A DNA stretch of 64,000 nt from Clavelina lepadiformis (lineage: Eukaryota > Chordata > Ascidiacea > Aplousobranchia > Clavelinidae), in assembly GCF_947623445.1 (NCBI RefSeq), contig NC_135245.1:17057501-17121500 (forward strand). The letters run 5' to 3'. A model generated the notes under the pieces. That model had not been told where the DNA came from. It did not search any database and worked only from the letters and a program-made list of their open reading frames with translations. Made by a program: the position numbers and the translations under genes. Positions 1-64,000 of this stretch are shown piece after piece. The stretch's first letter is position 1, and each line of letters starts with the position of its first letter.

Positions 1-326
1 ATTGTATTGAAATAGTATAGTGAAAATGTAATATTGACTGAGGCGCAGTCATTAATCTTTTCTACGTCCACTGACATGCAGCATATCTGACGACTTACGT
101 AAACTTCGTCGAGGATAATATACTAATGTGGAGTTTTGAAAAGACTACGCCTGGACTCTATATTCACCATCGCCGTCACTAGAACCGGAGGTGTGCCCTA
201 AAACTGGTGTGTAAGATGTTTATGTCTACAGAATTTTCACGTCATATTCGACCTTAGTGACTTGGAAAGTTTGCACTTGGTTAACTCAGCAGTTTGCTGT
301 GTTTGGTGAGCAATGGTGGTTTAGAA

Positions 327-520
327 CAGTGGTTCCCAACCTTTCTATACCGGGGAACCGGTAAAGATCTTTTAAAATGTTCACAGACCGGCAACAAAAG
401 ATCGTAGTTAATAGAACAGATCTGTGTATTTTTGTTTGTTAATAAAAGTTGTCATTGCGTTTGCGGTAAGACGAGATATCAGTATCGGTATCGTAACTGC
501 GGTATCAGTTTTACTGTTAT
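327..520. mobile_element. hAT-like terminal fragment (one end only)
   Basis: The motif CAGTGGTTCCCAACCTTT at 327-344 is the classic terminal sequence of many animal hAT elements and their MITEs. No matching inverted end was found downstream, so this is at best one end of a decayed copy. The right boundary given is arbitrary. Confidence 0.3.
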
Positions 521-1168
521 GAATCGGCCAGACGTAAAAGGAGTTTTACAGGGAGCAACAACTTTGTAATGTTTATGAGTCCATATTAAAACTAGCTTAA
601 AACTAACAAATAGGCAAGGGAGAATTCAGGTTTTCATGAGCTTCTTCAGATGCATTAATTTATGTTTGGTATGGTATACCGATAATCTGTTAGCGCAATC
701 TTTATCCTCGGACTGATGAAAAATTTTGCACGACTTTAACTCGGTGTTGATTCCCAACCCCTTGTACCCCGCTTACCAAGTTGTTCTTTTAATTTTTGTT
801 ATAGGCATTGTCCGAATTTGAAACTGCTCTCTGCATTTCAATTTTCATAAATCGTCAACACAGTTTTTAGGCCCAGGCCTATCTGTACATGTTTTATAGC
901 AGTCGGTTCAACAGGGGCTTGTTGAAGTAAAAAAATCTTTCTGCTTGGTTATGATTGTGAAACTAACATTTAACCAAATTTTGGTGTAGGGCTTAACCTA
1001 TAGACCTAATGTAAATAGTAATTTGTTCAGTTAACATCCATTTCCTTTAACAAAACTTATGCTTTGTCAGTTTGTTTACTTGTTTACGGAAGCCCGGTTT
1101 CTTGTGAAAAATTATTTAAGCTACTTTCTAGTCTTAAATGCAGCTATTTAAACAAGATTATCTTGTTT

Positions 1169-1270
1169 GGGTCTAGTATACAAGTGCACTACCGGATAAC
1201 GTCGCAATTTGAGTAGCTGGGGGCTAGTATACAAAGGCATCCTGTGGTTGTGCACTTGTATACTGGACCC
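1169..1270. mobile_element. 102-bp fold-back MITE
   Basis: Two 21-bp arms, GGGTCTAGTATACAAGTGCA(C) at 1169-1189 and its inverted counterpart at 1250-1270, differ at one position. A third partial copy of the arm core (CTAGTATACAA) lies near 1224. The flanks TCTTGTTT and TTTTGTTT agree at 7 of 8 positions, as expected for an 8-bp hAT-type target duplication. It is too small to code for anything. Confidence 0.55.
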
Positions 1271-3952
1271 TTTTGTTTATGCAACTTAAAACGTTAAAGG
1301 AATAAATTGAATCTTGTATGCATTGTTAGGCTGTGCATGACATTCTTGTTAAAATGATATTGCATGACTTTATGTCTGTTGCTTTTAATGGACTCTACAG
1401 TCAATTCTTGGTTTTACTGATATGACGTGTGAGCTGTAACTGTTTGTAGTGAAATGGTGAACTTCTAACATTTGTCTCAATTTATTTATATCTACTAATC
1501 TTAAATTATTTGTTCTTTCATTATAGTTGCTGTGAAAAATATTGTTTGCACAACTACATCATACTGGATTTTTGAAACCAACAATCCAACACGACATGAT
1601 AACGGTACCTTATCCGTTGAAGCTTATTCTTTCGCCCAACCTTTTAGATACGTCGTTTGTTTAAAAGTATTAAAAAAATTTTTGACCATTATTAAAATCG
1701 AAAAAAATGTACCAACACTAATTAATTTATAGTAATATTTTCAATAACCATGGTGAGCTACAAAATTGTGAAGCTAGGAAAAATGGATAATTTTAGTGTG
1801 TTGCATTATTGCATTGCCTAATGCTGCTTATACGCATTCGAAAAACTACTTCTTCATCCTGTAGTTATCATTCAAGAATGTCAGTTTAGATGCACTCTAC
1901 CCAAGGCTATGTAACTACACATCGTAGTAGTTGAGTTATAAACAGACTTCGTCCTAATAGTAATATATAGGCCAAAGCAAATTTATGAGCACAAAATTTA
2001 GGACACAAAATTGCAAACTCAATCTGGTATTATGGCTTTGTATTACTGAAACATTTAACAAAATGCAACTAAATATAATAATATGGCTTAATTTTTGCTT
2101 TTTCGACTTATGTATAGTGAATTTAACTAATTATAGCTTTAGTGGCCGTGCTAGTTGTTACCAGCAAATATTAACGTTATTTCTCTTGAAAACGTTTTAA
2201 GCCTTTTCAGCTTTGTCAGTTTTTCCTGTTCATTGGTGCGTGTTAGTAGCTACTGGCTTAATTTTTCATCCCCACTGCGCTTTTGATAAAATTATGAAAT
2301 GATTGATTGATTAAGCATGAACTGCTTATTAATTGTATAAATTATCTGACACAATGCTTTGTAGTAGTACAGACTATTAATTTCTCTGCAATTTTTCCGA
2401 AATGTATTTAATTTAATCCAAGTCATTGCATAACAGGTCTCATTAAGGTTTTATTTAATTTACAATTTGCTTACCAATATGTCAGTATTTAAAGGTTTGA
2501 CGTTAGTTTCCTTGTCTTTTTATAGCCTATTACTAATACCGGTAGTTAACAAGATTATGGCAATGTCTGCATATATGCCAGTGTATTAACACTTAACCTG
2601 ACACCATACCGATTGCAAAATTTGATTCACATAAGCTTTTAATATTTACTGCGTTGTGTCTGGTTTTGGAAGCATTTCTTGACACCAAGTCATATCCTGA
2701 TTTGCATGTTGCGATTCCGGTTGTGAGTAATAAATGACGTAATGCATGATTTGTGTTTAGTGTTGTTATTGTAAACCAGTTGTGTTTTAGTAATTCTAAA
2801 ATTTGTCGCAGGCCTGAGCATATACATTTTTTATATATAAACCATAATATAAAACATTGTTAAGTACGCAATAGTGGTGAAATTTGTAAGTCTTTGACAA
2901 ATAATGCTTTGTAAAATAAGAAAAGTTCTGTTTAAACCTGATAATCATAGTGTCTGCAAATGTTCATTCGGCTTGGTACATTTTATTTTGTTTTCTGTTT
3001 TAATTTGAAACAAATTTTTATAGTTGTACTGTATATATATATATATATATTCATTTAGTAATCAAATGAGTGTACGTACATTTAAAGTACTTGTACATGT
3101 TGTGTAAATTTTAGATTTCAAGATCGTGCAGGATATGTCGATGAGACAATGACCATTATGGCCTTTAACATAGACACTTTGCTCATCTTAAGTGCTCTTA
3201 AAACATTGTTTCATCTCCAAAATTAAATTTTTGTTTGAGTCACTTCTAGTCACCGCTAGGCTCATTACTATTTATAAGTAATGGAACTTGGTGTACTGAA
3301 CACATTGGTAACATACAGTATTCTGCTATGCTCACAAGTACCATTTCATGTTTACTAGTATATTTTTTATAAGCTTACAACATCAAACATGAAAAGGGCA
3401 TTAGTGTGAAAGAGTCTGTTATGTGTGGTATATTATGTAAAACCGTAACTGGTTTTTTATTTTATTGTTATTATTTTATATTTTATGTGTCTCAAAGATA
3501 CATATAATATATATATATGTATAGATAGATAGATAAACATCAGTTTATATCTTTGCTTTAAAAGTATTTATACATCTAAGTCAATAGTGACAGGCTCAGT
3601 ATGTTTGAAACATTATTTAGCTTTGGCCATTGCAGAAATAGAGTTTTATTGGCTATGTTCAATTAATACTGCGATTGATGAAAGAATGATACTGCTATGT
3701 GTTTTACAGAAATATTTAAATTTGTTTAAACTGAATACCACTATAGTGCTATGTATGCGTAAAAGTCATAGTCTATATATATAGTTCTTAAAACTACTCC
3801 AAATTTATTTAAATCACTCAAAAAATTTAAAACTGCAAGCCACATAAGTTTTTTAAATTTTGCAGTGTCCATATAATTTTTAAACAAATCTTTTCATTCC
3901 AAACTTTTAAGTGGTACTGGAGTAGGTTGACTTTAACTGCATATTTCCTGCC

Positions 3953-5576
3953 ATGACCGAAAAAATTCGAGATGGAATTAGCCGTGAGCTGCGCTATATG
4001 GAATACAGATTGCGTAAGCGTCGCTCAGAACGTGATAAAAAGAAGTCTAAGAATGATAACACGAAGAATTATCCAACAATGGCTGATCAAGATGAAAACT
4101 TTTCTCCAGAATTGAAGGAAGCTCTTCCATCTACTGCAGGAGAGGAAGACCTCCAATTACAAGTTAGTATTTTTTTAGAATTTCATGATTTTTTGAACCA
4201 CTTTGTGAGGCACCTGCCAAAAAAATTGGTAGGAATATCAAACCATTTCAGAAGCAGAATCATTTTATTGAATGAAAAGCTTGCCTGTATTTTTTGCAAT
4301 AAATGATCTCGCTGTGTTTGTCATATTATATAGCTATTGCTTCCAGGTTGCACTTGCCATGAGCAGAGAAGAAGCAGCAGAAAATGAGAAGTCAGAAATG
4401 AGTGATAAGATTAAATTGGAAATGGCCCTGAAGGAGAGTGCTGAGGTTGCAGCGAAAGCTACTGCCAAGGTTACACCTTCCCATTCTTCATCATCGACCA
4501 ATAATCAAAAGAGTGATCCATGGGGAGGACCAGCACCGCAAAATACGCAAAACTCGTTTGATCCATTTGAAACAAGTGATCCGCCAAAATCATTAGTTAC
4601 CAATGGCTTTGAAAGTAATGCATGGGGAAGTGCAAGTGCGACTGCCAATGCCAATAACAGCATACAAAAACAAACTGCTGATCCGTGGGGGAATCAAAAC
4701 TCAGCCGGTGTGCCTGGAATATTGCCGCCACCAGCTAAAAGCGTTACCAAGAAAGTTAATCCGTGGGGAACATCACAGCCTGGTCAAAGCAACTCTGACC
4801 CATGGGGAACAGGACCCAGTAGTGCTTCTAATGATTTTGGTACAACAGCAAGTGACCCGTGGAGCTCATCAACACCAGCTGTTAGCAACATGGTTAATCC
4901 GGTATCTTCTCAAAATGATGTCACGTTCAATGCTTTCATGCAACAGAATGGAACAACAACAACCCCAAATGATGCCTCGGATCCATTTCCAAACTTCAGT
5001 CAGATGTCTATCCAACCACAACCCACGCCTGCTGCTTATTCCGGGCAAGATTGGTTGGCGTCAAACGTCCTCACTCCACACTCAATTAATGAACCGCAAC
5101 CTACAATATCCGACTTCAACGATAACAGTATAAATGATGCAATGACGAAGGAAAAAACAGGCTCTTTTCTTGGTGAAAATGCATCTCTGGTGAATATAGA
5201 TAGTTTGGTTACAAAACCTCCCACCACACATCCTTACATCACAATGAACACACCAACATCTGGTTCGATTGGAGCAAACCGCAACCCGTTCAATCAAAAG
5301 GGCCCATCACCATCACTTAATCAATTAAAAGGAAATAACCAGTCTGCATTTGCTGGACAACCAGCACCGCAGCTCCAATCTGTGGCAGGAACCACCGGGG
5401 CTTTCCAGGTGGGTATGCAGCCCAACCCTATGGTTGCAAATATGGCAATGGGTGGAATGGCAATGCAGCCATCATATGGTATGCCTCCCATGGCTGCGAA
5501 TGTGAATCCATTTGGTACTCCACAGATGACACAAGCTAACATGTTTCCTTCCCAGCAAAATCAATCCTTATTTTAA
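3953..5576 (+). CDS. Epsin, C-terminal exons (clathrin adaptor)
   Basis: Exons 3953-4162 and 4347-5576 join in phase 0 across a 184-bp GT-AG intron and end in TAA, giving 479 codons from the first ATG. Residues about 64-83 form a ubiquitin-interacting motif (EEDLQLQ, then ALAMSREEA). Four DPW motifs lie at roughly residues 127-240, with two DPF motifs that would bind the AP-2 alpha ear. LVNIDSLV near residue 351 is a clathrin box, and NPF motifs near 382 and 457 are EH-domain ligands. This order matches epsins, which link ubiquitinated cargo, clathrin and AP-2 at the plasma membrane. No ENTH domain, normally the N-terminal ~140 residues, is seen. The frame is open back to 3926, just after an AG, so the first exon may be internal with ENTH exons upstream of the window, or ATG 3953 may start a short isoform. 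The stretch before the UIM (residues 1-40) is unusually basic. Identification as epsin is firm; the start is not. Confidence 0.88.
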
Positions 5577-8500
5577 AGCAACGAAACCAGGGATAAACTC
5601 TTGAATTTAAAATTGTCAAGTTTTTTTGCTATTTGTAAATGATAAGAATTTGGCATACTTCATACTATTTCGATATAACGCAAAAAGGTACTGGCTACAA
5701 AATAACTATTCTTACACCGGGTATCTTTTAGTCTTGTGTGTACGAGAGGTTTTTCAACTTTATGTTTGTATTGGTTAATGTGCGTTTTGCAAGGTTTAGG
5801 CCGGTATAATCAGTCGTTGTAGGTAACCTAGAATGGCTTATGTCTGTTCAACACCAGCAAGCCAATAGATTGGATTAATGATTCATGTATGCCGAGCAAA
5901 GTACAGCTATTAAGTTCGACATTCTTCTTATCAACTTGCTAGCTGCTGCAACGTAATAAGGTTGTTGTCTTTGTGCTTTTTGTCAAATTGATCTTGCTCT
6001 TCGGCAAGATGGATTTGAAGCAATCTTTAACCATTCGCTGTGTCTTCGGCTAATGGTTATTGTTGCGTATTTCGTCGTTACGGCTTCGGTTAATCGTTAA
6101 AGCCAATAAATTGCGGATAGCTACGAAATCTAGCGTCATTGTGCCGTGAAAAATTCCTGGTTTGCAATTTGCCCAAAAATAAATTACGAAGGAAGTCGTT
6201 GGGCAACGAACACTCGCCGTAGCACGTTTGTGCTTCGAGTTCGTAATTGTTTTATATTTTCCGGTGCGCCGCTGCAGCATTTTGATTGCTTTGCCTGCAC
6301 AAGCTTGTAACTGAGGCTGACCTGGGTATTTACATTTTTGATTGTTTTAATTACCGCCTTTGAAAAGCGAACAATTGCATAATTTTCTCCTGTAAAGTAT
6401 TTCACAACGTAATAGCTTAAAAAAACGGAAAACTCTTTTGTTTTTGTCGGTGTATTACACATAGTTTGTGCATATCACTCGAGTCGCTTGTCGGTTCGTC
6501 ATTGATTGGAATTTTCACTTTAACGTTTGTATGTTCACTCGTGTTATTTGGTTGCCTTCAGTTTGAATTATCAGTCTTGTCGTAAACACTTGCACTTTTT
6601 GCTGGTTATGTTAACTTCGCATAATTGCAATTGTTGAATATACAACAAATTTGTAATTGGTGGTTTGTAGCTCCTACTTGTAATAATCATTGTATGTTAT
6701 TTCCCTGACAAAACCGTTCGCGTTGCTTGAATTCATTTCGTCATTTGACTTAGCCTGCGCCTACAATCCTTTATGAAGACTTAGCACATATTATTTAATG
6801 GTGGCCAATATTTTCTTGTGTATATATATATAGTTTCATTAATCGTGTATCGTTGTCTCTGTCATGTATTGTACATCCGTCTTTGTGCTCTATAAGTGAC
6901 AAGCAATTTACGGTTTACATCCGATTGCTGTGATTGGTGGAAACCGGTCCCGCCTTTGCCATCATTGTCCTGTTGAAGCTCATAACTGATTGGCAGCTTG
7001 TGCATATTCCACTATTTCTTTTAATTTAGTTACGTAATCGTCATGACTTAAATATTCGTGATAAATTCTTCTCATGTGTTTAAGGCATAACTCTAAGCGA
7101 ATAAATAAATGTCTGCATTGTAAACCGATGGATGTCAGGTTGCTGGTTTAATCGAAACATTCGATACGGTTTTGGAATCACAGCCATTTGTTTGCTCACC
7201 TTGTATGTATAGAAAGCTTACCCTGTACACATCACATACACTCTTCGGCGGGTTACGTACACATTTCGTGTTGTTATAAACCTGTAACAGATTATGTGAA
7301 AATGCTATGAATTGTCTTTGAAAAATTATTATCATTAAGACCATTTATAATAATCACTTTATTTCAGTGATGTAGTGCAATTTCGTTTAGTTAATTGTGT
7401 TGTAATTAATCTTGGCGCAAATGTAAGGTATTGGGATATAAATAGAAACGTGTTGAAATGGGTTGTCCTTGTCTTTTGTTTCTCATAGCAGGATCACTGA
7501 ACCGTATTTTCGGTCACGTGATTAGCACCGCGCCACCGATGCCACGTAATGATGATGCCAAGGGCTATCGTAGGGAAAATACGCAACCATGGCACATGAG
7601 TAAAAATTGCCGTAGCTTAAATTATTCATTGCGGCCACCCGAAAACAATTAAGCGTATTTGGCGGTAAAGGGTCATGTCTTCACAGCATTAACTTATTCT
7701 TTGTTTTACTTATTTGCTATTCTGTGGCTGGGCTTCTACCTTAATTCTTCACCAGGTAAACGCAAACCGCCAAAGAAGAATCCTTCTCACGCATTTAAGG
7801 AAGTTTCTTGACAAAAGAACTTTAAATATGAGAACTTACTTTGTTTTATCTCTACCAGTAGACTGACTATATTGGAATTATTCAGATGTGGTTGTATGCG
7901 CAAGCTGTGCCTCTTTAGCATTTTAACAAGTCCACTGTAAATCAAAAAAATGTAGCTGATTATACGATGTTTGCGTCCGTTTTGTTAGTTACAGTATTTG
8001 CATTAATTACATTATGGTACTTAGAATGATCTTATGAGCAATACATTGTTGTGAGCCGCTATACAAAAGATGCCTTTGTTCTTGCCTTCACACTGATGTG
8101 TGATTGTAGGAAAAGTAATGACGTAAACTCCCAGATGTTGTATCGTCCAGCGAGTATGTGCATAATGCATGTATATAATCACTTGCGGACGGCTTCGAAA
8201 CGTTTACATCGAATCCATCCCTGCGTGTTTACACAATTGCCATGTGGATGTCACGTGTTGAACTCAAATTAAATACGTATGCGGTGTTCTTGCAAAGCAT
8301 GCTGAACGTTAGAGGGTAGTTCAAGGTATAATGCTCGCCAAACGGTCAGTATTATTTGTTATGCGGTGGGATTTATTCACTTTGGACACCATTACTACCA
8401 TGTATGGTTTTCTAAAGTCATATGATAGATGACCAGCGGCCAAGTTTGCGGTTTTCCGAAAGTGGTGTCATACTTAGAACAAAGAAAAGTAGTGGTGCGT

Positions 8501-8815
8501 TTACTTAGTAAATATATCGTGCTTTCTAACAAATAAGTGTCAGCAAGGCTGACTGAGTTTTAACGAAGCGCAATTACTAAGTTTTCCGTTGAGTTTTACA
8601 CATAATTTAGCTATTGCACGAATAACTAAATGAAACAAATTTACAGAAATTCTTAATGGATATGATTAAACCACAAGCAACTGAAGACAGAATTGGTGTT
8701 TTCTTAGAAAACAACACTCTCTCTTCATTTTGTTTCCGAATTTAAGCCATACTGGATTCATTGTGTTTTCAATACTTGCTTACCTTGATTTCGATCGCAC
8801 TTTACTAGGGATGGG

Positions 8816-9229
8816 CCGATACGAACCCAAACCCGAATAAATTCGCCGAATATCGCCTTTATGGAAGATTCGGGCGAACACGAATACCAACAATGGCGAA
8901 CCCGAACACAATATTACTTATAAATTTACTGACTTTCGTTAAAAATGATGATCTAGTTTCCCGACAAAGCTAAACTGGAGTCAGCAATACTTACAATGAA
9001 GGTCGTTTTCCTAACGATTTTGCTTTTTCAATCGTTTTTTAAAGACAATTTTTCGAAAGAAAGCGATTTGTTTATCGATTACACCATGTTACAAGCAAGG
9101 CTTGACAACTTTTGGATGAAATTTTATTGTTTGGTTCTAATACGAATAGATTCGGGATTCGTTCGTGTCGACCTTCATGATATTCGGGTTCGCACGAACC
9201 CGAATAATCTTCCTCGTGGCACATCCCTA
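8816..9229. mobile_element. hAT-like MITE rich in GAACCCGAA repeats
   Basis: The ends read TAGGGATGGGCC and GGCACATCCCTA, inverted repeats typical of hAT elements. The flanks CACTTTAC and CTCTTTAC match at 7 of 8 positions, giving an 8-bp target duplication. Subterminal DNA on both sides repeats GAACCCGAAT and its complement several times, so the copy can fold into a long imperfect hairpin. No transposase frame is present; it is non-autonomous. Confidence 0.65.
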
Positions 9230-9905
9230 CTCTTTACTGATTTGTTATTTAAACAAACTCAAACTGAATGACCCCAATTACACCATAATGCCATGCGCAC
9301 GGTTGGAAATCTTTTGCTCTATCTTACTTGAAATTATTTGTGACTGCCGCTGAGTCGGGCTATGATGGACGCGTCGATTCCTACACCGGGGGTAATTCCA
9401 CAATATAAACAATGCATCACAAACAGTGCAATTTTCCATTATTACGATATTGTAGGATATCTGTGAGAGTTGTTTTGAGCGACAGCAAGTTATGGAAAAA
9501 TGGAGAAATTGGCAAAGATAGATAAAGGACACGATTATTAGGACTTATTGGTTGTTAAGGTCCTGAAGTGGTTCATTCATGGAATGAGATCATGTGACTA
9601 ACAAACTAAATTGTGAGTACAGAATACGAGTAGTACCACAGACCAGCCCGTTTATCAGAAACAAAGCTCAATGTTTGACACCGAAAAAGCATTGTCCGTC
9701 TTTGTCTTGGCAACAAATGGAGCATCAGCGCCTCCTAGTGGTTTTTGAAATATACAGTTGTCATGCGGCGATAGGTGGCGCCACAATGTTTCATTTAACA
9801 GTAATTCCAAACCTATTTCCAGTCACGGGGACCCTTTATAGGAATTTTTGAAGTCTGTGTATTCCCACAATACAGATTTCAAAAAATTTTTAAATTGATA
9901 ATTGT

Positions 9906-10072
9906 TGCGGGTTGTCAGGGACGGCCTTAGGCCAATGCGACTGCGTCGGGTCTCTCGCTTTTCGGTGCCTCGCGCTACCACAAACAATTATTATTATTAT
10001 TATTATATTATTATTATTTTATTATTATTATTATTATTATTATTATATTATTATATATTATTATTATTATTA
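9906..10072. repeat. (ATT)n microsatellite with GC-rich leader
   Basis: About 85 bp of ATT repeats (9987-10072), with a few breaks, follow a GC-richer segment (9906-9980). A unique body ending in a simple-sequence tail is the pattern left by some LINE or SINE retroposons. I could not identify a family, so the retroposon reading is tentative; the microsatellite itself is plain. Confidence 0.6.
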
Positions 10073-10250
10073 ACAAACAAATAACAATTTAGCTTTTACT
10101 TTGCGTAAATCACAGTGTTATGTCTTAATTTGTTCTCGAAAGCGAATGTTTTGAATGCCTCGCTTGCTAAGGTCGCCTCTGCGTGTCGTAACAGAGATTG
10201 CTATAGCAATACTACAGTACTTATTTTTGACCGTTTGTACATGCTATGGG

Positions 10251-11528
10251 CAGTGGCGAGTTAAGCGAGTGTCTGACTGGGCGGAAGCCGGTGCCCCTCG
10301 AAATTCAGAGTCCCCGTGAGTTGAAAAACACGTAGTTATATATCAACAGAAAGAGCTTAATTCTGGTTTTAAATAGAGTTTTCTGTTCATTACAAGAAAG
10401 TCAAAGTCTGGTAGTTTCTTGTGTTTGTCGATTCTCTTGACATTGTTACGTCACTAATTCACCCACTCAGTTAGGTCCTGAGCACATTCAAACGACAACT
10501 CGCGTGAAATCATTCACTGGCTGTCATGGATCGGTAAAGTTATAACGTTATAACTACCTTGGTTTGGTTCTAAAATATCTAATTAATTGCACTTTTCCCA
10601 GTCAATCTTAAAATTGAACAGGTAATGGTAAACTAACGCCAGTAATTTCTTCTAAAAATATAAAAACGTTGTCGTATTTGTAACATATTTTTAAACGTTA
10701 ATACGATTCAAGCCGTTTTATACTTTTCCGCATCATAAGAACAACGTCCTGGCAAAAACTTAAAGATTCTTTACCCACAGTCTCTCGGTGTAGGCCTACC
10801 TTAGGTTAATTTTGGAGCTATTGCCGCAGCTTAATAGCATTCGGATGACATATGCCCTATGGTTTACTTAACACAAAAATTGCATCCATATGTTCCTGTT
10901 TCTGAAGAAATAGCTGGTATCGTACAAATTCACGTCTCTAATAACATGATGACGAATTAATTTTATTGTAGGCTATTAACCGCAGCGTTTTAGCATTAAC
11001 AAAACCTCGTGTCGAGTTGGAAAAAGTTGGATTCGTCCATGGAAACACCAATTATTATAACAGGTTTTGATATTTCTGCAAATCCGTATCTACAAAATAA
11101 CTAATGACGAGCAAACTAACCAAACATGCACAGATAGTTTGTCACGTTGGTAGTGAATTAATGAAATCTGTTTTTGTGTGCCCATAGTCAATACATTTAT
11201 TTGTATTCTGTATTGACAAGAGTTTGCCCATTTACAAAACTACTAAAAACATTTCCCACCGATCTATCTGTTGTTAATCTGTCTGTTTGATCGATCGCTG
11301 AAATTGATGTAGGACAAATTTTTTTGGGTGGAATAAGATGTTTTTGTGACAATTTCACACAAAAAGCCTTTCGAAACTTCTGGTATCATTAATTAAATGT
11401 CGAGGGATTGTTTGGTTAAAATTTAAGTACGTCTAGCGTAACGCAATATCAAATCACTGAGTACTACTGGTACAAAGACCGATTTTACCAAAGGCCCCTT
11501 ACTCAATTTCAGTCTTAATACGCCCCTG
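10251..11528. mobile_element. Decayed DNA transposon with hAT-like ends
   Basis: The left end CAGTGGCGAGTTAAG and the inverted right end CAGGGGCGTATTAAG agree at most positions. The flanking octamers GCTATGGG and GATATAGG match at 6 of 8, compatible with a worn 8-bp duplication. No transposase frame remains in the 1.28 kb between them. Both match scores are modest, so pairing of these two ends could be coincidence. Confidence 0.35.
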
Positions 11529-11898
11529 GATATAGGTATAGGTATAAGTAGAATGGTGTGTGTGTCCATCACACAAGTTTCTTGGGTTTAACAGCTTTTG
11601 GTAGGAAAAAATGGAAAACAAAGTTTCACTGACATCTTTTCTGGGAAAATTTGATGAAATAATTACCTTGGTTTCATTATGACTCAATGAGAAAAACATA
11701 TAAGAGATATGTTTCATTTTATCTAAATCCTGCACAGACTGGAATATAGTACCGCTTAAGGCTTTTTGATTAACGATACATTCTCTCAATTTAGACATGC
11801 TGGGTTAACTATTAAAACTTAGCAACAAATCTAATTGACATGAAAAATGAAATGTGATTGTGCACAATTAACTGCTTATGATTTTCCAAGTATAGTTC

Positions 11899-12968
11899 TT
11901 AATCTGGGTTGAAAAATTTCTCGCAAAGAGCACGATAAGCTGTTTCACAATGGTCATCGTCGGTGCGAAATCCCCGACTTTCCGGCCATATGTTCCCGCA
12001 GTCTTGACCTCTACCTCCGTCATCGGGTTGACCTCTGTCCCAATGCGCGTTAGAAGTCGTAGCAGGAGTTCCATCCACCCATTTCCAAACTCCTTCTTGT
12101 TCAGCGTCCGTAAGTCCTATCCAAGCATCATTGATGGACCGAGGTTTAAGTAAGACTCGTGCAATAGACCTAAAGATGAGACACCTTTAACTAAAAGTCA
12201 CGCTTTCCAGACAAATAAGAAACTTTATTTACAAATACAAAACAAACAACGTTGGCAATTGGAATTGCATTGTTGGTTTACACTCTTGTGTTGTAATCTT
12301 TCATTCCTACAACCGTCAGATCAGCTCCCATATCCTGACAAACTTCGCGACTTTTCTGCCAGTTATGTCGTCCAGGTGTGACGCGATATTGATAACCGTT
12401 TGAAGCGGTATACCACTTCAGCTCTGGACGAAAGTGAGTCTTATTTAATAGGCAAAAGTAGGCCTACAAGTTTTTTATTTTTCTACAAGCCCAGCACCTT
12501 CTTTGGCAGTTTCAAGTTCACGTTCTAATTGTTCCATCTGTGTAACTAAATCCCTCGTAGATCCACGCTCTCCCTGCGTTATTGTGAATAAGTGTCACTT
12601 GTTTATAAAAGCAATAAACAATATACAACTATTGTGAAAATTGGTAATAGCTTTTAATCTTAGTTTTAACGCATATTGCTACTTTTACACCAAACAAATT
12701 TAGCTGAATTCATCGGAGTTAACTTCCTTTTCCACCGTCGACTACTTTTACAACCAATTTAAATTTATACTTTTGTCCCCTTTTCTCCTTTGGGTCCATT
12801 TTTTCCTTGTCTTGCTTGTGTACTTTCAGGTGTAATGGGTAGATTATTTTCTGATCCACAGTTGCAATTGAAAATCGGTTGCTCGTTACACTGTGCATTG
12901 TTGCTTGTGCCTTGAGCTTGCACGTTGAACGTGATACATGCAATTATTACAACAACAATTTTTATCAT
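11899..12968 (-). CDS. Collectin-like C-type lectin, gene A
   Basis: Four exons join cleanly: 12771-12968, 12498-12573, 12282-12423 and 11899-12169 (phases 0, 1, 2), giving 228 residues and a TAA stop. Residues 1-19 are a signal peptide. A cysteine-bearing N-terminal segment (C-N-C near residues 35-37) could form inter-chain bonds. A very short collagen stretch (GPKGEKGTKGERG) and a ~20-residue heptad-like neck follow, then a C-type lectin domain. The domain shows WIGLTD, WKWVDG, a QPD motif linked in the family to galactose-type ligands, and the C-terminal cysteine pair. Secretion and glycan binding are inferred from the family. The same exon lengths and phases recur in gene B at 58667-60505. 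The cluster of collagen triplets is much shorter than in mannose-binding lectins. The start is fixed by the signal peptide; an AG 16 nt upstream could be a 5' UTR or spliced-leader acceptor. Confidence 0.85.
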
Positions 12969-15145
12969 TTTGTTTTTTATTCTAACGAAAAGTTAAATCA
13001 GAGCTGTCAATATTTTGTATAATATCGAGTTGCCTTTTGCTTTATCAAGTAGCACAGTTGCCGGAATCCCAATAGAGCAACTCAACCATTACGCCTGTTC
13101 TGTTTTTTGTGACAAACATTTCTTTTGAAAATTAACGATTAAACTACATAATTAATGAAAAAAAAACAAACACGGCACGGGGTATGATCTGCGTCTCATT
13201 GTGTCATGTACAAGCTTGCGCATAGCAAGGTAAAAAGAAAGCAAAATTGCTGCCAGTAGTGAACTGGTAATATTGTATATGACACACAACGAAAACGCAG
13301 GTGCAAACATCAAAAGCTGCAGCTTTTTGCTTAATTTACAGCTAAACTTAATATTCCAATTAAAAATATACACTAATTTACTGATCTAATTTCAGCTGGT
13401 TCAGATTGGAAACAGTAGACATATAACTTAGAGAGTAACTTTCTGTTTTGCCTTTCTGAACAATTAGTCGGCAGACACTTTCACCGAAATATTTCTATAA
13501 GATTATCTTTGACAAGTCGACCAGCAGCTTCTACTGTACAAGTAGCCACTAGCCAGGGTGATAGAATTAGTTGTGATTGAGCGCTTACGTACATAACGTT
13601 CAGTCTGTAGAATAGTCTGGAAGATATAACTTGAGTACTTGCTGAATAAACATGGCCAGCACTTGATCCATTCACATTCTATTTTTCAATTAAGATGGAA
13701 AAAGCTACATTGAAATTCAAAACAGGAAATAAGACCCACTGTGTGAACCGATTTCCCGAGCTATTACATTTTAAAGCTACCTCGGACTGGCGGCATTGAA
13801 ACCACGTCAGACGTTACGAATTGCATTCACTGTTATTTTTCCCACTGCGGTGTTGAAGCCAACGTACTTCTGTTTGGAAAAATTGGCGAGAACAACACTC
13901 ACGCAAAACACGGTGCAAAATAACTTTAGAAACTTGACAAAAAATGATGCATGAGAAATTAATTTTTATATGACTTTTGTGCGCTGTGAGATTTGACAAA
14001 ACATTATAGCGAAAGGTGCTTAAGGGGTCATATCCCAATTCCAAGAGATAGGCTTTTCAATGCAAAGTACATTAAATCAAGACGCTACTGTCGCAATTCC
14101 ACATCATAAACCTGCCCTGAATTTTGGCTTGCAACGATATCTAGGTTATGACTGTCTGCAGTCTTAATTTGGACAAAATCCATGTACTCAGTTTTCTATA
14201 ACAGCTACCTAAACTTTACTGCAAGTTTTGAACTTAAAAATTTAGCCCAAATTCTCCAAAAAAGCAAAAAATCAAACCCACAAAAAATGTACAACTTAGC
14301 CTAGACCTGGAACCAGCTGTCGCCAAAACAACAACAATTTACTCCGCATCGACGTCACAAGCGCATTGGACCGGAAAATTTCTTACTTTTTTTAATATGA
14401 CGCATTGAGTGCGAACACGTAATAATCAAAGTGTTGCCGGCTCAAAATTGTCTTTCTATTGGGAAGTGACCCCTTAAAGAGCAGAGGAAGGTCTTTTTGG
14501 TAAACTGCAAAATACTATACTAATCGTGCTCGACAAATCCAATCTGAAAGGCTAGCCTACGGAGTAAGACGTTATTCATGGTCGCTTTCAATTCAGATAC
14601 ACTTGAAACTGATGAAAAAAAAAACAGTCTCGTTGCAGTGTACAGTTGTAATGGTATAGGGAGACAAAACTATTAACGAAAAAACATTTTTTTAAATTTT
14701 TCAGCATATGAACATGCAATTCTGTAACAGGACTATATCCAGGCTACATTTATACAATGGAAATACGATCAAATCAATGTCAGTACTGGAAGGCAATAAA
14801 CAGTTCTGTTATATTGGGTGTACGATACTGGGTGTTGAGATCTTTTGCGGAATATTTAGCTGCAAAGTAAACGTGTGATAACTTTGTAATGAAAAATTTC
14901 ATGAGTAAATATATTATTTTACATAGAATTGCAAGATCTTCTCATTTAATATTCTATTTACTTTTTCGTGACATTGTGAGGAGACATTTGGCCAAATTAA
15001 AAACTATATAGTATACATTGCAAAAACTTGAAATGAACAAGAAAAATAAATCGAATATCAATAGCCTATACAATTTATTCAAAGAAATGGTCGCATCACT
15101 TAAAAGCTTCTTATGTCAGTTATTGCAAATGCGGTAAAAATGTTG
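12969..15145. other. Spacer between lectin A and the sulfotransferase array
   Basis: This should contain the promoter of lectin gene A and the 3' flank of the first sulfotransferase gene. Apart from the TTAA-flanked element at 14024-14473, no coding or RNA feature is supported. Confidence 0.5.
14024..14473. mobile_element. TTAA-flanked MITE (piggyBac-like)
   Basis: The 450-bp segment begins GGGGTCATATCCCAAT and ends in its imperfect inverse (ATTGGGAAGTGACCCC), and is flanked on both sides by TTAA (14020-14023 and 14474-14477). TTAA duplication is the hallmark of piggyBac-type transposition. The interior has no long frame, so it is non-autonomous. Terminal GGGG rather than the common CCY leaves the superfamily slightly open. 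Confidence 0.65.
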
Positions 15146-17265
15146 CTACATTTTCAAGAACTCCAGAAGATTAGAAAACGTGATAAACGACCAATTTTGG
15201 TAGATTTTGTAAGTCCCATACGCTCCGAGACCAACAAGAAGAGAAAAGGTGACAAAAAGTTCCTTCATCATTCTTCCCATCACGGGGTGCTCTTGTAGTA
15301 GTTTATCCCAAACTTTTCCTCCGATGTTTTCGTGAGGAAACGGTTTGTCTGGGACAGGTTTTCCGAGGAATTTGCATAGAGGTGCCCAACAATCTTTTAC
15401 TTTGTAGACAAGAAGCTTATCTTTCGGTGCGTTCTACATATGTGACGAACAATACTGCTAAGCTGTTCATAGAAGTAATTTCTGCAATGGTTAAAGGCGA
15501 CGAAAAACACGTAAAGCTTAAAGTAAGGTATATAAGAAAACGTATTATACTATTATTAAAGCATTTAAAAACCAGTTGGACCAATCAGGAGGCGAAATAA
15601 TCGGTGTCAATTTTAGCTTAAAAAATATATCCTATAGCAGTTAGCGTATTGCGAAGTACGGCGTCGCATGCGATGTGTGTAGCTACTAATTGGCACGAAA
15701 ATACGGGAAACGGGTATTTTTTAAGTTTTGTTGCAAGAACTTGAGAGAAGTGATTTTCAAGGCTATTCATAAAGGATTAGCGCGCATAGGGAAAGCTGAG
15801 AACTTTTGTAAAATTTCAGAGACCCTGTAGAAAACACATCTTGATAACTCCGTCGTCCTGCGCTGGGTCGTTTTCACAAGACATACGGTAAGCCTAAGTG
15901 ATTATTTCACAATATTTCATACTTAATACGAAATACGACTTAATACGAAACTGCATGTCTTACAAGCCAGCCGTATATCAAGGTTTCTATATCAATTAGT
16001 TTATCTAAAAACAGCAGATGTTAAGATGTTAAAACACAATAAATGAAGACAACGAACGAGTCCGTTTCCAACTGCGAAAATGAGTTGAAAACGCGAATCA
16101 GCTTCGTAATAGGTAACCGTGACAGCGCAAATAGTCTTCTTTAAGAGGACATTTGTCCAGATGATATTTGCGACACTATACACAGCACAGTTAAGACCGA
16201 GCGACAAATTAAGTGACATGTAGAGTAGACGGACGTATGTCTAGAATTCTGTTGTCAGCCTCATGCGGGATTTTTTCAGTATAAGTGCTTTGTTAGTTAT
16301 TTCAATAAAAAATAAAACAACGAAAGATTGCATGCCAAGTTTTTTATGTTTGCTTCCTAAACATGAATTTTTCAACGGTTTAAATTTTAAACATTTTAGC
16401 TTATTCAACAGGCATTATTGGTCAGTTCGTGTTCTTACCTGAATTACATCTGCATTGTGCTGACGATAAAGTCTTCTTGATATCATTTCGTTGACAGGAA
16501 TTAAATTGTTTATGACTGAAGGTTTAAATCCAATAACAGAGAGCACAACTTTGACTAAAAGGCAAAAACAACATAGTACAATCTAAATCATGGGGATGTT
16601 GTTTTAAAGGATAAAGTAGTTTGTTGTTTTTAATTTATTATTACTAAATACTTCTAAGTACCAATACAGGTATAAAGGTTAGAATTACGAAGCTAAAACA
16701 ACCAAATAACCCATCATGCTTATTATCAAAATTATACAACCATTAGCCTGTCCATTGCAATACTACGTAAATAACAGGTCTGCAGCGTACACGTATTATG
16801 AAAGAAGTTTGCAAGCTTCCTTCCCAGTGGTGTAAGTATCATCAGAGTATGAAGTATTTTGTTTCGAGCGCCTTCATCCATTTGGTTTTGGTAGCTTTTA
16901 AACCACGAATCTTCGTCTCTTATTGTCAGCAAAATCTACAAATATCAAACACAAGGTTTAGTAAGTAAACTGTTTTGTTCCAACTGTGTGTTTACAAAAG
17001 CTCGAATGTAAACCTTAGCATCTGGAAATGCCTGGTGTATTTCTTTCCAGAAGAAATAAACGGGGATGTCCATTACTGCATCCACATCTTCATACATCTT
17101 CTTAAAGTCATCCACTGACCCTCCTTTCGTTAAAATCCTATTCCAATCATTTCCAAAATACCAAAAATATTCCAGAAAATCATGAACATTGTATCCGAGC
17201 TCTCTGAGAGCCAGATTTGTAGATTTTGTGCCAGTTTTTGAAAAACCGGCCACAATAACCTTCAT
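15146..17265 (-). CDS. Putative sulfotransferase ST-1 (Sulfotransfer_4 type), divergent founder-like copy
   Basis: Exons 17014-17265, 16791-16935, 16439-16554 and 15146-15433 give 266 residues. The N-terminus MKVIVAGFSKTGTKS carries the KTGT phosphosulfate-binding loop typical of PAPS-dependent sulfotransferases. TIRDEDSWFKSY in exon 2, PVNEM with RRLYRQH in exon 3, and a WAPLCKFLGKPVPD block with HENIGG in exon 4 are Sulfotransfer_4 family signatures. A hydrophobic helix near residues 228-250 suggests membrane association. The acceptor substrate is unknown. This copy differs from the rest of the array at about a fifth of positions in exon 1 and more in exons 3-4, has a 1-kb last intron where the others have about 200 bp, and lies at the 3' end of the array. 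It is probably the oldest member. A splice acceptor 20 nt before the ATG recurs in other copies. Confidence 0.85.
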
Positions 17266-18823
17266 ATTTCCTTTTATTGCACCTGAAAGACTACCAAGTT
17301 TGCGAGATTATCTATAAAGCAACGACTTTATAGCAATAACTTTGTACTAATGCTATAGCTGGTCTCGCCATGGTCCAAATATACATCTGCAAGTAACAAC
17401 TTAGCCATGCAGTTACGCTGCAAACAAGTTTAACTATTGAACAGCAAACCTGTGTAGGTTACTGATTAATAAAACAGTTGTTAAATATTAACATGTCAGC
17501 ATAGTGGGTACGTCGGTTCTTTTGACCTACGTAGAATTATGTTGGAATGCTGATATGGTATGTTGAAAATCTCCACGGTGCAACAACTGTCGCGAATATT
17601 TCCTTATGTTAAGAATAGTAATGTTACTGTAATATAGCGTTGTGTTATTCCATTATAATATGAGGGAAGAACCAGTATATACTATTATGCTTGCTCACTG
17701 AATAAGAATATCTCCTTAAAAGATTTGCACCATACTAATACGTTAAAACCAAAATCTATATTGTTTGCAACCATTTAATTTTTTTCTGTTATTGTGATGT
17801 ACTTCTTACTTTTTACTACTTACTAAACAGTGTTTAGTTACTATTCGTGAATACTTACTTTTCGTCTTTTACTTAACCAGCCACTGGCCATTATAGGCCT
17901 ACTATACCTTTGAGTAGATTACCGATTTTCAAGTTTTGGATGTCATTACCCCAAATTATAATAACTAACAATGTTTGAAGTTAGAATCAAAATTTTTGCT
18001 ACATGTTTTCTAAATCTCTTATTTTCTTCTTACTCAGATCCATCGAAATTCTGCTCTAAATATTTTATGCAACAAAGTTCACAAGTAAATGCTTGCTTCG
18101 GGTGTAACTTGTGGTTTTGTATGTCGCGTATCAACCACCATACCTTGGTTCAGATCGCTGTAGGGCTGTGATAAGCTTCTGATCGTTTATAAGTCTCAAC
18201 CAAGATCTGCGAATATGAAAATACTGCCTCTGGCTGCATACCTCAGCCAGGCAAAATTAAGCATTTTTAGTAAACGTCGCTCTTCTCTTAGCTCCAGCAC
18301 AGTAAATAACATTTTTCTTATTTATCACGTTTCTGGTGCATATTTCGACCGAATGAAATAAAAGTAAGATGTTGTGTTAAAAATAAGATATTGTGTTTAA
18401 AGTATCCATCAGACCTATCAGGAAAACGGACATTGTATTATCGACATTGACTTCTCTCTATAAATCATATATTTATCGTTTCAGATAAAGAGATAACATG
18501 CAAAAGATAGTTAGCATGTATAAACTCTGTACATTCGCTTTACTTTAGATTCTATAAACATTTGCTAGAAATTTCTTACCAACCGGTAAACAGTAGTCAC
18601 TCGTAAAACAAAGCTGAAAAGTAGCTCATCTACGTATGTTGGTTACATAAACTGGTCGGTAGAACTAGAATCAGTGCAACGACATTAATTTTCATGTTTT
18701 AGTTTATTTAACTTCTGACAATGAATTTAGAAGTTTTTGTTTAAAAAGTTGCAATCACAGTTCTCATACTTTTACACTAATTTTGGCTGTTAATATTCCA
18801 ATTAAAAAATCTATACGATAATT
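17266..18823. repeat. Duplicated spacer between ST-1 and ST-2
   Basis: No gene. Two parts are copies of other spacers. About 17575-18110 matches 38885-39420, sharing long runs around TAATGTTACTGTAATATAGC. About 18395-18823 is the array's standard 3' flank, repeated before the ST exon-4 copies at 24271, 30531, 47000 and 49806. It includes a TTTATT (AATAAA on the minus strand) about 115 bp beyond the ST-2 stop, a likely polyadenylation signal. Confidence 0.7.
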
Positions 18824-20113
18824 TCAAACTTGCCCAAAATTCAACAGTTTATACAAATTGGTAAAACTCAGATAAGGCCAAAATCTATAAAACTTGTAAA
18901 CTCCAAATGCCCCAAGTCCTGCGAGAAGACTTATGGTAACAAATGCTTCCTTCACCATCCTTTGCATCACCGGATGCTTTTGCATCAATTCGTCAAACAC
19001 TTTCCCACCAATATTGGCATGAGGAAACTGTTTATCCGGAACTGGCTTATCAAGGAATTTACAAAGCGGTTCCCAACCTTCCTTCACGTTGTACACTAGA
19101 AGTTTGTCTTTTGGAGCGTTCTAAACGAAAGCAGCAACAAGTTATAAAGATGAAACTTTTATTGGACTTACATTACTTTGAAGCTCAGTTATTGATTAAT
19201 GTAAATTAAGTACTCTTCGTATTACTAAGTTTCAGTAACTAACTCACGAAAGATATATTTAACGAAAACATCGCTCAATTCTCCTCCAAGAGTTCATATT
19301 TCTACATAAAACAACAGCACCTGAATGACATCAGCGGTGTGCTGGCGATACAGTTTCCTCATAACCATTTCGTTCACTGGAAGTCTCCAGTAGAAAGTGC
19401 TAGGATTGCTTATTGAAGTCGCCAATACAACTTCGTCTACAATTGTAAGACACAACAGACGCCTAAAAACTCTGCAAATCTTTAAAAATCATGATGCGTT
19501 TCTTGTACGTTAAAGTTCAAGACATACACTTAATATCTTAAAATGTAGCAATTAGCAATAGCATTTATAAAACACGATTTAACAGATAACCAAAGCAGCT
19601 AGATTTTTAAAAAATAGCAAAGTATGCAAAATAAATTTACTCATTTTTCCTATTAATGCTCCCAATTTTCGACCCAATGGCGAGTATACAAATATTAGAC
19701 GAAGCATTGTATTTTTCTCCATTTCTTCAGTTTGTTTGCGATAGCTTGGAAACCAGGAATCTTCCTCTCTGGTTGTAAAAACGATCTAAATCATAAAAAA
19801 ATTGTTAGTATAAGATTATGTATGTATTTAATAATAAGTTACTAAACACAGAAGTTTCAACCTTGGCGTCTGGAAAGGCCTCATGAATTTCCTTCCAGAA
19901 AAAATAAACAGGAGTGTCGATTGTTGCATCGACATCTTTATACATCCTCTTGAAATCATCCACAGATCCTCCTTCCGTTAAAATTTTGTTCCAGTCCTTT
20001 CCCAAATACCAAAAGTTTTCCACAAAATCATAAACTTCATATCCGAGCTCCCTGAGAGCTATGTGCATGGATTTTGTTCCAGTTTTCGCGAAACCGGCAA
20101 CTATAACTTTCAT
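18824..20113 (-). CDS. Putative sulfotransferase ST-2
   Basis: Exons 19862-20113, 19641-19785, 19321-19436 and 18824-19120 join to 810 nt (269 residues) with no stop. The binding loop reads GFAKTGTKS. Exon 3 has the VVLATSISNPSTFYWRL variant shared with ST-8, and exon 4 has the GGKVFDELMQKHP variant. The C-terminal helix runs through LLAGLGAFGVYKF. All splice sites are canonical. The unit from here to the next exon-4 copy is about 5.4 kb. It looks functional. Confidence 0.88.
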
Positions 20114-22205
20114 GTCTACTGTTCCGTTGTTTCTGCAAAGATATTAATTGTGCTGGTCACATCTATCGACATTTACTGAAAACTCAGAAAAGTTGGTACT
20201 TTGTGAACAGTTATACCTCCCAAATTACAAAATAATAACTCAACAAATGTTTTCCCAACCAGTCCACTTCCTGTCAGCCGTTATGCTGTCTTGCTTTTCT
20301 CCGAATGACTGCAGCATTTCAAAAGGTTTTCACGAAATACCAACTTCATCGCTTTTACTGGTAAGCTATAGCGCTTAAATGTGTGCATAAACGTGGACCG
20401 TAAATAAACGTCACTAAATCAACATGGATGTTGACCCAAGTTTTAAAGGTATTCTGATACGATGTTGCAGTAAATCGTAATGTTAAAATGAATTCTAAAT
20501 TTAACGTAATAGCGCCAAAGTAACAGTTATGTTGCCTCAGAATTATATACTTTCATATCACCGACAAGGAAACTTATTTCTAACAGCTGCTGCTTATAAG
20601 TTTTTGTCGTATTTGTGTGGACCCATTTCAGCCAGATCGATATCTTGTTACATATTACATGCAGTTGCACAGTCGCTGGACGATATAATGTCAGGCCAAG
20701 ATATAAAATAAAAACCTTGGATAAAAGTTAATGACAGACTATGTAGATTGAAACACTGACTGCAATAGTAACTTCATTACTACAGTTACATGAGTAGATG
20801 GGTTGAGAAACGACAACAATTGTGCCGCAATTACAATTCTTATGAAAACATGCATTTAAAGCCTATTACGTGAAAACCTGAAATCAATCAGAAACTTCGG
20901 ATTCAAGTATTTTCAATAAGAGTTTTAAGGTTTCAATAAGCATGCTTAAGATGCATAAGAATTTTGAGACAAATATGCACTGTTGTTCAGATAGTAGCAT
21001 TACTAAAGTGGCCTAAAACCATTTTCATTCTATCACCAAAAATGCAGGATAAGAATGTAACTATACCTAGCACTTCTACAACTTGCAATAAATGTATAGT
21101 GCTTTCAACGTCTGATAAACAACGTTATTAACAGCCCCAAAATGGGTTTGTGCTGGTCCTCTTGCTTAGGCTAACATTCAGAAACGACCTGTAGCCGACT
21201 GCCAACTGCCCACGTCGTTTAATAATGCCAATACATGACCCTACAAAGCCATTACAAACTTGATGCTGATTTCCAATGTAAGGACGAGATTACAGTTTGA
21301 GTTCGTTTCATCAAATAAAGCATGCAACTCGTCATTTTCTTCTTTGCATTTTGAATGCTTAAGTTGAACTTTTTAAGTGTTGTTCTAGCAGCAGACATTT
21401 CTTGCAATAAACAAAATGACTTTTCAATGAGCATAAATAAATTTTTTGTAAGATAGATTAAAAACCCAAAAGGAATTGAACCCACATACCATTTGATAAA
21501 ACACAAATGAATAAAGCAATACTTCGAATTTTATACATACCTACAATTAAGCTATAATATCATTTCAATTTTACAAGCAAGCAGCAAACATTTACAATTT
21601 TACAATTACCTTGTTAAATAAGTTCTAAATTAAATACATTTGCAACTTCTGAATAGGCCTATAGTTACATGGACTTGAATTTATTTATATATTTTGTGGA
21701 TTAGTAAAAAAAGTGTACAAATATTCAATAGCAGACTGAAAATAAAATTAATTTTTTATAAGCTTGGTTATTTAGGCTATTTGTAAACCGTAGATTGTCC
21801 ACTTCTGCCTTATCTGAAAATATAGTTCCTCACCAAAGGCATAGACTGTCCGGTGATAAATCTAAAGGCAAAGACCAAACAAATAACACTTGTTTGAATA
21901 AAAACGCATTATATCATCATTGAGTAATTATAAAATGTACAATTATGAAAAAAGTACAGAACACTCATAAAGTTTCTTGCAATGACTTCTCCAAGATGAG
22001 TAACTTTGCATTGAGCTGCTTTAAACATTAAACAACGACGAGGACCTCGTGTCTCCTGCAAGTACCATTTTTTGAAAACGGTTTTGCCAATAACTTATAA
22101 ACAAGAAAGCAGACTTTTCGTGCACTGATAGTCTAACTCTAAACTATGCAATCGTGGTGGTAGTGTTTCGTAATAAAGTTAGTTACAATCGCTTGCTTAT
22201 AGTTT

Positions 22206-22649
22206 TAGGGTTGCCATACCGTCCGGAAAATTCCGGACATGTCCGGAATGTAGGGTTAAATTTTGCGTCCGGGAGGAATTTTAAAAAATGCTCAAATGTC
22301 CGGAATTTTATGATGGGCGTTTTGGGGGAATTAGAATTGCGGGAATAATCCTGTAAATCAGAGGTGTCCAACACGTGGCACGCGACGAGTCTGACCTAGA
22401 CCCTAGCGGCCTAGCCTAGAGACCACCATAGCCTAACCCTAGCCTAGAGATCAAATCAGAAATAGCCCAATAGCCTAGTGAATTCACGACACTATGTTCA
22501 AAAATCCACTCCGGTATACAATGGATAGGCAAAGCATTGCTACTGTGACGTCATATTGACAGACAATGTGTTCATACCTCATTTTTAAAAACCGCTAGTG
22601 GGCACTAAAGAGTGTCCGGATTTTAGGCCACGAAAATATGGTAACCCTA
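22206..22649. mobile_element. hAT-like MITE with nested end, young insertion
   Basis: Ends TAGGGTTGCCATA and TATGGTAACCCTA are inverted repeats of a common hAT MITE type, with CCGGA-rich subterminal DNA. The sister spacers near 27117 and 45121 read GCTTGCTTATAGTATAGATTG or nearly so without it, and TTATAGT is found on both sides here, so the insertion postdates unit duplication. A second hAT-type start (CAGAGGTGTCCAAC) at 22359 lies inside, followed by repeated CCTAGCCTAGAGA; only one end of that element is seen. No coding capacity. Confidence 0.72.
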
Positions 22650-22720
22650 TTATAGTATAGATTGATGTTTCAATTCACAAACAAAATCACTTTAACTTTG
22701 ACTACATTGAGGACTGTTTA

Positions 22721-22845
22721 TTCCAGTCATCTTCTATGTGCGAAAAGTTTTCCACAAAATCATAAACTTCATATCCGAGCTCCCTAAGAGCTACGGTCAT
22801 GGATTTTGTTCCAGTTTTTGGAAAACCGGCAACTATAACTTTCAT
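22721..22845 (-). pseudogene. Sulfotransferase exon-1 remnant (a)
   Basis: From the ATG at 22845 the first ~40 codons of exon 1 (MKVIVAGFPKTGTKS, then ALRELGYEVYDFVENF) are preserved. They then run abruptly into spacer DNA at 22720. Exons 2-4 are absent. The same break point occurs in the remnant at 45191-45315, so a single deletion was later copied. In unit 2 the corresponding place holds the fuller pseudogene at 27620-28840. An open frame continues upstream of the ATG to 23004, probably by chance. Confidence 0.8.
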
Positions 22846-24270
22846 GACTACTGTTCTGTTATTTCTGCAAAAATGTAAAATATTTTGGGAAAAATAAACT
22901 ACATTTGCGTAAACACCTAACTTTTTCTCCATTAAACATGTAAAATTAAACTTAGTTTCTTTAACAACAGTTACACCGCACAAAGTTAAAAAGAAACTCG
23001 CCATTCAAGAAATGTTTCTCTGCCCAGTCCACTTTCCAACATTAGTTCTGCTGTCATGTGGCTACATTGCTAAGTTTAACATATTTAAAGCAAACACACA
23101 TACGCACATAGTTCGATTGTGTTTAAATGCAGCAAACTAAGAAGCTAAATGGTGCTGCATTTTTGGCTCAGATTTTCACAGTTTTTCTTTCTATTTTCGG
23201 TTACGTGCTGTTTCTGCTTTTCGGCATCTATAACTGCACTATTTAAAAAAGATTTCATTAAATGTCGAGCCTACTAATACTTGCCTAGTATTAGTTATTA
23301 TTTCTTGCCGATTACTATGGTAAGCCATGTATTATATTACTTATATTCCTTGACAACATTGTCAAAACAACACTTCCTTGGGCTCATACCAGCCAACTGC
23401 ACATTTATGCTAAGTTAGGTCATTACTTTTATGCAGCGTTGACAAAAGTGTGACACGGTTTTGTCGCAATTCGTCGTTTTTTAGTCCTCGATTATACTAT
23501 GTCGTTGCTAACGATTATAATACGTGTTAAATATGCGGTGTTTAATCAATAGAAAAGCTTTCAACAATTTATAACTGGTTTTCTAACTAAACGTTAATTC
23601 AGTCATTATGATGATATCCATCTCGACGAAAGACTACGCTAAGCTTATTTAGTTAGTTTCAACAGTAACTGTAACAAGTACAAGGCTGCCTTCGATTAAA
23701 GCATGATCCTGGTAGGAAGTTATTTGCCATCGATCATTAGTCTGAAAAAAGCTTGATTTAACTTTGTATTATGTATTCTGTGGGATTGTTATCTAATCTA
23801 TAATCTGACTCCGTTAAGCTTTCAGAAGGGATTGCGTGTCCTTTTCAGAAACACTCCAGACCTATCAGGAAAACGGACATTATATTATCGACATTGACTT
23901 CTCCATATAAATCATATATTTATCGTTTCAGATAAAGAGATATTGTAACATGCAAAAGATAGTTAGCATGTATAAACTCTGTACATTCGCTTTACTATAG
24001 ATTCTATAAACATTTTCTAGACATTTCTTACTAACCGGTAAACAGTATAGTCACTCGTATAACGAAGTTCAACAGGAGCTCATCTACCTTTGTTGGTCAC
24101 GGAAACTGGTCGGGAGAATCAGTGCAACAAAATTAATTTGCATGTTTTAGTTCATTTAACTTCTGGCAATAAATTTAGAAATGTTTGTTTACAAAGTTGT
24201 AATTACAAGTCTCACACTTTTACACTAATTTTGTCTGTTAATATTCTAGTTAAAAATCTATATGATATTT

Positions 24271-25418
24271 TTAAATTTGTACAAAATTCAACAGTTTATA
24301 CCAATTAGCAAAACTCAGATAAGGCCAAAATCTATAAAACTTGTAAACTCCAAATGCCCCAAGTCCTGCGAGAAGACTTATGATAACAAATGCTTCCTTC
24401 ACCATCCTTTGCATCACCGGATGGTTCTTCATTAAATCATCGTAAACCGATCCACCAATATTAGCATGAGGAAACTGTTTATCTGGTACTGGCTTATCAA
24501 GGAATTTACAAAGCGGTTCCCAACCTTCCTTCACGTTGTACACTAGAAGTTTGTCTTTTGGAGCGTTCTAAACGAAAGCAGCAATAATTGATTAATAAAA
24601 ATTAAATGCTCTTCGTATTACTAAGTTTCAGTAACTAACTCACAAAACTATTTAACGAATACATCGCTTAATTCTTCTCCACCGATTCATATTTCTACAT
24701 ACAACAGCAGCACCTGAATAACATCAGCGTAATGCTGGCGATACAGTCTCCTCATAACCATTTCGTTCACTGGAAGTTTCCAGTAGAAAGTGCCAGGATT
24801 GTTTTCTGAAATCGCCCATACAACTTCGTCTACAAGTGTAATATGTATCAATTGGAAATAGCATTTATAAAACACGATTTAACAGATAACCAAAGCAGTT
24901 AGACTTTCAAAAGTAACAAAGTATTCAAGATAAATATAGGCCTACTCATTTTTCTTATTAATGTTCTGAATTTTCGACCCAATGGCGAGTATATAAACAT
25001 TAGACGAAGCATTGTATTTTTCTCTATTTCTTCCTTTTGTTTGCGATAGCTCGGAAACCAGGAATCTTCGTCTCTGGTTGTAAAAACGATCTAAATCATA
25101 AAAAAATTGTTAGTGTAAGGTTATGTATGTAATTAATAATAAGTTAATAAACACACAAGTTTCAACCTTGGCGTCTGGAAAGGCCTCATGAATTTCCTTC
25201 CAGAAGAAATAAACGGGACTGTCGATTGTTGCATCGACATCTTTATACATCCTCTTGAAATCATCCACTGATCCTCCTTTTGTTAAAATTTTGTTCCAGT
25301 CCTTTCCCAAGTACCAAAAGTTTTCCACAAAATCATAAACGTCGTATCCGAGCTCCCTGAGAGCTATGTGCATCGATTTTGTTCCAGTTTTTGAGAAACC
25401 GGCAACTATAACTTTCAT
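24271..25418 (-). CDS. Putative sulfotransferase ST-3
   Basis: Exons 25167-25418, 24946-25090, 24714-24829 and 24271-24567 give 269 residues. The phosphosulfate loop is GFSKTGTKS. Exon 3 carries the VVWAISENNPGTFYWKL variant, close to ST-4, and exon 4 the GGSVYDDLMKNHP variant. Introns are shorter than in ST-2 (119 bp between exons 2 and 3). The AATAAA-like site of the 3' flank is altered here. No disabling change is seen. Confidence 0.88.
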
Positions 25419-27619
25419 GTCTTTTGTTGTGTTCTGTTATTTCTGCAAAGATATTAAATGTGCTGGTCACATCTATCAAAATTTACTGAAAACTTAGAAA
25501 CTTTGTTTCTTTGAAAACAGTTATACGTTCTAATTAAAAAATAAGTAACTCAAAAAATGTTTTCCCAACCAGTCCAATTCCTGTCAGCCTTTATCCTGTC
25601 TTGCTGTTCTGTGAATGACTGCAGCATTTCAAAAGGTTTTCATGAAATACCAACTTCATCGCTTTTACTGGTAAGCTATAGCGCGTAAATGTGTGCATAA
25701 GCGTGGACTGTAAATAAACGTCACTAAATCAACATGGATGTTGACCCAAGTTTTAAAGGTAATCCTATACGATGTTGCAGTAAATCTTAATGTTAAAATG
25801 AGTTCAAGATTTAATGTAATAGCGCCAAAGTAACAGTTATGTTGCCTCAGAATTATATACTTTCATATCACTGGCAGGGAAACTTATTTCAAACAGCTGC
25901 TGCTTATAAGTTTTTGTCGTATTTGTGTGGACCCATTTCAATTAGATCGATATCTTGTTACATATTACATGCAGTTGCACAGTCGCTGGACTGATGTAAG
26001 GTCAGGGCAAGATACAAAGTATAACCTTAAAAAAATTAATTAATAATAAAGTTTTGTGCTGGTCCTCTTGCTTAAGTTAACATTCAGAAACAGCCTGTAG
26101 CCGACTGCCAACTGCCCCCGTCGTTTAACAATACCAATACATCAGATGACCCTACAAAACCATTACAAATTGATGCTGAATTCCAATGTTAGGACGAGAT
26201 TACATTTTGAGTTCGTTTCATCAAATAAAGCATGCAACTTGTCATTTTCTTCTTTGCATTTTGAATGCTTAAGTTGAACTTTTTAAGTGTTGTTCTTGCA
26301 GCAGACATTTCTTGCAATAAACAAAATGACTTTTAAATGAGCAACATTCAATAGGCTACTTTGTAAGCTAGATTAAAAATCCAAAAGGAATTGAATCGAC
26401 ATACCGTTTGATAAAACACAAATGAATAAAGCAATACTGTGAATTTTATATATACCTACAATTAAGTTTTAATATCATTTCAATTTTACAAGCAAGCAGC
26501 AAGCATTTACAATTTTACAATTCCCTTGTTAAACAAGTTCAAAATTAAAATCATTCGCAACTTCTAAATAGGCCTATAGTTATTTGGGCCAGAACTTATT
26601 CCTATTTTTTTGTGGATTAGTAAAAAGAAGTGTGTAAATATTCAATAGCAAACTGAAAATAAAATTAATTTTTTATAAGCTTCGTTATTCAGGCTATTTT
26701 TAAACCGTAGATTGTCCACTTCTGTCTTATATGAAAATATAGTTCCTCACCAAAGGCATAGACTGTCTGGTGATAAATCTAAGGGCAAAGACCAAACAAA
26801 TAACACTTGTTTAAATAAAAACGCATTGTATCGTCATTGAGTGATCATAAAATGTACAATTATGAAAAAAGTACAGAACACTCATAAAGTTTCTTGCAAT
26901 GACTTCTCCAAGATGAGTAACTTTGCATTAAGCTGCTTTAAACATTAAACAACAACGAGGACCTCGTGTCTCCTCCCAGCACCATTTTTTGAAAACAGTT
27001 TTGCCAATAACTTATAAACAAGAAAGCAGACTTTTCGTGCACTGATAGTCTAACTCTAAACTATGCAATCGTGGTGGTAGTGTTTCATAATAAAGTTAAT
27101 TACAATCGCTTGCTTATAGTATAGATTGATGTTTCAATACACAAGCAAAATCACTTTAACTTTGACTGCATTGAGGACTGTTTAACTTGAAATTTGACTG
27201 CACTGCTCAAACATTTGACCGCTTGCAAAGTTTTCGTGAATATTTTGCAAAACACTAAACATCTATCAATATGTTTCTTATTAACTTGAAGCAGTTCAAT
27301 GTTCACCACAAATCGAGTATAAAAATTTTTGTAGCTTGGAAAATACAAGTTTTGGTATTTCTCGAACTGCTGACAAGTCACCCAGTTTTGCTTATACCGG
27401 TATGGTGACTAAAAACTTTTAAAAATTTGCTTTAATACGTTTAATTAAACCACTTATTTGCCTAAAGCAAATGACTACTGGGCCAGAACAATACACAAAA
27501 TATTCCTTTAAATCAATAATTTTGTGAGTGATTATCGGTGTTTGTTAAGACGAAATTGTAGAAACGAAGTGAGGGGTTACTTTTAGCATGAAAAAAATTC
27601 TAAATTAACATTTTTCATG
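25419..27619. repeat. Spacer of array unit 2, proximal part
   Basis: Collinear with the start of the unit-1 spacer (20114 onward) but without about 300 bp present there around 20720-21120. No gene is supported. It ends near 27180, where sister units 1 and 5 jump directly into their exon-1 remnants; here it continues into DNA flanking the pseudogene at 27620-28840. Confidence 0.65.
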
Positions 27620-28840
27620 TAGGGCCAAAATCTATAAAATTTATAAAGCCCAAGTACTCCAAATCCTATGAGAAGAGTTATGGTAGCAAATGCTTCTTTC
27701 ACCATCCTCTAAACCACCGGATGCTTTTGCATCAATTCGTCAAAGACTCGTCCTCTAATATTGGCATGAGGAAACTGTTTATCTGGCACTGGCTTATCAA
27801 GAAATTTAAAAAGCGGTTCCCAACCTTCCTTCAAGCTGTACACTAGAAGTTTGTCTGGTGGAGCATTCTAAGCAAAAAAATGTTTTTAAGAATGTAAATT
27901 TTAAAAAGCTTTTCACAATCTAAAATATCTATAAGTGTCTCCGTTTATTAGATAGATAGGGAATGCATTATATATACATTCTGCGACTTGAAGAACACTT
28001 TTTTATGTGAAGAAAAACTCAAATTCAGAAAGACACACTATATATAATTAACAGCTTTTTCTCATTTGTTCTTCAAGGAAAAAACAAATCTAACCTGAAT
28101 GACATCAGCATAATGCTGTCGATACATTTTCCTCATTATCATTTCGTTCACTGGATGTTTGATTGAAAAGATATTAACTTTAACAGCAGGTGTCGCCAGT
28201 ACAATACGGGCTATATTAAAAATGATTATTCTAAGCTATGCAAACAGTTAAACAATACTGCACGTATTCATATTAAAAAAGTGCAAAAAAGATCATGTTC
28301 ATAGCCATAAGGACTTACACGTAGTACAGTACAACAAGATATATAAAATCAAATGCAGCAAAGTTGATTATACCCAATCTTATTATGAAAGTTGCAAATT
28401 TCCGTCCCAGTGGTGAGTATACATATAAAAGACGAAGCATAGTATTTCGATTTATTTCTTCGATTTGCTTTTGTTAGCTTTGGAACCACGAATCTTCGTC
28501 TCTGGTTGTAATTATGATCTAAATTATGCCAGGTTGGTTTGAATGAACAAAAATTTAATGGAAGGTAAGGAATAAATAAGTTGTCAACCTTGGCGTCTGG
28601 AAATGCCTCATGAATTTCCTTCCAGAAGAAATAAATAGGAGTGTCGATTGTTGCATCGACATCTTAATACATCCTCTTGAAATCATCCACTGATCCTCCT
28701 TATGTTAAAATTTTGTTCCAATCCTTTCCCAAATACCAAAAGTTTTCCACAAAATCATAAACTTCATATCCGAGCTCCCTGAGAGCTATGTGCAGCGATT
28801 TTGTTCCAGTTTTTGAGAAACCGGCAACTATAACTTTCAT
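27620..28840 (-). pseudogene. Sulfotransferase pseudogene of a divergent subfamily
   Basis: All four exon equivalents are recognisable: 28589-28840, about 28374-28518, 28095-28210 and about 27620-27867. In-frame stops interrupt exon 1 (after KILT and after RMY), exon 2 (after DSWFQS) and exon 4 (after HPVV), so the gene is dead. Exon 3 (ATPAVKVNIF) and exon 4 (LLIGFGVLGLYKF) differ from the main group and resemble ST-1 and the orphan exon at 39386. It may descend from an older lineage interleaved in the original unit. Confidence 0.85.
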
Positions 28841-30530
28841 GTTTATTGTTCCCTTATTTCTGCAAAGATTTGAAAAACTTTGGGAAAAATAAACTACATT
28901 TGCGTAAAAACCTAACTTTTTCTCCATTAAACATGTAAAATTAAACTTAGTTTCTTTAACAGCAGTTACACCACACCAAGTTAAAAAGAAACTTGCCATT
29001 CAAGAAATGTTTCTCTGCCCAGTCCATTTTCTAACATCCTTTCTGCTGTTATGTGGCTACATTGCTAACTTTAACATATTTAAAGCAAACACATATACGC
29101 ACATTGTTCGATTGTGTTTAAATGTAGCAAACTAAGAAGCTAATTAACTGAAAAATGGTGCTGCATTTTTGTCTCAGATTTTCACAGTTTTTCTTTCTAT
29201 TTTCGGTTAAGTGCTGTTTCTGCTTTTCGGCATCCATAACTTCACTATTTAAAAAAGATTTCATTAAATGTCGAGCCTACTATTACTTATTATTGCTTGC
29301 CGATTACTATGGTAAGCCATGTAGCGCTCACGTATGCATTGTACAATGTAAAAAAACGTCATTAAGTCAACGTGGTGGTGGTTGAATCCTGTCTGATATG
29401 ATAGCATTCTAAGGCTTAACTGTTATGTAATTTACGCAAGCTTTCTCAAGCATCAACTTGCTTCATCAGGTGTATACTATGAAATGACAACGAACAATAT
29501 GGGTCTTGACTCTAGAGCCATGTGATCAACTGCACAAGTTGATATTCAGTAAATCTTAATGCTATGAATCGAGGTTTATATTTATTGACCACATTGTCAA
29601 AACAACACTTCCTTGGGCTCATACCAGCCAACTGCACATTTATGCTAAGTTAGGTCATTAGTTCATTACTTTTATGCAGCGTTGACAAAAGTGTGACACG
29701 GTTTTGTCGCAATTCGTCGTTTTTTAGGCCTCGATTATAATATGTCGTTGCCAACGATTATAATATGTGTTAATTATGCGGCGTAAAAGCAAAAGAAAAG
29801 AAAAGAAAGAACAGAAAAGCTTTCAACAGTTTATAACTGGTCTTCTAACTACACGTTAGTCAATCAATCATTATGATGATATCCATCTCGAAAAAAGACT
29901 ACGCTAAGCTTGTTTAGTTAGTTTTAACAGTAACTGTAACAAGTACAAGGCTGCCTTCGATTAAAGCATGATCCTGGTAGGAAGTTATTTTCCATCGATC
30001 ATTAGTTTGAAAAAAGCTTGATTTAACTTTGTATTATGTATTCTGTGGGATTGTTATCTAATCTATAATCTGACTCCGTTAAGCTTTCAGAAGGGATTGC
30101 GTGTCCTTTTCAGAAACACTCCAGACCTATCAGGAAAACGGACATTATATTATCGACATTGACTTCTCCATATAAATCATATATTTATTGTTTCAGATAA
30201 AGAGATAACATGCAAAATATAGTTAGCATGTATAAACTCTGTACATTCGCTTTACTATAGATTCTATAAACATTTTCTAGACATTTCTTACCAACCGGTA
30301 AACAGTAGTCACTCGTATAACAAAGTTGAAAAAAGAGCTCATCTTCCTCTGTTGGTTACAGAAACTGGTCGGTAGAATCAGTGCAACGAAATTAATTTGC
30401 ATGTTTTAGTTTATTTAACTTCTGACAATAAATTTAGAATTTTTTGTATAAAAAGTTGCAATCACAGGTCTCATACTTTTACACTAATTTTGGCTGTTAA
30501 TATTCCAATTAAAAAATCTATATGATAATT
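28841..30530. repeat. Spacer of array unit 2, distal part
   Basis: Matches 22846-24270 and 45316-46999 over most of its length, up to the standard 3' flank before the next exon 4. A block around 29320-29570 is present here and at 45810-46080 but missing from unit 1. A local AAAGAAAAG-type run lies near 29795-29820. No gene. Confidence 0.65.
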
Positions 30531-31723
30531 TCAAACTTGCCCAAAATTCAACAGTTTATACAAATTAGTAAAACTCAGATAAGGCCAAAATCTATAAAAC
30601 ATGTAAAGTACAAATGCCCCAAGTCCTGCGAGAAGACTTATGATAACAAATGCTTCCTTCACCATCCTTTGCATCACCGGATGGTTCTTCATTAAATCAT
30701 CGTAAACCGATCCACCAATATTGGCATGAGGAAACTGTTTATCTGGTACTGGCTTATCAAGGAATTTACAAAGCGGTTCCCAACCTTCCTTCACGTTGTA
30801 CACTAGTAGTTTGTCTTTTGGAGCGTTCTAAACGAATGCAGCAACAACTTATAAAGATGAAATTTTTATTGGACTTACAATATTTTGAAGCTCAGTTATT
30901 GATTAATATAAATGAAGTACTCTTCGTATGACTAAGTTTCAGTAATTAACTCACAAAAATATTTAACGAATACATCGCTTATTTCTTCTCCACTAATTCA
31001 TAATTCTACATACAACAACAGCACCCGAATGACATCAGCGTTATGCTGGCGATACACTCTTCTCATAACCATTTCGTTCACTGGAAGTTTCCAGTAGAAA
31101 GTGCCAGGTTTGTTTTCTGAAGTCGCCCATACAACTTGACCTACAAGTGCAATATGTATCAATTAGAAATAGCATTTATAAAACACGATTTAACAGATAA
31201 CCAAAGTAGTTAGACTTTCAAAAGTAACAAAGTATTCAAGATAAATATACTCATTTTTCTTATTAATGCTCTGAATTTTCGACCCAATGGCGAGTATATA
31301 AATATTAGACGAAGCATTGTATTTTTCTCTATTTCTTCCTTTTGTTTGCGATAGCTCGGAAACCACGAATCTTCCTCTCTGGTTGTAAAAATGATCTAAA
31401 TCATAAAAAAATTGTTAGTATAAGATTTTATATGTAATTAATAATAAGTTAATAAACACACAAGTTTCAACCTTGGCGTCAGGAAAGGCCTCATGAATTT
31501 CCTTCCAGAAGAAAAAAACGGGAGTGTCGATTGTTGCATCGACATCTTTATACATCCTCTTGAAATCATCCACTGATCCACCTTCTGTTAAAATTTTGTT
31601 CCAGTCCTTTCCCAAATACCAAAAGTTTTCCACAAAATCATAAACTTCATATCCGAGCTCCCTGAGAGCTATGTGCATGGATTTCGTTCCAGTTTTTGCG
31701 AAACCGGCAACTATAACTTTCAT
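30531..31723 (-). CDS. Putative sulfotransferase ST-4
   Basis: Exons 31472-31723, 31251-31395, 31025-31140 and 30531-30827 give 269 residues. The loop is GFAKTGTKS. Exon 3 is the VVWATSENKPGTFYWKL type and exon 4 the GGSVYDDLMKNHP type, as in ST-3. Exon 3 ends CGG rather than CAG, so the residue before the last junction becomes Arg and the donor is slightly weaker (CGG before GTGCTG). The C-terminal helix reads GAFVLYMFYRF. Otherwise intact. Confidence 0.86.
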
Positions 31724-34700
31724 GTTTACTGTTCCCTTATTTCTGCAAAGATATTAAATGTACTGGTCATATCTAACGACATTTACTTAAAACTCCGAAA
31801 ATTTGGTTCTTTGTCAACAGTTATACCTCACAAATTAAAACAAAAGTAACTCAACAAATATTTTCCCAACCAGTCCACTTCCTGTCAGCCTTTATCCTGT
31901 CTTGCTGTTCTGTGAATGACTGCAGCATTTCAAAAGGTTTTCATGAAATACCAACTTCATCGCTTTTACTGGTAAGCTATAGCGCTTAAATGTGTGCATA
32001 AACGTGGACTGTAAATAAACGTCACTAAATCAACATGGATGTTGACCTAAGTTTTAAAGGTAATCCGATACGATGTTGCAGTAAATCTTAATGTTAAAAT
32101 GAGTTCAAGATTTAACGTAATAACGCCAAAGTAACAATTATGTTGCTTCAGAATTACATACTTTCATATCACCGGCAAGGAAACTTATTTCTAACAGCTG
32201 CTGCTTATAAGTTTTTGTCGTATTTGTGTGGACTCATTTCATCCAGATCGATATCTTGTTACATTGTGATAAATATATCAATTAATGTAATATAAAATTC
32301 TTTACGACATAGAACTCTCAGCTATCGAATCAGTGAAGCATAACACTTTGTGACGTAATCGATGCTTCCCTCTTACTGTGCGTGCATTACGAGTGATCCC
32401 CTTTTCATTCGTACGTTCAACGCCGCAACATGTCTTCGTGCTGTTGCTGTCACAATGTTCTATCTTGATGTATTCGTTCAAAGAAGCTTCAAATATAATC
32501 AGATTATACAGTTGTCGAGGTGTACAATTAATTCTAAGATTAAGAAAAGCGAAACAACGACCTGAGACTCATTTATCATCGAAGATAACAAATAATTCAA
32601 CAGACAAACGTTGTAGTGATTTGGTCGCCCTTACAGGATAAGGAACGATAAACAATCTTTTCATTACAACATATTACATGCAGTTGCACAGTCGCTGGAC
32701 GATATAAAGTCAGGCCAAGATATAAAATAAAACCTTGGATAAAAGTTAATGACAGACTATGTAGATTGAAACACTGACTGCAATAGTAACTTCATTACTA
32801 CAGTTACATGAGTAGATGGGTTAAGAAACGACAACAATTGTGCCGCAATTACAATTCTTATGAAAAAATGCATTTAAAGCCTATTACGTGAAAACCTGAA
32901 ATCAATCAGAGACTTCCGATTCAAGTATTTTCAATAAGAGTTTTAAGGTTTCAATAAGCATGCTTAAGATGCATAAGAATTTTGAGACAAATATGCACTG
33001 TTGTTCAGACAGTAGCATTACTAAAGTGGCCTAAAACCATTTTCATTCTATCACCAAAAACGCAGGATAAGAATGTAACTATACCTAGCACTTCTACAAC
33101 TAGCAATAAATGTATAGTGCTTTCAACGTCTGATAAACAACGTTACTAAAAGCACATAGAGTTTTGTGCCGGTCCTCTTGCTTAGGCTAACATTCAGAAA
33201 CAGCCTGTAGCCGACTGCCAACTGCCCATGTCGTTTAATAATGCCAATACATGACCCTACAAAGCCATTACAAACTTGATGCTGAATTCCAATGTTAGGA
33301 CGAGATTGCAGTTTGAGTTCGTTTCATCAAATAAAGCATGCAACTTGTCATTTTCTTCTTTGCATTTTGAATGCTTAAGTTGAACTTTTTAAGTGTTGTT
33401 CTTGCAGCAGACATTTCTTGCAATAAACAAAATGACTTTTCATTGAGCATGATTAAATTCTTTGTAAGCTAGATTAAAAACCCAAAAGGAATTGAATCCA
33501 CATACCATTTGATAAAACACAAATGAATAAAGCAATGCTGCGAATTTTATATATACCTACAATTAAGCTATAAGATCATTTCAATTTTACAAGCAAGCAG
33601 CAAACATTTACAATTTTACAATTAGCCTACCTTGTTAAATAAGTTCAAATTTAAAATCATTTGCAACTTCTGAATAGGCCTATAGTTACTTGGGCCAGAA
33701 ATTATACACAGTTTTTGTGGATTAGTAAAAAGAAGTGTGTAAATATTCAATAGCAGACTGAAAATAAAATAATTTTTTTAAAGCTTGGTTATTTAGGCTA
33801 TTTTTAAACCGTAGATTGTCCACCTCTGTCTTATCTGAAAATATAGTTCCTCACCAAAGGCATAGACTATCTGTTGATAAATCTAAAGGCAAAGACCAAG
33901 CAAATAACATTTGTTTAGATAAAAACGCATTATATCATCATTGAGCAATCATAAAATGTGCATTTATGAAAAAAAGTACAGAACACTCATAAAGTTTCTT
34001 GCAATGACTTCTCGAAGAAGAGTAACTTTGCATTGAGCTGCGCTTAAACATTAAACAACAACGAGGACCTCGTGTCTCCTGCAAGTACCACTTTTTGAAA
34101 ACAGTTTTGCCAATAACTTATAAACAAGAAAGCAGAATTTTTCTGCACTGATAGTCTAACTCTAAACTATGCAATCGTGGTGGTAGTGTTTCGTAATAAA
34201 GTTAGTTACAATCGCTTGGCACTCTCCACGGTATACGATGGCGCGATGGTAGGTTGGTATTCTAGACCATGCGGAAGTAAAATGGTCGGCCTACAGTGTG
34301 GATTTGATGATGATTTTTTACCTAATACTTGCGTTGAAGTAATTGTTTTAAGACTCAAATTTAGCGGTTATGGTCGGTTTTGGGAAAGTAGTAGTTAAAT
34401 ATTAAAAACATACAAGAGAAGTGTCAATGTGACAAACTGTACAACATTTGGAAACACGTCATAGTTATTTATAAATATCTATTTTGTGGCACTTCTAAAA
34501 ACACCTTTTCGTGAGTAAAAGCGTAGTTTAATCCAAACTATAAGATTGTCTGCAAATGCTGAATAATTTTCTAAATGGAATTATAAATGTAATAAAACAT
34601 ATCCATGTTTGAAGTTTATGTAGTTTCTTTCAAATCTTTTTGTTGTTGTAAACATTTTTCTTCTATTTGTCAAAAATTTTATACACCAAATTTAGCTAAA

Positions 34701-35430
34701 AAACCTAATGTAGTTGATGAAATTTAGGTAGCAAATCATATAGATGCGTCATATTTTTGTTATAAAATGACATTAGCTGCATAATTTAATTACATTAGCT
34801 ACTTTTTGATATTCAATAATCATATTTACTACAGCATAGTTACATTTTGGTATTTAGTAACTATGGTGCGTTATAATTATATTAGCTGCATTTTGCAATT
34901 TTGTATATGCTGTACATGTGTACGCTCCAGTACTTACATCAGTTTTTTTACATTGCCTACATTTCAGTATTTAAAATGGTCTCTATTTGTTTGATACATT
35001 TTCACCACGGAAACGTGGTTAAAAATTTGTAAAACGCATGACGTTGATAAGCCATACCATATCAATGAGCTGCGTATTCCGGCCTTTGTTCATTCCTAAA
35101 CTCTCTAGTTTTATCCAAGCAGGCTACAAGCCTTGTCGGTCTTCTCCTCAGACATCGGACGTTAGCGCATATAAACAAGCAAAATTAAAATTTTTATATT
35201 AAATAAAATTTTAGTATTTTTCCATACTTTCCTTAGAAATAATTGAACGATTACAATAATATCAAACCAGTCTACTTTTAAGACTCGGCTCAACAAAGTT
35301 AATTTACAGGCCAGAACACAATTTCTTTGAATAATTTCATCTTGTTCAAAATTTCTACATTAAAATTATCACACTTTTACACCAACGTTTGATCGTAAAT
35401 AACAATTAAAATGTCTAAAATATGATAATT
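31724..35430. repeat. Spacer of array unit 3
   Basis: Collinear with the unit-1 spacer until about 34218, interrupted by an LTR-like insertion at 32265-32668. After 34219 it switches to a different block (34219-35430) that is shared with 38661-38780 and 41105-42154 instead. This junction marks a recombination or deletion between unit types. No gene is supported. Confidence 0.65.
32265..32668. mobile_element. Solo-LTR-like insertion, 404 bp
   Basis: The segment starts TGTGATAAAT, ends TTTTCATTACA, and is flanked by ACAT on both sides (32261-32264, 32669-32672). Sister spacers at about 20660, 25965, 37255, 43980 and 48828 read CTTGTTACATATTACATG straight through, so this is an insertion with a 4-bp target duplication. 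TG...CA ends and a 4-bp duplication suit a solo LTR of a Ty3/gypsy-like element. No internal region is present. It is young relative to the array; family unknown. Confidence 0.5.
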
Positions 35431-36720
35431 TTAAATTTGTCCAAAATTCAACAGCTTATAGAAATTGTCAAAACTCAGATAAGGCCAAAATCTATAAAAT
35501 TTGTAAACTCCAAATGCCCCGAGTCCTGCGAGAAGACTTAAGGTAACAAATAACTCCTTCACCATCCTTTGCATCACCGGATGCTTTTGCATCAATTCGT
35601 CAAACAGTTTCCCACCGATATTGGCATGAGGAAACTGTTTATCTGGTACTGGCTTATCAAGGAATTTACACAGCGGTTCCCAACCTTCCTTAACGTTGTA
35701 CACTAGTAGTTTGTCTTTTGGAGCGTTCTAAACGAAAACAGCAACAAGTTATAAAGAGGAAATTTTTATTGAACTTACAATACTTTAAAGCTAAGTTATT
35801 GATTAATATAAATTAAATACTCTTCGTATTACAAGATTCAGTAACTAACTCACAAAGATATTTAATGAATACATCGCTTAATACTTCTCCACTAATTCAT
35901 ATTTCTACATACAACAACAGTACCTGAATGACATCGGCGTAATGCTGGCGATACAGTCTTCTCATAACCATTTCGTTCACTGGAATTTTCCAGTAGAAAG
36001 TGCTAGGATAGCTTCTTGAACTCGGCAATACAACCTCACCTACAAGTGTAAGACGCAACAGATTCCTAAAATCTTTGCAAATCTTTAAAAATCATGATGC
36101 TTTTCTTGTACGTTAAAGTTCAAGACATACACTTAATATCTTAATATGTAGCAATTAGCAATAGCATTTATAAAACACGATTTAACAGATAATAATCAAA
36201 GCAGTTAGACTTTCAAAAAGTAACAAAGTATGCAAAATAAATATACTCATTTTTCCTATTAATTCTCCAAATTTTCGACCCAAAGGCGAGTATAAAAATA
36301 TTAGACGGAGCATTGTATTTTCTTCCATTTCTTCCATTTGTTTGCGATAGCTCAGAAACCAGGAATCTTCGTCTCTGGTTGTAAAAACGATCTAAATCAT
36401 AAAAAATTGTTAGCATAAGGTTATATATGTAAATAATGTAATAACTTAATAAACAAACAAGTTTCAACCTTGGCGTCTGGAAAGGCCTCATGAATTTCCT
36501 TCCAGAAAAAAAAAACAGGATCGTCGATTGTTGCATCAACATCTTTATACATCCTCTTGAAATCATCCACTGATCCTCCTTCTGTTAAAATTTTGTTCCA
36601 GTCCTTTCCCAAGTGCCAAAAGTTTTCAACAAAATCATAAACTTCATATCCGAGCTCCCTGAGAGCTATGTGCAGCGATTTTGTTCCAGTTTTTGAGAAA
36701 CCGGCAGCTATAACTTTCAT
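35431..36720 (-). CDS. Putative sulfotransferase ST-5
   Basis: Exons 36469-36720, 36247-36391, 35924-36039 and 35431-35727 give 269 residues. The N-terminus is MKVIAAGFSKTGTKS, with Val to Ala at residue 5. Exon 3 is the most individual among the main group (VVLPSSRSYPSTFYWKI), and exon 4 has GGKLFDELMQKHP. The 3' flank before the stop is of the second type, shared with ST-6, rather than that of ST-2 to ST-4. No defect is visible. Confidence 0.87.
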
Positions 36721-39385
36721 GTTTACTGTTCCGTTATTTCTGCAAAGATATTAAATGTGCTGGTCACATCTATTGAAAATTACTTAAAACGTAGACACTT
36801 TGTTTCTTTGACAACAGTTATACGTTCTAAATTAAAAAGTAAGTAATTCAATAAATGTTTTTCCTACCAGTCCACTTCCTGTCAGCCGTTATGCTGTCTT
36901 GCTGTTCTGCGAATGACTGCAGCACTTCAAAAAGTTTTCAATAATTAGCAACTATATTGCTTTTACCGGTAAGCTATAGCGCTTAAATGTGTGCATAAAC
37001 GTGGAATGTAAATAGACGACACTAAATCAACATGGATGTTGACCCAAGTTTTAAGGGTAATCCGAAACGATGTTACAGTATATCTTAATGTTAAAATGAG
37101 TTCTAGATTTAACGTAGAAGCGCCTAAGTAACAGTTATGTTGCCTCAGATTTATATACTTTCATATCATCGGCAGGGAAACTTAGTTCTAACAGCTGCTG
37201 CTTATAAGTTTTTGTCGTATTTGTGGGGATCCATTTCAGCCAGATCGATATCTTGTTACATATTACATGCAGTAGCGCAGTCGCTGGGAGACATATCGCC
37301 AGGCCAAGATATAAAATAAAACCTTGGATAAAAGTTAATGACAGACTATGTAGATTGAAACACTGACTGCAATAGTAACTCGATTACTACAGTTACATGA
37401 GTAGATGGGTTGAGAAACGACAACAGTTGTGCCGGAATTACAATTCTTATGAAAATATGCATTTAAAGCCTATTACGTGAAAACCTGAAATCAATCAGAA
37501 ACTTCCAATTCAAGTATTTCTAATAAAAGTTTTAAGATTTCAATAAGCATGCTTGAAATGCATAAGCTTTTTGCAACAAATATTCACTGTTGTTCAGCTA
37601 GTAGCATTACTAAAGTGGCCTAAAACTATTTTCATTCTATCACCAAATATGCAGGATAAGAATGTAACTATACCTAGTACTGCTACAACTTGCAATAAAT
37701 GTATAGTGCTTTCAACGTCTGTTAAACAACGTTATTAACAGCACAAATGTCTAACATTCAGAAACAGCCTGTAGTCGACTGCCAACTGCCCACGTTGTTT
37801 AATTGTGGCGGTCGTGATAATAAATTATCTTAAGTTATATAATTGGCATTTGTTAAGCGATTTGTGTGTTCTCCAGTTAGATGCAATTTAATATTTAAAC
37901 AGGGGTGTTATTCTCGGTTAAGTCCGTTATTCAAACAATCACTTCCAAACCGACATACTGACCCTATAGTTGAAGTGTCTCAAGTAGGTTTGTGTTTCAC
38001 GGCGTAAAGTGATGGTACTTTGGTGAAAAGTAGATGACGTAGACGTAGAGTATGTATGCGATGCGATGTTATACGTAGCAATGCAAAATAACATGGCGTT
38101 CGTTGATTGGTTGATGTGTATGATATAAAAGCTTAGGCTTGGTTGAAACCGCTCCCTTCATTCCTGTTTTATCTGTTTTGCCCTTCTGGCTTATTCAGTT
38201 GAAGTGAATGCTCTATTCAAATGGAAATGGGATGTAATTGTTTCTGATGTGACTACGACTATATTTCGGACAATATAACAATTTAGACTTATGAATGTAG
38301 TGCTGATTTAAAGAAACAATGGGAAAAAGCATATGCAACGGAGTCAAAGACAAAATAGTCTAGGAGTTCTAAAAGAAAGACTGAAGCCTTTGGCTTTAGG
38401 CCAACCTTAAAACAATCCACATCGCCATCCCCACATAATAGTGCCAATACATCGGATGACCCTACAAAGCCATTACAAACTTGATGCTGAATTCCAACGT
38501 TAGGACAAGATTATAGTTTCATCAAATAAAGCATGCAACTTGTCATTTTCTTCTTTGCATTCTGAATGCTTAAGTTGAACCTTTTAAGTGTTGTTTTTGC
38601 AACAGACATTTCTTGCAATAAAAAAATGACTTTTCAATGAGCATCATTAAATGCTTTGTAAAATGGTCGGCCTACAATGTGGGTTTAATGATGATTTTTT
38701 ACCTAATACTTGCGTTGAAGCAATTGTTTTAAGACTCAAATGTAACGGTTATGGTCGGTTTTGGGAAAGTAGTGGAGTAGGCGTCGGTATCATGGGGATG
38801 ACGTAATACAGGCGATACAGGTAAAACGTATACATTTGGAAATATGTTACAATTAACAAGAAAGTAATTTAACTCGAAGTATTCGTGTTCGTGCAACAAC
38901 TGTGGCGTCTATTTCCGTATGTTAAGAATAGTAATGTTACTGTAATATAGCGTTGTGTTATTCCATTATAATATGAGGGCAGAACGAATATGTACTATTA
39001 TGCTTGCTCACTGAATAAGAATATCCCCTTAAAAGATTTGCACAATGCTCACACGTTAAAACCAAAATCTATATTATTTGCAACCATTTATTTTTTTTCT
39101 GTTATCGTGATGTACTTCTTACTTTTTACTACTTACTATACAGTACTTACTATTCGTCATGTACTTACTATTCGTGAATACTTACTTTTCGTCATGTACT
39201 TAACCGGTCACTGGCCATTATACTATGCTGTAGAGTAGATTACCGATTTTCAAGTTTTGGATGCTGTTACCCCAAATTATAATAACTAATAATTTTTGAA
39301 ATTACAAACAAAATTTTTGCTACATGTTTTCTAAATCTCTTATTTTATTCTTACTCAGATCCATCCAAATTCTGCTCTAAATATT
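36721..39385. repeat. Spacer of array unit 4
   Basis: Begins as the standard spacer, is interrupted by a solo LTR at 37804-38435, resumes with standard spacer to about 38650, passes through the block shared with 34270-34390, and from about 38885 to 39420 copies 17575-18110. The 60-codon frame of unit 1 recurs at 37137-37319. No gene. Confidence 0.65.
37804..38435. mobile_element. Solo LTR, 632 bp, gypsy-like
   Basis: Begins TGTGGCGGTC and ends CATCCCCACA, flanked by TAAT on both sides (37800-37803, 38436-38439). Sister spacers near 21219, 26130, 33237, 44138 and 48987 read TTTAATAATGCC or a close variant without it. A TATAAAAG box at 38124-38131 sits where an LTR promoter would lie. TG...CA ends with a 4-bp duplication fit Ty3/gypsy. 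No internal coding region remains, so it is a recombined solo LTR. The clean duplication implies a recent insertion, after the array formed. Confidence 0.7.
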
Positions 39386-39655
39386 TTATGCACCAAAGTT
39401 CACAAGTAAATGCTTGCTTCGGGTGTAACTTTTTAATCTAAAAAACTTATAAAGTCCAAATGCTCCAAATCCTATGAGAAGACTTATGGTAACAAATGCT
39501 TCCTTCACCATCTTTTGCATCAATTCATCAAACAGTTTTCCACCAATATTGGCATAAGGAAACTGTTGATCTGGCACTGGCTTATCAAGGAATTTACAAA
39601 GTGATTCCCAACCTTCCTTTGAGTTGTACACTAGTAGTTTGTCTTTTGGAGCGTT
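39386..39655 (-). pseudogene. Orphan sulfotransferase exon 4
   Basis: An open 89-codon exon-4 copy with the KEGWESLCKFLDKPVPD block, then ANIGGKLFDELMQK. Six residues (HPVMQR in the others) are missing in frame, and the C-terminus is replaced. Its acceptor AG is intact at 39656, but no exons 1-3 lie upstream; the next 1.3 kb is a transposon. The helix reads LLIGFGAFGLYKF, allying it with the pseudogene at 27620. Its 3' flank is the block copied from the ST-1/ST-2 spacer. Confidence 0.8.
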
Positions 39656-39774
39656 CTAAGCAAAATAAACATGTTTTATAAGATAATATAACTATAGGTA
39701 AAATAATAATACTGTAACTTTGCTAAGGCAAAAATATATTAAATTTTCAATATTTAAAATATCTTGAAGTACTG

Positions 39775-41037
39775 TAGGGGAGGGTGGGGTAAAGCGGACC
39801 ACCTAAGGCTTAATCGTTACAATTCATTGATTTTACCAAAACATTTGACATGTTTGTTTTGAGAGTTAACTCTAAGGTATTTCGCTAATTTTTGAAGTGC
39901 CCTTTTATTGATTGTTTGCTTTCTTACATAAAATTTTTTTGATTTAAAAGCACCTCCAATAGTCCACTTTACCCCACACATGTGTGGGGTAAAGTGGACC
40001 ACCGTAAGTTTTGAGTATACAAGGCAATTTGTTCCACATCACAATCAATTTATTTACAAATTGTCATCATAAGCGATTGTAAAATTGTAAATTAAATTGT
40101 AAGAGTCATATGACCATCGAGGATCAGGAGAAAAGGATCTTCTTCAGTTGGTTTAACAAAGGATAAAAAGTGCTTAAACCAAGAAGTAAAAATATCAAGC
40201 TGCATACACCCAGAAGGGTGGCATGAATAACCAGTGCCAGGGGGAGTTCCATCAAGCAATTCTGGTTTCATACGCTGTCGTGGAAATATGAGATAAGGTG
40301 GAACGTGACTTCCTCCAGCAGACATGCAAATCACTGCAGTGCACAAAGTGCCTCTTTCTGCTGAGGTAATACTTCCAACCTGCTTTTTCCCCTTCAACGC
40401 AAGCACCTTGGATTGCTTTGTCTGAACTGTCGTAATTCCAGTTTCGTCGACGTTGAACACATTGTGATGCTTAAAATGATGCAAGTCCATCACTTCTCCC
40501 AGGAGAGCAAAAAACTTGCCGACGCTCACACGATTAAACCCTCTAGTACGAGCAGCAGATGTAGGCTCCGGGATGCGAAGGCTTAATTGTGGATTGCGTT
40601 GAAGAAATCCACTTACCCAATCAGCACCAGCAAGTCTCTTTTCCATGTTGAACCTATGCTTAATATGATTTTTTTCTGCCAATTCAAATGCAAGCGATTG
40701 GAGATGTTTCCTAGTGACCCCAAAGAATCGCCGCTCAAGTTCGAGCACATGTGCAATTAACTCTTTTTCTTGGGCTTCGGAAAATGTGGAATGAAACCTT
40801 CCAAGACCCTTTTTGCTCCCAGTAGCATTAATATTTAAATACAAATAGTACAAAAAACGAATTCCGTGCCTTTTCTTGCTTTCTGTTCCACGTAACCTCG
40901 AATAGTGGCGTGTGCAATCACGTTATATCATACTTCACTAAACTTAGTGGTATCCGCGCGGTTAAAAAACTTTATTAAGAAAATAAGAGGGGTGTGCCAC
41001 TTTACCCCGTTGGTCCGCTTTACCCCACCTTCCCCTA
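39775..41037. mobile_element. Pogo-family DNA transposon (internally reduced)
   Basis: The 24-bp terminal inverted repeats start GGGGAGGGTGGGGTAAAGCG at 39777 and GGGGAAGGTGGGGTAAAGCG on the other strand at 41035, with one mismatch. Each is bounded by TA, the target duplication of the Tc1/mariner/pogo superfamily. Extra copies of GGGGTAAAGTGGAC lie inside, including a perfect 38-bp palindrome at 39962-39999 and another near 40990-41005. At 1.26 kb it is shorter than an autonomous pogo element of this type and carries only part of a transposase gene (40092-40853). It sits between an orphan exon 4 and the spacer leading to ST-6. Confidence 0.88.
40092..40853 (-). pseudogene. Pogo/CENP-B-type transposase, truncated
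   Basis: The 253-codon frame starts in the linker after the missing first helix-turn-helix (psq). It then shows the complete CENP-B-type DNA-binding domain (FSEAQEKEL, LAFELAEKNHIKHRFN, AGADWVSGFLQRNPQLSLR, TSAARTRGFN). The DDE nuclease core begins with NVFNVDETGITTV (first catalytic Asp) and reaches LLILDGH (second Asp), then stops four codons later. The third catalytic acid and the C-terminus are absent. The protein could not transpose the element; upstream DNA does not show a clear psq exon. Confidence 0.85.
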
Positions 41038-42154
41038 TTTCTGTTTTTGAGACTGAAAATACATTCTCAAGGCCGTAGCTACTGTTAAACGTTCAAATGG
41101 ATGCAAAATTTTGCAAATATTAAAAACAAACAAGAGAAGTGTCAATGTGACAAACTGTTCAAAATTTGGAAACACGTCATAGCTATTTATAAATATCTAT
41201 TTTGTGGCACTTCTAACAACCCCTTTTCGTGAGTAAAAGCGTAGTTTAATCCAAACTATAAGATTGTCTGCAAATGCTGAAGAATTTTCTAAATGGAATT
41301 ATAAATGTGGAAAATATGTCCATGTTTGAAGTTTATGTAGTTTCTTTCAAATGTTTTTGTTGTTGTAAATATTTTTTTCTTCTATTTGTAAAACATTTTA
41401 TATACCAAATTTAGCTAATAAACCTAATAGAGTTGATGAAATTTATGTAGCAAATCGTATAGATGCGTAATATTTTTGTTATAAAATGACATTAGCTGCA
41501 TAATTTAATTACATTAGTTACTTTTTGATATTCCATAATCACATTTATTACAACATGGTCACATTTTGCTATTTAGTAACTATGGTGCGTTATAATTACA
41601 TTAGCTGCATTTTGCAATTTTGTATATGTTGTACATGTATACGCTCCAGTATTTACATCAATTTATTTACATTGCCTACATTTGATTATTAAAAATGGTC
41701 TGTATTTGTTTTATACATTTTCATTGCGCCGAAATGTGGTGTTAACTTTGTTAAATGCGTGACGTTGATACTGCTAAACCATATCAATGAGCTGCGTATT
41801 CCGGCCTTTGTTCATTCCTAAACTCTCTAGTTTTATCCAAGCAGGCTACAAGCCTTGTCGGTCTTCTCCTCAGGCATCGGACGTTAGCGTATATAAACAA
41901 GCAAAATTAAAATTTTTATATTAAATAAAAATAAAGTATTTTTCCTTACTTTCTCTAGAAATGATTGAATGAATACAATAATATCAAATCAGTCTACTTT
42001 TAAGACTCGGCTCAACAAAGTTAATTTACAGGCCAGAGCACAATTTCTTTGAATAATTTTACCTTGTTCAAAATTTTTACATCACAATTATAACATTTTT
42101 ACACCAATGTTTGATTGTAAACAACAATAAAAAAGTGTCTAAAATATGATAATT
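41038..42154. repeat. Spacer upstream of the ST-6 exon 4
   Basis: From 41105 on, this copies 34383-35430 with scattered differences, ending in the second-type 3' flank used by ST-5 and ST-6. No gene. Confidence 0.65.
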
Positions 42155-43437
42155 TTAAATTTGTCCAAAATTCAACAGTTTATACAAATTGAAAAAACTC
42201 AGATAAGGCCAAAATCTATAAAACTTGTAAACTCCAAATGCCCCAAGTCCTGCGAGAAGACTTATTATAACAAATGCTTCCTTCACCATCCTTTGCATCA
42301 CCGGATGATTTTGCATCAATTCGTCAAACAGTTTCCCACCAATATTAGCATGAGGAAACTGTTTATCTGGTACTGGCTTATCAAGGAATTTACAAAGCGG
42401 TTCCCAACCTTCCTTCAAGTTGTACACTAGTAGTTTGTCTTTTGGAGCGTTCTAAACGAATGCAGCAACAACTTATAAAGATGGAACTTTTATTGAGCTT
42501 GCAATACTTTGAAGCTAAGTTATTGATTAATATAAATTAAATACTCTTCGTATTAAAAAGTTTCAGTAACTAACTCATAAAAGTTTTTTGACGAATACAT
42601 CGCTTAATTCTTCTCCAAGAGTTCATATTTCTACATAAATCAACAGTACCTGAATGACATCAGCGGTGTGCTGGCGATACAGTCTTCTCATAACCATTTC
42701 GTTCACTGGAATTTTCCAGGAGAAAGTGCTAGGATTGTTTCCTGGAGTCGCCAATACAACTTCGTCTACAAGTGTAAGACACAACAGGTCCCTAAAAACT
42801 CTACAAATCTTTAAAAATCATGATGCTTTTCTTGTAAGTTAAAGTTCAAGACATACACTTAATATCTTAATATGTAGCAATTAGAAATAGTATTTATAAA
42901 ACACGATTTAACAGATAACCAAAGCAGTTAGACTTTTCAAAAAGTAACAAAGTATGCAAAATAAATGTACTCATTTTTCCTATTAATGCTGACAATTTTC
43001 GACCCAATGGCGAGTAAACAAATGTTAGACGAAGAATTGTATTTTTCTCCATCCATCATTCATTATTTCTAGGAAACCAGAAATCTTCCTCTCTGGTTGT
43101 AAAAACGATCTAAATCATAAAAAAATTGTTAGTGTAAGATTATGTATGTATTTAATAATAAGTTACTAAACACAGAAGTTTCAACCTTGGCGTCTGGAAA
43201 GGCCTCATGAATTTCCTTCCAGAAGAAATAAACAGGAGTGTCGATTGTTGCATCGACATCTTTATACATCCTCTTGAAATCATCCACTGATCCTCCTTCT
43301 GTTAAAATTTTGTTCCAGTCCTTTTCCAAGTACCAAAAGTTTTCAACAAAATCATAAACCTCATATCCGAGCTCCCTGAGAGCTATGTGCAGCGATTTTG
43401 TTCCAGTTTTTGAGAAACCGGCAACTATAACTTTCAT
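42155..43437 (-). pseudogene. Sulfotransferase ST-6, disrupted in exon 2
   Basis: Exons 43186-43437, 42971-43109, 42650-42765 and 42155-42451 are present with good splice sites. Exon 2 is 139 nt instead of 145: the stretch encoding SYRKQTEEM is replaced by an ATGAATGATGGATGG-like scramble that puts TGA in frame after RNNE. Unless that exon is bypassed, the product ends within exon 2. Exons 1, 3 (VVLATPGNNPSTFSWKI) and 4 (GGKLFDELMQNHP) are open, so the loss looks recent. Confidence 0.78.
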
Positions 43438-46400
43438 GTTTACTGTTCCCTTATTTCTGCAAAGATATTAAACGTACTGGTTACGTTTATCGACATTTAC
43501 TTAAAACTTCGATTCTTTCTTTCTTTGACAACAGTTATACGTCCTAAATTTAAAAAAATAAGTAACTCAACAATTGTTTTCCCAACCAGTCCAATTCCTG
43601 TCAGCCGTTATGCTGTCTTGCTTTTCTGCGAATGACTGCAGCATTTGAAAAGGTTTTCATGAAATACCAACTTCATCGCTTTTACTGGTAAGCTATAGCG
43701 CATAATGTGTGCATAAACGTTGACTGTAAATAAACGTCACTAAATCAACATGGATGTTGACCCAAGTTTTATAGGTAATCCGATACGATGTTGCAGTAAA
43801 TCGTAATGTTAAAATGGGTTCTAGATTTAACGCAATAGCGCCAAAGTAACAGTTATGTTGCCTCAGAATTAATAGGCCTACATTCATATCACCGACAAGG
43901 AAACTTATTTCTAACAGATGCTGCTTATAAGTTTTTGTCATATTTGTGTGGACCCATTTCAGCCAGATCGATATCTTGTTACATATTACATGCAGTTACA
44001 CAGTCGCTGGACGATATAAGGCCAGGCCAAGATATAAAATAAAACCTTAAAAAAATAAAATAATAAAAATGTTTTGTGCTGGTCCTCTTGCTTAGGCTAA
44101 CTTTCAGAAACAGCCTGTAGCCAACTGCCCATGTCGTTTAATAATGCCAATACATGACCCTACAAAGCCATTACAAACTTGATGCTGAATTCCAATGTTA
44201 GGACGAGATTGCAGTTTGAGTTCGTTTCATCAAATAAAGCACAAAACTTGTCATTTTCTTCTTTGCATTCTGAATGCTTAAGTTGGACTTTTTAAGTGTT
44301 GTTCTTGCAACAGACATTTCTTGCAAAAAACAAAATGACTTTTCAATGAGCATCATTCAGTACTTTGTAAGCTAGATTAAAAATCCAAAAGGAAATGGAT
44401 CCACATACCATTAGATAAACATAAATGAATAAAGCAATACTGCGAATTTTATATATACCTACAATTAAGCTATAAGATCATTTCAATTTTACAAGCAAGC
44501 AGCAAACATTTACAATTTTATAATTACCTTGTTAAATAAGTTTTGGAATTAAAATCATTTGTAACTTCTGAATTGGTCGATAATTACTTGGGCCTGAACT
44601 TATTCATATTTTTTGTGGATTAGTAAAAAGAAGTGTGTAAGTATTCAATAGCAAACTGAAACTAAAATTAATTTTTTGTAAGCTTGGTTATTTAATCTAT
44701 TTTAAAAATGTAGGTTGTCTACCTCCGTCTTATCTGAAAATATACTTCCTCACCAAAGGCATAGACTGTCCGGTGATAAATGTAAAGGCAAACACCAAAC
44801 AAATAATACTTGTTTAAATAAAAACGCATTATATCATCATTGAGTAATCATAAAATGTACAATTATGAAAAAAAATACAGAACACTCATAAAGTTTCTTG
44901 CAATGACTTCTCCAAGATGAGTAACTTTGCATTGAGCTGCGCTTAAACATTAAACAACAACGAGGACCTCGTGTCTCCTGCAAGTACCATTTTTTGAAAA
45001 CGGTTTTGCCAATAACTTATAAACAAGAAAGCAGAATTTTTCTGCACTGATAGTCTAACTCGAAACTATGCAATCGTGGTGGTAGTGTTTCGTAATAAAG
45101 TTAGTTACAATCGCTTGCTTATAGTATAAATTGATGTTTCAATACACAAGCAAAATCATATTTAACTTTGACTGCATTGAGGACTGTTTATTCCAGTCAT
45201 CTTCTAAGTACTAAAAGTTTTCCACAAAATCATAAACTTCATATCCGAGCTCCCTGAGAGCTACGGTCATGGATTTTGTTCCATTTTTTGGAAAACCGGA
45301 AACTATAACTTTCATGACTACTGTTCCGTTGTTTCTGCAAAGATGTGAAATGTTTTGGGAAAAATAAATTACATTTGCGTAAAAATCTAACTTTTTCTCC
45401 ATTAAACATGTAAAATTAAACTTAGTTACTTTAACAACAGTTACAACTCACAAGTTAAAAAGAAACTTGTCATTCAAGAAATGTTTCTCTACCCAGTCCA
45501 CTTTCTAACATCCGTTCTGCTGTTATGTGGCTACATTGCTATCTTTAACATATTTAATGCAAACACACATACGCACGTTGTTCAAGTCTGTTTAAATGCA
45601 GCAAACTGAGAAGCTAATTAATCGTGAAATGGTGCTGCATTTCTGGCTCAGATTTTCACAGTTTTTCTTTCTGTTTTCGGTTACGTGCGGTTTCTGCTTT
45701 TCGGAATCCATAACTGCACTATTTGAAAAACATTTCATTAAATGTCGAACCTACTAATACTTGCCTATTTTTACTATTATTGCTTGCCGATAACTATGGT
45801 AAGCCATGTAGCGCTCACTTATGCATTGTACATTGTACCATGTAAATAAACGTCATTAAGTCAACGTGGTGGTGGTTGAATCCTGTCTGATATGATAGCA
45901 TTCTAAGGGTTAATTATTACATAATTTACGCAAGCTTTCTCAAGCATCAACTTGCTTCATCAGGTGTATACTATGAGATGGCAACGAACAAAATGGGTCT
46001 AGAGTAGACTCTAGACTCTAGAGCCATGTGATCAACTGCACAAGTTGTAATTCAGTAAATTTTAATGCTATGAATCAAGGTTTATATTCATTGACAACAT
46101 TGTCAAAACAACACTTCCTTGGGCTCATACCAGCCAACTGCACATTTATGCTAAGTCAGGTCATTACTTTTACGCAGCGTTGACAAAAGTGTGACACGGT
46201 TTTGTCGCAATTCGTCGTTTTTTAGGCCTCGATTATAATATGTCGTTGCCAACGATTATAATATGTGTTAATTATGCGGCGTTTAATCAACAAAAAAGCT
46301 TTCAACTGTTTAGAACTGGTCTTCTAACTAAACGTTAATTCAGTCATTATGATGATATCCATCTCGAAAAAAGACTACGCTAAGCTGATTTAGTTTGTGT

Positions 46401-46999
46401 CAACAGCAACTATAACAAGTACAATGCTGCCTTCAAATGAAGCATGATCCTGGTAGGAAGTTATTTGCCATCGATCATTAGTTTGAAAAAAGCTAGGTTT
46501 GTCTTTGTATTATGTATTCTGTGGGATTATTATCTAATCTATAATCTGACTCCGTTAAGCTTTCAGCAGGGGTTGCGTGTCCTGTCAAGAAACACTCCAC
46601 ACCTAACAATAAAACAGACATTGCTTTATTGACATTGACTTCTCCATATAAATCATATATTTATCGTTTCAGATAAAGAGATAACATGCAAAGTATAGTT
46701 AGCATGTATAAATTCTGTAGATTTACTATAGATTCTATAAATATTTTCTAGACATTTCTTACCAACCAGTAAATAGTAGTCACTCGTAAAACATAGCTGA
46801 AAAGGAGCTCATCTACCTCTGTTGGTCAAGGAAACTGGTCGGTAGAATTAGTGCAACGAAATTAATTTGCATGTTTTAGTTTATTTAAGTTCTGACAATA
46901 AATTTAGAATTTTTGTTTAAAAACTGGCAATTATAAGTCTCACACTTTTACACTAAATTTGGCTGTTAATATTCTAGTTAAAAAATCTAAATGATAACT
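43438..46999. repeat. Spacer of array unit 5
   Basis: Collinear with the unit-1 spacer and, like it, containing an exon-1 remnant (45191-45315) followed by the long 5'-flank block. Around 46000-46025 an ACTCTAG motif has expanded locally compared with 29505-29520. No gene. Confidence 0.65.
45191..45315 (-). pseudogene. Sulfotransferase exon-1 remnant (b)
   Basis: From ATG 45315 the frame reads MKVIVSGFPKNGTKS and ends after VYDFVENF. It breaks off into spacer at the same position as remnant (a). The loop Thr is changed (KNGT for KTGT). It is a copied deletion product, not an independent one. Confidence 0.8.
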
Positions 47000-48286
47000 T
47001 CAAACTTGCCCAAAATTCAACAGTTTATACAAATTGTCAAAACTCAGATAAGGCCAAAATCTATAAAACTTGTAAACTCCAAATGCCCCAAGTCCTGCGA
47101 GAAGACTTATTATAACAAATGCTTCCTTCACCATCCTTTGCATCACCGGATGATTCTTCATTAAATCATTGTAAATCGATCCACCGATATTGGCATGAGG
47201 AAACTGTTTATCCGGCACTGGCTTATCAAGGAATTTACAAAGCGGTTCCCAACCTTCCTTCACGTTGTACACTAGTAGTTTGTCTTTTGGAGCGTTCTAA
47301 ACGAAAGCAGCAACAAGTTATAAAGATGAAACTTATCCTGGACTTACAATACCTTAAAGCTCAATTATTGATTAATATAAATTAATTACTCTTTGTATTA
47401 CAAAGATTCAGTAACTAACTCACAAAAGTATTTAACGAATACATCGCTTACTTCTTCTCCACTAATTCATAATTCTACATACAACAACAACACCTGAATG
47501 ACATCAGCGTTATGCTGGCGATACAGTCTTCTCATAACCATTTCGTTCACTGGAAGTCTCCAGTAGAAAATGCTAGGATTGCTTCCTGAAGTCGCCAATA
47601 CAACTTGACCTACAAGTGTAAGACGCAACAGATTCCTAAAAACTCTACAAATCTTTAAAAATCATGATGCTTTTCTTGTAAGTTAAAGTTCAAGACATAC
47701 ACTTAATATCTTAAAATGTAGCAATTAGAAATAGTATTTATAAAACACGATTTAACAGATAATCAAAGCAGTCAGACTTTCAAAAAGTAACAAAATGTAC
47801 AAAATAAATATACTCATTTTTCGTAATAATGCTCCAAATTTTCGACCCAATGGCGAATACATAAACATTAGACGAAGCATTGTACTTTTCTCCATTTCTT
47901 CAATTTGTTTGCGATAGCTCGGAAACCACGAATCTTCGTCTCTGGTTGTAAAAACGATCTAAATCATACCAAAATTGTGAGTATAAGATTATATATGTAT
48001 TTAATAATAAGTTACTAAACACAGAAGTTTCAACCTTGGCGTCTGGAAATGCCTCATGAATTTCCTTCCAGAAGAAATAAACAGGAGTGTCGATTGTTGC
48101 ATCGACATCTTTATACATCCTCTTGAAATCATCCACTGATCCTCCTTCTGTTAAAATTTTGTTCCAGTCCTTTCCCAAGTACCAAAAGTTTTCCACAAAA
48201 TCATAAACTTCATATCCGAGCTCCCTGAGAGCTATGTGCATCGATTTTGTTCCAGTTTTTGCGAAACCGGCAACTATAACTTTCAT
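47000..48286 (-). CDS. Putative sulfotransferase ST-7
   Basis: Exons 48035-48286, 47814-47958, 47494-47609 and 47000-47296 give 269 residues. Exon 3 (VVLATSGSNPSIFYWRL) is of the ST-2/ST-8 kind, while exon 4 (GGSIYNDLMKNHP) is of the ST-3/ST-4 kind, so the gene looks like a mosaic made by gene conversion or unequal exchange. All splice sites are canonical and no stop interrupts it. Confidence 0.88.
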
Positions 48287-49805
48287 GTTTACTGTTCCTT
48301 TATTTCTGCAAAGATATTAAACGTACTGGTCACATCTATCGACATTTACTTAAAACTTAAAAACTTTGTTTCTTGGACAACAGTAATACGTCCTAAGTTA
48401 AAAAAAAGAAACTCAACAAAGGTTTTCCCAACCAGTCCACTTCCTGTCAGCCGTTATGCTGTCCTACTGTTCTGCGAATGACTGCAGCATTTCAAAAGGT
48501 TTTCATGAAATACCAACTTCATCGCTTTTACTGGTAAGCTATAGCGCTTAAATGATTGCATAAACGTGGACTGTAAATAAATGTCACTAAATCAACATGG
48601 ATGTTGACCCAAGTTTTAAAGGTAATCCGATACGATGTTGCAGTAAATCTTAATGTTAAAATGGGTTCTAGATTTAACGTAATAGCGCCAAAGTAACAGT
48701 TATGTTGCCTCAGAATTATATACTTTCATATCGCTGGCAGGGAAACTTATTTCTAACAGATGCTGCTTATAAGTTTTTGTCGTATTTGTGTGGAGCCATT
48801 TCAGCCAGATCGATATCTTGTTACATATTACATGCAGTTACACAGTCGCTCGACAATATAAAGTAAGGCCAAGATATAAAATAAAACCTTAAAAAAATAA
48901 AGTATTAATAAAGTATTGTGCTGGTCCTCTTGCTTAAATTAACATTCAGAAACAGCCTGTAGCCGACTGCCAACTGCCCACGTCGTTTAATAATGCCAAT
49001 ACATCGGATGACCCTACAAATCCATTACAAACTTGATTCTGAATTCGAATGCTAGGACAAAATTACATTTTGAGTTCGTTTCATCAAATGAAGCATGAAA
49101 CTTGTCATTTTCTTCATTGCATTCTGAATGTTAAGTTGAACTTTTTAAGTGTTGTTCTTGTAGCAGACATTTCTTGCAATAAACAAAATGACTTTTCAAT
49201 GAGCAACATTAAATACTTTGTAAACTAGATTAAAAACCCAAAAAGAATTGAATCCACATACCATTTGATAAAACATAAATGAATAAAGCAATACTGCGAA
49301 TTTTATATATACCTACAATTAAGTTTTAATATCCTTTAAATTTTACAAGCAAGCAGTAAGCATTTATAATTCCTTTTCAAAAACACGCCAGACCTATCGG
49401 GGAAACGGACATTGTATTATTGACATTGACTTCTCCATATAAATCATATAAGTTTATTTATTGTTTCAGATAAAGAGATGACATGCAAAATATAGTTAGC
49501 ATGTGTAAATTCTGTCTGTTCGCTTTACTATAGATTCTACAAACATTTGCCATAGACTCTTCTTATTAATCAGTAAACAGTAGTCACTCGTATAACAAAG
49601 TTGAAAAGGAGCTCATCTACCGCAGTTGGTCACATAAACTGGTCGAAGGAATCAGTGCAACGATATTAATTTGCATGTTTTAGTTTATTTAAATTCTGGC
49701 AATGAGTTTTAGAAGTTTTTGTTTAAAAAGTTGCAATCACAATTCTCACACTTTTACACTAATTCTGGCTGTTAATGTTTTAATTGAAAAATCTAAATGA
49801 TAATT
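48287..49805. repeat. Shortened spacer of array unit 6
   Basis: Only about 1.5 kb. The standard spacer runs to about 49370 and then jumps straight to the standard 3' flank (CAGACCTATCGGGGAAACGG onward), skipping the exon-1 remnant and long 5'-flank block of units 1 and 5. This deletion brings ST-7 and ST-8 close together. Confidence 0.65.
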
Positions 49806-51074
49806 TCAAACTTGCCCAAAATTCAACAGTTTATACAAATTGTTAAAACTCAGATAAGGCCAAAATCTGTAAAACTTGTAAACTCCAAATACCCCAAGTC
49901 CTGCAAGAAGACTTATGATAACAAATGCTTCCTTCACCATCCTTTGCATCACCGGATGCTTTTGCATCAATTCATCAAACAGTTTCCCACCAATATTGGC
50001 ATGAAGAAACTGTTTATCCGGCACTGGCTTATCAAGGAATTTACACAGCGGTTCCCAACCTTCCTTCACGTTGTACACTAGTAGTTTGTCTTTTGGAGCG
50101 TTCTTAACGAATGCAGCAACAAGTTATAAAGATGAAATTTTTATTGGGCTTGCAATACTTTGAAGCTCAATTATTGATTATTATAAATTAAGTACTCTTC
50201 GTATTAAAAAGTTTCAGTAACTAACTCACAAAAGTATTTAACGAATACATCGCTTATTTCTTCTCCACTAATTCATAATTCTACATTCAACAACAGTACC
50301 TGAATGACATCAGCGTAATCCTGACGATACAGTCTCCTCATAACCATTTCGTTCACTGGAAGTCTCCAGTAGAAAGTGCTAGGATTGCTTATTGAAGTCG
50401 CCAATACAACTTCCTCTACAATTGTAACACACAACAAATCCCTAAAAACTCTACAAAGCTTTTCTTGTACGTTAAAGTTTAAGACATACATTTAATATCT
50501 TAATATGTAGCAATTAGCAATAGCATTTATAAAACACGATTTAACAGATAACCGAAGCAGTTAGACTTTCCAAAAGTAACAAAGTATGCAAAATAATTAT
50601 ACTCATTTTTCCTATTAATGCTCCCAATTTTCGACCCAATGGCGAGTATACAAATATTAGACGAAAAATTGTATTTTTCTCCATTTCTTCAGTTTGTTTG
50701 CGATAGCTCGGAAACCAGGAATCTTCCTCTCTGGCTGTAAAAACGATCTAAATCATCAAAAATTGTTAGTATAAGATTATGTATGTATTTGATAATAAGT
50801 TACTAAACACACAAGTTTCAACCTTGGCGTCTGGAAATGCCTCATGAATTTCCTTCCAGAAAAAATAAACAGGAGTGTCGATTGTTGCATCGACATCTTT
50901 ATACATCCTCTTGAAATCATCCACTGATCCTCCTTCTGTTAAAATTTTGTTCCAGTCTTTTCCCAAGTACCAAAAGTTTTCCACAAAATCATAAACTTCA
51001 TATCCGAGCTCCGTGAGAGCTATGTGCATCGATTTTGTTCCAGTTTTTGCGAAACCGGCAACTATAACTTTCAT
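49806..51074 (-). CDS. Putative sulfotransferase ST-8
   Basis: Exons 50823-51074, 50603-50747, 50300-50415 and 49806-50102 give 269 residues. It is the 5'-most member on the coding strand. Exons 3 and 4 are of the ST-2 type. The last acceptor is AAG instead of the TAG seen in every other copy, a weaker but legal site. One change in exon 1 (ALTELGY for ALRELGY) and one in exon 4 (QFLHANIGG for QFPHANIGG) touch otherwise invariant positions. No stop. Confidence 0.86.
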
Positions 51075-53116
51075 GTTTACTGTTCCCTTATTTCTGCAAA
51101 GATATTAAATGTGCTGGTCACATCCATCCTAATTTACTTAAAACTTAAAAACGTTTTTGTTTCTTTGACAACAGTTATACGTCCAAAATTTAAAACAAAT
51201 AAGTAACTCAACAAATGTTTTTCCAACCAGTCCACTTCGTGTCAGCTGTTATGCTGTCTTGCTGTTTGGCGTATGACTGCAGCATTTCAAAAGGTTTTCA
51301 TGAAATACCAACTTCATCGCTTTTACTGGTAAGCTATAGCCCCTAAATGTGTGCATAAACGTGGACTGTAAATAAACGTCACTAAATCAACATGGATGTT
51401 GACCTAAGTTTTAAAGGTAATCCGATACGATGTTGCAGTATATCTTAATGTTAGAATGAAATCTACATTTGTACGTAACAGCGTCGATCATAGTAACAGT
51501 TATGCTGTCTCCGAATTTATGCTTTCATATCTCTTTATAAGGAATTTTAATCTTCATCAGGAAACTCAGTTCGAACAGCTGCTGCAAAAAAGTTTTTTGA
51601 AATGATTTCGAAAATTTTGTTATTTTGAAAATGTTTTTGTTTTTAGAAAAGCTCAAGTTATCCTCTCATCTCCTTTTGGTGAGTAATTTTGTTCCAATAA
51701 TCTTTTAAGCATGAGAAAAGTTTTCCACAAAATCACAACCTTCATATCCGAGCAACCAGAGAGTTATGTGCATCGTGTTTTTTTCAGTTTTTGATAAGCC
51801 GGCAACTATAACTTTCATCTCTGTTTTCTCTATACGGCTCTGTTGTTTCTGCAAATATACTGTTTGTTATTTTTTAGTTACAGCAATGTACAGCTATTCA
51901 GCCATTTTGTGCGAATTTTAATCAATGAATAACAGTTTAATATTAGTGAAACCCGGCATCGTTGTTAAAGTTACGATAATTCATCATGCTGTAATAACCA
52001 ATATGTCCTAAAATTTGCACTTAGTGTAAGTTTGTTTGAAAAACAGCTGACAAACATATGGCTTCCTTTGATTGAAGCATGATCAATTTCGGGAAGAAAT
52101 TTCTCCGGGAAAGTCAAGTAAAATTTGCACCCAAAACATTGAATTTCATTGCGTTCAGGCAAGTATCTTGAAGCATGTTGATTGAAGTCTTGAAGCCACC
52201 ATGCAGGTGATGTAAAAATCAAGTCGGCCGATGAAAAGTAAATCCAAGAGCTATCCATACAACCGGCAATAGTAGTTACAAGTATAATCTGCTGTGTAGC
52301 GACGCAAGATTTGTTGTAACTAACTCACTGCACTTTGGTTCCAGTTTACAAATGCTATAGTAAGTAAAAACTTGAAAGAAATCAACAACTTCCAGTCTAA
52401 CACGTATGAGGTTTTTTTTAAGCAGAAGCGTTCTGAAAGTGCACAAAATTTAGCAACGCAAATGCATTTTTGATAAGTTGAATATGTTAAAGTACTGTAT
52501 ATTATAAGTAGACAACCAAATGCGGCGAACAAACTGGCATAGTTCTAGCCTCCATCATACAATGTTGAAAGCATATTTGTACGTCCCTTTATAACGATTT
52601 TTATTGCTGAGATACATCCACTGTGGTCTTTCACTAAATAATTTCTTAACATTTAAAATAGACCTGCTATGTGCTTTGCTGCATATGGAAGATTTATGAT
52701 TTATGATTTTTTTTGTTTAAAACATCTTTGGTTAAGTTAAAGAGTATTTACCTTTCCTTAGCCTGCTGTTATTACTTACTATTACTATTTATATTTTCAG
52801 TTTTTGCTATTATGCTGGTTGTTACCCTTTGTTCAAATTTTTTTATAATGATACTGCAAGCTTTTTAGTATAGCATGACAGGACATAGACTGATAAACGA
52901 CGATTTGCAACAAATGAAAACGAGTTAAATTAGCAGCATGATCAACATTGCCTTTTCGTCAATTATTTATATGCGTGTAGAAGAAATTTCAACATTAATA
53001 CATTATTTTTTGTTTATTCTCCAATGCAACGAATAATTATGCAGCGTATATGAAACCTTTTTTTAATACACATTGTTTGGTTATTCTGTACATGCACATC
53101 ATCCCGCCGCTTTATT
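51075..53116. other. Array edge and spacer before the lysozyme gene
   Basis: Standard array spacer persists to about 51480 and then decays. A degenerate exon-1 piece lies at 51713-51818. A 95-codon minus-strand frame at 51971-52258 begins MDSSWIYFSSADL and shares a short DNA stretch with array spacers (GAAGCATGATC at 52073-52083, compare 23699-23707); no family is recognised and I do not call it a gene. Nothing else is supported. Confidence 0.45.
51713..51818 (-). pseudogene. Sulfotransferase exon-1 remnant (c), badly decayed
   Basis: From ATG 51818 the first residues MKVIVAG are kept, followed by an altered loop and a recognisable LGYE and DFVENFS. Several substitutions and no downstream exons. 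It marks the former upstream edge of the array. Confidence 0.65.
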
Positions 53117-56100
53117 TCAATAACCTTGCGTGCGGTAATACTTAGCACGTGCTATGACGTCGTTGGAATAGTCGTTACCAGTGGTTCCAATGTCTAGTCT
53201 TGCCCAGTTTCGAACATCGCCTAGCCCGAAATTGTAGGCAGCCACGCCTCCCTGTAGCTGCCGTGCTCTGGTCCAGCTTGGGAATTTAGCCTGAACCTTT
53301 CGGATGTTGCTTATCAGAATTTCTGTGCCATGTCTTATATGTTCTTCTGAATAAGGGCCGCCTTTAAGACGATGATGATGACGCTTGTCAACCTGGTAAA
53401 ACATTTGGTATTTAAGTTGAAGTATTAAAATGTGGACAGTATTTCTCAGATAAATACAAAACACTTGATTAGCACTTGTAACTAACATGTCAACCATCCC
53501 CCATTTTACCTGCATAAGTCCGTAGCCATTCCCGTGATCTCCGAAACCCTTGCTATCAAGCGCTGCTCCCGCTCGACTTTCACGACTAATTATTGCTGTG
53601 TATGAATGATCTGTTCATGTTTCTTTATGATAGGCATGATTATGTATAAGTTATTTGGAACGATACCCGCTTTCATTCTTGTACATTTATGTATTTTTTC
53701 ATTGTTTAAACGATTTTTAAATCAGTCAACTTTACCAGCAATAATAGCTCCATCAAAATTTAAATCGTTTGCTACTTTTGCGATCAGGTTCTTGTACTGT
53801 TTCATTCTCATTAAGTCGGTGTTTGCCAGTTTTTCGGAAGCTCTGACACCTTTCATAAAAAAGGGCCAAGCTTAGATAAACATCTCCACAAAAGATTGTA
53901 AAGCAATTTCATTACCACTGCTTCTAGCTGCCAAGATTACAAGTTTGCATATTTTTCCTGCTACTTTACCTGCATAATCTAATCGATCTTGCCGAGCAGT
54001 TCTTTGTGACGCTCCTGTTGGATTTAAGTTAGCGATGTCGCCAAGAGTGCAGGAGATACACTGCCCTCCGCCTGTAAAGTTAACAATTAGCTCTAAGCTT
54101 TAAAAAAAACTACCAAGTGCAAGATGCTTATTACTCATACCTGATGGAGTTGATGATGCAATGCAACATCGCCTGGAGCTGGGTCCACCACAGAGTCCAG
54201 AAAGATAGCTTCCAGGACAATGAATGCTATCAAGTTGACATTGTCCTCCTCGGACCGTGCATTGGCTATCACTGGCACCTAACAGCCAATGATTAAATTA
54301 TGAATACAAGAAGGGCTATAGGAAGACTATAAAATTAGTATGTGCAAAAGTCACGCTAAATTCTTCAGTCCAGGAAACTTCCCGCTCTTACGGCTCGTCA
54401 CATAACCATGTCTGCTTTTCTAACTTTTAATAACATTCACTCGAACATGTGTAGAATAAAAACAACGTTCTTCATTATCCGTCAATAAAAACACCACTCC
54501 TTCCAACACAAACCCAAAACTTAAAATAAAACCAAATTCCCATCACCACGGCGAAGTTTACCGTAATTAATAGCGAGATAAGGAATCGTGGGCAACGTAG
54601 CCTGCCTTGGTAAGGAGTTGTATTGGGAAGGGCGTAAAACGTGTAAGGTACGTGTATTTAAAACTTACTAAAATAAAAACAATCAAAAGAAGCACAAGTG
54701 GCACAAAATATTCGTACTAAACAATACGAAGTCAGACACCGTGGGTGAAACATTTCTGAATATACATCTAAAACAAATCTGTAGTGATGTAAAACAATAG
54801 TGCGTTGTTAAACTACAACACGCCTGCTATTATACAACATACGTGAAACTTTGTGACACAAAATCTATATATAGCCTACTTGATGGAGTTGATGATGCAA
54901 TGCAACATCGCCTGGAGCTGGGTCCACCACAGAGTCCAGAAAGATAGCTTCCACGACAATGAATGCTATCAAGTTGACATTTACCTCCTCGGACCGTGCA
55001 TTGGCTATCACTGGCACCTAACAGCCATTGATTAATTTATGAATACGAGAAGGGCTATTGGAAGATCACAAAACCAGCAATTGCAAAATGCTGATATATA
55101 CTTGAAGGAGTTGACGCTTCAACACAGCATTGCCTCGTAGTAGGTCCGCCACAGAGTCCAGAATGATAGCTCCCACGACAAAAATTGCTGTTATGTTGAC
55201 ATTTTCCTTCTCGATTCGTCCACGGACCATCACTGGCTTTCCACCGGTTTTCGCGAATGACGCCTACAAAGAAATGATTGAATCATAAATACAAGAACTG
55301 TTTCAGAGGGGATTTCTTTCTCAAGCAATCCCGAACGTTTTCTGAACAATATCTAAATGTAAGATTATTTAAAGACGCATACGGAACATAATAATACATT
55401 AAGTGCAAATGCGCTGTGAATTTTTGTATCCTTACATGGAGTCGAAGCGCATCTGAAGCAGCATCTCCGGTTGGAATCGCCTCTGCACAAGTTTCTTCTC
55501 ACGCCATTCGTGCAGATGTTATATCTCCAATCCACGCATTTGCCACCGAGCCTTTTGCACGAGGTATCGGTGTTTCCCACAACTATATATACCGAAAAAA
55601 GTTTGATTTATTGTTTATTCGAAATCTTAAAAAACAGATTCCCCTTTATTCAACTTAAAACTGCTAAAAACGGATGTTTTTCTATGCATTTCGCCCATTT
55701 AATCCGGAAACTCCGCAATCCGATCTGGGCGCAATAATATAGACACGGTTATGTAACTAAACAGAAATAAACACCCGCTAGTCTGGATTATGAAAAGTGT
55801 TGCATATTTATACGTCAAGTTTTCATATTTTTTACACTTATATGTTCGTTTTTGGTCCAGCCATTAACCAATTTTACTTCACTTAAAGCCGACTGACTTG
55901 GATGCACATAGATTTATAACAGCTATTTTCTGTGTTTCAATGGACAGTATAGTCATATGTAATGCACCCTATATCACTCGTATATTGATTCAATACAGAA
56001 AACAAACAAGCAAAAGCATATAATTGTTTTGTTTCGTAAAGCTGATAGTTTCTCTCAGGCGGCAAGTTTATCTATATACATATTCCTTTTCAAGTGTCGA

Positions 56101-56520
56101 TCAAGACAGTCAGTTCTGTTTTATTCAGTTTATCCTATCGCTTTGTAATGAAATGCACTGCAACAATATTTCGGTTAAATCTGGATACTTATTCACATGT
56201 AAATCTACATTTTTCGACGAAACAAAATGATCCGACTTAGGAAATCTCATTGTATACGCTCGGAAATAGTTTTGATGGTAAAATTTAGAATTGCCTTTTT
56301 AGAGATCGTGGTAATCTGTAATCTATTTTATCCCAATAGCCTACACAAATGTAATTATACGGTATACAATTGTGATCTGAACAAAACTTCTAACGATAAA
56401 ACTTAACGCGTCAGCCAAGAAGCACAAATTGATTAACATGTTAATACACATTAACATGTTACTCATCTTACCAAATATCGCAGCACAGAAAACCATAACA
56501 TACACCGGATGAAATTCCAT
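53117..56520 (-). CDS. Goose-type lysozyme with four N-terminal defensin-like domains
   Basis: Nine exons join to 1,212 nt (403 residues): 56472-56520, 55436-55582, 55102-55263, 54880-55017, 54141-54278, 53970-54071, 53736-53849, 53510-53595 and 53117-53392. All use GT-AG ends and compatible phases. Exon 1 encodes a signal peptide ([16 protein letters not shown]). Exons 2-5, all phase 1-1, each encode a cysteine-rich domain whose full form is C-x6-C-x6-C-x8-C-x7-CC, close to beta-defensin spacing. Exons 6-9 are a complete g-type lysozyme domain: [12 protein letters not shown] start, ISRESRAG with the catalytic Glu, [17 protein letters not shown] with the two conserved Asp, and GGVAAYNFG. The family hydrolyses peptidoglycan, so a secreted antibacterial or digestive enzyme is likely. 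The domains may target cell walls or act alone; that is inference. An AATAAA directly follows the stop. Ordinary g-lysozymes are about 200 residues, so half of this protein is added modules. Confidence 0.85.
54141..55263 (-). repeat. Tandemly duplicated defensin-like exons
   Basis: Exons 54141-54278 and 54880-55017 are almost identical, including about 40 bp of the upstream intron, with a 739-bp period. Exon 55102-55263 is an older paralogue sharing the CRGSYxSGLCGGP core and flanking intron similarity. Uniform phase 1-1 boundaries mean each duplication keeps the frame. Confidence 0.85.
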
Positions 56521-58666
56521 CGTGTTGATTCCACAAGAGACTTCAAACACTCACCTTTACACCTGAAAGCTAAATGCCGTATAGCCTACCTGTCGCTTAG
56601 ATAACGATAAGCCAGGCATGGTACATGCCTCAGGCAAAAATACAAAAATATTTTTCTTTTTAGGCAGCACTTCCTTAATCGCTAAGGCTTAAATGTTACA
56701 GAAATTGAAATGCGTCAGATTTTAGTACTCGGTTGTTATATGCAAAACCGCTTCCTGCAGTCTGCAAAATTGAAGGGCTTAATTTCTGATGGCTTGTGTA
56801 CATATTATACAGTTGTGGGCAGAATTGCAAAATCGTCATTAGACAGTAGCCAATGCAATCAGTGAAAGTTATTCTTGCTTGAAGCTTGTTGAATAAAATT
56901 ATTATTTTCGCAAATGACTTGCTCAAATTCTTTATAAAACGTTTCATGCAAAGCATTAATAGCTGCCTGATAACTTCTGTTTGGATTTATTTCGGTTCTT
57001 CATGAATAATGTTGTTTATGACGGAAAAAAATGAACTGGCGTTATATATTCTATTAGGTACTTTAGAGATTATACAATTGGCTTGTAAAAATGGTCATTC
57101 TAAAGGTTTTGAAAGATATTGCGATTCTCACCTCATGCAACTTTTTTTCGAAAACCTTTCGTTTTTTTTTCACTTTCACTTCACTTCACAAATTGGTTTA
57201 TCCCCGACATTTATATGTCATAGTGAGGTTGGGCCACCCAGAAGTATCAATACCTCAAGTTCTGCAACAATGTTCTCTGGTTGTAATATGTCATCTACAT
57301 TCTACAGCGTGGAGAAAATTTCACAAAACGCAAGGTGTATTTTAACAAGTTTCCCTTATATGATGCAGTTTATACGAAGTAACATTATTCAAAGATCTAC
57401 TCTCGCTGAATTTCCAAGATTTGGAGTTTAAAAATTTGGAGAAATTTGGAGTATAGAAACATTAGGAGCTTCTTAACTTGACTGGTTGCACCCGTTTGTA
57501 AAAGGTTGACCTGGACATACAAAGAGAACCACATTGTCTTTGCACTCTAGGTAGGTTTTCACATGGTTTTACATTCTCTCACAACAAAAATCTTATCACC
57601 TCTATTGTTTTGAACATGAGGTGTCTGTTAACCTATATAGAGGTCATTTTAATTTTCGTCACACCTGCAGTGATCTAAAACTAAAAATGAATTTCAATTT
57701 CAGTCTAATATAGCTGCAAAAATAACAACCTTTCTTGTTCAGTATTATTTTTATGTCATCGAAATGAGATTAGCAACTTGTTGAAAATTAAAAAAAAATA
57801 AAATCAAATAAAAAAATTGTTTCCAAAAAACTTCAAAACCTGAAATTTAAAAAAACAAAAAATAAGATAAAACTTGAAACTTTAAAAACTGACGTCCCTG
57901 AAGCTATAACTTAATCCAAATTCTTCAAAACAAGTTAACTATAAAGGTTACATTTTTTGTAAGTTAAACTGTTACATGTGAATACTCGTATATAGCCCAC
58001 GAAACGCTCTATGTTTGTATTTTGGTGGTGGTACTCTATGGTGTTTTTATTAGAAATAAGATTGCAAGTTCAACACTACATTTATAGCCTACTCTTTTGC
58101 AATTCTTATTTTTTTTAAACTTTTTGTTTAATCTTAGTACATTAATGTTTTTAAAATTTCGAAAATTCAGGAAAAATTATTTGTTTTCGTTCAAGGTTAT
58201 TATATTTTGTTTCTGTTGTTGTTGATTTATTCAAACTATAGGAGATTAATTTATTTATTAACTTCGTAAAAAAGTTTGAATTGCGAATAAGTAAAAGGCA
58301 ACCGGTAACTAACTTTTCGCAGGTCAAGACATATTAATTCTAAAATTGCCTCAAATTTAACCCTTGGCTGTGAGAAGACATTTAAGCAATCTATAAGCTG
58401 AACAATAATTGCATTTAGCAAGCTGAAGTTTTAAACGAAACATGACTCATATTGTGTACATTCTTTTACTTACATAAGACCATGAACCTATTTATGTATC
58501 TACAACTTAAACATTCTAGACTAAGCGTTGAATTTTCACACTGCAGTTAATGTTTCTCTTGATTATAGTATAGACTATAGATCATCACAATAACAGATAC
58601 ACAAAAATGATGTTATTAAACTGCTCAAGAGGCCCAAGTGATGGCAAAGCTTTAAAAATTTCGGTT
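56521..58666. other. Spacer between lysozyme and lectin B
   Basis: Should hold the lysozyme promoter and the 3' UTR of lectin B. A 140-codon plus-strand frame at 57009-57431 has biased composition, no recognised motif and no support from splice sites, so I leave it uncalled. An A-rich run lies at 57786-57870. Confidence 0.45.
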
Positions 58667-60505
58667 TTAAGTAAAGCTGAACAACCTTTCGCATAAAGCG
58701 TTACGAAGAACAAAACAGAAATCGTCATCGGCTTTAGGATCCGGAACATTCCTCAGAGTTCCGCAGTTTTGGTTTCCATTCAAATTATCGGGTTGATTTG
58801 TAAACCAATGCACGTTTTCAGGAGTAGCCGCTGTCCCATCCACCCACTTCCAAACTCCTTCTTGTTGAGCGTCAGTAAGCCCTATCCAAGGTGATCTGGA
58901 TGTTCCAGATGGCAATATGGCCTGCAAGAGTGACCTGCGGGTGGAAAGGGTATTGTCTACAATCTACATTATGTTTGTATTCAATTTTACTTCGTGGAAA
59001 AGACTAAACGCAAATTCAATTTGCAAACGCGGAAAAGGTACTTTTGTGATCCTTGCAACGTATAACAGCATACGAAATTGGATGCTTGTGTGAATTATTA
59101 TATACAGATTAGTTATAAATAACTGCAACCCGAATCACACAACAATCAAGCGAACAATGTTTAACGGTCGCAGTTTATTATTTCTAAAAACGTCAACCTG
59201 GCAAATGAGCGAAGCAAAAAGCAAAACGAGTTTAAAACTCAACTTTAAACCGTACTTTATCATGAACAATTGTTTCCCATTCTTTTTTATAACAAAGATT
59301 ACCAAACAATATTTTCCTAGAATTTCATACAATCGAGCATGATTGTATGTGCCAACCAGAGAACCATGTTTACTGAGATAGAGAGAAGAAGCGAAGAGAA
59401 GAGAAGAAGAGAAGAGAAGAGTGTTTGAGAGAAAAAAAGCCGGAAAGAAAAAAAAATGATGTAAAATGTTTCTCTCTTACCAGCTAATTTAAAATCTAAA
59501 TCTAACTTTGGATCTTTTTTTAATATTTTATGTCTGCTGCCCACCGGAAATCACCAGCACGCTTGTAAAGGTTGTTATTTAAAGGTTTGTTAAACTTTGT
59601 AGATTTTCAAACACGATTTTAATATGCTGCATAATTAATATGCAATTATAAACATATGTTCTGCAACTTTCCGGTTAGATATATTTGACACAAAATGTTA
59701 TAAAATAATTATAAGTGAAGCGTCTGTAATTTATATGTAAGTTCTTAAAACAATGAACTTAAGTATAAACATTAAGAGGAAACTTATTAATACGTTCACT
59801 GTCCAGTAAGTTCATGTTTTTTGCAAATATAATGAACTTGCAAAATATCTTATTCTGTTCAAACATTGACACCTTAATGTGTTGAACTTAGGCCCTTAAA
59901 GCAAAACGCCAATACATGTAAACGTACTGTCGTGTGTTAAGATCTTTCATTCCGTTCACCGCCAAATCACCTCCCATACTTGTGCAGATATCACGACTTG
60001 CTTGCCAGTTTTGCTCCGTTGTTGCAAGGAAGTATTGGTAGCCGTTGGTCACCATCATAGGTATCCATTTTAGGTCTGGAATTCAAAAACAGAATGTTTG
60101 TTCAAATGTTTTTGATGTAATAGAACAAAGTTATAACTCACAATAGTTAATGAACCGCAAAACAAAAAATGTAAGTATATAGCGAATGTATTATAAATAT
60201 ACGTGTTCTCACCATTCTTTATACTTAAAATGTCAGCCTGTATTTGTTGAATTACCTCTGGACTGGCACCATCAATTCCTGGATTGCCCTGAAAAAGTAA
60301 GAATAAGTTAAACGATGATAAACTTTGCTTTTATTGCAACAGCAAAAATTATAAAAAGTTAAACCATTTCTCCTTTGGCTCCCATTTCTCCTTTGTCTCC
60401 CATTTCTCCTTTGTCTCCTTTAACTCCGCACTTTCTAAATAAACCGCAGAACTGGCTCTCCACCGCGACGGTCCCCACCAGCATAAGGATGATGACAGAC
60501 TTCAT
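58667..60505 (-). CDS. Collectin-like C-type lectin, gene B
   Basis: Exons 60365-60505, 60213-60288, 59928-60075 and 58667-58934 (phases 0, 1, 2) give 210 residues. After a signal peptide (KSVIILMLVGTVAVES) two cysteines flank GLFRK. About nine collagen triplets follow (GVKGDKGEMGDKGEMGAKGE, then continuing across the exon join as GNPGIDG), then a short helical neck and the lectin domain. WIGLTD, WKWVDG, the QPD motif followed by NLNGNQNCG, and DDDFC with CERLF mark the ligand and disulfide positions. It likely trimerises through the collagen and neck, is secreted and binds glycans. Exon 2 is 76 nt, exactly as in gene A, so the two are paralogues split by the sulfotransferase and lysozyme genes. 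The GDKGEM repeats are DNA-level repeats too. The first exon has a TATATAAAA-like box about 195 bp upstream of the ATG. Confidence 0.87.
58935..59927. other. Last intron of lectin B, with purine-rich tract
   Basis: A 993-bp intron without coding signal. Bases 59374-59447 are almost pure GA on the plus strand (GAAGAGAAGAGAAGAAGAGA and similar), a strand-asymmetric low-complexity tract. Confidence 0.65.
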
Positions 60506-63388
60506 TTTGCAAATTATAAAATGTTTTCTCAATGCTGCTAAAACACGCAAAAATTGCGTAAATACAACTGTACCGGAATTATCCAAGTGACAAAGATATA
60601 GTAATGACAATGTAATGTTTCAGTAATTTCAACATTTTTGAAAAGCGATTTTAAAAGCTATTCTTCCATTAACTTTTCTGACACCGAATTTTCTTTTATA
60701 TAAAACTTTTCGGTAATACGTAAAAAAAGCGATGGTGTGATTCAGCGCTTCACACTATTTCTAATTAATTAAGTCGACGCCGGAAACATTTTCTCACATC
60801 CAGACACGTAGAACGTGCACTGGCAATTAGTACTTAGCCTAGTATTTTGCTCAAGTCGTAGAATCGTTTGTTGGCGAGTATACATCGCAATTACGCGTTT
60901 AGAACCCGCGCTGTCCCCGCGAACATTTAGAACATTTATTCCCTGTTGAATTAATTCGACCAAATCGGGTAAATAAAACCCGAAGTTTGTTTTTTTTTTG
61001 GCCGAACAGACGTTTTGCTAAATAATAACTGAAATCCTATCCCATTAACGCAAAAAGAACTAACTTTATTTTATGCCATTGCCTGCTGCATATCTCTTAT
61101 TTAGACAAAATATTGAAACAGCAACAGCATATGAACGTCCATGCTTACAGGCTTGATATTCGAATAACGAAACGCATTTCACAACTATATACTTTATAAT
61201 TAACGCAAAACAGGCACGCGCGATATTGTATGCCACATCTTAAAACGACAAACAGGAAATCATTTGCGCACAATTACAATGACATCTATCACCGACACCC
61301 TGCATCGTGAAGCAGGCGTCTGAAACTATGAATTCGATATTCTATTCAATTTGTATACAATAATATTCCCTTATTATCACAAGTCATACAGCCATTTGGT
61401 CAGGTGGTCGGCCGATTCAAACCAGGACGAGCTCTCAGGACAATTCAATCAATGCACTGTGAAACCGAAGATGTTGGTTGGGTCAACCTAGGTTTAGTCT
61501 TCCTGGATTGAAATTCACATGGAGCCATTTGACCAGAGTCTATTGTTCAAGCCAAGTTACTTCAATGCCCAAAGTTTTATATCCTAAAGTTTGCTGATGT
61601 AACACTGAGAGCTGATCCAAGTAAGTTGCTGATCCATTCATCAAAGCACTTCCAAATTCATCCCCAGTTATCATAACGTTCTTTCAGATAACTGCAATTT
61701 CTTAGAAAGGAAGTGATTTCTGTTTTTTTTATAGCACGAATCTTTAAAATCTACATCCGAATTAGGTGAGTCAAATCATGTCAAACAATAAACAATAACA
61801 AACAAACAATATTATACGTCGGTGAGGCAAGCCAGGATACAGGAAAATGTGCTTTAAGTCAACTGGAGTCATCACCACACTGGCTTGGGTTCGCAAAATT
61901 ATATTTTAGGACGTAAAAGACTAAAGACCGTTATAGGCCAAATCTGGTAGCCTAAATATTGGCAAAATTTACCGCTTCGTACACATACACGAGTAGATTC
62001 TAAATTTGTTCTTTTCTATATTCTTACACGATATTTGTGTTGACACAAATCAAGAAATAAGTTTTTTTGCGACACATTCCAAGTGTTTATTGTTGCCCTT
62101 ATAGTTTTTAATTCAGTGATTTTCAACTCTTGAACTTCTTTGAATAAAAATATTGTTCTATGTTTCATGGGAAAGAATTTTTTTTTAAGCATCTGCAATT
62201 ATTTATCTAGTAACATACAGGTAAGGTATGTGCAATTTACTCAATGTCTGTGTGTATGTCAGTTACTAAGAAACGTGCAAGTGCCATTAATGGAGGCATG
62301 TGTGGTAAGTTGCAAAGCTAAAAAAAACGCTCTAAAAGCCGCATTAAAGCATTCATCAATTCTTATACTGAGATTACCGCCGTTTAATTGAAAACATTTG
62401 CAGAAAGTAAGATTGCGGAGTTATTCGCTTTAGACATCCAGAAATAGTAGTTTCGCGAGCTGTAGCACAAGTGTTAAAGTGCACCAACCCAACGCACCTC
62501 AATCTAGATCAGAACACTATCCCAGATTTTTCGTTTTGCGACTTCTAACATTTTTTAACAACAACAAGCGTGCACGTGGCTGGATAAGTTGTGGTAGAAA
62601 TGTCAGGTCGCTTTACTTTCTGCGGGGTAACGTTTCAACCATACGCGTCACAAATTTCTTTTAGTTGTTCATTTTTCTGAGATCTTCAAAAAACTCACAG
62701 AGCTTGACGTTTTAGCGTAAATAAAACAGATCATTGTCACGGAACAAGTAAATGGAATTAAACTTTTAATAAGCGGTGCTCTATAACGCTGTGAAGAAAC
62801 AATAAAATTATTTTTAAAGAAGCATAAAATAAACAAGATTTAAAATAAAAAAGTGAAACGATGTATGCACGCAAACATTGTGATAAACTATTATAATAAC
62901 ACCATTTTAGAAATCGACATTGAGAGCATTTGGCCGTATATAGGGTTTGAGATAAAGCGCATTCCCTTAAATAGGCTTGTTAAAACGGGCGAAATAATTA
63001 AGTTTTACAAAAACCATTTATTCAATAATGCTTACGTATAAAACAAGTTCGAATAATTTTTTCGTTGAAAACAACCATTGCTGACAAAATAAGCAAATTA
63101 TTACTTGAATAATTGCTTATAATATAAGAAGATTATTCAAAATTAAACATTGGATTTGTAAGAAAATGAGTAGAAGTATTTTTCGGAGGGAGTAGAAATT
63201 GGTTAATTTGGCGTAGAAGTTGGTTTAATTGATGCATGATCATACTTTTTGCATTAAAAAAATATCGTACAACAAACTTGCCATCTCGGGTTAAATACAG
63301 CATTATGAAGGCAACGTATGAAATCTGCTCGCTTTCGACATCTCGTGGCTGTTGTACATAACCTCACGATTAACTTCATATGTCGTCA
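60506..63388. other. Spacer between lectin B and neurexin
   Basis: No supported gene. The part next to 63388 is the 3' UTR side of the neurexin gene; the part next to 60506 the promoter side of lectin B. Frames of 60-83 codons here have no recognisable content. Confidence 0.45.
60693..60709 (-). promoter_or_regulatory. Possible TATA box of lectin B
   Basis: On the minus strand the bases read TTTTATATAAAAG, about 195 bp upstream of the lectin B start codon. Position and match suit a core promoter element; no transcript start is known. Confidence 0.35.
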
Positions 63389-64000
63389 TCATACATAATA
63401 CTCCTTGTCTTTGTCTTGTTTGGAAATGTTCACTTTGTCGCCGACACTTGAACCGTTTTTATTCAAAACAACCTGCTTGCCCTTGGTAGGTACCACGCCA
63501 TAATCATGTTCCTGCTGGTTGACGTGATACACCTCGTCTCTGTTTTTGTAGCGATACATCGCGAACAACAGGAGCAGAATGAATAAGGCTGCCGCTGCTG
63601 CGATCCCTATTATCATGGTCGTGGAGGCTTCTTTTTGGGCTAGAATCGCAACTGAGCCAGACGTGGTGTTCTTTTCTGCAAATACAAAGGCGTCATCAAA
63701 TGATGTTGCATCCTTATCCATCGGAAATCCCGGATACGCGGTGGATGAAGAAGACGTAGCTTCGGTCGGCTCGTTTTTTTGATCGTTTTTCGGCATCACC
63801 ATTGATCCACTGTCGTCTGTAACGGTGATTGTGTTTGCAGGATGAGTGAAAGCGTGAGCACGTGCACGGGCCGTGTGCGATGAGGATGCAAATGTAGAAG
63901 ATGAGGAAGTGGAAGTTAAAAGAGCAATAGAAGAAGAAGGCGTAATTGGAGGAGGAACAGGAACTTTCCTTCCACTTTTAACCAGTTTTCTTTTAACTGA
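63389..64000 (-). CDS. Neurexin, last exon (partial)
   Basis: The frame is open from the window edge to a stop at 63389-63391, 203 residues plus stop, and continues beyond the window. Residues 1 to about 90 are a Ser/Thr/Pro-rich stalk suited to O-glycosylation. After KEASTT a single membrane helix (MIIGIAAAAALFILLLLFAM) leads to YRYKNRDE, the conserved juxtamembrane band-4.1-binding stretch of neurexins. The tail ends DKEYYV, the class-II PDZ ligand that binds CASK. This is the presynaptic cell-adhesion receptor; the LNS and EGF domains must lie further upstream on the minus strand. The cytoplasmic tail is about 55 residues, as in other neurexins. Confidence 0.92.
   Translation of the reverse strand, partial: SVKRKLVKSGRKVPVPPPITPSSSIALLTSTSSSSTFASSSHTARARAHAFTHPANTITVTDDSGSMVMPKNDQKNEPTEATSSSSTAYPGFPMDKDATSFDDAFVFAEKNTTSGSVAILAQKEASTTMIIGIAAAAALFILLLLFAMYRYKNRDEVYHVNQQEHDYGVVPTKGKQVVLNKNGSSVGDKVNISKQDKDKEYYV

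Follow-up and report, generated by a model that had tools for sequence, protein, structure and literature searches.

Two groups of described proteins are among the closest to the gene analysed here. PLys, from the placozoan Trichoplax, consists of an N-terminal domain of cysteine-rich repeats (CRRs) followed by a GH23 lysozyme, and lyses B. subtilis but not E. coli (PMC12855814). Its CRR part is reported to raise the melting point and stabilize the enzyme, with lower activity at ambient temperature, where the protein minus that part has a threefold higher specific activity; the CRR-free protein needs about the same dose to lyse B. subtilis (100 vs 130 nM), neither form acts on E. coli, and the abundant form begins at Ser100, the CRR part having been cleaved (PMC12855814). 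The second group comprises rusticalin of the ascidian Styela rustica and rusticalin-like proteins, in which the CRR motif Cx6Cx6-7Cx8Cx7CC was described and a tandem pair of repeats after the signal peptide is combined with a C-terminal M15-like peptidase (PMC6339383). The likeness of the CRR to beta-defensins is already in print, with HHpred matches reported to the beta-defensin fold and to tick carboxypeptidase inhibitor, and a "perforate and digest" action was put forward speculatively for rusticalin in 2019, together with a regulatory alternative (PMC6339383). A survey counts 382 proteins with the motif, of which 301 are fungal and 69 metazoan, and names phage lysozyme, amidase, and M15 as partners; its main text makes no use of the terms goose, SLT, transglycosylase, transmembrane, or lectin (PMC7379824).

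The window is a 64,000 nucleotide stretch of the Clavelina lepadiformis genome (contig NC_135245.1, positions 17,057,501 to 17,121,500), and one of its genes encodes an enlarged relative of the described CRR lysozyme, with twice the repeat number of PLys. Like PLys, the protein has a candidate signal peptide, CRRs, and then a GH23 domain (57% identity over that domain), compared to which PLys carries two CRRs instead of four, lacks an eight-cysteine module, and has the cysteine spacings 6,5,9,8,0 and 6,5,8,7,0. A profile of 22 modules from the C. lepadiformis genome matched both PLys repeats (24.2 and 8.8 bits), and the PLys N-terminal stretch as a whole scored 33.1 bits, a score reached by none of 1000 cysteine-preserving shuffles, the best of which gave 18.2. 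Rusticalin and its relatives share the motif and the tandem pair after the signal peptide, with the M15-like peptidase in place of the lysozyme (PMC6339383). Since a g-type lysozyme with two CRRs has been described in PLys, the CRR-GH23 architecture is known rather than new, and the suggestion in the first-pass annotation that the module architecture was undescribed did not stand, the rusticalin CRR and the CRR-GH23 combination of Trichoplax PLys both having been published. The gene extends the CRR lysozymes from placozoans to a chordate, by gene-structure evidence, and documents growth of the array by exon duplication. In keeping with an ascidian host, a cellulose synthase match above cut-off (E 2.8e-5) occurs at one place in the genome, ascidians being known among animals for this gene; Glyco_hydro_6, its fusion partner, gave no match in a search whose controls were likewise without a match.

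Gene model and lysozyme domain

The gene model occupies 56520..53117 on the minus strand and comprises nine exons and eight GT-AG introns, reading 403 amino acids and a stop in one open frame, with introns in phase 1 after exons 1-7 and in phase 0 after exon 8. Along the predicted chain a candidate signal peptide is followed by four cysteine-rich modules and a g-type (GH23) lysozyme. Exon 1 (56472..56520) carries the start codon and, in a hydrophobic stretch, the candidate signal peptide, and ends in phase 1. Exons 2-5 encode a single module each and are bounded by phase 1 on both sides: a type A module with eight cysteines, the last cysteine codon of which is split by the following intron, in exon 2 (55436..55582), and type B modules in exon 3 (B1; 55102..55263), exon 4 (B2; 54880..55017), and exon 5 (B3, a tandem copy of exon 4; 54141..54278). 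A CxxC linker and the start of the GH23 domain lie in exon 6 (53970..54071), and the domain continues through exon 7 (53736..53849), exon 8 (53510..53595), with the catalytic Glu in ISRES and the Asp86 equivalent, and exon 9 (53117..53392), with the Asp97 equivalent in VDK, the C terminus, and the stop codon; an AATAAA hexamer abutting the stop codon (53111..53116, minus strand) is a candidate polyadenylation signal. The model thus predicts one protein with the CRRs directly N-terminal of the GH23 domain, and the earlier proposal was right in the single gene model and the order of domains.

Residues 223-403 matched solved g-type lysozymes of six different sequences (best E 4.7e-62), and the GH23 domain matched Pfam SLT above cut-off. 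Alignments retained the equivalents of Glu73, Asp86, and Asp97 (goose numbering). The claim of a complete g-type lysozyme with all catalytic acids holds over the full domain. By homology and its intact acids the domain would cut the MurNAc-GlcNAc bond of bacterial peptidoglycan. The vertebrate enzymes of goose, cod, and ostrich share the domain and the three acidic residues at 54-59% identity, compared to which their solved chains lack N-terminal modules; the view that g-type lysozymes are normally single-domain is accordingly right for solved vertebrate enzymes and not for all animals. The window domain contains no cysteine beyond the CxxC linker, and the two usual internal disulfides of g-type lysozymes, the pairing of which is given in PMC12855814, are therefore impossible in this enzyme.

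Seven LysG loci were identified in the genome, two of which carry CRRs, namely the window gene and a paralogue at C8:6.35 Mb (C8:6.3475-6.3570 Mb) where A-B modules precede LysG exons. The paralogue has Ser, then Asp, at the Asp86 position and retains both cysteines of one usual disulfide (on the usual pairing). Neither the four loci on C3 nor the fragment at C6:6.675 Mb showed CRRs in the 9.9 kb covered for each. The fragment is a relative of the last two exons of the C8 paralogue (86% over the last exon) with the other exons absent, and the C3 copy at 433 kb contains an in-frame stop. In a tree of 10 rows (two of seven inner branches starred; one row with X at the in-frame stop), three CRR-bearing rows and three CRR-less vertebrate rows formed a six-row set that excluded the four C3 copies (97/97). 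A clade of CRR-bearing lysozymes of their own was unsupported, and the tree is compatible both with inheritance of the CRR-GH23 joint from early animals and with more than one origin.

A contig scan gave one bacterial relative, a deltaproteobacterial MAG protein (47% identity) whose single frame (2605-3549, plus strand) encodes PG_binding_1 (E 5.9e-11) ahead of a g-type lysozyme domain of animal-like sequence. Such myxobacterial lysozymes fall inside the animal clade and have been read as transfers from animals (PMC12855814).

Cysteine-rich modules in the window and across the genome

The type A module has eight cysteines spaced 6,7,8,7,0,2,4 and the type B modules of exons 4 and 5 have six spaced 6,6,8,7,0. 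Exon 3 encodes a type B module with five cysteines, the first being replaced by Trp (TGG, 55220-55222). The rusticalin motif is exact in exons 2, 4, and 5 and lacks its first cysteine in exon 3. The earlier description of four cysteine-rich modules ending in CC with near-defensin spacing was therefore right in the number of modules and their defensin-like pattern, except that module 2 is short of its first cysteine. Beyond residue 20 the predicted chain contains 27 cysteines, and this odd number would be expected to leave one thiol either free or bonded to another molecule. The copies in exons 4 and 5 share 92% identity over 212 bases, intron included; 4 of 139 positions differ on the exon side and 12 of 71 in the intron next to it (Fisher p = 0.0006), the pattern that coding constraint predicts. 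The A-B-B-B array with its recent exon duplication is new.

Judged by the motif, and by the use of the term CRR for the PLys repeats in PMC12855814, the window modules are the published rusticalin CRR. Searches of Pfam, NCBIfam, and PDB gave them no named family. Pfam Defensin_beta matched 2 of 22 modules (best E 0.029), below its cut-off, and none of the eight families matched did better; a search of the whole genome with PF00711 yielded nothing above cut-off (best E 1.06). Against PDB, up to E 10, the module profile had two matches, to beta-defensin 8 (E 1) and midkine (E 2.1), and a seven-row profile of A-B pairs, PLys included, had none at all, tick carboxypeptidase inhibitor included. Beta-defensin disulfides are paired 1-5, 2-4, and 3-6. 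The CRRs resemble beta-defensins and the tick inhibitor in the six-cysteine pattern ending in CC and in the fold similarity reported in PMC6339383, and differ from them in lacking a significant sequence match and in varying charge. The beta-defensin likeness proposed for the modules is thus upheld by the cysteine pattern and weak in sequence.

The genome was searched with four single modules, whose match counts are lower bounds, and loci were fetched from those searches. A module profile (E up to 0.1) found 35 modules in 17 fetched loci, the window's four included, with scores that are not independent as the profile was built from 22 modules of these same loci. The 35 were sorted into 15 places, read by exon and frame rather than as complete gene models. 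Besides the window gene (four CRRs) and the A-B lysozyme paralogue, these were ten places where A and B are followed downstream by M15 exons of the same strand (one at C1:11.40 Mb, the other nine at C1:5.48-5.57 Mb), a type A module by itself (C1:5.560 Mb), a gene with six CRRs and a transmembrane stretch (C8:4.197 Mb), and a gene at C8:19.417 Mb that has C-type lectin pieces and a trefoil domain (E 1.7e-11) besides A-B, a stretch rich in Thr, and a transmembrane stretch. New among these are the A-B lysozyme paralogue, the ten loci with A-B beside M15 exons, the one with A-B next to C-type lectin and trefoil exons, and the six CRRs that precede a transmembrane stretch. At one place within C1:5.48-5.57 Mb, 3.3 kb separates A from B, which makes their pairing conjectural, and no CRR was found by the profile search (E up to 0.1) beside the M15 exon at C1:5.4987 Mb. 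The four M15 exons scanned singly all fell below the cut-off of Pfam Peptidase_M15_4 (E 0.00026 to 0.0069) and matched complementary halves of that profile.

The predicted A-B intron splits the last cysteine codon of A (T|GC or T|GT) in all nine pairs with both sides read, i.e., those of the window, the C8 LysG, six M15 genes, and the lectin gene, with the A side alone read in a tenth; the donors of the introns after A exons are GT. The window pair shares 55% identity with the pair of the M15 gene at C1:11.40 Mb, compared to 48% with that of the second LysG, so that the pair does not clearly follow its enzyme, the sequences being short and the difference small.

Several of these loci have features of their own. 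The stretch C1:5.484-5.570 Mb is a cluster of nine rusticalin-like CRR-M15 places plus the lone type A module, which is identical to the type A at C1:5.5526 Mb. A cysteine is missing (replaced by Tyr) from the B module at C1:5.5679 Mb as well. At C8:4.1925-4.2024 Mb (4342-6384 of the stretch, plus strand), five of the six CRRs are net negative, and the exons are phase 1 where read. C8:19.412-19.422 Mb (2300-5565 of the stretch, plus strand) holds a receptor-like gene with several C-type lectin pieces and a short tail after the transmembrane stretch. The receptor-like CRR genes may be undescribed; in titles and abstract openings, mostly outside subscription journals, no published combination of CRR, C-type lectin, trefoil, and ascidian was apparent.

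Role of the module array

On balance, and by a narrow measure of confidence, we favor a secreted GH23 lysozyme that is stabilized by its A-B-B-B array and probably kept at the bacterial wall by it. Phase-1 exons would have built the array, beginning with an A-B pair like those that adjoin M15-peptidase and receptor-like exons and continuing by duplication of the B exon. Spliced as predicted, the enzyme would be secreted and its GH23 domain would cleave peptidoglycan; the disulfide-rich array would be an accessory region that stabilizes the enzyme and probably associates with the wall, and may be cut off at maturation, as in Trichoplax PLys. Such a protein could serve in immunity or feeding. 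Wall association is suggested indirectly by the partners of the CRRs, which include wall-cutting enzymes of two unrelated kinds as well as receptor-like genes, and by the bacterial relative in which PG_binding_1 precedes GH23, an analogy of position from one contig. Counting against the favored reading are the five other LysG loci without CRRs in the fetched stretches and the window module lacking a cysteine. Moreover, PLys without CRRs is more active and its dose on B. subtilis hardly changed, so that wall binding is not needed in PLys (PMC12855814).

A broader and distinctly more tentative proposal is that the A-B pair is a portable unit for recognizing the bacterial wall, encoded by one phase-1 exon per module and placed on a muramidase, on M15 peptidases, and on transmembrane lectin-type receptors, which would make it a pattern-recognition domain unrecognized so far. 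With the same module pair beside two unrelated kinds of wall-cutting enzyme and in receptor-like genes of one genome, a few natural proteins offer the means to test what CRRs do (bind, stabilize, inhibit, or kill).

The strongest competitor, possible though clearly behind the favored reading, is that the array is no more than a pro-region that stabilizes and inhibits the lysozyme and is taken off before the enzyme acts, with no bacteria-binding role. This is the behavior measured in PLys, with its higher melting point, lower ambient activity, and abundant form starting at Ser100 (PMC12855814), and it would suit a window GH23 domain unable to form its two usual internal disulfides (again on the usual pairing). 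It fits less well with the C8 paralogue, which has CRRs despite both cysteines of one such disulfide, or with the CRRs of the two transmembrane-stretch genes, one with lectin exons, where no enzyme was noticed in the listed frames (at C8:4.197 Mb, from frames alone) and where a pro-region would make little sense.

That the modules are beta-defensin-like domains which damage membranes, the protein perforating and digesting bacteria as the first-pass annotation envisaged, is improbable. As an idea the two-part action was not new, having been proposed for rusticalin, and it draws on the cysteine pattern, the reported HHpred matches to the beta-defensin fold (PMC6339383), the weak Pfam and PDB matches, and the charge of the four window modules, all net positive at +1 to +7. 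Across 20 of the 35 modules of the genome, however, net charge ranges from -6 to +7 (11 negative, 2 neutral, and 7 positive), 11 of the 16 tabulated outside the window being negative, and PF00711 found no genome match above cut-off. PLys without CRRs is also about as lytic on B. subtilis, and E. coli is untouched by either form (PMC12855814). From the suggestion that the modules bind or damage bacteria and the enzyme cuts the wall, the damaging part is thus disfavored by these charges and by the activity of CRR-free PLys.

Integrity of the locus and neighboring features

That exons 2-5 belong to an independent CRR gene, read ahead of a lysozyme gene, is very unlikely. All exon phases fit in the model, and the gap between exons 5 and 6 is only 69 bases, scant space for a gene end plus a new first exon. 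The order of CRRs and then lysozyme also recurs in the C8 paralogue and in PLys, for which peptides of the N-terminal domain were detected (PMC12855814). Least probable of all is a decaying or mis-assembled copy, to which the lost cysteine of exon 3, the odd cysteine count, the close likeness of exons 4 and 5, and the in-frame stop in another LysG copy might point, as frame, splice sites, and catalytic residues are all intact and the intron adjoining exons 4 and 5 diverges more than the exons.

Other features were noted in the window. A C-type lectin exon (PF00059, E 6.7e-13; 58667-58963, minus strand) adjoins the lysozyme gene. Two Sulfotransfer_4 exons (47900-48316 and 50766-51104, minus strand), alike in 98 of their first 100 residues, are a local gene duplication, and a shorter frame at 51705-51866 is similar to them by eye. 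A transposase fragment at 40092-40922 (minus strand) matched DDE_1 above cut-off and HTH_Tnp_Tc5 just under it.
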